Below are positions 1-64,000 of a stretch of 64,000 bases of DNA, in pieces. Source of the stretch: Auricularia sp. M13 (Eukaryota > Basidiomycota > Agaricomycetes > Auriculariales > Auriculariaceae). The translations under genes were made by a program, and so were the position numbers. Numbering within the stretch: position 1 is the first letter of the stretch; the number at the start of each line of letters is the position of its first letter. The DNA is taken from positions 3,472,001-3,536,000 of the forward strand of contig CM073202.1 in the NCBI GenBank assembly GCA_037042915.1, in the 5' to 3' direction. The notes below the pieces were generated by a model. The model saw only the letters and a list, made by a program, of their open reading frames with translations, ran no database searches and was not told where the DNA came from.

Positions 1-1315
1 ATCGCTTTCACCAACTTCACGGCGATGTCAAAAGCGCCGCCGAGTCGATGTTTGCGGCGCACTACGGCCTCATCAGCAGCAGCAGCCAGAAGACTATCGC
101 GAAGAACGTCAAAACTGTAAACCGCCTGGTCACGGGCGACGGGTTCGTCTATAAGGCATGTGTATGGGCATTATCTAGCTCGCATCTAATTTGCTTGCAG
201 AACGTCAAGGAGCGGCTGGGCATGTACCAACACCCGAGCATTTCCGATTGCATCAATACCGTGTGGTTTTCCAGCCGCGACAAGGAAGGCCCACTCTACC
301 ACGCCATCTTCAACCATGAGGGCAATGGCATCAAGGCTGAGACTATCGCGTTTGTATTGACAGCGGTGCGTACACCGCATTATTTTAGATAGCAGCTGCT
401 GACAACGCTGAAGCTTTATAACTGTGCGAAGGAGTGGCAAACGGGCGTGCGCCAGAAGATCCATTTCCGCGACAGCACGTTCCGAACCGACTATATCGAC
501 CTCTTGAAGGGCCTGCACGAGTATGCAAAGGCGAGCCCCGAGCTCTTCCTGAAGCTACGGCGCAACCTCTACAAGGCTGGCCTGTGTGTACTCCGTTATC
601 GTATGTCAAGTTGTTGACCAGTCCCGCAGAACGCATGCTGGTGTCGTCGTTGACACGAGCGCTCGTTCTGGCTTGACAGCTGCCGATTTCGCGCGTGCCG
701 CGGCCCTCGATACCATCAGCAGCGACGAGGACAGCGGCAACGAATCAGACGGGGACGGTGCAACGAGCACCGCTGGCGGCGCACTCAATGTCGACGTGCA
801 AGATTTACAGCCTCTTGTGCCGAACATGCCAGAAGGTGTGTTCAGTCGGATTCGTCGCGCACTTCACTCATCATTTCGTAGAAGATGCTCAAGCTAAGGC
901 AGCAAGTGCTTCAGACGGTGTGTACTTGCTGGATGTGTTGAAGCCTGCTGAGGATTCACAGACGATGACGCGCCTCGGCCATCGAAGCACGCGCGGTCGG
1001 CTGCGGTACCAGACGACGAGGACGACGAACCCGAGCTCACCGAGGAACAATTTCTCGCAGGTGAGCGTGCTTCATCTGCTATTAGACGTTCTTGTTGAGG
1101 CATGCACAGGGCTCTCTGAAGAAGACCAAGAAGTCTTTCTGTCCATGTCACCTGCGGAACGCGCGACTTGGATGGACGACATGTACGCGGCCGACGATGA
1201 TGATACAGGGTCGGCAGATGTAGCGGCTGCTTTTGGTATCTCCGTCGAGTCCGCTGGCGAGGAGGGGATGGAGGTTGATGAGGATGGTGAGGAGGACAGT
1301 GAGGAGGATGACTAG
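1..1315 (+). CDS. DUF6532-type protein, 3' part (5' end outside the window)
   Basis: The gene enters the window already open; base 3 starts a codon. The sequence resembles the DUF6532 domain found in many agaricomycete proteins of unknown role: GMYQHPSI, a WFSSRDKEG stretch and CAKEWQTG are visible. Proposed exons: 3-155, 201-353, 393-583, 630-835, 962-1060 and 1110-1315, all in phase. The first intron would be GC-AG (donor GCATGT after base 155) and is an in-frame 45-mer, so it could also be read through. After the DUF6532 region the chain becomes acidic and low in complexity and ends in an E/D-rich tail (last 20 residues nearly all acidic or small). No signal peptide or catalytic motif can be judged without the missing start. 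The family name is moderately sure; the function is unknown. Confidence 0.65.
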
Positions 1316-2094
1316 TAGCTGCATGTTATCAATTTCGTTATTTTATTTTATTTTATTTTATTTCTTGCAATACGCCGGAGCCTGAACATTTCATCTGGAA
1401 TCCGGAAGATATTTTCTGTGCTCATAGAATTCCTTGCCATCTAGTGAGCATTATATAGGGCTCATAGTGCTCCATAGTGCACGTTCTATGCTGTGCTATA
1501 GGATTGCCCGAATCTATGGTGTCCTATAGAACACATTCGGATCACACTGCCGCCTATGCAGTGCTATGAAACCTGGACTTGTCTATGGGCCTATGAGGCC
1601 TATGAGACCCTATGTAAACCGATGTATGTATGTAAATTTTTCCTGATGAAGATCGAGCTTCTTCCGCTGATGGACCCCGATATCTAGAGAACAGATTTCA
1701 CTCGCGAGCGTATGTAATTGAAATTGTGATCCTAGTACGATGTGAGCGTTACTCTCAACTCTCAAGTATTGAAACGGGATCGGCGGAGTCGGTGAAGAGG
1801 GTCCGCAATTGCTGATGTGCCGCACCATAGGCATTCTTCAAGAAGGATCTAGACAAGCGCTCACCGCCAGACCAGTTGATACCCCCCACCCCCCACCCAA
1901 AACACCTTCGTACTTCGGCCCTCGCGGTCGGCGTGACAGCTCGTGTTCGCCAAGGTGGCGTGACTATACCGCGGCGGGAGCGTGCTGAAAGTCTTTGCCC
2001 ACGAACTCGTCGAAGGTCCTGCGAGGGACGCCAGAAAAATTATCAGGCGAAGTTTGACATCCAGTCCCGAGAATTTGTTTTCTCCCTTCATGGA
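1316..2094. other. Intergenic, no gene seen
   Basis: Holds a short TTTTA tandem run near 1336-1362 and, at about 1440-1615, many loosely repeated CTATAG/CCTATG words (for example CCTATGAGGCCTATGAGACC). A possible polypyrimidine/C-rich patch lies at 1876-1906. No coding support was found. The 8-bp target duplication of the transposon begins at 2095. Confidence 0.5.
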
Positions 2095-2102
2095 GTTACA
2101 GG
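2095..2102. repeat. Target-site duplication, left copy
   Basis: GTTACAGG, matching 9555-9562 exactly, immediately outside the left inverted terminus of transposon 1. Confidence 0.85.
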
Positions 2103-2547
2103 AGGCCCCCGGCTAAGTCCGTCAAAGGTCCGATCACAGGGCCCACACAGCTGCCGGTTTTTCTGCTCAACGTCCGATCCAGCGCCCACACGTCCGCCAA
2201 AATTTTGGGCGGGGTTACGTTTACGGATCCCACACCTGAAAGGTCCGGCCACCATGTCCGAGGGCTGCGGCCCACACCAGGACACGGTCTGGAATTGCGC
2301 TGACGTGTTCTGTGCAAGCGATGGGCCAGTCGCGCGTGTCTTGTGCAACGTATTCATCGCGGGCGCCAGTCCGCCTAACCAGATTAAATCAGAGAAGCTA
2401 TCCCAGCAGCGAATAGACTCATTGTATGTATCGCCGGGCTTCTTGCTGTGCTCACTTCTGAATATAGGCTCTTTTGGCTCTGAGCTTGGACGCAAGACTG
2501 CCCAGCCGACGTGCCAGTTACGTCGCACCTGGTGTAGGCGGCAAAGG

Positions 2548-2556
2548 TATATAAAG
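2548..2556 (+). promoter_or_regulatory. TATA box of transposon 1 gene
   Basis: TATATAAAG lies 79 bases before the proposed start codon at 2635 and inside the element, as expected for a self-contained transposon promoter. Confidence 0.5.
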
Positions 2557-4869
2557 GCAGGGGTTGGGCCCCACTCAGAGCATCGCCCGACTACTTCACC
2601 TGCTTCGGTCGCCTATAATCAAATCTCGACACCTATGCGCTCTCCAAAGCACTACGCAACGCACGGTACGCCGTCATATCTCACAATGTGCAGTCAATTT
2701 ATTCCCAGAAGCTGTGTTGCAGCCTTCTGAATGGACTGTAACGTCGCCTGTCGGCCTTATGGGATTTGTGCTGCGCTTTATCATTGTGCACTGCTGGAGC
2801 ATGCTCCTCTGCACTACTGGCGTCTATTTCAGTCTCGGTGCTCTTCGGATTGCCGGCCTGGCGCACTGCCCTCTGTCCCTCGCTATCTCGCTGTTACTTG
2901 CTCTCGTTCTTGTTTCTGGCAAGTGCAAGTACTTTGCTCACGTTCCCGATGTTAACCGCGCTCAAAACAGCTTTCGACGTCGTCGTACTCCGCTCTAATC
3001 TACTTCTAGGCCGCTTTCTCATGCGCTTGGCCGTAATATCTGCTATCCTTCCGCTATCGCTCGCCTCGGCAGGTTTCCTTTGCGCTTTCGGTGGGCATAA
3101 AACGGCCGTTCTCATTGTTTTCGGTCTGTTGCACTCCTTCGTCCTCGGGATTTTGTCAGGTATGCGCCCACTTGACTTCGTAATTGCGCCTCACACGTCT
3201 CAGCAACGGCGAGCACTGATCAGTCACGCCTGTTGGCTCTGTTCAACTCTCCACGCTACTCTCGGCTCCACAGCGCCAACGCTTCTCGGAGACGCTACCG
3301 CCAGTACGTGTTTATGAATCGGTGGCTTCGCTTCTTGCGCACGCGGGCCGCACGGCCTCGTATGGCGCAGTCTTCTCGATTTCTCCGGCCTTGGTCTGCA
3401 CCACGTACCAGTCGGCGTGGAGGTGCAGGTCCAACGCCCCCATCCCTGCGCAACTGCATCCCTTCTTCTAGCTCCTCTCTCAACGCCGACAATACGTGGT
3501 CACTTGCGAATGCCTGGCTTGACAATGCGATTTCTTCCCCTGATGCTTCGCTTTCTTGCCTTGCTCGTCAGTGCAAGACCCGTCTATCTGTCCTTCCTCG
3601 CGATGTCAGAATGCAATGTTTCAGCAACCAGGTGCTCATGTCCACGACATTGCTCGTCAAGCTCCTTGGTTCGGACTGGCTCTACGATGAACATATCAAC
3701 GCAGGCCACGAGTACATTCTCCACGAGCTCGGCTCTCGCTCTCGCGTTTGCTTTGTCACGACGTTGCAGTTCGCGGCGCTTCTCCAGTATCATCGTACTG
3801 CGGCCGGTCCTTATAACCCTCGACGTCGCCGGCAGATTGACGAGGAGATTCGCAACGGCTCGTTTGACATGCTTGTCATTCCCTGCTTCGTCAACGGTAA
3901 CCACTGGACTCGCATGGTGGTCGATCTGCGCTCCCTGACGATCGAATACATGGATTCCCGTGTGCGCGCCGCAGTTGCTCCTCCCGAGATGATTGCCTCG
4001 GTACGTTGGTGGCTGTCTGCGATCTGCGCCGGCGTCAGCTTCCGCTCTCTCGCATCAACTGCCCCGCACCCCAACCAGCAGGACGGCGACTCATGCGGTA
4101 TTGTTGTCCTCTCAACTTCCGCTGCCGATCTTCTCGGATACGAGTACTGGACGCAGGGCGAATGGAGGGAGCACCGGATACACTGGTTTATGCGTCTCAG
4201 TGGGCTCTTCCTTGAGGACGAACTTGTAAGTCTATTCTTTGAAAGTATTGAAAATGGTGTCGCTAATATACCTGATAGTTGAGCGTCCCGAACACTGATG
4301 GGCCGGACAGTCCAACCAATGATGACCCTTCTGACGATACGCATGGGACGGCTGCATGTCTAGACGCAATGGACGCTGATAGCGAGTGGGAGTTCCTCGA
4401 GGATTCGGAATTGCCCTTACCACCGCAAACTGCTCGTTGGAAGCTTCCCTCAGCTGAGGATGATGAGCTCGATATGGATATTGATCTGCCGGACCTCACA
4501 GACGTTTCTGACAGCGAAAGCGAAGCTGACGAGCCGCCAACCATACCTGCCAAGCGGTCGTCTACTTCGCGCCGTCCTAGCGCAAAGCGGCTTTGTGTTC
4601 CAGGAGGAAAGAAGGGTTCATCGTATGCTCGCCAGCTTTCTCTCAAGGCTGCTTCTACACGCTCAGACTTTGTCCCCAATGCCAGTAGCTTCCGTCGCTT
4701 CCGCCAGCGCATACTCTCGACTGATCCTGACGCTGAATTCGATACCCACAACTTGCGTCGGGTCCGCTGCTCGCGCTGTGCTACATGGGTCACCATGCGC
4801 ATGCTTTACGAGTGCCATCGCTTCATCCTGCACCGTCGCAGGGATTCTTGTGCACGGAACAAGGGAAAG

Positions 4870-4893
4870 CAGCCTTCGCTGGGTCGTTTCTTC
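4870..4893 (+). other. PIP-box-like motif (QPSLGRFF) in transposon 1
   Basis: The eight codons match the canonical PCNA-interacting peptide pattern Q-x-x-h-x-x-F-F exactly. They sit just after the cysteine/histidine cluster and before the transposase core. PCNA binding by a transposase has a precedent in the pogo element; here it is an inference from sequence only. Confidence 0.5.
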
Positions 4894-5942
4894 TCCACCA
4901 GTAAATCGTCTTGTGCTGGCCTGCCCCGTCGCTCTATTCCATGCCCTGGGCTAACTGCCGAGTCCGACAACCGTATCGAAGCATACCTCTCGCGTAGCGC
5001 AATGCCTGGCGGGGGGGCCCCATCTCGCGTCGTTCTCTCACGCCAGCTATTCGGTCATACATGGAGCATACTCTCCAACGGGCAGCAGCGCGCGGTCCGA
5101 GCGGCCGAGGAGCAGGGCTATCGCTGGCTTAATCGGCGTGGTGTTCAGGCAATCTACTCATCGCGTTGTGAGAAGACGGTCAATGTTGCGCCGCTGCAGT
5201 CAGTTCGACCATGCAGTGAATGCACGGCTCTGTGGCAGCTGAACATCTTCCGTAATGCCATGAATCGACCCACACCGCCCGAGGAGCGCCTCAAGTTTAC
5301 TCCCGAGTGGAGTCGCTCGCCTGAGCTTGGCTTGATTTACACCCGGTACACTGGTGTACGCGCTCTGGTGGATTCGGTGCGTAGCATCAGTTTCACTGAT
5401 GCATTTGATTCTGATACCTTCGCAGAACAAAAACAGTGTTGCACACATGCTCGTTGACTTTGCCCGAGGCGTCGCAAATGGCTTGTATAACAAGCAGGAG
5501 GTGATCCTTGGCGCAATCCAGGTTATCATGGAGAAGACACGTCGAGGAGACCTGGGCCTAAAGAACACCGGTTTTGCATTCCCACCTGAGTTCGATAATT
5601 TCTGCACCACACTGGCCACGATCTCGCCACGCGCATACCGACTCTTTCGTGACACCTTTGGGGGCCGTGGTCTGCGCAGCATGCGGTACGTACTCCATAT
5701 TCAATCGTGCTATCCCACTGTACTCACTCAGGCACAGTGCTGTTCGTGCCCGTGCACCTCGCTTTCAACCCGGAATTACGGATGAGAACGTTGCCGCGGT
5801 GGCCAGGATCCTTGCCTCATACGAGTATACTGGGCCTGTCGTGCTGTCCTGCGATGATTCAAAGCTTCAGCCTGCGCTTCACGAGATGGCGCAGCCTGAT
5901 GGGGTTTGGCTGGTAGTTGGGAGTGTGGGGGAACCCCGGGTT

Positions 5943-6633
5943 CACCTTGCTTGAAAGGTCTCTCCCGGGTCAAAATGGCGCCAACGTTTCCACACTGATC
6001 CGGCTTACTTGGCTAACGCGTCTGACCATGCCCCCTGGCGGCCCCGGGTTCGACTCCCGCTACGGCCTTGTCTAGCACACTCACCCCAATGAGGTTCCTA
6101 CGGATGAAAGCTGCATTTAAAGTATGAATACGCCCTCCCTGTTATCCCGTCAAACGATACTCTCCAATACTTATTGCCGTCCTATCTACGAAGACAATCG
6201 CATTTATGCTGCATGAACAACACCAACGCTCCACCCAAGGGAAATACAGTACCCTCAAACATAACATGGGAGTCGCCATAAACAAGTGTTTTAACGAGCT
6301 TGGCCTACAACACCGGCAAATTCAAGATCTAATTTGTATCGATTGTCCAAGTTCAACGAGTCTCAGCGCTTGCTGAGTCTCTGGATCCAAAGCTTGTAGA
6401 CACTACATACCGCTCGTCCGTTGTGTTCATTCTGGATTGAATGAGCCAGATGGCCAATTGCCGAAAGAATGAACCATGCGAGCTCACGCATTCAATGCTC
6501 ACTGTGGAAGTGCATCTGGTGCAACGAGAGGTCAGGCTATGCTCTCTCAGGCTCTCTCTTGTCACACAAGCAAAAAGCATCAAATTATGGTCAATTATCA
6601 AATTTGACTACATACTTGCATTCAAGCAAGGTG
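5943..6633. mobile_element. Nested 0.7-kb insertion inside the transposase gene
   Basis: CACCTTGCTTGAA at 5943-5955 is repeated in inverted form at 6621-6633. Between the two copies the transposase frame is lost (stop at 5952-5954), and coding that resembles the transposase resumes shortly after. The other introns of this gene are 43-53 nt, so an intron of this size would be out of character. The insert contains a tRNA-like segment near 6010-6067. No clear target duplication was found (flanks GTT and TTT), so the class is open. Confidence 0.5.
5995..6068 (+). pseudogene. tRNA-like (tRNA-Arg-type) remnant
   Basis: A perfect A-box match (TGGCTAACGCG, 6010-6020) and a B-box match (GGTTCGACTCC, 6047-6057) are present, with GCGTCTGAC after the A box as in fungal arginine tRNAs. 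The boxes are about 7 bases too close, the anticodon arm does not fold and the acceptor strands do not pair well, so this is not a working tRNA gene. It could be a decayed tRNA copy or the head of a SINE-like sequence. Confidence 0.4.
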
Positions 6634-9554
6634 TTTGCCGGCAAGGCCGGCCGCTGCTGAATGTGAGGAACGAAGACGACATTGATGCTGTCATAGCACA
6701 GCTTGGTGACGATATAGCTACAAAGGTTCGCATTTCTGAATAGAACCGAGCTCTGCTCAATCCACCTCCAGTTACGGCTGTGGATCATCGTCATTCCCAT
6801 CCCGCAGGTCCCACCGATAGTTCTCGCTGCCGTCTCACGCTCCGAGTCAGACTCGGCGGAGTCACTCTTCGAGCTCCATCGCTCTCTCCTTTCCCGACTC
6901 CATTCACACGGCATCTACCCTGTCGCCTATGCTTCGGACGGTACAGAAACGGAGCGCAAGCTGCAGCGTCTCATCAGTGCCAGTGCGGACTCGGTAAGGA
7001 GCTATTCCGTCTCCAGTCCCATCGATGGGTGCAGTTTCGGGATCTCAGTTGCGCTGTTTTCTGGACGGCCCCAGATCATGGTCCAGGACTCGAAGCATGG
7101 CGCGAAGACCGGTCGCAATCAGCCATTCAGTGGCGCGTGCCTTCTGACGATCGGGAACGATATCCTACACTACTCTCAGGTTCTGACAGCGTCTCTGTCT
7201 CCGGGATCGCCCCTGTTCAAGCGTGATGTCGTCAAACTTGACCGTCAAGATGACCGCGCTGCTGTACGGCTGTTCTCGGCAGAGTTTCTCGCGCACCTTA
7301 TTCAGCTCTATCCCGCGGCGCAGGCTCTCATTCTCTTCCTCTTTTTCCTTGGCGGTCTATTCGATGCGTGGCAGAACAGACGCATGGGCCATACCGTTCG
7401 CATCCTACTAGCTCTTCGCTGTCGGTACTTCTTGACTGCGTGGCGGGCGCACATCCAGGCGCATCCCGATCATTATTTGCATCGCAACTTCATCTCACGC
7501 GAGTCCTTCGACATTTTTACGACGATATGTGATAGTCTCATCGGCCTCATCCTCGTCTATCGCGACTACTTCCCCCAGTACCCATTCTTGCCGTGGCTAC
7601 ACTCGACCGAGCAGCTTGAGCATGTCTTCGGTGTTCTACGGCAGCTCAAGCCCGATTTTACTTTTTACGACTTCCTGAACTTCGTCTATAAGCTCGTGGG
7701 TATATTGATGGGCTCTTTTGGGGGGCTATCCGAGGAGGAACGCGCCAACCGTACTGCGGCGGGCTACTGGCATACCTACGGCGACACCAGAGAGATCGAT
7801 CTGCATGCACTTGCAACTTGGCCCACGGACGAAGAAGTTTCTTCTATATCTGACCGCGCTATAGATGATGTTCAGGCTCTACTTGAGCTCGTGGGGATTG
7901 ATGCTCGTGCTGTCTTGCGCGGAGATTTCCCACCGTCGGGTACAAAACCGGCGAAGCGCTCTGAACCTGCTGCGCCATGCCCAACTGCTGTCCGGAGGCA
8001 GCCTCGTCGTGCGTGCGCAAGCTTGTGCCGACTTCCGCCGTCGCTTGTTCGGGACTACTTGGAGGAGGATAAGGTCGACAGCTTACACGATCTTTTGGAG
8101 CGTCGAAATCAACTGCCGGAACAGCTTCCAGATGTTGACCGCGAGCTGGACACCGTCGTCGCCGCCGTTGCTGCTGCTGACTTGGACGAGTCTTTGGCCA
8201 TGTGAGCATAGTGGTTTTCTCACACGGGCTTTATTATTGATGTTCAATAAAGTGAACAGCTTCCTGATTGCGGCGACGAGGTCAAAAGTGGCGTATCCCA
8301 TCATGTGCGCACCTTCGTATCGCGTGCCCTCGAGTTCAATGCTCCTGGAAATGCTCTGGTATGCTTTACTGCTACGGGAGGTGCACGTCCCTCAAGATAT
8401 TGCAGGAACGTTACCCACTTCCCACACCGCTTACGGCAACTGCGCTGCGTGAAAATCTTCAACTGCTTGTATTCGATCGTGAATCATCAGTGTGGCTTCA
8501 CAAGCGAGGCTTTGCGAAAAGGTAAGGCTTCTGGTTTGACGAGCACCGGCCCAGAAGTCTCGTCTACGCAACGTTTGAAGACAAAGCTGGCATCCCAGCT
8601 TCGCGCAATCATGGCGAACGTGCAGGTCCTGGCCACAAGCGGCTATCAGCGCGCTGTGCGCTGGAAAGGTCCCAACGCTGTCTCAGGCGGTACACCAGCT
8701 TCTGAGCAGGTGGCGGCATCTGCAGCCGCTGCCTTCGACCGCGCACGAGCGACCGCCTTCAGCGCGTTCGTGAGCATTCATCCGCAGTTTCCTTCGGCGA
8801 ACGTCACCACTCTATGCCGTCTTGTACTCGAGGACACGTCTGCATCTTGCGTGCTTGTTTTGACAGCTGGTCGTCGTCCGAGGGTTGCCTTTGGGCAAGG
8901 TGCGAGTTAGATCGGTCTCTGGTGGAGATATACTGATTGTGGAGCAGTACGAACCATGGTTACAACTATATCGAAGCGATACGTACCCGTAGAGTCAGTT
9001 CCCAGCCTTTCGGGGCTGGCCTATCTCGGTGTGCAGCTCTTCACACGCGATCGGCCCACGCGGTTCACCAGCAATACGGAACCGCTGCTTGGAAGCGCAA
9101 CGTTCATCCACATTCCCGCAACACACGTTCTCTTCTCGTTTTCCACATTCTCCATCGCTCAGTCGAGTGGAACAGGAAGTGAGGCGCACATTCGCTACCT
9201 TTCACCCGCTCAGGACGCCCTTCAAATCATTCGAGCTGCGGAACAGCAGCAGGCTCAAATCGTCGAAGCATTGCGGCAGTTCAAGCGTGCATTGAAAGAG
9301 AAACATGCACAGGACGTGGATTCGGGCGACTCGGAGGATGGGGATGATGGTGAAGCTTGAGCTGGGTAGTACAAGAAGTACATCGGGTTTTGTACGTGTT
9401 CCTGCCAATTTTTACAGGTTTCATTTTCCTGGGCCCACACGGGACCCGCCCGGGACCATGTTTGAGAGGTTGGGCCCACATATTTGCCAAACTTTGCGCC
9501 CCACATGAGTGACAATTCCGACATCGGACCTCAAATGACCTTAGCCGGGGGCCT

Positions 9555-9562
9555 GTTACAGG
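9555..9562. repeat. Target-site duplication, right copy
   Basis: GTTACAGG, matching 2095-2102 exactly, immediately outside the right inverted terminus of transposon 1. Confidence 0.85.
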
Positions 9563-10166
9563 TTCCTGGATAAAATTTTGATAAATCGAATTTGTCTCCC
9601 TTGCGGTGTCTGGGATTCTTGCGACTCAGCTATTCTTCCACTGTTTCAGGCGGACTTGAATTTTTGGCTTGGTTAAGCGGACTCTGAATCGTTCTTTTTC
9701 CGCATCTGAGTCACGGTTCGCGCCAGCACAAGTTGAAACGACGGACGCCTTTCTCGCATCGCCGTCGCTTTGCCCTCTCGGCATCTGCAACTGCGCCACC
9801 AGAAAACAAAGCATCTGACTCTAGCGTTGCTGCGGCGGGCCTAGTCTCCTTAAAGCAGGCCGCTACTTACAGCGCGTCCTTGAACCGGCGAGCGGGCGGA
9901 CGCGCTGTGTAGCCGGCGGGCCCAGTATTTGGTTGTTCAACATCGCCCGCGCAACATGGGTCAGCGACGGCCTCAACGCCTCTGTCAATGGACACACTAC
10001 CGCTCATAGGCCCTGTGAAAACCCCAACACTGGTGCCACCTAGCGTGGCGCCCGGAGCTATGGGCGAGGCAAGTTGACGCCACGGCACGGCCTGCTGCCG
10101 TCGTTGTGAGCACCGTCCGCTCTCTTTTAAAGGAAGGGACTGCCACCAGAGGCAGCTCTTCCGAGT
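9563..10166. other. Intergenic, promoter side of the F-box gene
   Basis: No gene supported. Sequence is of mixed composition without tandem repeats; a minus-strand open frame at 9867-10421 has no recognisable motif and overlaps the F-box gene start. Confidence 0.4.
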
Positions 10167-11783
10167 ATGGACCCCCAAAGGCGCGAACTGCACTGGCCGG
10201 ACGACGTCCTTCGTCTCATTCTGGATGTTTTGTCGCTGAAAGCTATCGTCCGTGTCTCGAGGGTCTCTCGAAGGTGGCGCTCCGTCGCCTTGGAGCACCC
10301 CACATACTCTCGCGACGTCTACGTCTTTCCGTATCCGGCAGGCTGTTACGAGGACATGCACACACCGGGCAAGCCTTTCGCGGGGCTTCATCTGTTCTTT
10401 CACAGGCTCTTCTATCGGCATTCGATGGGCAACGTCGTCTCTCTTGATATGGGACTACCAGCTGAGCCTCGATTGACCCACGATGAGCTCGTAACGAGCG
10501 CCTGTGGCGTAACCCACTTCCGCCCCTTGCACGACTGCTTTCCTCGACTGATATACCTCAAGTTACGCGTCGAAGAAGACTATATTCCTGTTGCTTTCGC
10601 AGTGATATTGCACCCAGCTCCTCGACTCAAAACGTTCCAGCTCTGTACAATTGGAGACTCTTCCATATTGCGATCCTGGAGCCTGCCGCAGAATCTCTTC
10701 GCAGGTCACGCACCACATCTTGTATATCTCTCCTTCAATGGTCCGTTCGTGCTTCCCGAAACTACCGCAGGAGACTCTGGCTCCCCTGACTGCGTACAAC
10801 GACCCCTTGCCGCTCTGGCTGCTGTCAAGGGTGTGCTGATAGTCATGCCATGGCAATACTCAACATCTTCAAGTCTACGACTCGAACGATTTTTCTTGCA
10901 CTGTCCGCTGCTAGAGCGTCTACGCATACATGGTGACGAGTGCTCCTGTCTCCAGGCTGAAGTGAAATATTGGACTTGCCTGCCTCCCGCTGACGCGCTC
11001 GGTCTGCAGCACCTCGAATTCACTGGAACTGCGATTCATTACGACCAGGATGACGGCGACCGAGAAGAATTCACTGCATGGGTGGACGACACTGACGCTG
11101 TCGTGCACGCCTTCGCGCATCCCGGCATGCAGACGCTTGAGATCAACAGCAACACCGTCACCAAGCCCACGCTATATGCCATCCTCGCGCACCTCGGCCC
11201 AGACGCGCTGCATCTCGAGGCTACAGCCCCGGAGGCATTCTACATGCGCCTAACGTTCCGCAGCATCCCGCGCGGTGTCGAGCGCACGTTCACGCAGCTA
11301 CTCTCGTTCTGGGATCAGATTGACTGCAGCCTGTTCAACGAATGCCTGGAACCCATAGCCTCGCAAATACAGCAATTGACGGTCCACCGGAACCACGACG
11401 TCTGGAACGTCATCCTGCGCATGCTCCCTCCGACCTCTAAACCGGGCTCGCCGAGTGCCGTGCTTCGGAGGGTCGAAAAGCTGACAGTCATCTTGGGCTA
11501 CGCGGATGGCGATACTCGCGAAGAGAGGGAACGTTTTCTGGATGCGCAACGCGGCCTGTTTTTCCCCCTGTACGAGCTCCAACTTCCCGCGCTCAGGTGT
11601 CTCGAGCTCGTGGGCCCGACCGCCGAGCGACCACTCAGCGTGGACGATCTCGCGTACTTGATGGGCAGAATCCTCCAACGTTCCACGCGTCGTAAATTGC
11701 GTCTGATTCTCAAGGACGTCAAGGTCCAGGGAGACTTGCGGCGCATTTGGGCATATTTCGACAGGATCGAACTTCTTCCTTGA
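10167..11783 (+). CDS. F-box protein (single exon, 538 residues)
   Basis: An uninterrupted frame from ATG at 10167 to TGA at 11783. Residues about 10-46 form an F-box (WPDDVLRLILDVLSL, then VSRVSRRWRSVALEHP), the motif that binds Skp1 in SCF ubiquitin ligases. The rest is leucine-rich without strict LRR repeats (stretches such as LERLRIHGDE and LRCLELVGP suggest a degenerate LRR-like receptor part). It differs from the other F-box genes in this window: no intron splits off its N-terminus and the region after the F-box does not share their RSGxHPxDL signature, so it is a separate subfamily. The substrate is unknown. Confidence in the F-box is high. Confidence 0.85.
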   Translation: MDPQRRELHWPDDVLRLILDVLSLKAIVRVSRVSRRWRSVALEHPTYSRDVYVFPYPAGCYEDMHTPGKPFAGLHLFFHRLFYRHSMGNVVSLDMGLPAEPRLTHDELVTSACGVTHFRPLHDCFPRLIYLKLRVEEDYIPVAFAVILHPAPRLKTFQLCTIGDSSILRSWSLPQNLFAGHAPHLVYLSFNGPFVLPETTAGDSGSPDCVQRPLAALAAVKGVLIVMPWQYSTSSSLRLERFFLHCPLLERLRIHGDECSCLQAEVKYWTCLPPADALGLQHLEFTGTAIHYDQDDGDREEFTAWVDDTDAVVHAFAHPGMQTLEINSNTVTKPTLYAILAHLGPDALHLEATAPEAFYMRLTFRSIPRGVERTFTQLLSFWDQIDCSLFNECLEPIASQIQQLTVHRNHDVWNVILRMLPPTSKPGSPSAVLRRVEKLTVILGYADGDTREERERFLDAQRGLFFPLYELQLPALRCLELVGPTAERPLSVDDLAYLMGRILQRSTRRKLRLILKDVKVQGDLRRIWAYFDRIELLP

Positions 11784-12283
11784 CTTGAACTCAATTGGAT
11801 TTGTTTCTAGATACCATAGCGAGAGTATGATTACCAGTATCCAACAATGTATCCCGAACTCTAAAGACTAAGAGGTTACATCCCCCCTATGTGCTTCTCC
11901 AATGTGGCCGGCGAATAGAGCTTGATCGACCGACGAACACAATCCAAGTTGTCCCAGAAATTATACTCAACCTTAACCACAACTCCTCCCCACACGCAGG
12001 CATATAACCAATGTTGTAATTCCGATGCAGTACACATACATACGTCGTAAACCAAAACAGCCAAAACGAAGCAAGGAAAGCACTAAGGGTCAGTCAGCTC
12101 AGAGACACAGCATATACATATCGTGTCATATCATACAGGTCGCGAAGTGTATCCTCTCTGGATACCCGCGCGGTGAGTAGTCCCTCTGGACTCGGCGCAT
12201 GAGTGCGGTGTACAGCTACGCGCCCGCCGCGTTCACCACTGACGCCTGTGCACACCCGCTCACGGACATTGACGCAGCATGCT
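11784..12283. other. Convergent 3' spacer
   Basis: Lies between the F-box gene (plus) and the Set3-like gene (minus), so both genes end here. No gene or clear terminator signal was seen. Confidence 0.4.
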
Positions 12284-15200
12284 CTATGGATACCCACGCA
12301 TAGCGCGCGGCGCACTGGGCGCGCCGTTCCCAAACCGCCCCCGATCTCGATGCGGGTACGCAACGGCATCATAGTCGCCCCACGTGCGGGGCTGATTCGG
12401 CGGTGGTGGCGGCGGCGGCGGACCGCGCTCGTAGTCGTACGGCGCGTCAGGCGGCGGCGCCCACCCCGAGTGGTGCGGCATCGGCGGCGGCGGCGGCTCG
12501 TCCGCAAACCGCTCGCCGCCCCAGGCCCGGCTCCGCTCACGCTGCTCCCGCTCGCGCTCCTCCCACGCGCCAGCAGCAGCGGCCCAATCTCGCGGGGGCG
12601 AGGTGCCCCAGCCATGCGTGCGCTCCGCAGGCGGCAGCGGCGGTGGTGGCGGTGGCCGCCCGTAGTCGCGTCGCCCAAAGTCTGGCGCAAACTCGCGTTG
12701 CGGGAAGTCAGGATGTCGTCCTGGCCCCGGTCCTTGATGGTGGAAGTCGCGCCCTGGCCCCGGCGGCGGCGGCGGCGGCCCACCAAACTTGTCGCGTGTC
12801 GGGCTCGGTCCACCAAAATCGCGATACGGCGGCTGGTATCGCTCCACCTCGCCATACGGCATGCCACCACTAACCCTGCGATTAGGTGGGCCCCCACTAG
12901 CCCTACGATCAGCCAGGCCCGCGCTCGCCCGGCGGTGCTCAGGTAAGCGACGGTCGTGCGGGTTCTGCAGCTGCCCCTGCTGTTGGTTGAAGCGCCCGAA
13001 GCGCCGCGGCGTCTTGGTCGTCGAGCCCGCGGACGAGCTGGGGCTGCGCGCGCGCTTGGCGGGCACGACGACGACCGCGTCGCCCGGCACGGCCGCCCAG
13101 CCCTCCTCGCTCTTGACGCGCACGACCTCGCCCTCCTCCTCGGGCGTCTGCGGCGGCGGCGCCGTCGTATCCGACTGCGGCGACCGCGTCGCGGGTGGCG
13201 GGGCTGCACAAGATGCCGGATCGTCAGCAGAAGCACGACGGCGACGGGGAAGCAGCAATGATGAGCAAGGCGCGTGGATGTGGCAGAAGACGGACGGGCG
13301 CAAGCTTATGCTCCGAGCGACGTAGCGAAGCTGTATTCATCTATCGCTAGCGCGAAGCATGTGGCGCACGTCACCGCCTTGCCCCATCCTCTCGAGAACA
13401 TCCACAGCAAAGCCGGCGTCAACGCAATGGCCAACGTCGGCGTCGCATGCGCATTCACAAGCGAGTGGTACCAGACAGGATGCGCGCCACCCGGGACGCA
13501 CGTCACCGCCCAGTGCAAACCGGCGCTGAGTTCGCTCTGACGATAGGCTGGTGCCGGACGGGACGGCGCGCTCTGACGATAGGCCGATGCCAAACGGTAC
13601 GAGCGCGCTCCATCATCACCCGCTCCAGCATCAAAGAGCCAACGACGCGCGCCCATCGCAAAAAAGAGAAAGGAAAAGAAAAAGATAACGCACCATCCTC
13701 GCCAGGACTATCACTGGCGCTCGCGCTCGCGTTCGCATTCGCAGCCTGCTCGTCCACCATCATCTGCGAGTCACGGCGCGCCGCCGAAGGATGTTGTGGG
13801 GTCGCCGCCGCCGAAGGATGTTGCGGTGTCGCCGCCGCTGACGGGTGTCGCGGTGTCATCGCAGCTGGAGGATGTCGCGGTGTCGCCGCCGAGTTGTGCT
13901 GCGGTGTCGCCGCAGAAGGATGCTGCGCTGCCGCTGAGGAATGTCGCGGTGTCATCGTCGCAGAAGGATTCCGCGACGGATGCCGCGAATGCGATGGCGC
14001 CCGCTGCTCTTGCTGCTGCTCATACGGCGCGCGCTGCGGGTGGTCGAACGGCCCAGGACCCCGCTGCTGGTGCTCGAACGGATGATGATGCTGTTCATCC
14101 AACGGCGGGCGGTGTGGCTCGTAAGGAGGCCCCTGCTGCTGCTCCTGCCCGAACGAGGGCCGCCTCGCATGGTCGTACGACCCTGGTCTCTGATGGGCTT
14201 GTTCGAACGGCCGCCGCTGCGGGTCGTACGGCCCAGTCTGGTCGTGCGGCGGACGGTCTTGATTATATGGTGGCCGCCCTGCGTCGTACGGCGGCCGCTG
14301 CTGCTGGTACGAGTTGTGCGGATGCGGGAGCTGCTCGCGCGGCGGCGGCCGTTGATCATACGGCGGCCCATGCAGTGGGTCATGGTGCGCGCGCGGTGAG
14401 GGTGGACGCTGGTCGTGCGGCGGCGGACGCTGGTCATACGGAGGTCGAGGCGATGGCGGGCGCTGCAGCTGGCGCGGGTCGTACGGCGGACGCGGCGAAG
14501 GCGGCCGATGGTGCCCCAGCGACGGGGAAGGCGGGTGCTGCCGTGGGTCGTCGCGCGGCCACGGTGACCGCGGATCAAATGGCGGCGGCCCACGATGCCC
14601 CTGTCCAGGCGGCGGCGACCGTGGCGGGTCGTACGGCCGGCGCTGCTCAGCCGGCGGATAATGCTGCAGCCCAGGCGGCGGCGGCGGCGGCCGTTCGCGC
14701 GACGACGGGCGCAGATGCTCCGGCGGCTGTGGAAACCGCTGCATCGGCGGCTGGTCGCGCGACGCCGACCGCTGCTCGCCCGACGGACGTCGTTGTGTTT
14801 GTGGTTGTAGTTCCTGCAGTCGTGACGGGCCCCCGGACGGCTGCCGCCAGCCCAACGCCTCCTCGATGATGGACGTCACGGCATCCTCGTGCGCCTGCTT
14901 CTCGCGCGTCTGCTGCTGCTCGTCCTCGCCAGGCCGCACCTCGCCCGGCTCCGGCACGCCGCCCTCAGCGGGCGGCGGCACCAGCTCGCCGGGCAACACC
15001 TCGCCCGGCTCGGGCATCGCGACGTCCTCCGCGCCAGCACCAGCACCTGCACCCGCGCCCGCGCCCGCCTCACTCGCGCCCACACCGAAGCCCGCGCCCG
15101 CCTCACTCGCACCAATCCCCCCAGGCGACTCGACCACACCACCTCCCTCCACACCCCCCGGAGACAGTACCACCCCCTCCCCACCCACGCCAACAGAAGC

Positions 15201-17352
15201 AGTATTAACCTTCCGGTTCCTTAACCAAGCACTGAACGTCGTCCTCCGCCCGGGCTGCGGCGGCGCGGGGGGTGCGGGAGGGGGCTGCGCGGAGGGGTCG
15301 ACGTCCATTTGCTGCTCGGCGGCGCCGGGTTGGGCGGCGGCAGTGGGAAGTTGGGTGGGGGAGTCGATGGCCATGAGCGCTGGGTCGATCTGCGCTTGTG
15401 CAGGGGCGCTGGAGCCGGCGTCTTGTGCACCAGCAGCGCCGCCTTGTGCTTGCGGCGGTGCAGCGCCGCCTTGTGATTGCGTTTGTGCACCAGCAGCTTC
15501 GGCTTGTGCGGTGTCTTGTGCAGCGTCCGGCGGCGGCGGGGGCTTAGGCTCCGGGAACGCCGGGCTGAGCGGCCGTTCAGGCGCAGGCGCAGGCGCGGAT
15601 GGGAAGGCCGGGCTGAGCGGCCTTCGTTCGCGCTCTCGTTCGCGTTCCAGGCTGAGCGCGGCGAGCGGCGTTACCGGCACTACACAAAAGCAAAGAATGA
15701 GCAAACGCACAAAACGGAACAAGAAAGGAAAAGCGGCGCACCATCGCCATTCGCCGTATGCGCACCCCCTCCCCCTCCTCCTCCAGCGTCGGCCAAAAGA
15801 CTCAGCACGTCCATCTTGCCCCGCTTCTTCCCTCCTCCTCCTCCCGCTCCATTCGCGCGCACGCCACTGGCAACAGACCCCGAGCGCGCAGCCGACGCCG
15901 CCCTACTCGCCGCACCACCACCAGTATTCGGCACAGCGCCCACCTTGCGCACAGTCACCGCGCCCACGGGGTCCCACACCCTCCCGCGCTCGAACGCGCC
16001 GGCGCCCTTGAGCTCGTCGAACAGCCGGCGGATGTGCGTCTTGCGCATGCGGTGCGGCAGGCGTTGCTCGGCGGGGTCCGGTTGGATGTGGAGGTGCGGC
16101 GCGGAGGCGATGGAGAGGAAGGTGGTGTGGGGTGATGTGGACGGCGTGGGGAGCCAGAGTGAGGAGGTGTCCGGTGAAGAATTGGATGTTTGGGAGGTGG
16201 AGGTGGGAGGGAGGAGGACGGCGCCCTGGCCGAAGCCCTGGCGCGGTACGGCGGCGAGCCCGCGCTTGGGGAGGGGAGGGAGAGGATGCGGCAAGAGTGG
16301 ATGCTCGGCGGCGGCGTAGCGGCGCATGGCGACGAAGAGGCAGGTCGAGGGGTCCGCACACGCGCACGGCGGGATGAAGCCCTCGGCGGCGGAGAGGAAC
16401 GAGGCGATGTGCGCGCGCAGGTTCGCGCTGTTCGTCGTCCTGCATTCAGTCGACGGTCAGCATCAGCATCAGCATGCAGGGACGCGGGCGTGCTTCGCCG
16501 CGGCAGGGAAGGCACGTACTGAGGGTTGGCGCGCACGAGGCGGTGGACGGGGTGCATGTCGTCCCACTCCCACGGCAGCACGATCTCGTCGCCGCTCGCG
16601 ATGTCGCGCGTCGCGACGAGCACGAATACCAGCTGCCGCGCGGGCCCGACGTGCGCGGGGACGAGCTCGGCGTTCGGGCGGCAGCCGCAGCGCGCGAAGC
16701 GCGCCTCGCCGCCCGCGCGGCGCGCGTCGAGCGCCAGCGGCGTCGGCGCGGGCAGCAGGTGGACGTAGGGCTTGGGCAGCATGAGCGAGGGGTACATGTT
16801 GATCGGGTCGGCGAGGTAGTCCGCCGCGCGGGTGACGACGGCGACGAAGCGCGCGAGCAGGTCGCCGCGCTCGCGCCGGACGCGCGCGAAGAGGCCGTAG
16901 CTCGCCGCGAAGCACATCTGGCCGCCCGAGAGGCGGCGCGGCTCGGCGGCGTAGCCGGGCGGCGGGACGGCCTGCGCGTGCTCGAGCACCAGGCGCGGGC
17001 GCCAGCTGCTCAGCTCGGGAAGTTGCGGCTGCAACGCGCGCAGGTCGTCGTCGGCGAGCGGGACGTACTCGTCGGCCGGGCCGACGTCCATGCCGCGGCG
17101 CGCGCGCGCCTGGGCGACCATCGCCGCGAGCTGGGCGGGCGGGCGCGGGTCGCAGCGCTCGCAGCGCCAGGAGAGCTGGCCCGCGCGGGCGCCGACGCAG
17201 TCCGTGTGCTGCCAGACCTTGCACCCGTCGCACTCGATCATCTCCTGGCCGTCGTCGGCCGACGTGCTGCAGATGCACCGCACCACCTCCGCCGCCGACG
17301 CCGACGCCCCGCGCTTGCGCTTCGTCCCCAGCAGCGACGCCGTAGCCGCCAT
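12284..17352 (-). CDS. SET3: Set3-like protein: PHD finger + SET domain with long low-complexity tail
   Basis: Exons on the minus strand: 17352-16520, 16439-15742, 15679-13694 and 13203-12284; phases agree and total 1478 codons plus stop. Residues 24-70 are a C4HC3 PHD finger (C26, C28, C41, C44, H49, C52, C64, C67; IECDGCKVWQH). Residues about 110-278 form a SET domain of the Set3 type: RFARCGCRPNAEL replaces the usual NHS motif and ASGDEIVLPWEW follows, which in Set3 relatives goes with lost methyltransferase activity and a scaffold role in the Set3 histone-deacetylase complex. RRLFDELKGAGAFERG follows. The third exon is very rich in P, Q, R and H: many RPPYD/Q-type units and about seven copies of a TPxHPSAA unit. 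The last intron (13693-13204, 490 nt) is long for this genome, so the last exon could belong to another gene. Yeast Set3 is about half this length. Confidence 0.75.
13790..13985 (-). repeat. Tandem TPxHPSAA-encoding repeats in the Set3-like gene
   Basis: About seven imperfect 24-30-nt units read on the minus strand as variants of ATPQHPSAA. They make this exon open in several frames on both strands, which explains the long shadow frames seen opposite the gene. Confidence 0.6.
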
Positions 17353-20113
17353 GATTCCAGTAGCTGCAGCCAGTTTCGCAGTGCGCAGCGTTCAGAGTCA
17401 AGCCCCAGAGTCTAGTTCAGAAAATATTCAGAGAATGAGCCGGGCAGAGAGCAGAGGGGCCAGAGAGCGTAAGCCGCGGGGTAACAGGGCGCAGAGCAGG
17501 CCAGAGCAACGGGGTGATGGTGGCGGGTCGGGGAACAGAGCAGAGAGCGGGTTTCAAGCTCAGTCCCAATTCCGCTCCCCGCTCCCATCGCCCAAGGTCT
17601 GCTTCCGCCATCGTCACACCACCACAGCTCTCGAACGTCTTCCAGACTGCCCTTGTCGAAGTCCGTGCCAACTTGCGCGCCCGTTCCCGTGGATGGCCTG
17701 ACTCCCAGTCTGCGTGCTACTGAGTGCTCTTGTGTGCCCGAGACCGTGCGCGTCGACAAGCCAGCATTTTATGTCTTGCTCGCCTCCATCTTGATGCATC
17801 GCCCCCAATGTCCAGTTCCCCGCGCCCAGCAGCCTGTGCGACCCCCGACCCGTCTCGTGCCACCGTCGTCGTCGAGCGCCCTGGGCTGCTATATCAAACA
17901 GGAGCCCTGACGCTGGCTAGGCTCCGGGCCTTGATCCGAACTGTCCTGCGCCAGACCCTTTTGCCGACATGCCGACTCGTCTCTCTCGTCTGTCCCCGCT
18001 CGAGTCTATTGCTTGTTTCATGCGTTCTCCTTCGTGCGGCGGTGTGGGTCGGGAAAGTGCGTAAAAGTCTAACTGGATCGTGGCGAGATGATAACTTCTC
18101 CATGGCATTGGATGCACCGAGCCGGCTGATCTGCATAAGCATTGGTGCTTTACCTCCTGGTAAGGCCGCTATCGAACAGTCGCTCTCCAACGCCTGCCCA
18201 ATGTTAACCCAGAGCTTCCATTCTGTCGTCATATCTGATCACTGGCCAAGCACTGTCTGTCATGTGTTGAGCGTTGTGTGTTGTGTGTCGTGCGTTGAGT
18301 TGAGCGTTGTGCTGTTAATAGTTCGGTTGTGCGTTGTGTGTTGTGCGTCGCGCCCGGCATCCGCGTCCAAGACTCGCCGAATGAACTCGAATACAGAGAA
18401 CCTTCGTACCGGTTGTGATCCTCATACACACTGTACCGCAGAACGATCCCTCAAATGAAAGCCAGTACGTCTGAGGCACCAGAGGATGTCAGAACAGTGC
18501 GGTCGTGCTCAATTACTAACACTAGGCACCTAGCGACGTCGGCCGTCCGCCGCGTTCCAAGGCGTGCTGTTCGCATCATGCCAACTTGTAGGGCGGTCCG
18601 GGAGAATGTTGTGCTTCTTCGACCGTTGGTGTCTAACAGTTCCAGTCTTCGGCCATCTGTGTTTCTGAGGGAAAGTAACTCCAACTCACCCGGGAATCAC
18701 ACTAACAGCGCAGTAAATGTACGTTGGGAAGACCCACGGCCGTGGACGCTTGAGGAGTCAACCGACAGTGGATTCTCAGGCGCTACGCTACGTAGAAATT
18801 GTGCTGGACGATGGAGTTACAACCTGGCAGAACCTGAAACTCGGGAGAGTAGCCTGAGCTGTACTTCAGAACAACGCTCCATTTTTAAACATGCCTTTAC
18901 CAGGCGACGGAGCGGGTCCAGCTCCGAGTCCTTATTGCAGCTGGACAGCGTTGCAAGTACTTGTTCAGGCGAAAGGGCGTTTGGGTACTAGTTAGTGCGG
19001 CTAGGGATGACGCTCGATCTTCCAAAATAAGTAGCCCCAGATGTCGAGCGTGACATCGCGGAGAGTGAGAAGCAAGTCTTAGCCACGACGTCGGGCGACT
19101 CGGAGCCTGACGTTGTCAACTTATGTCCACGGTGAGCGTCACGGTGAGAAATTGGCCCCTCGAAACTGAGAAGGCCGACTTGGAGCGCGTCGGCAATCCC
19201 ATTTTTGAGCACGGTGGAGATGTGAGCGCAGGACGAGGCTCTCGAGGATGCCTTTTCAGGCTGCCGCGGTGATGTCTAATACGCGAGTGTACTCGTTACC
19301 TTCGCAGTTGCAGAATGTGGGTTCAACGTAGAACACGTATGTATCTTAGATAATAGATAATAAATGATTTTATTTTATTCTGCATTTTAGAACCGTCGTT
19401 ACGGCCGGGCTTGCTGCATTACGGACGACTAGGAGACACTATGAGACGAACTGTTGCAGGTAGAGGCATTCGTAATCATAGCGCTGGAACCGTATTTCCT
19501 CTGTGCCTGGCCCCGTTCGCTGATCAGGTAGTAGTCTTTGTATATGGAGAGGATACTGTCCCAATGTGATTTCAGACATTAAATGTTGCGTTCAGGCACT
19601 GCCGGTGGCCTGACAATCATACAAGGCCTGCTGATGACTAAGCAAAGCTGTGCTTGGGGCGCGGAGGAAATTGAAATTCGCACCGCAAGCTTGCGTGTCC
19701 CGTTTCATCGATATCGGTAGTCTCCTTCGCAGACTTTAACGTTCGAAGATAATCGTTCGAAGTAAAGTCTGCATCAATACGCGCCCCTCTGATTGAGAGC
19801 CCCCAATTCGGAGGCAATCGCTGATCCGCCCTGATCCGTGACCAGCGCTTGGTTCGTTGGGACCTCGTACACTTTGCACAGAAGTCCCGATGCAGCCCGC
19901 GAGCAGCACAACTTGCAATGAGTTGCCAGCCCTCTCGGATGCCCGCTTGAGATGGAGGAGAGACGTCGGTTTGTCGTCTTTGACACGACGCGTCTGGATC
20001 ACGTGCATCACGGCCCCAGCCGAATTGGGGGCTCTCTATTAGGCAGGTGTGATTTGATACAGACTACGATATCGGCAGCTCATAAATACTACGTAGGCAG
20101 CGACGACGAGGCT
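17353..20113. other. Long spacer, no confident gene
   Basis: 17405-18450 is the upstream region of the Set3-like gene plus a GT-rich run near 18262-18345 built of GCGTTGTGTGTTGTG-like words. At 18455-18991 an open frame of 178 codons exists, but splice-like signals inside it (GTACGTTGGG near 18720; AG before GCGCTACGC near 18780) suggest an alternative reading with ALRYVEIVLDDGVTTWQNLK and a nearby stop; I do not recognise it and treat it as a possible gene remnant. 19340-19380 is AT-rich. Confidence 0.35.
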
Positions 20114-21669
20114 ATGAGGACGCGTCGTTTTGCCGCCGGCGCCCGACGCGCTCTGAGTCTAGATAAAGTCGTCCAAGCAAGTGCAAACGCGACAGCGCTC
20201 TTGTGCACCGACTTCCATTCAAACGTCACCGCCGTCGCACCATGCAGCGCCGCACGGCACATACAAGCGAGTACGTCGCATAATACTCAGCGATACAGCC
20301 TCCAGGTCTGACTGGAGACAGTTTGACGGCAGTCTTGCCGCCGGAACTTCTCGCGAGCTGCTTCACCTGGCTGCCGTTTCTCGACCGCGTTCGTGCAGCT
20401 TGTGTATCGCGCTATTGGAGGTCAACTGCGTTACAATTCCCGGCGCTATGGTCGGATATCCGCCTGCTGGACGGCAGGAGCGAAAACTCGCTCGGACAGC
20501 TCGCGCGTATGGCCCTGGCTCGCAGCGGACGCCATCCCGTCAACCTGGACTGCGGACTTGGCTCCCTGGTACCCACATTGCGGGAGCACATGGACCATAT
20601 CCGCTCAATCTGGTGGTTCGGCAGCGACTTGGATTGCTTCACAGTGCCTGCGCCGATGCTGGAGCGCTTCGTGTGCGCGGCGAGTGTGCCGCTCCCCTCC
20701 AATTTCCTTGCCGGGCAGCCCGGCGTACTGCACCGTCTCGAGCTACGCAGTCTGCTTCTACCTGCGACGTGTCCCGCGATTGCGAATGTCACGTATCTGG
20801 CGACCGACCCGCCGAACAGCGACCTCGCCCCGGCGCTGAACCGGCTTTGGCACCTCTGCCCGCGATTGGAGACTCTCTGCTTGCACGATCTGCCGCAGGT
20901 CTCGCTGTCCGCTACGAACCCGCCGCCGAGCACGCTTGCGCATCTCCAGCTGCGGACGACATCCCAGGACTGCGACCTCGGCCAGTTTTTCTGGGCATGC
21001 GCATCGCCCGCTCTGAAGGACGTTACTATCTTTCTGCCGCTGGACCGCTGCCGGACCTTGTCTGATGTAGTGCGCGAAGCGTTGGAGCTCGAGGTGCAGC
21101 CCGGCCATCCGCTGCACGAGGGGCCTGTCAAGTCCATTCTGGCTGTGCTCCCCGGAGACTGCAGATTACAGCTGCTTCTCACGGACGTGGAAGACGGCCA
21201 CAGGAAGTTCGGAGTGGTCGACAAGCTCACGCGGGAAAATGCCTGTTTCCCGCAGCTGCGCGCGCTGACGATGCCGCTCCTCGTCTTCCACCTCTTCATC
21301 CGCAAACGGCCGCACTTGCCCGCGCTGCAACGGCTTTGCATTATCGTGCAGCAAACGCCCAGCGGCGTCGGACACTTCGATTGGACACGCATTTATTGCC
21401 TCGCGTTCGTGCGCCACTATGCGGTTACGACGATCACCTTCGACGTGCGGTTCATGACTGAAACGGCGGACAAAGTCGCCAATGCGTCTGCGCTCGTCAA
21501 GCACATCTCCGAGCACACGAAGCCGTACTCGGAGTTGCTTTGCGGCGTGCGCTACGTCGTCCGAGGATTTTCCGCCGAGGTCGCGCGCGCCGTTCAGGTA
21601 CCTCAGTGTGGCCTTCAGCTATCCTTCGACTGCCACGATCCAGCGACGCAGTCCGGCTTCCGTCATTGA
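20114..21669 (+). CDS. F-box protein, tandem paralogue A (506 residues)
   Basis: Two exons, 20114-20270 and 20306-21669, joined by a 35-nt GT-AG intron that restores frame (HIQA|S|LTGDS). The F-box lies at residues about 62-100 (VLPPELLASCFTWLPFLDRV, then VSRYWRSTALQFPALW). After it comes the signature ARSGRHPVNLD, shared with the other family members here, and a leucine-rich C-terminal part. CATAAATA near 20088 may be the TATA box, which would put the start of transcription close to the chosen ATG; a further in-frame ATG exists at 19952. Direct neighbour and paralogue of the gene starting at 22060, same strand. Presumed SCF substrate receptor; target unknown. Confidence 0.8.
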
Positions 21670-22059
21670 GAAATGTAAATAGATTTCACGACGGTCGGGG
21701 ATAGTTTATCATACAACCTTTGTTCCTATCAATGTGTTCTAGAATAGTGTTGGCATAACTTCCTTCCTTGTCCACTTTAATGTATAGACTGTGCAAGCAT
21801 AGTAGCGTGATGCCCGACTGGTAATTATAGCAAATTTAGGTCTACCCTTCTTCACAATGCACCTTCTCCGTCAGTCGTTCTAATTTTCTCTATTGGCCGA
21901 CCGACGGCTGGGCTGCCAGGCAGCCAGAGCACCCGGTACTGTACACAGTGCTTCGGAGCTTAAATACTTTGACCCCGGTGTCAAGTCCTGGAGACCAAAC
22001 ACGGCCAAAGCAATCAGGCTCACGCTCGACCATCATCCTGCGTCCGACACAAATTCACA
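21670..22059. other. Spacer between tandem F-box genes
   Basis: Holds the 3' end of gene A and the promoter of gene B; TTAAATACTTT near 21959 is a possible TATA element about 100 bases before the start at 22060. Nothing else seen. Confidence 0.4.
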
Positions 22060-23564
22060 ATGGCACCTCGTACCGTCTACAACCCGTGCTCCTTGAGCTC
22101 TATTCGGTGCGTCATGACTTCCTCGTGATCACGCAACGACTTCAGGCTGACCCTGCGGACGATTGCGCCAGGCCGGGATCCGACCACACAGCGTCGCTGC
22201 CGCCAGAGATCCTCAGCCAGTGCTTCCTATATCTTCCATTTTTCGACCGCTTTTACGCAGCCCGCGTCTCGAAATACTGGCAGTCTTCTGCGCTCTCGTA
22301 TAAAGGACTTTGGGCAGACATCCGACTTTCCGCTGATATCCACGTTTCTGAGCACATGGCGCTGCTGCAGCTCGCGTTGGAGCGAAGCGGCCTGCACCCC
22401 ATCGACCTGGAATGCACGACGTGTTTCTACCTGCCGGATCGTATCGTGCAGATGTTGATCAAGCACATGCATCACATCCGCTCCATTACATGGTACGGCA
22501 GCAAGGACTCGGCGGGCTTCACGACCCCTGCGCCCATTCTCGAGCGCTACGTCTATAAAAGCATGATGCCTACCTTCTATCATTTTCTTGGCGGAACTCC
22601 GGGCGTGCTGCGTTACGTGGAATCGGCTCTATTCGCGGTGCCAGCATCGTGTCCGCCGTTTTCGACTGTGACGCACTTGGTCCTTCGCATTCCCAAAGAT
22701 CAATCTTCTCGGGCGCTCAACGACATGTTGGCCCTGTTCCCGCGCCTCGTGTCACTGTCGCTCAAGGGGTTGCTAGTGGACTACGCACTCCTGCCTGGCA
22801 TGGGTACCGCGCCTTCTACGCTCACGCACCTCAGCATCGACACGGACCGTAAAAACTGCAACTTGGGGCCGTACATTTCGAAGTGGTGCCCACACGGGAC
22901 GAAGGATATACAGTTATCAATGCCCGTTCAGGCGAGCTCGCATCTCGCCTTTCTGCTCAGAGACGCCGTTGAAATTTTTGTTGAAGCGGGTCGCTTCAAG
23001 GGTTGGCCCTACGTGGAGGAACTTTATTTTGCCTCGATAAAACTACCCGCACAACGCCTCCTCAAAGTGCGCTTTACCGACTACCCCACCCTCCGAGAAT
23101 CGTCCGACATCATTATTCGCGGCTTGTTATCCAGCGCCTCAGGCTTTGCCCAGTTGCGCCGCTTGACGCTTCCGCTGTATACCCTCCACATGTTCCTGCG
23201 CCGTCGACCTGCGTTGCCCTCGTTGTCACGGGTGGAGATCATCATCCAGGATGCGAGCCGGGAGCAAACCGTCATCGACTTCACGCGTCTGTACTGTCTC
23301 GCGCTGCTGAAATCGTGCGCGCTCTCTTCCATTTCATTCGACATCCGGACACTGCTGCCGAATACTGCTACCGCCGCAGATGCGGCGTCGCTCGTATCGT
23401 ACATCAAACGGTTCGGTCCTGGCGGCGTGCGCTACGTCTTGCGCGGCTTTCCCGCTGATGCCACAAGTGCCATCGCTACTGGCTGCACGGAAGGCTGGAT
23501 CATTGAGCTCGACGGGCCTCAGGTACATCAGCAGCCAGGCGTCAGTGCAGCCCAGACGCTCTGA
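22060..23564 (+). CDS. F-box protein, tandem paralogue B (479 residues)
   Basis: Exons 22060-22106 and 22172-23564 around a 65-nt intron (donor GTGCGT, acceptor GCCAG); lengths sum to a whole number of codons. The ATG at 22060 has a good context (ACAATGG). The F-box is at residues about 25-62 (LPPEILSQCFLYLPFFDRF, VSKYWQSSALSYKGLW), followed by ERSGLHPIDLE, matching paralogue A over the whole length, including the C-terminal FTRLYCLALLKS and GGVRYVLRGFPA blocks, where A has WTRIYCLAFVRH and CGVRYVVRGFSA. A and B are a tandem duplication that has diverged considerably. Presumed SCF substrate receptor. Confidence 0.8.
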
Positions 23565-23765
23565 CGTCTTCGCGCGCTCGTTAACGATCACAGGGACAAA
23601 TGGATGACCCAAAGACGGGATTGTAGCTGAGTTCTACGTAGCATGAAGAGGTGCAGGTTTCATGTGTTTTATTAGATAGATCTACTAGTTTGAATTGACC
23701 CTTTTAAGACTTTCTGGATACCTATTCTGCACCTTCAGGCTTGAGAGAATGACTGTCGCGTTAGC

Positions 23766-24250
23766 GCTCAGTTAGTTATCCCCCGCGGGGTAACTAACAC
23801 GTTACTAACAATGTGTGTTAGTAACACGGTGTTAGTAACATTGTAAATAACAAGTGAGTATATAGTAAGTATATATTCCGAAGACTTGCTGCTGTACCCC
23901 CTGGAGGGGTTGCTGAACAACACCTTGAGGGTATTATGTGTGTTCCCATTCGGTCCTGCATGCGCAGAGCTTCCGGTGAAACCACTGGTCGCAGTCTCAC
24001 CCCCTGGTTGGCCAGGGACACCTCAAGAACCTTCAATTCACTTTGAGCACACGCTACAGGGATTTTGTAGCATCCAGTGGACCTGAGATCACCCAATGCA
24101 TGTGGTTTTATCAAGTGAAGTATCTCACAGCTTCGATGATTTGATACCTCTCCAGTTAGTAACGACACTCAAGCTCAGAGTGGTCGTTACTAACGTGTTA
24201 GTAACTAACAAGTTAGTAACATTGTTACTAACTTTTAGTAACTAACTGAG
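23766..24250. mobile_element. Small inverted-repeat element (MITE-like) rich in GTTAGTAAC
   Basis: GCTCAGTTAGTTA at 23766-23778 is inverted at 24238-24250. Both ends are packed with copies of GTTAGTAAC and its complement GTTACTAAC over about 70 bases, so the ends can pair extensively. The 485-bp unit has no coding capacity. No target duplication could be identified, so the exact borders are uncertain. Confidence 0.55.
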
Positions 24251-25916
24251 CAAGGGGACAGCGGAAGCAAATTGAACGGCACCGGGTTGGTAACCTCTGC
24301 AAGCCACCGAGGCCCGACCCATCCATCCTATCTCCGCGGATATACCTCCGAATTGCCTCCGGATGGCGCCTGTGCACCAATGTTTTATGTAGGATTCGAA
24401 ATTCCTGTATCCTGTGTGATAAGGGATGTCCTATAATGCTCTTGGGGCCTAGATTATTAGCTCCAGGTTACCCACAAGTCTCACCGGAGCATCATCTCGG
24501 AACAGCGATGGATTACATCAGCAATCGGTATGCATCCGAGTATTGCAAGAAAGTCGCAAATACACTCATGGGAGGTACTACTGGGGCAACAGAGCATCCC
24601 AGCTTGCACAAAAGACCAATGATGATGCGGTTCCATGTCAAAACAGTCGCCGTTGGGGTCTCCGGAGCCAAATTCGCCGGGGGCCCGAACCTCTCCAGCG
24701 GAAGATCGACCGACCCATCCATCCTAACCCGGTGTTCCGGATTTTGCCGGCTGGGCCCCCTTGTAACTGAGCGCTATACAGTCGCGTTGAACTCCGGCAT
24801 TCTTGACGTTCCAATGCCTCAAGGCTTCGAAGGTCCGTTCTTATAACTCGCAAGCTCATGCACTCAGTTCTCTGCTCGAGATCCACTCTGCGCAACGGTC
24901 CAACTTCGCGCAGCGGCAGCAATTTCACCCCGCGGCGATCCGGCGGATGCAGCTGGCGGAGTTGGAAAACGTCTGTCTTGACTCTCGCTCGCGGTTCTAG
25001 CCACATCTCCAGCCGCTCATTTCGCCCGTTCTCTCTAGGAAACGATGCAATAGCCAATCTACACGTAGTTCTCCGCTAGAAGACTCCGCGCAGCCATTCT
25101 GCACTGCGGTCGCGTCCTGTCCGCGAGTGCACAAGACGAGTTCGGAGTACAAACAGTGCTTGTGGCTCGCCCATTGTGAAAAAACAGGGCATATGTAAGC
25201 TTAACATTCCTTACATTCCTTGCCTTTCATTCCTTCACCCTACCTCGATCTTGCTGTCCCGCTCCGACGGCGCCGTTGCCCGCCCGTATGACCGCCTTCG
25301 ACGCACGTCGCTCTCAAGCCGCGGATAAAGCTGCACAGCCCACCCATATATCTCCGCTGGGTGCCGGCGCTTATGGAGTTGCCTCTTTGGTGCGTTCCTT
25401 GACTGCTCTTACCGTCATGGTGGCTCATCCGAGTCGCTGTCCGACTACAGGCTGCCACCAACGCTCCGATTCAGAGCGAAAAAGAAACGATCACGTTCCC
25501 AAAGGGAGATCCTCCCTCTCAAATGCGCTAGATAACATAAGCGTTACCAATTCTCCGTTCAGTGTAAGTGGCAGCATGGACCTCACACTGTATGACTGAC
25601 GAAGTTGCTGCTCAATAATATCTTTTGAAGGTCGCCTGTCCACCTCCAGAGCTGACTAGAGTCAGAGTAACATACCTTGCACATGAAGGAAATACTGTGC
25701 TAGTACGCGAAGGCAATTACCTGGGCTACGAGGATCATACCCGTGCTGAGGTCAGCCAATAATTCGTTGATTGAGAGAAGTGGCTACATCCTGCAATTTT
25801 CTCACCACAACTACCACCCTACAGGAATTACGCCTGAAGTTTTCTCTCACGACCACGCCCGTGAGCGATGCGTATGTAGTGATTCGAGAAAGGGACATCG
25901 TCAATATTTGCAAAAT
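24251..25916. other. Spacer, no confident gene
   Basis: Two stretches share CGACCCATCCATCCTA (near 24315 and 24713), hinting at a dispersed repeat. An open frame at 24436-24846 and another from ATG 25286 to 25599 have no recognisable motif. Nothing I can support as a gene. Confidence 0.35.
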
Positions 25917-27276
25917 TTAAAAGCCACAGTACCTATTGCGTACAGCTACTCCGTGCAACATAGACAGGGAGGCTAGGTTACAACCATAGTCCCCGCCTCT
26001 TATATTAGCAATGGTGATACGTAGATATCTGCCTCCCGGTTCATCGAGTGTTCTGAGCAACTGTGTACTCCGAGGTTTGGTGATAGACCGAAATAACCAC
26101 AGGTCACCTGACTCGATTAGTTTTGTGAGGGAGTAGCTTACGCGCGAATCATCGTGAAAATCGAGGTTTCGCACGTTGAAGGTGGGAAGAAATTGTACGC
26201 AGGTTGCGTACACAGTGTCCTCCATACGCGGAAAGTACAGAACCGTGCGTTTATCGATAGAGTGTTCTGAGGTGGCAAGAGGCGGGACAATCATCTTTCC
26301 GAGGATGTGAAAAACGGGAGAGACGAGTACGCTCGGGCGGCCGAAGTACTCCGGATCCTCGTATAAAATGAATTCGAACCATGCCTTGAGTCCGTTTCCC
26401 GAGTAGATAATCCTAAGCGAGCATAAGTAACGACAACTGACGTAGCAGTTCAGCCTCACTGTTCGTGGATTCTGTCTCGTTCGGGGATACCGTTAAGGTG
26501 ATCCGTAAACCTGAATTGAGTACAGAGGTCTTGGAATCTCTGAACGTGAAGGGTCACGGTCAATCCATGGTGCAGGGAATCACAGAGCGTGTGCGCAATG
26601 CGTACCAGATATGAAATGTTCAGTAAAGGCTTGACCACACGTCGCTGACCGTCCATGAAGCGAAACTTCAGGCAGCCAGTTCTAAAACGCTCGGACAGCG
26701 ACTCGGCGTAGCGCCGTCTCTGGCACGCCTCTAGCCCACCATTCTCCAGCTTTCGACTGATGTCATTGAGAGATTCGCTGAAAGCATCGTTGGTGAAGAT
26801 CCGACACACGACAAGAGAGCTTTTGCCGCATACCATTGTATCGCCTGGAGAAGAATCCCAAGCGCATCCACTTGGCTCGTCAACTGTTTGTTAAGCGTTT
26901 CGACGTCCATCTTTCGGCCAAGTATAGTCCAGGCGCACGCGGCCCAGTAGGCTCGCCAGATTCGCTTCCCGTGCTGCCCCTCGATCCGCTTGCGGTGCGA
27001 CTCAATGAGACTAGTGAGGTCGCGCAGAACGCGCGTGCAGGTCTCCAGTAAATGGTTGACGGCATTCTGAGTGGGCGTAGACAGCTTGGGCGCTTCCTTC
27101 ATTGCAGCATCGACACTCTGCAAAGCGCAGGTGAACGAGTCGATGATCGCGATCACAGCGGTAATCTCGCTGGATGCGCCCGATGCGTCGGACAGGGAAC
27201 GGCGAAGAGACCAGGCGAGCTGGAGCACAGTCGTGATGTCGCCGAAAGAGCCGAAAGTGAACGCGACGACAGACAT
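25917..27276 (-). CDS. Uncharacterised agaricomycete protein with helical N-terminal domain
   Basis: Minus-strand exons 27276-26834, 26756-26511 and 26412-25917 join in phase to 394 residues. The N-terminus (SVVAFTFGSFGDITTVLQLA, then SLRRSLSDASGASSEI and ITAVIAIIDSFTCALQ) resembles the helical domain that begins many agaricomycete proteins annotated as ubiquitin-like or STAND-type; I recognise the style rather than a named Pfam family. A middle segment (KPLLNISYLVRIAHTLCDSL) and a C-terminal part (GLKAWFEFILYEDPEYFGRP) follow; no ubiquitin-like fold, NB-ARC or enzyme motif is visible. The 77- and 98-nt introns have good GT/AG signals. The stop after NRYCGF could be a mis-called exon end. Function unknown. 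Confidence 0.5.
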
Positions 27277-28240
27277 CAAGGAAACTACGGGGTGGAGGTC
27301 ACCGCTGAGGAGCAGGAGGCCGTGTCAGGCAACACGAGGCAAGTTCTTCCTCCCATAGCACCCGCTCCGAAGTGCTCGGCATTGTAGCCGAAGCAACATA
27401 TGTGCACAGCTATACAGTAGCTGTCTTTTCCGGAGTAGGCCCGAGCCCAATGCAGAGCAGTTAGGCATAGCAGGGCAACTGAATCCCGGCAGGATGGTCA
27501 ATCTATCAGAGTCTGTGAGAGGGCTTTGGCGAGCTTTGGCATTAGATGCACAGCAGATGCGGCCAATAGCAGACTGAGTGGCGGAATTACGCGTTTTGGC
27601 ACCAAGCGCAAGGATAGATACTTTGCGGATACGTTTCGCGAAGACTGATGAGCTGCGCAAAATGCGCCATGGTGTTGCGGTCGCTGTGGAAGTTGGCGTA
27701 AGGATCAACCGTAAAACTCCGCACATTGCATCCGTATTTTGCCCACTCACGACCATGACCGACTTCGACGTCGGCAGCGCGACGCGCCGCCAGCCGCACG
27801 CCGTCAAGCTATGCACTGGGTCCTGTGCTCTGATTTCATGGCGCATTACCTCCGATGTCTGTTCCAGCGCACGACACAGCAAGGAGGTCTTCAATAAACC
27901 ACCGTTGGTGGACCTTGGGATGGCAGATGCACAGGATTCCAAGGGGATGCTGAAAGCAGTCGCAAAGCCAGCGTAAACACGAGCAATGTTGCCTTCATAC
28001 CATCAAAATCCCGCTCTTGGAACCCGCCCGAGGGCAGTCACATACACGACTCGATTGCTCACAGTTATGCCACGTAAGATGCCTGCCTACTACTGTGATC
28101 ATCTTTGCTAGCTTGGGACGAGGAAATCACATTACACTGTGTTCAATCTCATATTACTTGCCGCATGCCATTCCCCGGAGGTTCTTGCGTCTTGCTTCTC
28201 TTTCCTGGACTTTCTTCTGTAAAATGTGATTTGCTCCTGA
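27277..28240. other. Spacer, unexplained open frames
   Basis: A 132-codon plus-strand frame (27578-27976) and overlapping minus frames are open; none shows a motif I recognise. The region could hold exons of a decayed gene. Confidence 0.3.
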
Positions 28241-30665
28241 GCATGTGATCCGCGCTCCGGCTCCGCTTCGGCGCTCTCCGGCTCTCGCCGTGCTCAGGCG
28301 GTGCTCAGGAGCGCAAAAGCGCCAGAGTGCCCGAGCATTTCGCAACTTGTACTTTCAGCTTCGAGTCTTAGAACAGGTCATGCTCTGTGCTCACAACGGT
28401 ACAGTGCTATGTAAACCCTCTAGTTAATTTAGACTGCAGGAGTACTCTCAGATAGGTCGTACATATTTTTTCTGACTTCAGCCCGATGGTGCAAGGATGC
28501 ACGGCGCGGCCGAGTTGAGCCACCGGATCAGGAGGTGGTTGGGTTTCTGCGGAGTTCGAAAGCAACTTGGCCTCGCCCCACCTCTCGTCGCGCCAGCTCA
28601 AGACGCCCCGCCGCGCCAGCTCCAAACTCCACCCCCCGCTGGCTCAAGACGCCGCAACAGCTTCTGCAAGAGCTGCGCGGGCTTCAAGCTCTGCATCCCA
28701 CGCCCTTCCTTGTCTGCTCCCTGCATGCCTTGCCGTCCATTCTGTCCTGTTCTCTTTTCTGGCTCAAAGGCTCGGTGTGGCTCTGTTGGCTGGTCTGGGA
28801 CTTGGTTTCAGTCTACTGGTCTGGCTGGTACTCTTGGTCTTGCTAATTCAGGCTGCTGCTTCTTCACTCTGGGCTGGGCTGGCTGTTCGCTGTTGTGCTC
28901 TTCTGACACTTATTTTCGCAGGGCACCGGTACGGTACTACGAGGTACGGGATGTTTGCAAAACCTGTCTTCCCGTTACTTAGCTACATTGCAGGTCATTA
29001 TATCTCGGCTTGGCAGCGCGGCGTCCGAGCTACAGGTGCGTGCGTCCCCCAGCATGCGGCCTGCAACACTACTAACGCACTTAAACCGTAGGGCTTTGTG
29101 CGTGATATCAAGGGGGAGTGGTGTTCCGCCATGTACCACCCGTCTGCGGCTGACAGCGCCCGGCCGGTCAGTACAGCACGTAGCTACATTCTTTAGTGCG
29201 GCATAAATTTGTCAATAAACATCGTTTTTCGTACTTTGCCATTATCTCGTGATTCGAGTCAATTGAATAATCCCATGAAGAGAAATAGTAAGAAGCAGAA
29301 CGTGGGGTTGATTTGCTCAGGCTGCTCAGGCGCTGCTCAGGAGCGGAGCGTGAGCACTGAACGGCCCGCTCCGGCCGGCTCAGGAAACCCGAGAACGTAT
29401 GAGTTGCAGACAAAACCAACCAACCAAACCAACCAAGCCAACCAACCAAGGTCGGTTCATACGGATCAAAGTGCCCGACGCTTCGGCCGAGCTGCGAACG
29501 CTCCGGCGGCTGACTCGCTGTCGTCGCCCGGCCGGAAATTTGCGGCGACCCTTTTCATTCCCCACATTTTTCGTCGTCGTCGCTGTCGTGTCACCGCTCT
29601 TGCTGCTGCCGCCGCCGCCGCCGCCGCGACACTACCCGCGCCCGCGAACGCTCAGCCAAAGGCTATCGCAGCCTGCCCCCGGCTGGCCGAGTGCCGCGGG
29701 CTGGCTGTCCGGCAGCGTTGGCCTGCCGCATGACTGGCTGCTCACTGTGCGCGCTGCGCTTCCCCGCGCCCATCATACTTTCTATCGGCTGCGACTGCCG
29801 CTCTACTCCCCCCTTTTTTTTATTCAGTTGTGTTTGACCTCGCATGTGCGCACGGCCGGAGATCAGCATCGTCCAACTCCCCCAACCCATGGCCAGCTCA
29901 TAATCAACTAATGCACTGTGCTTCCCTTTGCTACTTATATCGCAATACTAGCATCCGACCTTTTAACTTCGCTGTCACTGACGAGCTGGTGAATCTCGGG
30001 CGTGATTTATCCTATTGGCTAGCCGAGCTGCAGCTGCCCCAACGCGCTCGAGTATCCACATGTTCCTCGACGCCCAGCGATACTAGTAACCGGGTCGCCT
30101 CTCTCATGCAAGCAGGACACGGGTTAGCGAGTCTGCAGTTGTTTGTCTTGCAATCGATATGCGGGATGACGTCGTCAGTCCGCCGTTGTCAGTCGACCGC
30201 AGTGAAAGACGTGGTATGGTTGTCAGTCGACCGCAGTGAAAGACGTGGTATGGAATGGCCTCAGGCTATACATGACTCAGATCATGCTCGTCTTGTGCGG
30301 CACCCCTCCGTGGCAGGTCGTTTTCTAGTTATTGAGCGTTGAGCTGCTTAGGTACCCTCGACTTGACTCCTGAGTGCTCGGCCCGAATGCTCGGTGCAGC
30401 TTCCGTTTTGCCTCCGCGAGAGTCCGTACTCTCAACAATACGCATAGGACAAGTTCCTTGACTCTGGAAGGGGCACATGATAACGTTTGAAGACCGAAGC
30501 CTGTGGGACCGAGATATTTCTCCACAATATTTGGTTGTTGGTTTGGTTGGTTGGTTTGGTTGGTCGGTTTTGTCCGGAAGTCCGACGTTGTGGGAAACCC
30601 GGGGTCGTTAAGGGGACTTTCCGGCTCTCGCCGGCTCAGGAGCGCTCAGGAGCGTCCGCCACTTT
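28241..30665. repeat. Region with dispersed GCTCAGGAGCG words and inverted CCAAA/TTTGG runs
   Basis: GCTCAGG(C/A)-type words recur at 28290-28320, 29318-29345 and 30630-30655, next to CCGGCTC(T)-rich sequence. A run of CCAACCAAA units at about 29408-29450 is matched in inverted form by TTGGTTGG units at about 30530-30577, both bordered by ACAAAACC or its complement. Between them lies no convincing gene, only hydrophobic open frames near 28567-29091. The right edge (about 30660) abuts the truncated start of an F-box pseudogene, so this repeat may have replaced that gene's 5' end. Confidence 0.4.
30186..30253 (+). repeat. 34-bp tandem duplication
   Basis: A 34-base unit containing GTCAGTCGACCGCAGTGAAA and ending in GTGGTATGG occurs twice head to tail with no visible change, so the duplication looks recent. 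Confidence 0.7.
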
Positions 30666-31737
30666 TACAGAAGTTGGCGACGTGATCTGCGCTTCGTATG
30701 TGTGTCGTTCATAGCGCAGCTCGGAACTGGCATTTCTCGAGCTTCGACTGGGTGACGGAGGATTCTCCAACTCAGAAGCAACGGTCCGTCTGATACGCTT
30801 TTTGTACACTGCGCTGTCGCGTGCCCGGCAACATCCCGTGGACCTGCATATCAATTCTTGTGTACACCCAGCCATCATCGTGTTCAGTCTCCGTCTGCAC
30901 TCGCACCATATGAAGTCGATCTCATGGATCGCTCCCGGTCTCGTCTCGCTGACCTTTCCCACGCCCGTTCTGCGATGTTTTTCCTGCAACCACTTGGTGC
31001 CATTCCCCGTCGACCTATTTGATACTTCGCCCGGTCGCCTCGGGAGTCTCGAAGTTATGAACGTGCTTTCCCTGCCCGTCGCGTGTCCAGCTCTCAGGAA
31101 CGTTGCGCACCTCACGGCGTCCGCCGCGTTTCACGAAGAAACAGACGGAGTCCTCGAGCCGCATATTTCTGTTGATGCAGCGCCTGGTATCACTGAAGCT
31201 CTCCGATTTCTCTTATTCCACGTGTTCGTTTCTTCCTACGGGTCCTGCGCCAGTCACACTTCAAAGTGTGCCCCTGTCGGCTAATCAACATGCGTGCGAT
31301 ATCGTCGCACCGGTTGCGCCGTGGCGGAGACCGCCTCACTGCTACAAATACGCCTATTTCAGTATCAACGTCTCCGCCTGCCGAACGGTCGACATGGGCA
31401 TCATTTTCGAGGACGCGGTGAAGTATTGATCTGAAGGAGACTAATGTCCAGTTCGCTTCGACAACGGCCCACGGCCGGCCGCGCGACTTTGCACTCGCTG
31501 CCGCGGAGAATATCGATCCGACCGCGCCGCGCGAGCTGACCGGGCTCCTGCAGAGGCAGCTCCGACGTCTGCGCAAACTGCGCACTCTGCGCGCCAAGAG
31601 CTGTTGCTCGCTATCCTGCGCTCGCCCCTTCTGCGCAAGTTTTCACAAATTGGAGACGACGAACGTGCGTCTGATCCGCGGGAGAGAACAGGACTGCAAC
31701 ATCTCAGCCAATGTACGGGATATTGAGGCCCTTGGGT
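30658..31737 (+). pseudogene. F-box gene remnant (5'-truncated, frameshifted)
   Basis: Starting near 30658 the frame reads EVGDVICASYVCRS, then a stop where relatives have tryptophan, then RSSELAFLELRLG and SRARQHPVDLHI, which align with the F-box end and the ARxxHPVDL signature of the gene at 50353. The frame changes near 31140 (FLLMQRLVSLKL continues in another frame), a stop follows at about 31427 and similarity goes on (HGRPRDFALAAAENID). The LPPEIL part of the F-box is missing; it ends at the repeat region. Clearly a decayed member of the local F-box family. Confidence 0.7.
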
Positions 31738-32074
31738 CGCGCGGAATGTCCTCGTCGGATGACCAGTATTGGTGAAAGGCGAGAGCAGCCGCGCCACACC
31801 AAGCCACAAGCTAGAAATGTGAGATGCCCAGTGCATTTTGTTGCGGAGAGGAAGGCGAGCAGGTCGCTATTAATCTCCTCGAGCAAGTGATGTAGCTGAA
31901 GCCAACGCAGTGCCTGCTCAGCGATGCCTCAACGCGCCTTGTGCTGTACCATTTCGACATCAGAAGCACTGCGTACACATCTAATAGAAAGCAAAATGCG
32001 CCAGCTGTGTATGCAGACTGGCATTAAACGATATACACGTCGGGAAGCGTAGTAATTGCGGGCAGATAGACCAA
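31738..32074. other. Spacer between two convergent F-box pseudogenes
   Basis: No gene or repeat recognised. Confidence 0.4.
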
Positions 32075-33575
32075 CTACGTCTCCACAAAAACGCTACTAG
32101 TCTGACCAACTCCGAGACCCTTCACGCAACTCGCTGTGAATCCTGTTACAACGACGAAAAGTGGCCCCTGCACGATAGCTTCCAGGGCAGCGGCCAGTCG
32201 CACAGCATCCGAATGCTCAAGCTTCGACGGCGGCTCTGCCGAAATGTAGATTGCGATATGGGACAATTGTCCCGGTCGGAATCTGCGCAGGAACTCGAGC
32301 TGATCACACTCGAGCTCCGACCTGTCCTCACGGTGAGGAGCAGCGTGTCTCTTCTCCATGGTGATGCGCACACATTGAAGCGCACGCCAGTCCTGCTCGT
32401 CGAAATCCAGAGCCGCGTCAAGTCGCGCCACGGGCCCAGAGATCTCTCGTAATCGCGTTGAGTCGACGAACATGATAAGAATGTTGCTGGCAGTGGAAAA
32501 GACGTCGCTCAAGATCCCGGCTTTGAGAAGTGTGCAGGTCGATGCCAAGCCAGCAGCGCGACCGGCTGCGTCGCGTCCCGGCGTGGTGCATATTTCCAGG
32601 GCCGCATGGGTGACTGCAAATGAGATCGCCGTCGCGCCGGCGAAGAGGACATGCGACCGAAGGTGGAGAAAATGGGACAGGCGCCGCGTGATCTCGACGG
32701 TGCGCAACTCCTCCGTGCGCCAGAGACGAACGTATAGCACAATGTCGAAGGATGAAGAGGTGTCCTCAAGCGCGAGATGCGTAAGCGTCCTGGGCGCCGG
32801 GCCCAACGGAAGATGATGATCGACACAGGAGATCTCGCTCAGCGCCAGAGATTCCAGGACGAGCATCAGCTCAAACATCCGCTCCAAGCCCAACAGTTGA
32901 GCCCGAGGCTGGCGGACGGCCCAACCGAGGCCCGCTGTGAGGTGTGTAACATGGCTCAGCGCTGGACACGCAGGCGGTAGCCGGAGGCTGAAAACGTGAA
33001 GTCGGCGCAAGCAGCCGGGGATCCCGCCGCAGAGATCGAGAGGCAGGTGGGTCAGAAGTTCGCGACGCAAATCCTCCAGCAGAGGAGCAGACTGACGAAG
33101 GAGCTCGTGCGGCAATGCATGAGGCCATGAAAGAGAGCGCACACGGTGTATGTTGTCCGCAAGGTTAGCCACAGCTTTGTCTAGGGTATCTGCAGCTTCC
33201 CGACCGATATGAATATCCAGAAGTCACTGGCCCGAACGCGAGATAGCTAATTTCAGAATTTCTGCGCAACGCAGACCATTGCGGTCTCCCGTAGTTGGTG
33301 GTGGCGATTTTAACCCCTGCATCGCGCAGAATTGCCGCGTAGGAATCTCGATATAGGATCATAGTCGGGGAAAGGCGAGAGCGGCTCCGCGCCCACGAAC
33401 GAGAAACATGAGATGCCTTTATGCATTCGCAGCAGGACAGAAATGCAAAGCAGGCAGCAAGGATTTCTGGGGAGATTGTATTAGCTGAAGGCGAGCGCAG
33501 TCGTTGAAGGTTGTGTAGCGGTTCGGCCAGCGCAAGGCGGAGAACTGTTTCGCCATCTGGCGCACTAAGAATCAT
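32075..33575 (-). pseudogene. F-box gene with frameshift and two premature stops
   Basis: The ATG at 33575 opens a frame with an F-box start (ISPEILAACFAFLSCCECIK, ASHVSRSW). Just after VSRSW, near 33385, the similarity jumps frame to GAALAFPRL, then meets a TGA where relatives have Trp (RL*SYIEIP) and a second TGA in the RSGQ*LLDI signature, before an open frame of 365 codons runs from about 33172 to 32075 (NIHRVRSLSW, CGGIPGCLRRL, CPALSHVTHLT). The long 3' frame suggests recent decay. Closest in the window, by its SVGECIK/SCCECIK box, to the remnant at 40836-41183. Confidence 0.65.
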
Positions 33576-34218
33576 CCAAGTTTGTCATAGAAAGATATGC
33601 TCCGGAGAGTGTCAACGCACCAATCGATAGTGGATGGGTGCGCCTTGACATCCTCCTTGAGTACGAAGCAATGCGCCGGCTCGCGATCGTTGTGGTTCCC
33701 AGTCAACATGGCTGGCGATGGTATTGCACTGCAGTAGGTGACAGTCGATCACGGCGCACACCGGAGAAGACTGGAAATGCAGGTCAGTGTGCAATAGCAA
33801 AGATGATCAGAGCATAATCACGCATTTAGCAACGGTCGAAGAAGGGCCGCTGCTTACCGGTTTGTTATCGGCAAAGCCAAGTTATAATTACCGTTGTCAA
33901 CTCCGCTGCGTCTCTTCCGTGCCGTCACCATGCCCGCCTCACACATGCGCCTGAAATGGCGCCGCGCATCTGATACCACGCACGATGATCCAAAACACCG
34001 TCCCGCTTCCATCGCCACAGCATCGTCAGCGAAAGGTGCAAATTGCAGCCGTTGACCCGATCTGTCCCAGCGACGCATTGCAGCCTCGAGGCAGAAAGTA
34101 ACATTGACGTCAAGCACGGGGCTGCATCCGTACTCAATGTCCCAAGCGCGCGTCAATCGCTGCCAGCAGCGGCCCAGACGTGGAAATCGTGCCCAGCTTG
34201 CTTGTTGACCGTCTGTCA
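33576..34218. other. Divergent promoter region of two F-box genes
   Basis: Lies between the minus-strand pseudogene and the plus-strand gene at 34219. No gene supported. Confidence 0.4.
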
Positions 34219-35739
34219 ATGGCTCTTGCTCCTCACCACCACCATGCGCTCACGAGCGGAATTCGAGACGTCCTGCTGGACGCACTCCGCGACGTCTCTT
34301 GGTGCGCCCAGAAAATTTTTATTGCCATACATATCCTGACAGGGTTTCTTCTCATGGGCAGCGCGGGAGACGCGCAAAAAATCGTGCGCGCCGTCGAGTT
34401 CGCCGCGCTCAACGTAATCGCGAGCGTCGCCGACCACTGGAACTTGCAATCCACGGTTCCATGGCTCCCTCCCGAGGTCCTGACGAGCTGCTTTCGACAT
34501 CTCCCGTTCCAGGACCTCGTCATTGCGTCCCACGTTTCGCGGTACTGGCGCTCGGCAGCACTTGGCGCACCAGACTTGTGGAACCGTGTCCAGTTGAAGC
34601 CATTTGATACCGTAGCATACGCGCTGCACGAGCTGCTGGGTCGCTCTCGGGCCCGCCCAGTGGACTTCACCTTGCACACCAACAGCGCCGGCGGGCAAGG
34701 TATCCCAAAAATCGAGCACGCCATCGGCGCGCACATGCCACACATGCGCTCGATCTCGTGCAACTTGCCTGGGTCCGCTGCCGCCTTTCTGCAGCACGCG
34801 CCGATGCTGGAAGTGCTGAAGCTCGCGCCCAATTGCGGCACCACCGTCGCGGAGCTCTCGCCCGCGTTTCTCGGGGGACACGCGCCGCGCCTGCGCGATC
34901 TTCGTCTTGAGAACTTCGCCCTTCCTGCGTCGTGTTCTGCTCTGTCCTCTGTCACCCGGTTCACCGGCGTCCTCGCCCGATGGTCCGCGTCAAATGTTGA
35001 TAGGCTGTTCGACCTCTGCCCGCGGCTCGAGTATCTACGCCTCGAGAACATCCAGAACAGCACCCAGCTTCCCTCTGGGCGCGTGCCATCTACGCTGACA
35101 AACGTCGAGCTCATCGCGTGCGAGGGATGGACGGTCGACTTCAGCCGACACCTCAGCGCGTGGTCCGACTCGAGCATCGCAAACATCAGGCTCCAGGGCT
35201 GCGCGTCCACCCTTGACTTGTCCACGTACCTCACCGGCGTAGAATTGCGCAACTTCGACATCTGCTCCGTCTTCGGGCGTCGCTTCATCATCGACGCCGG
35301 CGGAGCAGACGGCGCGACGCGACATGTTGATGTCTCATTCGCGTTCTCGTCAATGCGTGAGGTTGCGTTCCCCATTCTCCCGCCCGTCCTGCCTCTCTTC
35401 TCGCGCTTGGAGTCGCTCGCATTGCCGTCCAACATGTTCAAGAAAGCGCTCGAGCAGGACCCGCGCTGGCGGCTTCCCGAGCTCAAGACCCTGCGTCTCA
35501 GCATCTTCCACCCGCTCGGATTCTCGCTGGGCGGACTGGAGGTGCCCAAGCTGGACGCACTTGAAGTCACACTGGAGAAGCATGCCGTCCTCGATTGTGC
35601 TCAGCTGAGGCACTGTGTCAATGAGAACCTCTTTGGCGCGCAGCTGCGCACTTTGCGCCTCACCGGTGCGACGAACATCGACGTGGACGCCATAAGAGTA
35701 GAACTCGCGGGTGTTGCACGCGAGATTGTCATGGTTTAG
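34219..35739 (+). CDS. F-box protein (506 residues, single exon)
   Basis: Intact frame from ATG at 34219 (context GTCAATGG) to stop at 35739. The F-box is at residues about 83-120 (LPPEVLTSCFRHLPFQDLVI, ASHVSRYWRSAALGAPDLW), followed by GRSRARPVDF, the family signature. The N-terminal 80 residues include a hydrophobic stretch (CAQKIFIAIHILTGFLLMGS) that other members lack; it may be a membrane-associated segment or simply a diverged leader. The C-terminal part is leucine-rich (LESLALPSNM, LKTLRLSIFHPLG). Presumed SCF substrate receptor of unknown target. Confidence 0.8.
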   Translation: MALAPHHHHALTSGIRDVLLDALRDVSWCAQKIFIAIHILTGFLLMGSAGDAQKIVRAVEFAALNVIASVADHWNLQSTVPWLPPEVLTSCFRHLPFQDLVIASHVSRYWRSAALGAPDLWNRVQLKPFDTVAYALHELLGRSRARPVDFTLHTNSAGGQGIPKIEHAIGAHMPHMRSISCNLPGSAAAFLQHAPMLEVLKLAPNCGTTVAELSPAFLGGHAPRLRDLRLENFALPASCSALSSVTRFTGVLARWSASNVDRLFDLCPRLEYLRLENIQNSTQLPSGRVPSTLTNVELIACEGWTVDFSRHLSAWSDSSIANIRLQGCASTLDLSTYLTGVELRNFDICSVFGRRFIIDAGGADGATRHVDVSFAFSSMREVAFPILPPVLPLFSRLESLALPSNMFKKALEQDPRWRLPELKTLRLSIFHPLGFSLGGLEVPKLDALEVTLEKHAVLDCAQLRHCVNENLFGAQLRTLRLTGATNIDVDAIRVELAGVAREIVMV

Positions 35740-37340
35740 GTCGTGTACAGTACTTTCTCAATGTTATGTCTCGGGCACTCGGCATCATTGACCACCAGTA
35801 TCGTACCCTTCTGCGCGCTCCCAGACTCCTGTGAAAGATGCCCGCCCCTGTCGACATCGCTATCGCATGCGTCCTCAACTCTGGAACGCCGGCAGAGGCA
35901 TGCGTTGCTATCGCCATCCCAGTCGCCCCGATCAGGCCTCCTCCTCGGGTAACGAGCCAGCTCCATTCGGACGACTCCGTCCACTACGAACGTAATCTCA
36001 CGGATTCGCAGCTTATCTCCGAACTCCTCTTTGTCGCAGAGTACGATCCGAAGTCTGAGATCGAGCACGAGAGCCGGGCCGATGCCAGCCTTACTCGTGG
36101 ACGCGCTCGCAGTCTCGACTGCACTGCCTGATAGCGCTTCCGGTCACGCTGGCGACGTCGACATTGTAATGACCGACTCTCCGGCTGAGCCTAGCACCTG
36201 CACCATCGATCTCCCGTCACCCTCTTCTCCGCACGGCCAGGATGTGCGGGGCAACTTTCTCACGGCACGAAAGGTCAGCATATCAGCTCAATAGCGCGAA
36301 CAGGTACTGAACCGTCGCCTCCAGAAACGCCGGTTCGCTCCGTACCCGACGCGCCGCGAGCCACTCCATCGCATGCATCAGCGGATAGACTGAGAAACGG
36401 CCAGTATCTACTGTATAATCGTATAAATAAACCCAAACCGGGGAGGCACGAGGCGAACATCTCCTGCGGTTCTGCGCAGGGCGACGACTTCGCATAACCT
36501 GGTTGCCATAAATGTGCATCGGCCAGATTCTCCACTCTGCCAAAATGATATATAGCTTCGGAGCTTCGCCGTCCACAGCGTGGTTGCAGAGATGGGCGGA
36601 GAGGAAAGGGAGCAGTCGTTTTCATAGACTGCGACACTTCCGGCTTGTCTCCCTTGTCGATTGGCCCCCGCCCGCGACATCGTAAATGCACGTGAGGGAT
36701 ACAGCTGCCCACTGATAGCAAGTGCAACCAATTTTGATCTCAATATGCAATCACACAGGCTCGCTCCCAATTTTCTGCTGCAGACAACTGGCCCCTGGCT
36801 AGCTGTTCTTTCCGACCCGTTTGCGCGGTAACGTGTTTAAACCACCTATGTCTCCCACTATGAATGTTAAGCACTAGAGTACCATCTTTGAACTGGAGAT
36901 TCCTCCGCGGGGTACTTCCCCTGGACTTCAACATCTTCCGCACGCCATCGTGGGGTATGCTCCGTCAGGCGACATCGGTTTATGCGAATCCCGGGCTCAT
37001 TATAGACAAATTCTGCGGCGGAGACCTGGTTAAACACATACTGTGCATCGAGATCTCAGAGACAAAGGCGCGCGCCGGACGTTCTGCAGCAAACAGGCGC
37101 TGTGCTTATCCTGTTTACCCTGAATCAGCACCGCATGCGCTTCTACTCGCGATCCGCCGTAGGGATGCAACTCAACGGTGATCTTTGCAGTAGAAGGTAA
37201 TATCCAGTGAGCCCTTAGCTGCTGATCGCATGCGATTCAGCGCCCCTTCGAGAGGCGGTATCGACCCGTCGCGAGAGCTATAAAACACCGTCCATGTCTA
37301 CTCGGAGTACCAGTACCCACTCTTCAGCCAATCGTCCAAG
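35740..37340. other. Spacer with unexplained open frames
   Basis: Minus-strand frames at 36283-36576 (ending YDYTVDTGRFSVYPLMHAME, then WLAARRVRSEPAF) and 35736-36068 look protein-like but I cannot name them or complete a model. A gene of unknown type on the minus strand between 36943 and 36283 is possible. Confidence 0.3.
37279..37285 (+). promoter_or_regulatory. TATA box of the secreted-protein gene
   Basis: TATAAAA, 62 bases before the start codon at 37341. Confidence 0.55.
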
Positions 37341-37820
37341 ATGCAGTTCAACTTCTTCACCCTCCTGGCTTTCGCTGTCGCCGCTGGTGCGGTCGTCGTC
37401 CCGGCTGCGGCGCCGTTCGAGATGGATACGTACACCGACTTCGACTGCACCGAGCGCGTTTCCACCACTGGAACGTGCAACGGAGGATGCCAGCCGTTCG
37501 CCGATAGGCACTCGTTCCAGGTGCGTGCCGCGTCGTCTCACCGCCGCTGTTGGCCCTGGCTCATGCTGCTGGTCCCCATCGCAAGGTGCCAGGCGGCGGC
37601 AAGCACTGCGTCACGGTGTACCGCCAGGCCAACTGCACTGGAGTCTCGGAGAGGTACCAGGTACAGAATGAGTGCACGGTACGCAGTTTGGTGTTTCGAT
37701 GGTCCCTTGGCTTTGACTGACGAGAGGTACTTATATCGACAGGGCGTGAGGACCCCAGACGAATTCGTCCTCTCGTACCGATGCAGCGCCCTCGACATTT
37801 TCGGTGCCTGCCCCTTTTAG
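37341..37820 (+). CDS. Small secreted cysteine-rich protein (116 residues, 8 Cys)
   Basis: Exons 37341-37520, 37586-37678 and 37743-37820 join in phase 0 at both introns (65 and 64 nt, GT-AG). Residues 1 to about 18-24 form a clear signal peptide (FFTLLAFAVAAGAVVVPAAA). The mature part has eight cysteines at 36, 46, 50, 68, 77, 90, 105 and 114, an even number that fits four disulphides, and the protein ends two residues after the last one (GACPF). No hydrophobin spacing (no CC pairs) and no known effector motif. Such proteins in wood- and litter-living agarics are exported; the role here is unknown. It has its own TATA box and sits alone between F-box loci. Confidence 0.75.
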   Translation: MQFNFFTLLAFAVAAGAVVVPAAAPFEMDTYTDFDCTERVSTTGTCNGGCQPFADRHSFQVRAASSHRRCWPWLMLLVPIARCQAAASTASRCTARPTALESRRGTRYRMSARYAVWCFDGPLALTDERYLYRQGVRTPDEFVLSYRCSALDIFGACPF

Positions 37821-38500
37821 TGCACCGCGCGTGCGAACGTGCAGTCTGTGCGTGGTGGATCGCGAACGCTGACATTGGTTCAATGCTGAAGTGCCTTACA
37901 GCCTCTTCAGCCATGCTCCGGACCCCGTAACTGTCGCGATGTAGACTAGTTGTTTCTGAATGCAGTTTGCGCGACTTTGATGAGATCCCATAAGAGCCTA
38001 AGCACTAGGCATATCGAGATAAAAGCCGACGGTGACACCGACGTTCAGAATGTCTTATCAGAAGGCAACGAGCTGAACGACTCCCGTGAAAGCTGCCACT
38101 ATTGGCTTTCGCACGAAGGCATTGAGTGCGGGTGAAGAAAATCGTGGAGTAGACCGGGGGCGATCGATACGAGATTTTTTGAGCAACACTGGACCCGGAA
38201 TAGTGGATTGGTTGACATTTGTAAGAGATTCATAGACTGGTTTTCTGCAAGAATGAATGACAATTGTTTGAGGGTGGTTGTTAACTAATTTCAGGACCAC
38301 CATTCAAACTATTCACCTGTTCAATGAGTATTGTTTGTAATATGTGAGAGAGTGGCACCGAGATTTCTATTGTGCCACATTCGATAGATTCTCTTGTATT
38401 CTTGCAGAAAATCATGACGGTAATCTCTAACAATTCTCGACCACCACACAATCACGGGCCCAGTGCAAGTGATCGCGGCCGCGCGGTGCATCGGACGTGT
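37821..38500. other. Spacer with a hairpin
   Basis: Near 38268-38311 GTTTGAGGGTGGT and ACCACCATTCAAAC can pair around a short loop. The segment is AT-richer than its surroundings. No gene seen. Confidence 0.4.
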
Positions 38501-38654
38501 GATGCGAGAGGAACAATAGCAAGAGAGCGCAGTCCGCCTAGCCAAGAGTCGGGCTCAGGTTCTGTGCGCTGATACGGAATAGAGTGTCGCAGCGTGAGCA
38601 TCGAATCAAATTGGGATGGTCGGCGAGATGCAGGATGGGCGCCTAGCACGAGTT

Positions 38655-38669
38655 ATCGATAATCGAGGA
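38655..38669. repeat. LINE target-site duplication, 3' side
   Basis: ATCGATAATCGAGGA, identical to 40358-40372. The element's own 3' end next to it is a short GATGATGATG run (ATC repeat on the element strand) in place of poly(A). Confidence 0.75.
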
Positions 38670-40357
38670 TGATGATGAATCAGTGTATTTAAATGCAACA
38701 GGCTACAGATGGTAGAGCCAAGACGCATTGCCGCATAATCTGGGGACTATGGAGCGGGGACCGAGACAAGAAGAGAGGAGCAGGACAAAAGAGAAATGGA
38801 AGCCGAGAAAGAGAAATGGAAGCCGAGAATGGTGTCGAGGGGCCGAAGGGATACTAGGGCCGCACATGTGGGTTGGAAAGTGGGTCGTCGCGGTAGTACA
38901 TAGCGCGATCTAGGGAGTATATATAGTTGATGCAAGAGACCGTGGGGGTTCGGCAAGGTGGCGACTCGTGTCGCGGCGAGCGCGGGGAGGGTGTAGGTGG
39001 ATGGGCGCGGGCGCGCCTATGGCGCGCCCATCAGGCGTCTGCAGGCACAGCATCCTCGTCAGCGGGCTTCAGGAAAGCGCCGCTGGATCGGAGGAACTTG
39101 ACAGTCGCAAGCAGCCCCTCATTAGTCCCCAGCAAATCCGCCACAATGAGCTGGGGAGAGTGTACGTAGAGGGGTGCGCGATACTGCTCCAGGTCCGGGC
39201 ACCTGACCAAGAGATGGTCGCGGGTCTGCAGAGGCACCCCGCATGTGCATGCAAAGCCACGCTCAGGTTTATTAATGGCCCGGAAGTACTCGCCCGTAAA
39301 CGCGTGCCCAGTCCGGCACTGCAGGAGGCGCACAAACATGGGCTTGTCCAGCGTTTTAAGACGGGGGGTGGGGCGAGTGCTGGGAGGGAAGCGGTTTGCG
39401 GGCGCGAATGCATCGTGCCGCGTCACCGCCAGCCAAGCGCTGCGCCAATTGTCCAGCAAACGGACCGAGGAGTCGCGTCGAGCGCGGGTCCTGGTCACAG
39501 TGACTGGGAGCGAGGGTGGCCGCAACACCCCAGCTTTCGCCAGTTTGTCCGAGGCCTCATTGCCCCTCACACCCTCGTGTCCCGGTACCCAGGCCAGCGT
39601 GACGCGTGAGCCGCCATCCTGTCGCAGAAAGGGAGAAATAGCATCAGCGAATAGTACAGCAAGGAACTGGCCCGAGCCTGGGGAAAGTGTAGATACACGG
39701 CCGATAGCAGCATCATTATCTGCAAAGAAGTAAATGTGAGTAACATTCCGCACTCGGTCTTGGGCAGCATGAACGGCAGCACGTGCGCCATCCACGAGCG
39801 CAAACAGTTCGCCGTCGTAGACGTCACCCGCCCGGCCTAGGCCACGCGAGAGGGAGTGAATTGTCCTGCCGCAGTGTACCAGCAGCACGCCCGCTCCCGC
39901 AGCATCGTCCAGGAGTGAGCCATCTGTGTACACCAGTAGCGCAGACGGGTCGTCGCGCAGGGCTGCAGCTAATTTGGTGTGCTGCAACGCCGCCTGGCGC
40001 TTGTTGACCTCAGGGGATTTCTGCAGGATGCAGAGGCGGCCGCCGTACGTGTTGACCGGGTCCTCCCATGGTGCCAATAGGCGTGGGTCAATCCGCTCAC
40101 CGTCCGCCGGATAGAGGCGGGCGATGCGCTGCAGGTGGGTGTGTGCGCCGGAGGCATGCGGACGCAGCGGCGGGGGGTACGCCGCCGCTGCACCGCTGGA
40201 CCAATCACCGCCCAGGCGTTGCCTGATAGGGTGTTCACGCGGGAAGGTGGCAAAGCGGATCGCTGCACGCTCGTTGCGCAGCGCGAGCGTCAGCGACAGC
40301 GGTGGGGTTGATGCCTCCAGGTTGAGGATGTCGGCTGGAGTTGTCTTGAATGCACCG
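38670..40357 (-). mobile_element. 5'-truncated LINE retrotransposon (about 1.7 kb) with 15-bp duplication
   Basis: Flanked by identical ATCGATAATCGAGGA at 38655-38669 and 40358-40372. Only the 3' end of the coding region remains, on the minus strand: an RNase H domain and a C-terminal zinc knuckle. The reverse-transcriptase and endonuclease parts are absent, as is common after incomplete target-primed reverse transcription. Domain order suits Tad/I-type LINEs, which carry RNase H. The open frame is intact, suggesting a rather recent insertion. Confidence 0.8.
39031..40350 (-). CDS. LINE ORF2 C-terminal fragment: RNase H and zinc knuckle
   Basis: The frame is open across the truncated 5' border (NLEASTPPLSLTLALRNERA) to the stop at 39031. 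RNase H residues are visible: YTDGSLLDDA (first Asp), YDGELFAL (Glu), FFADNDAAI (second Asp) and WVPGHEGVRGNEASDKLAK (His and last Asp). A C-terminal CTCGVPLQTRDHLLVRCP is the Cys-x-Cys-x7-His-x4-Cys knuckle typical of LINE ends. RNase H would remove RNA from the RNA-DNA hybrid during retrotransposition. Without reverse transcriptase this copy cannot move itself. It has no start codon of its own. Confidence 0.8.
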   Translation of the reverse strand, partial: FKTTPADILNLEASTPPLSLTLALRNERAAIRFATFPREHPIRQRLGGDWSSGAAAAYPPPLRPHASGAHTHLQRIARLYPADGERIDPRLLAPWEDPVNTYGGRLCILQKSPEVNKRQAALQHTKLAAALRDDPSALLVYTDGSLLDDAAGAGVLLVHCGRTIHSLSRGLGRAGDVYDGELFALVDGARAAVHAAQDRVRNVTHIYFFADNDAAIGRVSTLSPGSGQFLAVLFADAISPFLRQDGGSRVTLAWVPGHEGVRGNEASDKLAKAGVLRPPSLPVTVTRTRARRDSSVRLLDNWRSAWLAVTRHDAFAPANRFPPSTRPTPRLKTLDKPMFVRLLQCRTGHAFTGEYFRAINKPERGFACTCGVPLQTRDHLLVRCPDLEQYRAPLYVHSPQLIVADLLGTNEGLLATVKFLRSSGAFLKPADEDAVPADA

Positions 40358-40372
40358 ATCGATAATCGAGGA
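40358..40372. repeat. LINE target-site duplication, 5' side
   Basis: ATCGATAATCGAGGA, identical to 38655-38669, at the truncated 5' end of the element. Confidence 0.75.
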
Positions 40373-41209
40373 GAGGCATCAACGGCGCAAACGAAAGAAG
40401 CAGGCAGGCGCTAACAGTTGCATCGCAGTTTTGGAGCATACACATTCGGTAGCGAGCGTCGTTTCACCGTGTTCGCGCTTGATCCCAGCCTTGCGTTCGA
40501 TGGCCTTTCGAGCGTCATGTCCGTCAGAGCGCCGTAGTTCCTTCCATACGCTGTGCGAGGCATTTCCAGGGCTCAATGACGCCACATGGGATACTTCAGC
40601 AAGTGACCTCGCACATTCGGGCGCGCGCGTTGACCAGGTCCGATGTGACGACGGACAAGAGCAGGACAAAAGCAAGCAGCGGAGATGCGGGAAATGCATC
40701 CGGCCGCGGAACTCGTCGGATGAAAACCAACTCAATAGGCGCGGTGCAGCAGGCTCAAAGGATTTCCAACGTCCAGGAGAAACGTCTATATCCAAAAGAC
40801 ACTGGCCCGAGCGCGCGGTAACCAGTGCGAGCAGGTTAGCCCAATTCGGTGATTTTCGGGGTAGCGGTGCGGCCCACAAAGGTGCTGCCAGTGTCAGGCG
40901 GAGTGTCCCAGAGTGATGTAGGAAGTTCGATACGGTTCCATAGACGCGGGAAGCCGCAGGCAGTAGAGCGCCACGAGCGCGAGACGTGCGAAACCTTGAT
41001 GCACTCGCCGACGGACAGGAACGAAAAGCAAGCCACCCAGGTCTCTGGAAGCATCGCGCCCAGAAGCGTAGCATTTTCCCCGTTCCGCTCTGACGCGGCG
41101 TCTCGGATTAAACGCAGCGTCTTGGTCATTGTAAGTTGAAGAAGTCCTTCGACATCGGCAGCGCTGTAGTACGAATCAATCAAATTCCTGCTACCTTGGT
41201 AGTAGGTCT

Positions 41210-42244
41210 TACTGCTGTTTGCAGAACGGAAGGCGCCGGCGCAAAACGGCGATTTTCCGAGTGCTTTCCTCGCGCTTGCCGTTCCTCGAGCAATTCAATT
41301 CCCCTTCCCACCGAACTTTGCAAGCGACCTCTCAGTGCTCTAAGGGACCTCTCTACACAACAGGAACATCAGGTGAACCGGTTATCCTCGCCCGGTATCA
41401 CTCCGGCGGTCTGAGCCTCCATCCGACGCTGTCACCAGCGTCTAGCTTGCCAACGGCACAACGCGCCGGCATGCAACCTCTCGTTCAGCTTTACGGCACT
41501 CTACTTAGGCTGAAGCGCGCTGGAAAAGCGCGAGAATTCACTCCAAACAGCCACAGATGGCCAGGCGAGTGTGCACTCAGAAAGGAATTCGTGTCATAGC
41601 ATCTCTACTGGTATACAGAGGGCAAAGACATTGGTTGTAGGGTCTCATACAAGTAAATACAAACATTTTTATGAGATTATTCTGAGCTTGGTCCTGCGTG
41701 ACAGCAGATGTAGAATGATTCTTCTAGGCTGGCCGCTGGGGGAACTCACAACAGAATGTATCCTTTGCCCGTCATTTGCTGGTTCAATCTAGGTGTGTTC
41801 ATCCTGAATACATCAGGCCTAGCAACTTCAACCCGGATACATGGCCATTTGAGCATTGTATCCTCAAACTATTTAAGCGCAATTCTGTCCGAACCGTCTG
41901 TGGCCGTTTGGAGTGGATTCTCGCACTCTTCCAGCGCGCTTCAGCCTAAGTAGAGTGCCGTAAAGCTGAACGAGAGGTTGCATGCCGGCGCGTTGCGCCG
42001 TTGGCAAGCTAGACGCTGGTGACAGCGTCGGATGGAGGCTCAGACCGCCGGAGTGATGCCGGGCGAGGATAACCGGTTCACCTGATGTTCCTGTTGTGTA
42101 GAGGGGTCCCTTAGAGCACTGAGAGGTCGCTTGCAAAGTTCGGTGGGAAGGGGAATTGAATTGCTCGAGGAACGGCGAGCGCGAGGAAAGCACTCGGAAA
42201 ATCGCCGTTTTGCGCCGGCGCCTTCCGTTCTGCAAACAGCAGTA
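41210..42244. mobile_element. Fold-back element with 352-bp inverted arms
   Basis: 41210-41561 and 41893-42244 are inverted copies that differ at only a few per cent of positions as far as I could align them; both begin outward with TACTGCTGTTTGCAGAACGG. The 331-bp middle is unrelated to the arms and has no clear gene. Apparent open frames in the arms (starting MQNGRRRRKTAIFRV) exist in both copies only because the arms are duplicates. No target duplication is visible next to the outer ends. It may be a fold-back transposon or a local inverted duplication. A transcript across it would form a very long hairpin. Confidence 0.65.
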
Positions 42245-43085
42245 GCGTTCGATGCCGGAATCCGCAATAGAAAACTATTTGATACGAAACGTTCCTCCTG
42301 CTGCACCTTCCTTCTATGGCAATTTTCCGCGGACAATTGGCTTTTTATGGGCATCATCCGCGGAAATTCACGGTTCTTCGGTCCGGGAAAGCGCCAACGG
42401 ATGCAGTCGCACTTGGACATCGACCTCCACAATTGCGGCCGTCAGTCATCCTGGTTCAGACAAAAAGCGCGTTGTATTCGTTGTCACTAACGTCCTCGTT
42501 ACGCTTGGTATGCTAGAGCTTCATCAGCCTGCGCTCGTTTGGTGCGCTCATCCCGCCCTGCCGCACCCGTTCTTCCCTGCAACATACCATCACCAAGTGA
42601 CACCAACCGCTGTCCTGCCTCCAGTCCCGAACCCCCACTCTCCATTTCCAGCGTGAAAGGTCTACATCTGCGCTCGAGAGCGCGACTAGCACCTGTTCAC
42701 AGGCCTTGCGAGATTCATCTATTGCACAAAGTGCTTGTTCTCCGAGTCGTTGTTGCTCGAGCTCTACCAGATATTTCTGAGGGTGTCGCGAATCTCTTGA
42801 GCAACGGCTGATTACCTCAATCCAAGCATCCTTACCTCTCGATTGTCGCAGCTGCCAATGCTGAAGCTGAATCCGCACATCGGGCGTGGCAGCCTACGCC
42901 TAGAGGTCTCGTTGCATGCTCTGCGACACGGTGGATGCGAAGAGCGTTGGACCAGAGGTGTGCGCCACCCTGCGTGACTTGGGCAGTGCAAAGCCGTACA
43001 GCTCTTCTGCAAGCTCGTAGTCGTGCTGGGAACTGGTGGGAGCTAATGCATAAGTGGTGGTTTCTATTCTCACTCTGCCGATCTT
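42245..43085. other. Spacer, no gene supported
   Basis: Open frames on both strands but none with a motif or good splice model. Confidence 0.35.
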
Positions 43086-43283
43086 ATGCGTGTTGTGTGC
43101 TTGGTTTTCCTGCTAGCGCAGGCGGTTCAGGATCGGTGTTTGGCTCGAGGGACGACCGGCGCATTTGGTCTACCTCCCAAGCCCAGCAGCATAACGGGGT
43201 GCAGAGGACAGTGTCAGATGCACAATGCGATCTGCGATTTCATTCCCGGTGGCAGAAGTAGGACGTTGTGCGATTGTTTTTAG
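43086..43283 (+). CDS. Possible small secreted cysteine-rich peptide (65 residues)
   Basis: A single short frame starting MRVVCLVFLLAQAVQDRCLA, with a hydrophobic leader that could be a signal peptide, followed by a short mature part with six more cysteines (DRC, TGC, GQC, AIC and the ending LCDCF). Too short to be sure; no relative recognised. It is not similar to the eight-cysteine protein at 37341. The leader, cysteine pattern and ATG favour a real gene, but chance remains a fair explanation. Confidence 0.35.
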   Translation: MRVVCLVFLLAQAVQDRCLARGTTGAFGLPPKPSSITGCRGQCQMHNAICDFIPGGRSRTLCDCF

Positions 43284-43802
43284 AGCAATACAGTACGCAT
43301 GTTGGGATCTCGGGGTTAACGCTCAGGCCAATTGTCCATTGTTGGCGCCGTTCAACGGACATCGTAGCAGTGTAGCCACAGCTCCTGCTGTGACGTCTAT
43401 CAAACGTAAGCTGTCCTGCCACCAGGCCTTTTATACACTCCTCCGTGTAGCTTTATGCCGCTCCACTCGTTTGCTTTCGTTGGTTGTCCTTCCTGTGGAG
43501 ATTTGTAGCATTATCATCGCTCCTACGGCTCGAAGACGCCCTTGTCATCCTTCCCACCCTACCCTTTCTACCGTCTCCAGATGTATGACCATTTCAGGGT
43601 ACATCACAGCTCCGATACACTGGGTCCTCCACGTTGTGAAAGCAATTCCGGTTACAGTGGCCCGATACCTGCAGCTCCTTTGCAATCTGTATGTCAATCT
43701 TGATCTTGGATATGAAAAAAAAAGACCCATCGCAGAACAGTGATAACTGACTGGACTACTGGACTTCTGTCTCACGACGGACGTCACTGAACCTGCCATC
43801 AA
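43284..43802. other. Spacer before transposon 2
   Basis: No gene supported. A poly-A-like run (GAAAAAAAAAG) is at about 43713. Ends at the target duplication of transposon 2. Confidence 0.35.
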
Positions 43803-43810
43803 GCTCTTGG
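43803..43810. repeat. Target-site duplication of transposon 2, left copy
   Basis: GCTCTTGG, identical to 49981-49988, directly outside the left terminus. Confidence 0.85.
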
Positions 43811-44127
43811 CAAGGGTCCCTCGTCGGCAAATTCCGATATCACGAGGCGGGGGGGCGGGGGGTCAAATTGGGGGGCTTGTGAGAATTTTTTAATTCAAGA
43901 ATTTTGATCACAAATTAGGAGTTTTGACGTACAAAATCACCTCAATTCGTCTTTCGGATGCATCCGGCGATGTCCGGGTGCGTAATGCGCGTTGGCTGCT
44001 GCCGTCATGCGTGGTGCAGCAACTTGTGGTTCAAGGCGACCGATGTCGCCCCGTTTCTTACGAGCTGCGGATCAACACAGGTTGTCTTCCAACCACTTAG
44101 TGTCTGTTCTGCTCGTGCGTACCTGCG

Positions 44128-47100
44128 ATGTCCACCGGCGCCTCTAGAAGGGGCGTAAGCATACAAGTAGGGCAGACGGCCAGGAGCACGAGGTAATTCC
44201 TCACTCCCTGGCGTGACACGTCGTGCTTACCTCTCTTTCAGTTTGATATAACGTCGACATGGGACTGCAACTGCGGTCTCCAAGTCAAGGTCGGCACAGG
44301 TGGATTCAAGAACCTCGAGATCCACCGTGCATCCGCTGAACATGCGCGACACTTCAAGCTGCTTTCTACTGCTCCTGCCGTACGCAAGCTGAAGAATGGC
44401 TCGATTTCGAACTTCTTCAAACCCAAGGTTGTTACTCCCGCACCTGCCGCGCCTCCGCTGCTCCAAGGACCCTCTGCTACTTCCCTCGCTCCTGCTGCCG
44501 GCACTGCGTCTCTACCTGCGCCAAAGAAGTCTCCATACGCGATCATAGCAGAATTCCAGGACGCTATTCTTCGCATACCGTCCAGCGTTCCTGAGGCAAC
44601 TGTACTGGATGTTACGGCCTCTTTTGCTATCCCACCCATGTTCCCGGACGGAATCCTCGAAGACCAGGACGCTAGAGAAGAGATTTGGGAATCAGTCGAC
44701 GCTGCCCTCAATCGAAACTTCGGTGGGGACTGTTCCGAGGCCTCGATCGCGAAACTCGTTCGCCGCGGCCCTCTCGGCGCACAGGCTCTCTGCGACTGGA
44801 TCGAGCAACACATCAAGGACGCCGGAATCGACGAGTTTCTTTTCCATGGCAAAGTGTCACGCATTATTCGCGCTATTGACGGACTGTGAGCTCACATGTT
44901 AGCCTCGCTATGGTGATGGAATCTGACTGTACAGCTAGATGCACTGCGAGCGGAAACCAGTCCGCGCCACCTGACCCAGCTGGAATTCGCGACCACCAGA
45001 AGGATATTATTGATCTTACAGCGGACGACGATCAGGATCCTGCTACGCAAGCGCCGACTGCAGATTCTCGTCCACATTTGTCTGACACCGCAGATCGCGA
45101 TCATACGGACGTCACGCCAGCCCGTGCGGGTCCCCGGGGCCCGACAAATGCTTTTCAGCGCTGTTACGGACTTCCCGTCGAGCTGGCAAAAGATAGAGTC
45201 GCCGGAGCTGCATATCCGTGGGGAATGGACATCAGCCGTCGCTTTGCGTGGAGAGGGAACGTTGTAGACGAACAGCTTTATATCAAGTCTACGTTCTGTC
45301 GCACGAGTAGCGCCACTGTACCATGCGCGGAGTGTTCTGACCTGAAGACTCGGCCGCTCGTCCTCAATCTTCTTGATCGCATCCTGAACGGTGTATCGCA
45401 GTTTACCAACACCCTTTTCCTCAGCTGGGAGAACATGTACGACTCGAACGGCCGCCTACGAAAGGAGAACAACAAGCACAAGCTGGAGGCTCTTTCTTTG
45501 GCGCGAAAGCTGACACGAGTCGTGGGGACGGTGGACGACCATAATCGCCTTGTTTGGGCGATCGCAAACGGTAGGTCGCATGGTTTAGAGAACGCACGGA
45601 GTGCTCATTGCTAGTAGATGACATTCCTCGCATTTCTGCGGTCCTCAAGGTCGCATTGAATGGCAAGCGTAGCGTGCGCGGGATGCTCAGTCAGGTCGAC
45701 AAGGCTGCGCGACAAGTTTACCACGCTCGCAGCTATACCGAGAAAGATCGCGCTGTTGCAACTCTCTTCCATCGTCTTGGTGGCGACGCAGTATCTTCCC
45801 TTGCTTCTCGTGCCCTTGGTCTCCCATCCCCAGAAACGATCCGCCGTCATTCTCATGTCCCCGCAGTCCGGATCTCTGCAGGATATCCTACACCGGCCGA
45901 GGTTGATTTCAACATCAACAGCATGTACCCCACCGCCATCCCACTGCCGCTACATGGCACGCGAACTGGCGTCGTCCTGATGATCGACGAGTGCAAGGTG
46001 GAGGAACGGCTACGATGGGATCCTAGCACGAACCTCATCCTGGGAACCTGCCGTGAACACTCGAGCCATCTTGATCTTGAGTTCCGAAATCTGGATGCAG
46101 CGATGGCTGTCTCGTCCGCACTCCAGTGTAAGTCTGTACATCTCTCCAAGGAGGTGAGCGCCATCAGTCGATGTTGTAAACTGTTTTCTGACCGATTTCA
46201 GATGACAGTCGCAGCTCTGGGTCCGCTGATGCGTGAGTCGCGCGACAACGTTGCCCGGCCCATCCACGTTTCGGGAACATGCAAACTCGAGGACGCGGCC
46301 TCGCAGATGGAACTACTCCGAACAATCGTTGAGACGGCTTCGAAACATCCTAAGCTGCAGAACGCGAGGATCTACTCAATTGCGACCGATGGGGAATCGA
46401 AACGCGGCAAGGCGCTAGTGCCCTTAACTCTCTGCCAGACACTGCCGCACGACTCGCCGCTGTATCCCATCCTCCACAAGCTACCGCTTTTCAATCTTCT
46501 CTGTGGCCCATATGGGCTCACATTGAGCAAAGACCCGAAGCACCTCTTCAAGCGCATGCGGAGCAATTTGCTTCGTCGCAATGGCACTTCAGTCTGTCGC
46601 ATTGTTATCACGCCTGCACTGCTCAAGGAGCATCTTATCCGAGCCGGGCTGTCTCCAGAGCACGCCCAATCTCTCGTCACCGAGTCCGATGAGCCGCCGA
46701 GCGACGCGGTCCAAAAGCAGGTTCAGAAACACTTGATCAGCAACGGATTTACGCCCTCACGCATTCGCGCTCTCATGAATCCAAATGATAAGCAGGATGT
46801 CCCGCTTGCGTATTCACTTCTCGTTGCGATTATGAAGCTTCCCCCACCGGGACCGGAGGACTCGTTTCAGTGGATACGAACGCGGAAAGCTTTGAACCTG
46901 CTCGGATGCATGTTTGGCTGCTTCCTGAAGCCATTTGTTACTCTCACGATGAGCGCGAGCGAGCAAATCCAGTCACTTTCGGCAGCCATGCATATGATGC
47001 TGGCACTCTACGCGGACGGCCGCGGAGCATTCGTCCCCGTCCAGCTCTACGCAGATTGTGCTCATATGGTCAAGAACACTGTGTTCACAGTCGCCAAGAC

Positions 47101-49798
47101 CCAGATTGATAACCCCGAAGGCGACTTTTTCCTGTGTCTCGAAGGCTCAGATCGGCTCGAGGACGACTTTGGGAATATGCGCTGCGCCGTCGGCAATGAC
47201 TCAAATGTCGACATGCTGCAGGCCTCTTCGCGGCTGTCATCGGCGGCAGAGGTCTCCATCATCTTTGGGGATCACCCAGAGTGGGATCGCACAAAGCGGC
47301 GGCTCCAGCTTAGGCCGCTGGAGGAGCACGGTGCACTCTTAGACCGAGGTGTCGATCACATTAGCCCGCGCTCGTGGATAGGCGATGTCAACGTCAGCCG
47401 TGTCTCCCTACTTACATCGTGGAACGAGGGACGACACTCGGCCGCCGAAACACTCGCTAGGCATGGTGCAGACGTCCCATTTGAGCGGATGCGGGCCCAG
47501 GGGAATATCGACATTTTACGACCCATGGGAACATACTGCTTCAACGACGAGCTTCTCGACGGTGAAGAGAATGAGGATATCCCAGAGGTAAGTACTCTGA
47601 TCGTTTCCTGTCAACATATCTTTGACTTACATTCTAGCAGACCTCTTTACCTACGCCGGCTGCAAACCACCAGATCGGTAGCTCTAGTGAGCTTGAGGTG
47701 GACGATTTTGTGGCCGCCGAACTCGCTGAGCAGCGCCGTGCGGACAATGGCCCGACAGGCGCATCTGAACCCTGGATATTTTCGTCAGCCGGCGACCCGA
47801 CATCGAAGATATACAAGGCTACGGTGTTACGGCTTGTTCTTGACCCCCTGGATCCGCTTGGACCAGACTCCACAGATCGTTTGCAGCGTGTGCAGGGCAA
47901 GAAACGCTATATAGACGATGTTCCGGAGGATTGCTCTGTGTCGTTGGACAGCGCAAATGACGGCGAGGATACTTCGCGGCTCATTATTAACGATATTGCT
48001 GCTACCCTGCTGCGATGTTACAGTGCTGCCTTCACTGCCATCATACAGATATCGTCTCTCTTCGCTCACTCGAAACCGGTGCAAGTTCTATCTGGCGCAA
48101 TGCTCAACGATCCCTTGAATCACGTTGGGTTCCAAGTTCTGCGGCTAGTACCTCAGTCGGCCGACGATCACGACGGGCTTGACTGGTCCTGCACGGCTGA
48201 TACTGTTCGATTTGGGTCAACGGACGCCACGCTCTCAACCATCGCGCCGCTGATTCAGCCCTTAAAGCCGGTCACTGTGATCCCGGCTGACGGAAGCGCG
48301 CTGTTCATGCATTTCACAAAGGATGATCTGACAGCACTGACTCTGCTTCTGCTCGAGAAGGTCGAGCAGGACAAGAACCTATCCTTACCAACAGTAAAGA
48401 AGGCGCCTTCGTTCCCCTACAGGCTAAATGGTACGTCAATACCCTTCCATTTGATGCATACTAATGTATCACTTTGTAGACAAGTATTGCTTTGCAGCCC
48501 AGAAACCGGACAACTCGAGTGTGGGTGTCGACAAGCTTGCATGCGATCGCTGTCACGCGCGGGTCAAGATTGAATCGGTCCCGGGCCTCGTTAACCATAT
48601 TTCCGCCCACATTCTTTACGACAGCGCAGTTCGGCAGACAGCGCAGTACTGTGGCTTTTGCTTCAATTCAGACGGCAAGTGTCGCTTCTTTCTCCGCAAG
48701 AAGGGCGACAATCCTCGGAACCAGCAACTCGATCTCGAGCGCTGCATCTGCCCTAGGTTACCAACCCAGTTTTCCTACGGCTCCGCAAGCAAGACCAAGA
48801 AGTCCTCCCCGAGCTCTAACGTGCCAATTTGGTGTCCATTGTGCCCAGACGACGCACCTGCAGTCTGGAAATACAACCTCAAGCTTCATCTTGAGTCAGA
48901 CCACCCTTTGGCCGACGCACAGAACTTCAAAGATCAATGGAAACTGTCGAAGAGCGAAAAGGACGGCCTTGCCAACCTCTGGACGCGCATCTGTAATTCT
49001 CGCAAAACGAGCAAGCCAGCGGCGGAGCCGAAGCTTGCTATCTCAGCGGCACATTCTTCTCTCATGGCGCTTCAGTAAGTAGGATCGCTTTCAATCTTGC
49101 GCCTTGGCTAATCCGCTCGTAGTACCTCTGAGCTCGAGTCAGACGATGAATGCGAAGGCAATCAAAGTGCCAACGCCCCAGAGCCTCCTATGCACTCTGA
49201 TACGGAGCTAGCACCTCCTGATACACTCAGCGAGGTTGTAGAAGCACCGAATCGTCGACAAGATGCCATACAGGTTACGCTGATGCATACGGACGAGGAG
49301 GGTGACACCGGCACCGTGGTTGATCCTGCTGCGACACACTGCGCTCGCACTCCGCCTCCCGCGGTGATCGTAGCTTCCCAGATGGGTTCAGCCACCGGAG
49401 TCGACACTGACACGGTGACCACACCCACCGCCGATGTTGCACACGCAGCTGCCATTGAGCCCGAGGTTCCAGTGGCACCTTCACATGCGGCCGGACGACC
49501 GAAACGGAAGCGCGGCCGCGCGGTCATTGAAGAAGTTTGCGTTTGCGGAGAAGAAGCAGCTGTGCATGGCAACGATGTGCCTGACGGCTTTGTTGAGTGT
49601 GTAGGTTTGGGATGCGAAACACATTGGGTGAGCAAAGAACTGGCAACTGCTGAGCGGCATCGTCCTGACGGTTCTCAGTTTCACGAGGCTTGTGCATTAT
49701 CATTGATGGGCACTCGCGAGCTCGTACTTCCATTCACATGCCCATCTTGCGAACACAGCGGAAACGGCCCATCAAAGCGACAGCGGGCGCGATACTGA
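44128..49798 (+). CDS. P-element/THAP9-like transposase (1779 residues)
   Basis: Seven exons: 44128-44154, 44242-44885, 44939-45570, 45615-47587, 47638-48430, 48480-49074 and 49123-49798; lengths total exactly 1780 codons. N-terminal zinc-binding-like region with C18, C20, H37 and H43, then SISNFFKPK (residues about 63-71). Residues near 259-266 give IIDLTADDD, a SUMO-interacting-like motif. The transposase core follows the P/THAP9 order: VLMIDECKVEERLRWD (Asp about 559), YSIATDGESKRG (Asp about 693), DPKHLFKRMRSN (about 741) and GSDRLEDDFGNMR (Glu about 950). These would be the RNase-H-fold metal-binding residues that cut and rejoin DNA. A further Cys-rich stretch (CDRCHARV, YCGFCFNSDGKC) and a C-terminal PHD-like zinc finger (CVCGEE...CPSCEH) end the chain. 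It has no Ulp1 domain, unlike its relative in transposon 1. Start chosen because its short first exon gives phase 0; an upstream start is possible. Confidence 0.8.
45000..45040 (+). other. SUMO-interacting-like motif in transposase 2
   Basis: Codons for DIIDLTADDDQD: a hydrophobic core I-I-D-L-T followed by acidic residues, the classic SIM layout. Function inferred from the motif only. Confidence 0.45.
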
Positions 49799-49980
49799 TA
49801 ATATACTCATTATTTGGACCTCGAACAATCTCATTTGCTCATGTATATATGTATGGTTGGTAATTTTACTGTTGGCTGACGGTTAGTGCTTTCTGTGTGC
49901 GAAAGGGGGGGGGGTCCAAACGAGGCCCTTGTGAAAATTTTTGGCCCTGTGTCCGGAATTTTTTTCTTGAGGGACCCTTG

Positions 49981-49988
49981 GCTCTTGG
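49981..49988. repeat. Target-site duplication of transposon 2, right copy
   Basis: GCTCTTGG, identical to 43803-43810, directly outside the right terminus. Confidence 0.85.
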
Positions 49989-50352
49989 ATTGACTTGGTC
50001 TCAGAGGCAAGGTAGCAGGTGCTGCCCGCAAGGGCCTGTGGGAGTTATTCATTGGCGACTATGGCCATTGAAACATGTATATGGACACACTCTGTGACAG
50101 TGCTAAGCCTGGCGGAAAAGGCGTTGATCAGGTCGGCCCAATCTGTGTGATCGTCGTGGTCGAGGTTCAACATGCTGTTGATTGTACATGTTTGGCCCAA
50201 CTGCCGCCAGCCAGGATACTTTGCGTGTCAAGAATATTTTTCCAGGCAATTCTGCCAGTTCACCCATAATAGGTGATAAGCAAAACGGCGAGAAACCGTC
50301 AGATGCGTGGAATCGGGCTGAAGAGTGACCAAGCAAGCGTAAACACAGATCA
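49989..50352. other. Spacer before an F-box gene
   Basis: Contains the promoter side of the gene at 50353; no other feature recognised. Confidence 0.35.
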
Positions 50353-51992
50353 ATGTTAACCTCGAACCATCACGACCTCCGACCTTGGAGCCGGCTGGCT
50401 ACCAGCGCTGTTGCTTTCAAGATCCGCTTCCTCTCTGTTGCCACAGGTGAAGTACCACATTGCTCCGAAATGCGCTGACTGTTTGCGCAGCGCGGGCTCG
50501 GAGACGAAAGTCAGCTCGTAACCAGTCGAACGTCACATATCGGATCCCACAGGAGATTCTTGCCTCCTGCTTTGTATTCCTAGGCATTGAAGATGTGGTA
50601 CGCGCATCCCATGTCTGCCACGCTTGGCGCAGCACGGCTCTGGCTTTCCCGATGGTCTGGAGCAACATCCGATTGGACAGCGGTGTACTACTTTTCGAAA
50701 ACAATAGGCCTCGCCTCCATAAGCTGCTCTCCATCGCACTTATTCGTGCGCGCCATCACCCCGTTGACTTGGAATTCCGCTCTCATTTGCCACCCTCAAT
50801 AATCACGCCCATTCTGTACGATCACATGCACCATCTCAGGACCCTCTGCTGGACCAACAGACCTCTCTGCTTCGAACTCGTAAAAAAAACCGCACCTATT
50901 CTGGAGAATCTTTGCTGTGACAGTCTGTGCCCAATCCCCACTGACCTCTTCGGCGGCTCGGCCCCCAAGCTGCGTATCTTCGAGGTCCCGCTGCGGCTCT
51001 GTCTTCCCGAGTCCTGTCCGGCGCTCTCCAACGTGACTTCTCTAATCGCTCCGGGCGCCTCCGAGAATGACCAAGAGGCCGCGCAGTCCTTTCGACTCAT
51101 ATTCCTGCTCATGCCACGCTTAGTCTATCTAAAACTGTACAGGCTAGTGCAGGTGACGTGCGATTACTTGCCCAAAGGACCGGCACCCGAAACGCTCGAG
51201 CGCGTGGCGCTCTTGACCGACCCCTTCGACTTCGCCTTCATGGCTGGTGCTCCTCTTGCCTGCGATGTCGTCGCACCCGTCGTAGAGTGGACATCGCCGT
51301 GCCACAACTTCATGCACATCGAGCTCCAGATGTCTCTTGACGCCAGCAAATCAGCACACATGAGTCTCCTCTTCGAAGACGCCGTGTCGCTGTATGTCGA
51401 AATGGCGACACCGTCCTTCCGTTTGGTCGCGACGACGCTACATGGCCACACGCGCGACTTCACCTTCGTAAGACTGGACGTCGATCCGGCGAGCGTGCAG
51501 AGGGAAATAGTCGAGCTGCTGCACCGACACATCCCGCACCTACATCGGATCCACTCGCTCCGAGCGCCCGCCGTAATCCTCAGCGACGAGCTCTTGCGCG
51601 CCATGCCCGCGCTCGCCGACTTGACCGCCGTCCTTCCGAAATGGGAAACTGCGTACGGAGCGACCATCGAAGGCGAAGGGCACACTGTGCAGGAGTCCCA
51701 TTTCTCCTGCGCAGGTCTGTCGTTCTTGCGGTATATCGCCAATCCCGCGCTGGCGAAAATCTCGGTGCACATCGATGTGAAGTACAGATTTTCTCGTGGA
51801 GTCGAGGCAACTCGGGACGATGCAGAAGCGGTCATCTCCGCTATCGCGAGCTTCTTGCGTTGCAGGGACCCCATCCAGCCTGAGGAGACACTAGAACTGG
51901 CAGTGACAGGATTCCCGCGTGCGCTAGTGCAGGAGCTCGAACTTCCGACTATCGCAGGTTACGCTATTTGTTTCGGGGAGACCAATGCCTGA
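50353..51992 (+). CDS. F-box protein (531 residues)
   Basis: Exons 50353-50446 and 50491-51992 with a 44-nt intron (donor GTGAAG, acceptor GCGCAG). The F-box is at residues about 50-88 (IPQEILASCFVFLGIEDVVR, ASHVCHAWRSTALAFPMVW), then ALIRARHHPVDLEF. Leucine-rich C-terminus ends TIAGYAICFGE. It is the closest paralogue of the minus-strand gene at 61047-62606: the two share the first-exon words CTCGAACCATCA, the QSN(V/A)T(Y/C)RIPQE(I/M)LASCF junction and an ITGF/VTGFP block near the end. Only about 360 bases downstream of transposon 2. Presumed SCF substrate receptor. Confidence 0.82.
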
Positions 51993-52419
51993 GCATTCGC
52001 GCTGTATTAGGCATCCCGTTGTATAGGTATACATTGTCTGCCTCTTCCTCAATGTGTGTAGTGCGATTTTGACCTGCTGCTGCGAGAGCCTGATAGCCAG
52101 GCATCTCAATATCAAAGCCGGTGACTGCAGGGCGTGAATGTGCAGAGCGTCTGATGGGTCTGTATGAGTGCACGGCCTCGATAAGGGCGAATGGGGCGGC
52201 GCGGAGCACAGATAAAGCGCGACCTCTGCAATGTTCTCACAGACCGGAAGGTAACGGCTCTCGGGAAAGCTGCCGCTGTCCGCGGCCGTCGAGTGCAGGT
52301 GAACGGACGATTCTTTAATTCGAAAGAACAGCTTCGAACTCCAAAGTCTGCGAAGGAGACTAGGAAGATTCAAGGAAGGCCGGAAAAACTCGAGAAAGTA
52401 CAACTGGAGCAGTGAACGC
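51993..52419. other. Spacer
   Basis: 3' flank of the F-box gene; no feature recognised. Confidence 0.35.
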
Positions 52420-53030
52420 GGCGCAGAACAATAGCAAGAAACCGTGGTCCACCAAATCAAGAGTCGAGTACTCGTGCTGTAGGCACTAAAAACAAGGAAT
52501 CACTAGGTCCAAGCATGAAATCGAATCGGAGCCTTGGCAAGAAGCACAAGAGACGCCTGGCACGAGATGTCGATGGTCCACGGCACCGTCAACGAGGGAA
52601 AACGAAAGCAGCAGGCGCTAGCAGTCGCCGCGCAGCTTCCAGGTCCACCGAAAACCCCCCGAGTCAGCACGTGAGCGCATTCTAGCAGCTTTGCGACCGC
52701 CATGGTATGATGTCCATCAGAGCGCCGTAAGTAGTTCCAGACGCAAGAAGAGGCTTTTACAGAGCTCGATAACGCGCCGCATGGTACACTTCATCAAGAG
52801 CTCTCGCGCAATCGGACACGCGCGCTGACCAGGTGCGATGTGACGGCATACAAAAGCAGGACAAAAGCCAGGAGCGGAGATACGACAAATACATCCGGCC
52901 GCGGAACTCGTCGGATGAAAATCGACTCAATAGGCGTCGAGCAGCAGCAGTATTCGCCTCGTGGAAAGGCGTCGGGCTCATTGTCCCAAATTTTTCCACG
53001 GGGTGGAGATATATTGCTGATTTGATTATC
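52420..53030 (-). pseudogene. F-box-like gene remnant, LINE-free paralogue of the 38.5-41.1 kb locus
   Basis: Minus strand reads RLLSRFSSDEFRGRMYLSYL, then SHRTWSARVSDCARALDEV, nearly the same as RLLSWFSSDEFRGRMHFPHL and SHRTWSTRAPECARSLAEV at about 40580-40790. On the other side, nucleotide similarity continues with 38500-38655. At the place where the LINE sits in the other copy this locus reads GGCACGAGATGTCGATGGTC without interruption, so it represents the empty site. The F-box itself is missing. Confidence 0.6.
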
Positions 53031-53225
53031 AGCGGACATCCTCATTTTCTGCTATCCGCGAAGCCCAAATTCGTTGTTCGCTGGGACAAAAAGAATACAC
53101 TGGGAGCCAATGGCGAGGCTTTTTTTTTTACGCCCTGCTGCTGCAGGAGTCAGGTGGAGGAGCGTTGCGATCGATCAGCGTGCGGTTCTACGTAAACGTG
53201 GTGCGTAAAATCTCGAGGAGGGCTA

Positions 53226-53232
53226 CATATAA
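53226..53232 (+). promoter_or_regulatory. TATA box of the zinc-finger gene
   Basis: CATATAA, 75-80 bases before the start codon at 53307. Confidence 0.45.
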
Positions 53233-53306
53233 GAGCTCACGCCTTTGCGTGCGTCTGGAACCTGCAGCTCAGCGCTTTCGACCTAAGACTCGCTGCGCGT
53301 TTCAAG

Positions 53307-54014
53307 ATGTCCGCACCTCCTCCTCCTCCTCGTTCGTGTATCTTGCGCTGTGCCATCGATTCACCTGCGCTGACCAGCACACACGCCGAATTGCAGGCTA
53401 CTCCTGCCAGTTCTGCCAGGACTATACCACAACGAACCCAAACGACATCGTCGTGCGTCTTCTTTACATTGCCCAGCCCATGTCGTGCGTCTGAATCATC
53501 TCACCCCGCAGTCGCACTGGAACAACCGCACGCGTGAGTCTCCCCCGGGGCCGCATCCCCTCAGGATGAGCGCCCCGATCTGAACGATGCTGTGCGGACA
53601 GCCCTCCCCTGCACCTACTGCCCGCTCAGGCTGCCGTGCCACGGCATCCTGCGCATCCACCTCGAGGCCGCGCACGGCATCCGCAACCCGGCGAACAACC
53701 CCCGCATCCGGTGCAGCCATTGCCGCAGCACGTTCCAGACTGATTACAGGCATCTTGTGCGTCTGGCCTGCTGCCCTCTACAGTACGCTCGTCGCTGATT
53801 TCGCTGGTCTGCACGCAGCTCCATCTGGGCGACGATCGCGGTGAGCCTCTCCCCCCCCCCTCCCCTCACTATGCGCGCGAGACGGGGGATTGACGTTGTG
53901 TGTTGTGTGTGCCGTCCGACAGATGTTAACAGGACCTGCCATATCTGCGGTTTCATCGGCGGGTGTGCCGCTGCGACTTCGCTCCACCTGGCCCACCAGC
54001 ACCCGCTGGGCTGA
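53307..54014 (+). CDS. Small multi-zinc-finger protein (125 residues)
   Basis: Six exons: 53307-53337, 53397-53452, 53512-53533, 53602-53756, 53819-53840 and 53923-54014. All introns are 59-82 nt with GT-AG ends and every junction keeps frame. After a proline run (PPPPP) come four Cys2-type units: CQFC, CTYCPLRLPCHGILRIHLEAAH (a standard C2H2 spacing), CSHCRSTFQTDYRHLLHL and CHICGFIGGCAAATSLHLAHQH. The protein is little more than zinc fingers, so binding to DNA, RNA or protein is likely; the partner is unknown. Two exons are only 22 nt, which makes the model fragile, but spliced reading gives cysteine pairs and histidines where fingers need them. No relative recognised. Confidence 0.55.
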
Positions 54015-55528
54015 GGCGTCGTCCACAAATGTAGTCGCTTGGGGGCCCTCCAATGTACTCGTACACGAATCTGCGTTCTCTCAATACTTAGCCAATGTGA
54101 TGTCCATCCGTGATCTGCTTACGGGAGTGATTCGTAAATGTGGTCCATTGCTGTCTGATTCTGGCTTCGCGACCTATCAGACAGCACAAACGTTTCCCCG
54201 GGCATGCGCGATCCCCAGTCCGAGCAGCTAAACGAGCGAATGCACAGTGTGCCACCAGGACCGGGTATCCAAGGAAAAAGATGCAATACACGCGATGCCG
54301 AGGTCGAGGTAGTATACTGTCTCGACGACGCGTCCAGCGAGCGCGGACTCTTCCCGCGCCCGCGATGGGTTGCCACTTAGAGGCATACTCGCGGGTAGAG
54401 GCAGTAGCCGACTCGACGCAGACATCGGCAACCAGTGTGAACAGACGGCGGACCGGAATAGTGAACCCGCGCGGGGTGTGGGATGCAGGGCCTGATCATG
54501 ACGGCAAACGGAAAAGACACTGCGTGCGGTTGAACAGTGTTTCCAGGAGCATCCCCGCAGGCGGGCGTGTCGTAAATTCTCATTCTCGTCCGTACAGTAT
54601 CGGCATTTCGTCGTCGGCCAGGGCCAAACGGTGCCACGGCCCTCGTGCACGTGCGATGTGAGTCGAAAACATACATGAAGGTGGAAGACACAGCAGTATG
54701 GTGGAAGCGTTGTCGTGTTGGAGCAAGCTGCAGCTCGTGTTCCATCGTCGAAAAAGGTGCGTCATCGCCGCGCAAGACTAGGCACCGGAAGAATCGTATC
54801 AAATACGTGCATTGGAGCGACGGTCAGCAAGATCCAGGCTCACGCAGAAGAAAAGGACAAGGTAGCCAGATGGTCTCGCGGTGGGCGCTGCACAAGTTCC
54901 GGATTGGTCGGTTGAGCGCAATCAATACTTGTGGTTGCGCAATGTTTGACGGTGTTCGCAAAACAAGCGGGGGTCCAATGTCTGACGGTGTTCGCAAAAC
55001 AAGCGAGGAAGCGATTGGGTGTACAGGCGCGACGCATTGGGGGTTCCGATGTTGGCAGAGGTAAAATCGAAAGAGACGCGTCTCGGCTATCAGCGACTCC
55101 CGCTATTAGCTTGCCTCCTATTGCAGCGCAGGACACGCGTGTCTGTGCTCGTTTCAGCGCCCCGCCGATTCCTGCCTTTGCGCAGATGCTCTTCCTTAAT
55201 CTTTGTGCAAACTTGAAGAATCTTACTCTAAGTCTTTGCCAACGCCCTTGTAGCTTGGGTGTCCTTGCCAACAGCGGTCCTTGTAGCTTGGTTATACTTG
55301 CTGACAGCGCTCTTCGAGTACTGTACAAGGATGGGCTGGTAGCCCTCGCTGCTACAAATGTGCAGCCTCTGCATCGCTGGGTCCTCAGTCCGCTTCAGTT
55401 TCTGGATCTGCCCTGGTCTGTGCGTACTGCGCACTGCCCCGTCTTCCTCAGCGTCGGAATCGAGCTACTGCACTCATGAGCGCCAGTGCAGTTTCGCCTT
55501 GTCCATCCTGCCGTGGCCAGTCTTCATA
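54015..55528. other. Spacer with short tandem repeats
   Basis: GACGGTGTTCGCAAAACAAG occurs twice in tandem at about 54945-55005. Near 55225-55300 words such as CTTGTAGCTTGG and CTTGCCAAC recur. Several open frames but none supported. Confidence 0.4.
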
Positions 55529-55963
55529 ATGGGTGATCTGGGCCTGGCAGCGCTGTATACTAATATCCGAGTCCGCGCCGCGCGGGAGGACAATCCCGAT
55601 AGCGCCGAAGATTCCATGTCCCGACGTCGACAGCGAGCATTGAGTTCTTCTGGTCCATCTGCCGCCGCAGGCTCGGAGAGCAGCATCCGTGACCCCGTGT
55701 TCCGCGGATGTGGACTGACGCCACGACGTATGGAAGACGCCCATGAGATACTGAGAGACGACGCAGCTCCGCCGGATGGGGGCGCCCTGATTGTGCGCAT
55801 GGACATGTTGAAGGCTCAACCTCACCGTGACTCTCATAATCCTGTTCGGACCGACGTCGTCGCCTACGCATCCTCAGCAGTTCATTGGTACTTCTTTTTT
55901 CTGACAAGAACGTCGCTTCTCATCCTCCTGGTAGACCCGTGCGCACCGTCTCTGCAAAGTTAA
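55529..55963 (+). CDS. Uncharacterised short frame (144 residues)
   Basis: An open frame from ATG 55529 (MGDLGLAALYTNIRVRAA) with LTPRRMEDAHEILRDDAAPP in the middle and a hydrophobic end (WYFFFLTRTSLLILLVDP). The last part may be intronic: an AG at about 55881 and GT-like sites nearby suggest a splice. No family recognised; could be chance or a fragment. Confidence 0.25.
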   Translation: MGDLGLAALYTNIRVRAAREDNPDSAEDSMSRRRQRALSSSGPSAAAGSESSIRDPVFRGCGLTPRRMEDAHEILRDDAAPPDGGALIVRMDMLKAQPHRDSHNPVRTDVVAYASSAVHWYFFFLTRTSLLILLVDPCAPSLQS

Positions 55964-56667
55964 GGCTGATCCACTGTGCGCGCTTGAGAACCGCCAGCGA
56001 GAAATATGTAACGGCAATTTCATCTGGGATCCTCGAAACGGCTTCTCGATTTAGCGGCATGCATGGGGTTCATGGATTTGAAACTAGCCCTGGGCTGAGA
56101 TCGTCCACTGTAAGTCTTTCCCATACACCGTAGGTAGTTCCCTAGCTCAGAATACTGTTCTTCGTTCCCTAGGCTGGGCAGAAGTTTGAAACTGCAGAGC
56201 GTCCCGCGACGTTTATCTCACTGGGGGTCTGGGGCCATGGAAACGCTGCTTGTTGTGCTCGAGACTCCGGATTTGGGAGGATTGCGAGGACAGGGCAGTG
56301 CGCGAATCATCACATGGAAGACATTTTGCATCGGCTTTTCGGCGCTCGCGGCGCCAAGCGGCTGGAACCATCGGCATCTGCGTCTTTTTCTCTTCCCCGC
56401 TGCTCGCCTTCGTCCAAAAAATCCACGTCGCACGCAGACAGAACCAGCACGCGCGCGCACGCGCAGAAGTGATGGCGTTCCTGAGCGCCCCGACGCGCCA
56501 GCAGGAATTTGGGCGATTGCAGCATTTTTGGGATCAAACGCGCCATTGCAGGCGGTGATGACGACTTTGCGACTCCACCGCGCCCTGATAGTAATAGATA
56601 ACGGACCCGCGCGGGGTTTGCCTGCTTCTCCGTTTGCACCCACCCACTCAGCGCGCCAGAATCTGCG
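55964..56667. other. Upstream region of the transporter gene
   Basis: No gene supported; holds the presumed promoter of the gene starting at 56668. Confidence 0.35.
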
Positions 56668-59600
56668 ATGAGCGTCAGCAGCGGCGAGTACCGCAAGGAG
56701 AAGGACTTCGCGGGCGCCGGGAAGGACGACGTCGAGAGCGTCCGCAGCCTTGTTGCGGGACAGCTTGCGGACGAGAGCGGCAATGCGATTCAGTATCGGA
56801 CGTGCTCGTGGCAGAAGGTGCGTTGCGGTTGCGCGCGTCGGGTGCGTCGGCGCGGACGTTGACGGGCTTCTTTCTTTCTTGTGGTAGACGGCGGCGCTGC
56901 TGTTCAGCGAGTACATCTGCCTCGCGATCCTCTCCTTCCCCTGGTCCTTCAGCGTCCTCGGCATGGTCCCCGGCGTGCTCGTCACCGTCGCCGTCGCCGC
57001 GTCCGTGCAGTACACCTCGCTCGTGCTCTGGCGCTTCTGCCTCGCCCACCCCGACATCCGCGACGTGTGCGACATCGGCCAGCTGCTCTTCGCCCGCGCT
57101 TTTGGTCCAAGATGGGGCCGCCCGGCGTATAATGTCACCAGCGTCTTTTTTATTCTCAATAATACCTTCATACAGGGTCCGTCTCCCGTCTCCAGTCTCC
57201 TTTCCTCCCTTGCGTTGACACCCCAGCAGCCCTGCACTGCCTGGTCGGCGCAAAGCTGCTCAACACGCTCACCGGCAGCGCGCTCTGCACCGTCACCTTC
57301 AGCGCGATCTCCGCCGTCATCTGCTTCCTCTTCTCGCTCCCGCGCCCGCTCGCACAGCTCTCCGGCCTCGGCACCTTCTCCGCTGCCACCATGGGCCTCG
57401 CCGTCCTCTTCGCCATCGTCTTTGCTGCCGTACAGGGCAAGCCGAATGGATACTCCCTGGAGCTGGGCGAGCCGATCGTGCATATGTTTGCACCGCCCGG
57501 CACGGGGTATGTTGCGGGTGAGTGAGCTGTGGATTTTATTTTGGTACCTTTTTTTGACTTTCTTTGACACGACGATACAGGGATGAGCGCGTTCTTGAAT
57601 ATCTTGTATACGTTCGTGGGACAGATCACGTTGCCGTCGGTACGTCCCCTGCGCTCTGCTTCCTTCCCCACTGCCCGCTCTTCCTTCCACACGAGCACGC
57701 ACGAACCTCGAACTTGCCTCGCGCAGGAGGCGCTGTGCACCGCGGCAATGTCGCCTCCGTCTGCATCTCGCGCGTCTGCGCGCTTGCCTCAATCCCCCCC
57801 TACGCGTATCCGGTGCTCTCGCGCTTCCTCGCCACTCTCATTCTCCCGCCTTTCTGTCTCGCACCGTTTCTACCCCGCCCCGCGCTCTGCTCCTCCTGAC
57901 TAGTATGCTCGCGCGCCCACCTGCTCGGCTCGTGCACATTCCCGCATTCCAGTTGTCCGCTCATTTTACGCGCCAGCGCTCGCCGATAGATGTCCCCGCG
58001 TTCTCGCTCCGTTCCCGCGCCCCGCTTCCCGCTTCCCGCTTCCACGGTCCCACCACTTCTTCCTTCCTCCCGCTTTGAGTCGCCCTCATTCCTCCCGCTT
58101 TGAATTGACCTCCCTTCTCCCCTCCGCACGCTCGCCCTCCGTTCTGCCCTCCACACGCCCCCTTTCGCACGCACACGCCCGCCCGCCCGTCTCGCCCGCC
58201 CGCCCTCCCTTCTCCCCTCCCTCGCACGCACTCGCCCGCCTCGCCCGCCCGCCAACGCTCGCCGACGCTCTCTAACTTCAACGCTCGCCAACGCTCTCTA
58301 CTCGCCAACACCGCACCCTCCGCCCGCTTCGCCCTCCCCTCCGCACTCCCCCGCCCTCCTTCCTCCCTCCGCCCGCCCCTCTCCCCTCCGCACGCCCGTT
58401 CGCATCCGCTCGCTCTCCCCTCCGCTCGCACTCGCCAACGCTCTCTAACACCCGCCCGCCCTCCCCTTTCCCCTCTGCCCGCTCGCACTCCTCTCCGCCC
58501 GCTCTCTAACGCTCTCCAACGCACGCACTCGCCCTCCCCTTTCCCCTCCTTCCTCCCGCTCTGCGCACTCCCCTCCACCCGCCTCGCACTCTCTAACGCC
58601 TCGCACGCACTCGCTAACGCCTCGCACGCACTGGCTGACGCTCGCGCAAACAGTTCATAGCAGAGATGAAGGAGCCGAAGGACTTCCCCAAGGCGCTGTG
58701 GGCCGTGACGGCGTGCGAGGTCGTCATCTTCACGCTGTGCGGCGCTGTTATGTATCATTATATCGGTGAGTCTTCTGGGTTGGAGGCCGGCTGTGTTGCG
58801 TGTTTCTTTTTTGTGTGGCGGGGGGAGGTGTGCGTTTTTTGGGAGGTGCAGTTTCGTTTTTTTTTCTTTGGGAGGTGTTGGCGTTTTGGGGGTGTTGGGC
58901 GGGTGCCGCTAACTTGTGCGCGTCCGGTGCGCGCCCACGGCTCCGCACTCGTGCGCCCGCGATCCGTTGTGGACACGTGGTCTTGTGCACGCGCACGCTC
59001 CGGTGGTCTTGTGTGCGGTCTCGAGCTTGCGCGCTATTTGTTCTATCTTGTGCATGCGCTCCGGATAATGCGGTTTCGCACTTGTGCAGCGCACCCGCGT
59101 CTGACTGCCGTCTCCTGCTCCTGCATACGCCGTGCGGCCCTGGTGCACTGCGACGCGGCCCGCGCGCTTGGTTGTGCAGCTCGCAGAGGGAGATGCGCAT
59201 GCTCACGCTCTCTCGCTCGACCGAAACGCGCAGCGGGCCTGCATGCATCTATCAGAGCGCGTGCGCGCCGACCCGTCATAGCGCGGCAACGCACCTCATC
59301 CTTGCACCATATCCCAGTTCTGAATGCTGACATTCTTCGATTCGTCGCGCAGGCGAGCAGTACATGACGGCGCCGGCGTTCGGCTCGCTCACCGCGCCGT
59401 ACCTCAAGATCGCGTTCTCGTTCGCCATACCGACCATTGTGTTCCTCGGCTCGCTGTATGCGGTGCGTATTAAACGTCTAGCATCTCCCCCAATCCCAAA
59501 AATGCCCTCTCCCCGAGTCATTACGGTATCCCACATCCTTCCCTTTTCAACATTCGCGCTACATCCAAGTCCGTCTTCCCCCGCCCTCTCTTGTAGGCAA

Positions 59601-60611
59601 TACTATGGTCTAACCGCTGACGCCCGTCTCCTCCTCTCCCACCCAACACTGACGCTCGCTCCCCATGGCAGTCCGTCAGCGCGCGCTTCGTGTTCTTCCG
59701 CATCTTCCCGCCGACGTCGCGCCACCGCACGCAGAACACGGCGCTCGGCTGGGCCGCGTGGGCGGGCATCCTCGCCGCGTCGTGGGTCGCGGCGTTCGTC
59801 ATCGCCGAGCTCATCCCGTTCTTCTCGGATATGCTCAGCTTGATGAGCTCGTTGTTTGGTGAGTCTTCTGGCTGTGGGTTTCGGATGTGACGCGATTCGC
59901 TCGGCTGCACGGCGAGTTCGTGGAGGAGGAGCGGCGGGCTGTACGCGCACGCGTTTCTTGGCGCCGCATTGACTACTTGAATGGTGTTATGCGCATTGCG
60001 ATTGGGAGGCAGACCGGCATTCGGTTGCGCGTGGGGAGTGTGCGTCGGCGGCGCACGCTCTGCGATGCGCAGCTGCAAACGCGTGTGACTTCCCGTGCTT
60101 GCACTGGCACTTCCGCCGCGCGCGCTCGCTCGCGGGTGCTTGCTCTGCGTGCTCGCCAACACTTCCGCCCAGTGGCTCGCTTCCACCACCGTTCTCGCTT
60201 CCACCCGCCTGCTCGCTTCTGCCCCGTTCTCGCCAGCTCATGCTCCCCGTGCCCTCTCGCAAACGCTCTCACACAGCTCGCAAACGCTCTCGCCCAGCTC
60301 GCTGACGCTCGCGCCCCACAGACGGCTGGTTCGGCTTCATCTTCTGGGCGATGGCCTACCTCTCGCTGCACCCGACGAAGGAGGAGCGCTGGGGCACGGC
60401 GCGCGCTAAAGCCGAGACGGCGCTCAACTACGGCCTCATCGTGTTTGGGCTGTATACGCTTGTCGCGGGGACTTATGTGAGTCTCCTGGCGCCGATTTCC
60501 CGCGAGCGTAGACGGAGAGCTGACGCGCTGTTTTTAAAGACGTCGATTGAGAGCATCATCGTGGACTCGAAGGGCGGCAAGGTATTCGGCTGCGCTAGCA
60601 ACGGGTTATAG
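56668..60611 (+). CDS. Amino-acid transporter, AAAP family (473 residues)
   Basis: Nine exons: 56668-56817, 56888-57176, 57230-57517, 57581-57639, 58654-58765, 59353-59462, 59672-59858, 60322-60476 and 60540-60611, summing to 474 codons with every phase matching. The N-terminus is cytosolic and charged (KDVESVRSLVAG-like), then NAIQYRTCSWQKTAALLFSE begins the first of about 11 membrane helices, as in the fungal Mtr-type neutral amino-acid permeases of the amino acid/auxin permease family. ILSFPWSFSVLG is the usual glycine/proline-bearing helix 1, and FIAEMKEPKDFPKAL after helix 7 is a conserved cytosolic loop of these carriers. Expected to import amino acids at the plasma membrane with protons. 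Length is normal. Odd: introns 4, 5, 6 and 7 (1014, 587, 209 and 463 nt) are far longer than elsewhere in the window. Confidence 0.85.
57640..58653 (+). repeat. 1-kb pyrimidine-rich repeat-filled intron of the transporter gene
   Basis: Almost free of G over long stretches and built of short units such as CGCCCGCCCTCCC and CTCGCCAACGCTCTC. The last 400 bases hold at least five copies of CTAAC, the fungal branch-point core, within CTCTCTAACGC-like words (58272, 58445, 58506, 58593, 58614). Bounded by a GTACGT donor and an ACAG acceptor that keep the frame. Confidence 0.6.
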
Positions 60612-61046
60612 ATGCGCGCGTCGCAGCGACGGTTGGCGTCGTGAGCATCCCGCGACGGTACGAGCATCCAAGCGACGGCTGTCGTTGCGAGCATCCCGCG
60701 ACGGTCGTCGTCCCGCGACGGTTGTCGTTACGCACCTTCCCGCAGGCCCGCCGCTGGTTTCGCGCGTATTAAAATGATATGATTGTAGATGCTGTAATGC
60801 GCACACGGATGCATTGGTAATTAGACTGCCAGAGGGGGATTTATCTATTGACTGTTGTACACCCGCTTCGCCCTGGAGCTGATCGCGCGTGTCTCAACCG
60901 AGACGCCGGGGAGATCATTCGTTCCTACAAGCTGGCTGCGCGACTCGAAGCGATGTGTTGGTGCGGCGCTACTAGTTACAGTAATGGCTGTTGATAGCAC
61001 GACTGCTAGGTGGGGGTTACGTCAGGAAGCCATAGTGAGCGCAGTT
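60612..61046. other. Convergent 3' spacer
   Basis: Between the transporter (plus) and an F-box gene (minus). 60620-60730 contains several CGACGGTTGTCGT/ GCGACGG-type repeats (GAGCATCCCGCGACGG twice). No gene. Confidence 0.4.
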
Positions 61047-62606
61047 CTATTGTTTGGCGTCGCTGAAAGAGATAGAATACCCTACAATATCGGGGAGCTT
61101 GACGTCCTTGACTAGCGCGCTCGGGAAACCTGTCATCGCCAGCTCTACAGTCTCCTGCGTCTGGTCCCTGGGGCGCAAGAAGTTCGCGATGGCAGAAACA
61201 ACTGCCTTTGCGTCGTCCGGTGTCACGTCTACTTGGCGACCAAACTCATTGCATCGCACATCGAGCTGTACAGTGAGCGACGCCAGCGCGGGGATAGATG
61301 GGATGTATCCCAAGCACGATAGGTCTTTGTAGGAAGATTGGGCTTCCGGCTTCCTGTGGGGGTCGTCGCTCCATTTGTGCACCACGACGGTCAAATTGGT
61401 GAGCGCGGGCATGGCGCGCACAAGCTCCGCATTGAGAACCGAGGCAGGCACGTGGAGCGTGGAAACGCGGTACAAGTACGAACGGTGCTTGTGCATCAGT
61501 TCCGGCAGGTCGCCAAACTTGCTGGGGTCGGGGTAGAAGTCTAAGTCGAACGTGTAAAGGGAGAAGTCGCGTTTTCTGCCCGCAGTCGTCGTCACGACCA
61601 GTTTTATGCAGATCTCCGAGAGGTCGATGGACAGCACCAGAGCGTCTGTGAATAGGAGACCCATATTGACCGTCCGCCACAATGCTAGGGGCAGGCTGAG
61701 GACGATTTCCCTGAAGTTGTGTTGCGGTGTTCGCCATGCTGCGACCGTCGCCACGATATCGAAATCATGATCGCACGAGAGCTCCACATCTCGAAGCTTT
61801 CGAGGTGCTCCCATGATTGGGCCAGCGGGCAAAAAGCTGCACACCTTCGGCGAGAGTTCTTTTAGCTTCAGCACGATCAGGCGCGGCATCAGCAGAAATA
61901 TCCCGCTAAACGTCTCCGCCTGCTCGTCGTTCTCAAAGGCTCCTTCAGCCGACAGGTAGGTAATATTTGCGAGCGCCGGACACTCGACAGGAAGCCAAAG
62001 ACGGCCAAGCACCAGCATGCGCAGCCGAGGCGCTGACCTCCCTAGGAGGTCGGCGGGTATTGGTCCGGGGGACAAGCGGTAGCACATAATAGACTTCAAA
62101 AGCGGCGCGGGTCGGATAAGCTCGACAGGAGCCTTGCTGCGCCAACAGAGCGACCTCAAATGGTCCAGGTGCTCGTTAAGGATGGGTATGAGCACAGCGG
62201 ATTGAAACACAGTCCATATATCGAGGTGCACGGGATGATGACGTGCTCGCGCAAGAAAAGTGGCGAGCAGCTTGTCGAGATGGTGCTTCTCCTGTTCCAA
62301 TCGGATGTTTCTCCAGAGCATAGAGAATGCCAGTGCAGTACTGCGCCAAGCCACACACACGTGCGAGGCGCGCACGAGATCGAAAAGGTCAAGAAAATTA
62401 AAGCAAGACGCAAGCATCTCCTGGGGGATACGACACGTGGCGTTGGACTGGTTATGAAGTCGCTGTTCGCTCGCGGCCTGCTAAAGCAAGGCTACGTGAG
62501 CGTTACGCAAATGCTGTATGAGCGCCCTTACATCTCGAACCAGTGGAGAACTGGGCCTCGAAGGCGGAAGCGCGGGCAGCATGGTGAGTTCAGAGTCTGA
62601 GATCAT
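61047..62606 (-). CDS. F-box protein (501 residues)
   Basis: Minus-strand exons 62606-62532 and 62477-61047 with a 54-nt intron (donor GTAAGG, acceptor TAGCAG), phase 0. F-box at residues about 42-80 (IPQEMLASCFNFLDLFDLVR, ASHVCVAWRSTALAFSMLW), then LARARHHPVHLDI. The ATG at 62417 lies inside the F-box and is therefore not the start. Leucine-rich C-terminal half ends DIVGYSISFSDAKQ. Closest paralogue is the gene at 50353-51992, including gene structure. Presumed SCF substrate receptor. Confidence 0.82.
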
Positions 62607-62699
62607 GATGGTTCGAGGTCAACCTTGGCGCGTGTTTATATTTGATTGGTCGCACTCTTTACTGTGGCCGACCGCCGCGTCATCAATCCAACAAGCGGT

Positions 62700-62990
62700 T
62701 CATTCGCATCGGAATAGTACTGAACAGCCGTCTACATGGGGAACTACCAACTTCGCCGCAACCTCTCGGGAAAAACCTGTGATATCAAGCTCCAGTGGCT
62801 GCTCCAAGTCTGTTTCTGCTTCCCGGATAAGATAATGTTGAATGGCAGAGACTACGGCTTCTCCTTCGCCCTCAGTTGCGGCTGTCACATTTGCGTAGGC
62901 ATAGTTCACATCGACGCGAACTTCGATGCTGGAGAGCACGGGCAACGTGCGTGAAAGGTGCTGCAAAAATGCGAGTGAAGCGCAGTTGAA
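62700..62990 (-). pseudogene. Orphan C-terminal fragment of an F-box gene
   Basis: Reads LSRTLPVLSSIEVRVDVNYA, then AVVSAIQHYLIREAE and LELDITGFSREVAAKL to a stop at 62700, aligning with the last 100 residues of the gene at 61047 (ALASLTVQLDVRC, AVVSAIANFLRPRD, VELAMTGFPSALVKDV). Nothing upstream resembles the rest of the family, so it is a leftover of a third copy in tandem. Confidence 0.65.
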
Positions 62991-64000
62991 ATGCACCTTT
63001 GACACCTTTGACACGGTTCGGAACAACTGCATCAGGAAAACGCCCAGTTGCCGTGGAGGTCCCCGGAGGCTCCCGGAGCATCCGGGAATCGTGAAGTGAT
63101 GGGAGCTCGGCTCGCTGCTGGCGTATGCGCAACGACTCCCGGAGTGAGCTGGAGCTCCGGGAGTTGCGGCTCAGGTTGTGGAGCTTTTGTAACTTTACTT
63201 TGATGTTTTCTTATTTTGCTCATTCATGGAGATGTAAACAAAATCAAGTTGTATTGCAAAACTACGCTAAGTCAACTGTAACAAACCTCCTCACCCAAAG
63301 TGCGATTCCTGGTCACAGCGCAATGACACGACAACCTACTACCGTACTGATCAGAAAGGAAAGACCGTGAAGGGGTGCGACGACATACCAAATGGTTGCA
63401 CGATGCTGGACTTGCGACTTGATCGTTCTTCGGCAGTCGCGCTGCGAGCGTATCGAATCCTAATGAAAAAAAAGTGGTTAGTCCGACAAGAAGCCCAGAA
63501 TTCCTAGCAGCGAGCCCAGCAAAGCCAATAGAACGCAGTAAGCCCAGCAGCTGCACGACCGTGAGAGCAGAGCATCAAACAAAGACCAGAAAGCCATGGA
63601 AGCCAGAGCCGGATGAGAAGAGCATTTGAACCAAGGCAGCATATAAGAGTAGCAGTACCAGAGAAAAGGCGTGGCGCGGCCACGCGCCCAGGGGCAGCGG
63701 CAGCGCCGCGACGGTGCGGCGGCGACGTGCGAGCAAAAAAGAGAGCGGGGGCATTTTAGACTCCGCCCGGTGCCCGGCCTGTACTTGTGAGCGCGCGGGT
63801 CGACGGACTTCAAAAGACTTCGACCAGCGGCGAGCTTCAAGTCAGCAAGTCAAAATCAAAAAAATATGTTTTTGAAAGACATGTTCAAACACAATTTTAC
63901 AGCATTCTGAACAAATTTCAGTATAAATATTGTTTTCGAGTTCTGAACACCAGCATGTCCCAATGTCGCGACGGCGCCAAGGCAGTACAATGACACCGAA
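62991..64000. other. End of window, no confident gene
   Basis: 63050-63170 contains CTCCCGGAG/CTCCGGGAG words that can pair. 63660-63740 is GC-rich; 63840-63960 is AT-rich. The minus-strand frame 63478-63840 has a hydrophobic end but no recognised motif. Confidence 0.35.

Follow-up and report, generated by a model that had tools for sequence, protein, structure and literature searches.

A probable DNA transposon from a divergent, fungus-type P-superfamily branch in Auricularia sp. M13

The 64,000-nucleotide stretch analysed here (hereafter the window), from contig CM073202.1 of Auricularia sp. M13, contains a 6170 bp element (43811–49980) which is very probably a cut-and-paste DNA transposon of the P superfamily, in which it would form part of a divergent, fungus-type branch. 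Insertion with an 8-bp target site duplication is demonstrated at the level of the nucleotide sequence. The duplication GCTCTTGG is found on the left (43803–43810) and on the right (49981–49988), and the terminal inverted repeats, CAAGGGTCCCTC at 43811–43822 on the forward strand and its counterpart at 49969–49980 on the reverse strand, match at 12 of 12 letters; the original prediction had claimed both features, and both are confirmed. The exact 12-mer has two matches only in the window, namely the two element ends. A 38-bp subterminal repeat is located ∼40 bp inside each end (43853–43890 and 49905–49942, both on the forward strand), in direct and not inverted orientation. Its score of 18.0, to which G-runs contribute in part, compares to a mean of 7.8 and a maximum of 14.5 for 200 shuffles, which do not preserve runs. 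Comparable subterminal repeats are present in 6 of the 7 elements tested; that of L036 is weak, with a 13-bp match only.

The genome (52.1 Mb, 14 contigs) also contains sites without the element. The left flank (400 bases) matches two other genomic places, both of which are also among the right-flank matches, and at these the DNA is continuous, with one GCTCTTGG at the junction. Flank identity to these empty sites is 66% and 82%, and because the flanks are otherwise diverged, the sites are paralogous, not allelic. The insertion had been described as recent. The intact duplication and the two empty sites agree with this, but the genome has no close full-length copy from which to date the insertion: the nearest relatives are at 79% in left-end DNA and 83% in exon 5 protein, and the window copy is the only member of its subfamily seen.

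The element belongs to a large family. Its left-end 21-mer has 24 genomic occurrences when up to 3 mismatches are allowed, compared to 1 for the reversed control. A right-end search identified 14 loci besides the window copy (L034–L047), of which 12 are short elements (492–1053 bp) possessing both ends and perfect 8-bp duplications, all different. The other two have no perfect 8-bp pair: L043 retains the right end, with the outermost letters of its damaged left end mismatched, and L047 shows a right end only in the examined stretch. In one short element, L035 (1010 bp), a sequence resembling another element end, CAAGGGGGCACCGG, seems to lie a little inward of the left end and may mark a nested insertion. 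Close relatives of full length were identified at three loci, L048, L049 and L050; they have matching ends and perfect 8-bp duplications, each different. The original prediction proposed, as a check, a search for additional copies that end in this way but are flanked by other 8-mers; such copies exist. L048 and L049 lie on separate contigs and are 99.4% identical along their full length, and the match stops at the element ends; together with their differing duplications, this indicates that the sister family they represent moved recently. Both recent copies carry frame changes, L048 in exon 6 and L049 in exon 2.

Homologues of the core exons were identified at 11 more distant loci (L051–L061). 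In 9 of these the ends are CAAGGG and the 8-bp pair, picked by a joint search for ends and duplication, is perfect; L052 has a second, weaker candidate pair. Two of the nine, L057 and L058, share both the element and its flanks and lie at ∼25 kb and 2.42 Mb of contig C11; with 98.5% identity over 8.8 kb, they are a segmental duplication, or an assembly duplicate, including a transposon. The two distant loci without a pair are L059 (C9, 99.5% identical to L057), where the terminal 8-mers differ (CTTTCGCC and TGTTCCGC), and L061 (97% identical to L056), where both ends are present without duplication. Overall, a perfect 8-bp pair surrounds 25 of 29 loci (window copy 1/1, close full-length relatives 3/3, short elements 12/14, distant loci 9/11), or 24 of 28 without L058, since L057 and L058 stem from a single insertion. 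The left-end match C9:2957788 and further matches to the 21-mer pattern lie outside this tally. The four loci that have no perfect pair were counted against the P assignment.

In the P superfamily, an RNase H-like fold carries the residues D, D, [C/D](2)H directly after strand 5, and E in helix 4 (PMC8230255, available in part). The predicted model of the window transposase shows an RNase H-like fold, with D, D, D(2)H and E in the P-superfamily order, the assigned active site being D124, D258 and E515 in the numbering of the model; the modelled protein included a 16-residue translation of intron 4 (model residues 180–195), of low confidence. A helical insertion separates strand 5 from helix 4 in the model (residues 306–512, mostly helices), as at residues 339–528 of P. 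The signature residues are retained in all 12 cores compared, from which L049, L058 and L059 were left out; loss of a catalytic-like residue, raised earlier as a possible objection, was found in none. The description of the element as P-like is supported by the predicted fold, these residues, the ends and the 8-bp duplication. The GTP-binding residue set of the P insertion consists of K385, K400, V401, S409, F443, D444, N447 and D528, of which three have assigned counterparts. Residues like D444, N447 (as D or N) and D528 are present in 12 of the 12 cores, as assigned by motif and not by residue alignment.

Profile searches were also counted against the P assignment. A Pfam scan of the window pieces gave no model reaching its cut-off, and searching the PDB by hmmsearch with each of two profiles, at E values up to 10, gave no match to a P transposase, the rows being lipase and MnmE only, at E 0.59 or worse. 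A P-family model of Pfam, PF21787, was matched in 3 of 7 cores (best E 0.00034; alignment A2, seven of the twelve cores) and in 9 of 24 fragments (E 0.0024; alignment A1). The latter alignment consists of exon pieces, not whole proteins, omits L058 and L059, which are near-identical to L057, and includes a few misaligned intron residues in its L061 row. The Pfam scans gave no match to the KDZ transposase domain, for which this Pfam copy presumably has a model (Kyakuja-Dileera-Zisupton), and a Pfam search of the N-terminal pieces, at E up to 10, gave no THAP domain. It is quite improbable that the element should instead be placed in hAT or among the Transib/RAG-like transposons, whose RNase H domain is also interrupted, its resemblance to P being that of a shared fold only. 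RAG1/RAG2 and Transib do share the interrupted RNase H fold, but the fold score is lower, and Transib/RAG target duplications are of 5 bp, as opposed to 8 bp here.

The P assignment being preferred, I infer catalysis, GTP use and present activity, along the following lines. The transposase would recognise the ends through the terminal CAAGGG repeats and the subterminal direct repeats, excise the element with an RNase H-like Asp-Asp-Glu active site interrupted by the helical domain, and integrate it into the target at positions staggered by 8 bp. GTP would probably serve for positioning, in the cofactor role that it has in Drosophila P; the conservation of two or three residues suggests this.

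The seven-exon gene of the original prediction was reproduced exactly, with its 1779 residues and a stop only at the end; the relatives nonetheless point to two extra introns and to a frame problem in exon 1. The segments 46154–46201 (48 bp) and 49628–49678 (51 bp) have lengths divisible by three and are stop-free, and both places are interrupted in the homologues of L048–L051. The first is most likely an intron, open by chance, since exons 4 and 5 are separated there in relatives, by 46–64 bp in L048–L055 and L060; L056, L057 and L061 have no intron at this place. The second is most likely an intron because the PHD-like region is split in L048–L051. The best gene model that the sequence suggests therefore has nine exons and 1746 residues, and is conditional on a splice donor at 44155.

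All exons of this model are on the forward strand. Exon 1 (44128–44154) depends on the 44155 donor, that of L048–L050 corresponding to 44193. Exon 2 (44242–44885) encodes an N-terminal CxC...H...H zinc-finger-like stretch, seen by eye and with no Pfam match, and exon 3 (44939–45570) is placed from the gene model and relatives. The first part of the predicted RNase H-like domain is in exon 4 (45615–46153), with the catalytic D1 codon at 45986–45988, and exon 5 (46202–47587) contains the remaining catalytic domain with the helical insertion. Its codons include D2 (46388–46390), the D of D(2)H (46532–46534), E (47159–47161), and the D444-like (46787–46789) and D528-like (47150–47152) residues. 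Exon 6 (47638–48430) has a beta-rich second half, of uncertain kind and assigned on a weak basis; exon 7 (48480–49074) is Cys/His-rich and zinc-finger-like, by eye and with no Pfam match. A linker and the first half of a PHD-like finger are encoded by exon 8 (49123–49627), its second half and the stop by exon 9 (49679–49798).

Exon 1 makes it doubtful that the element is complete, as it was first said to look, since it is out of frame with the donor of the three close relatives. In addition to a six-base in-frame gap, it has one base fewer than in L048, L049 and L050; codon 25 consequently becomes a stop with their donor, and the protein ends after 24 residues. This, and the lack of near-identical full-length copies, is what would be seen in a dead relic, whose first exon breaks the protein and whose movement depends on other copies, and I regard this as almost an even prospect. 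However, the later exons are open, relatives match along most of their length, and the donor at 44155, 38 bases upstream (GTAAGC in the window, GTCAGC in L048–L050), preserves the frame. The window copy is near-intact apart from the single base that its first exon lacks for the frame, and may produce its protein via this alternative donor.

Comparison of the window copy to L048 over 1482 codons of exons 2–7 gave a dN of 0.130 and a dS of 1.59, for a ratio of 0.08, which is approximate because dS is close to saturation. Such strong constraint suggests that the lineage was long kept functional; it also speaks against a dead relic, but reflects the lineage and not the window copy. The L048/L049 ratio is 0.78, from very few changes. 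In these calculations stop codons were dropped, and exon 2 of L049, spread over three frames, was omitted. A constrained lineage, with a single near-intact copy of its subfamily, would also be expected of a domesticated host gene that lies between repeats by chance. This is very improbable, given the perfect ends and target duplication directly around the gene, the paralogous empty sites, and the many relatives, each with its own duplication.

The PHD-like finger of exons 8 and 9 has the ligand order C, C, C, C, H, C, C, C (C4HC3), invariant by eye in 3 distinct sequences. Its first ligand pair is CxC, where PHD fingers usually have CxxC. The PHD finger of BPTF was matched at E 6.4e-5, over the second half only, as the best of 18 rows that include other zinc proteins; Pfam gave no PHD match in this region, and RING_2 only, at E 0.099. 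A more speculative proposal, to which I give a rather low probability, is that of a separate fungal P branch lacking THAP, to which other zinc fingers and chromatin-reader modules were added, with target choice via histone marks. Such modules would be the PHD finger at the C-terminus and, possibly, a barrel of Tudor/chromo-like type encoded by exon 6. RAG2 carries a PHD finger, which offers a parallel to the histone-mark reading proposed here. A literature search, covering few subscription journals and not querying the features jointly, retrieved no P transposase with a PHD finger, from which I make no claim of absence. The available part of PMC10983969 does not mention fungi, fungal, plants or PHD, and that of PMC12730594 does not contain the terms 'P superfamily' and 'P element'.

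Relative to Drosophila P (PDB 6p5a, 6pe2), the element family shares the 8-bp duplication, short non-autonomous copies and, in the predicted structure, the RNase H-like domain whose strand 5 and helix 4 are separated by a helical insertion, the D-D-D(2)H-E order, and a D three residues before the catalytic E. Identity to the window protein is only 15% over the aligned structure. The inverted ends are of 12 bp here as opposed to 31 bp, no THAP domain was found by Pfam, and extra C-terminal Cys/His-rich parts, including the PHD-like finger, are present. The conditional model has 1746 residues, compared to about 750 for the Drosophila P transposase. The zebrafish element THAP9/Pdre2 also has short (13-bp) ends, an 8-bp duplication and multiple internally deleted copies, but possesses a THAP domain, and its subterminal repeats are inverted, whereas they are direct here (PMC7776569, PMC8230255, both available in part). 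THAP domains are described as restricted to animals (PMC7776569), and P elements as mostly restricted to Drosophila (PMC5791352, in the part available).

Active P-like elements with such large transposases were said in the original prediction to be poorly described in fungi. This is partly right, but a report of 2011 describes P elements of a rust fungus that have 8-bp duplications and include two autonomous ones (PMC3164196, available in part). The named P elements of rust fungi are P-1_MLP, P-2_MLP, P-N1_MLP, P-N2_MLP and P-1_PSt. Compared by description only, they resemble the present family in being fungal and, for the Melampsora ones, in having 8-bp duplications and both autonomous and non-autonomous copies.

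Three other intervals of the window have features of mobile elements. A 7452-bp interval (2103–9554), perhaps the first P-like element of the original prediction, has the 8-bp duplication GTTACAGG, inverted ends with 15 matching letters (AGGCCCCCGGCTAAG), and an ORF for a Ulp1-type protease (Peptidase_C48, E 3.4e-8). Its second ORF has SDG, DSKH and EQLEHVFG motifs, P-like by eye, with no convincing Pfam match and no significant profile match to the family studied here. A 513-bp short element (24251–24763), with CAAGGGG ends and the duplication TAACTGAG, has 67 genomic matches including itself, mostly to its ends. Lastly, a 971-bp interval (41242–42212) has inverted ends with at least 20 matching letters (CAAAACGGCGATTTTCCGAG), CGCCGGCG on both flanks, and an inner inverted match at 41384–42070.

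By predicted fold, rather than by the letters of the ends, these observations indicate that this genome, fungus-like in its short introns and kinds of transposon, harbours a sizeable family of P-type transposases, some members of which were mobile until recently. Pfam does not recognise this P-type family, which widens the set in which the origin of the GTP-binding insertion can be asked. Should the PHD-like finger read histones, it would become possible to test, outside animals, whether chromatin guides the insertions that a P-type enzyme makes.
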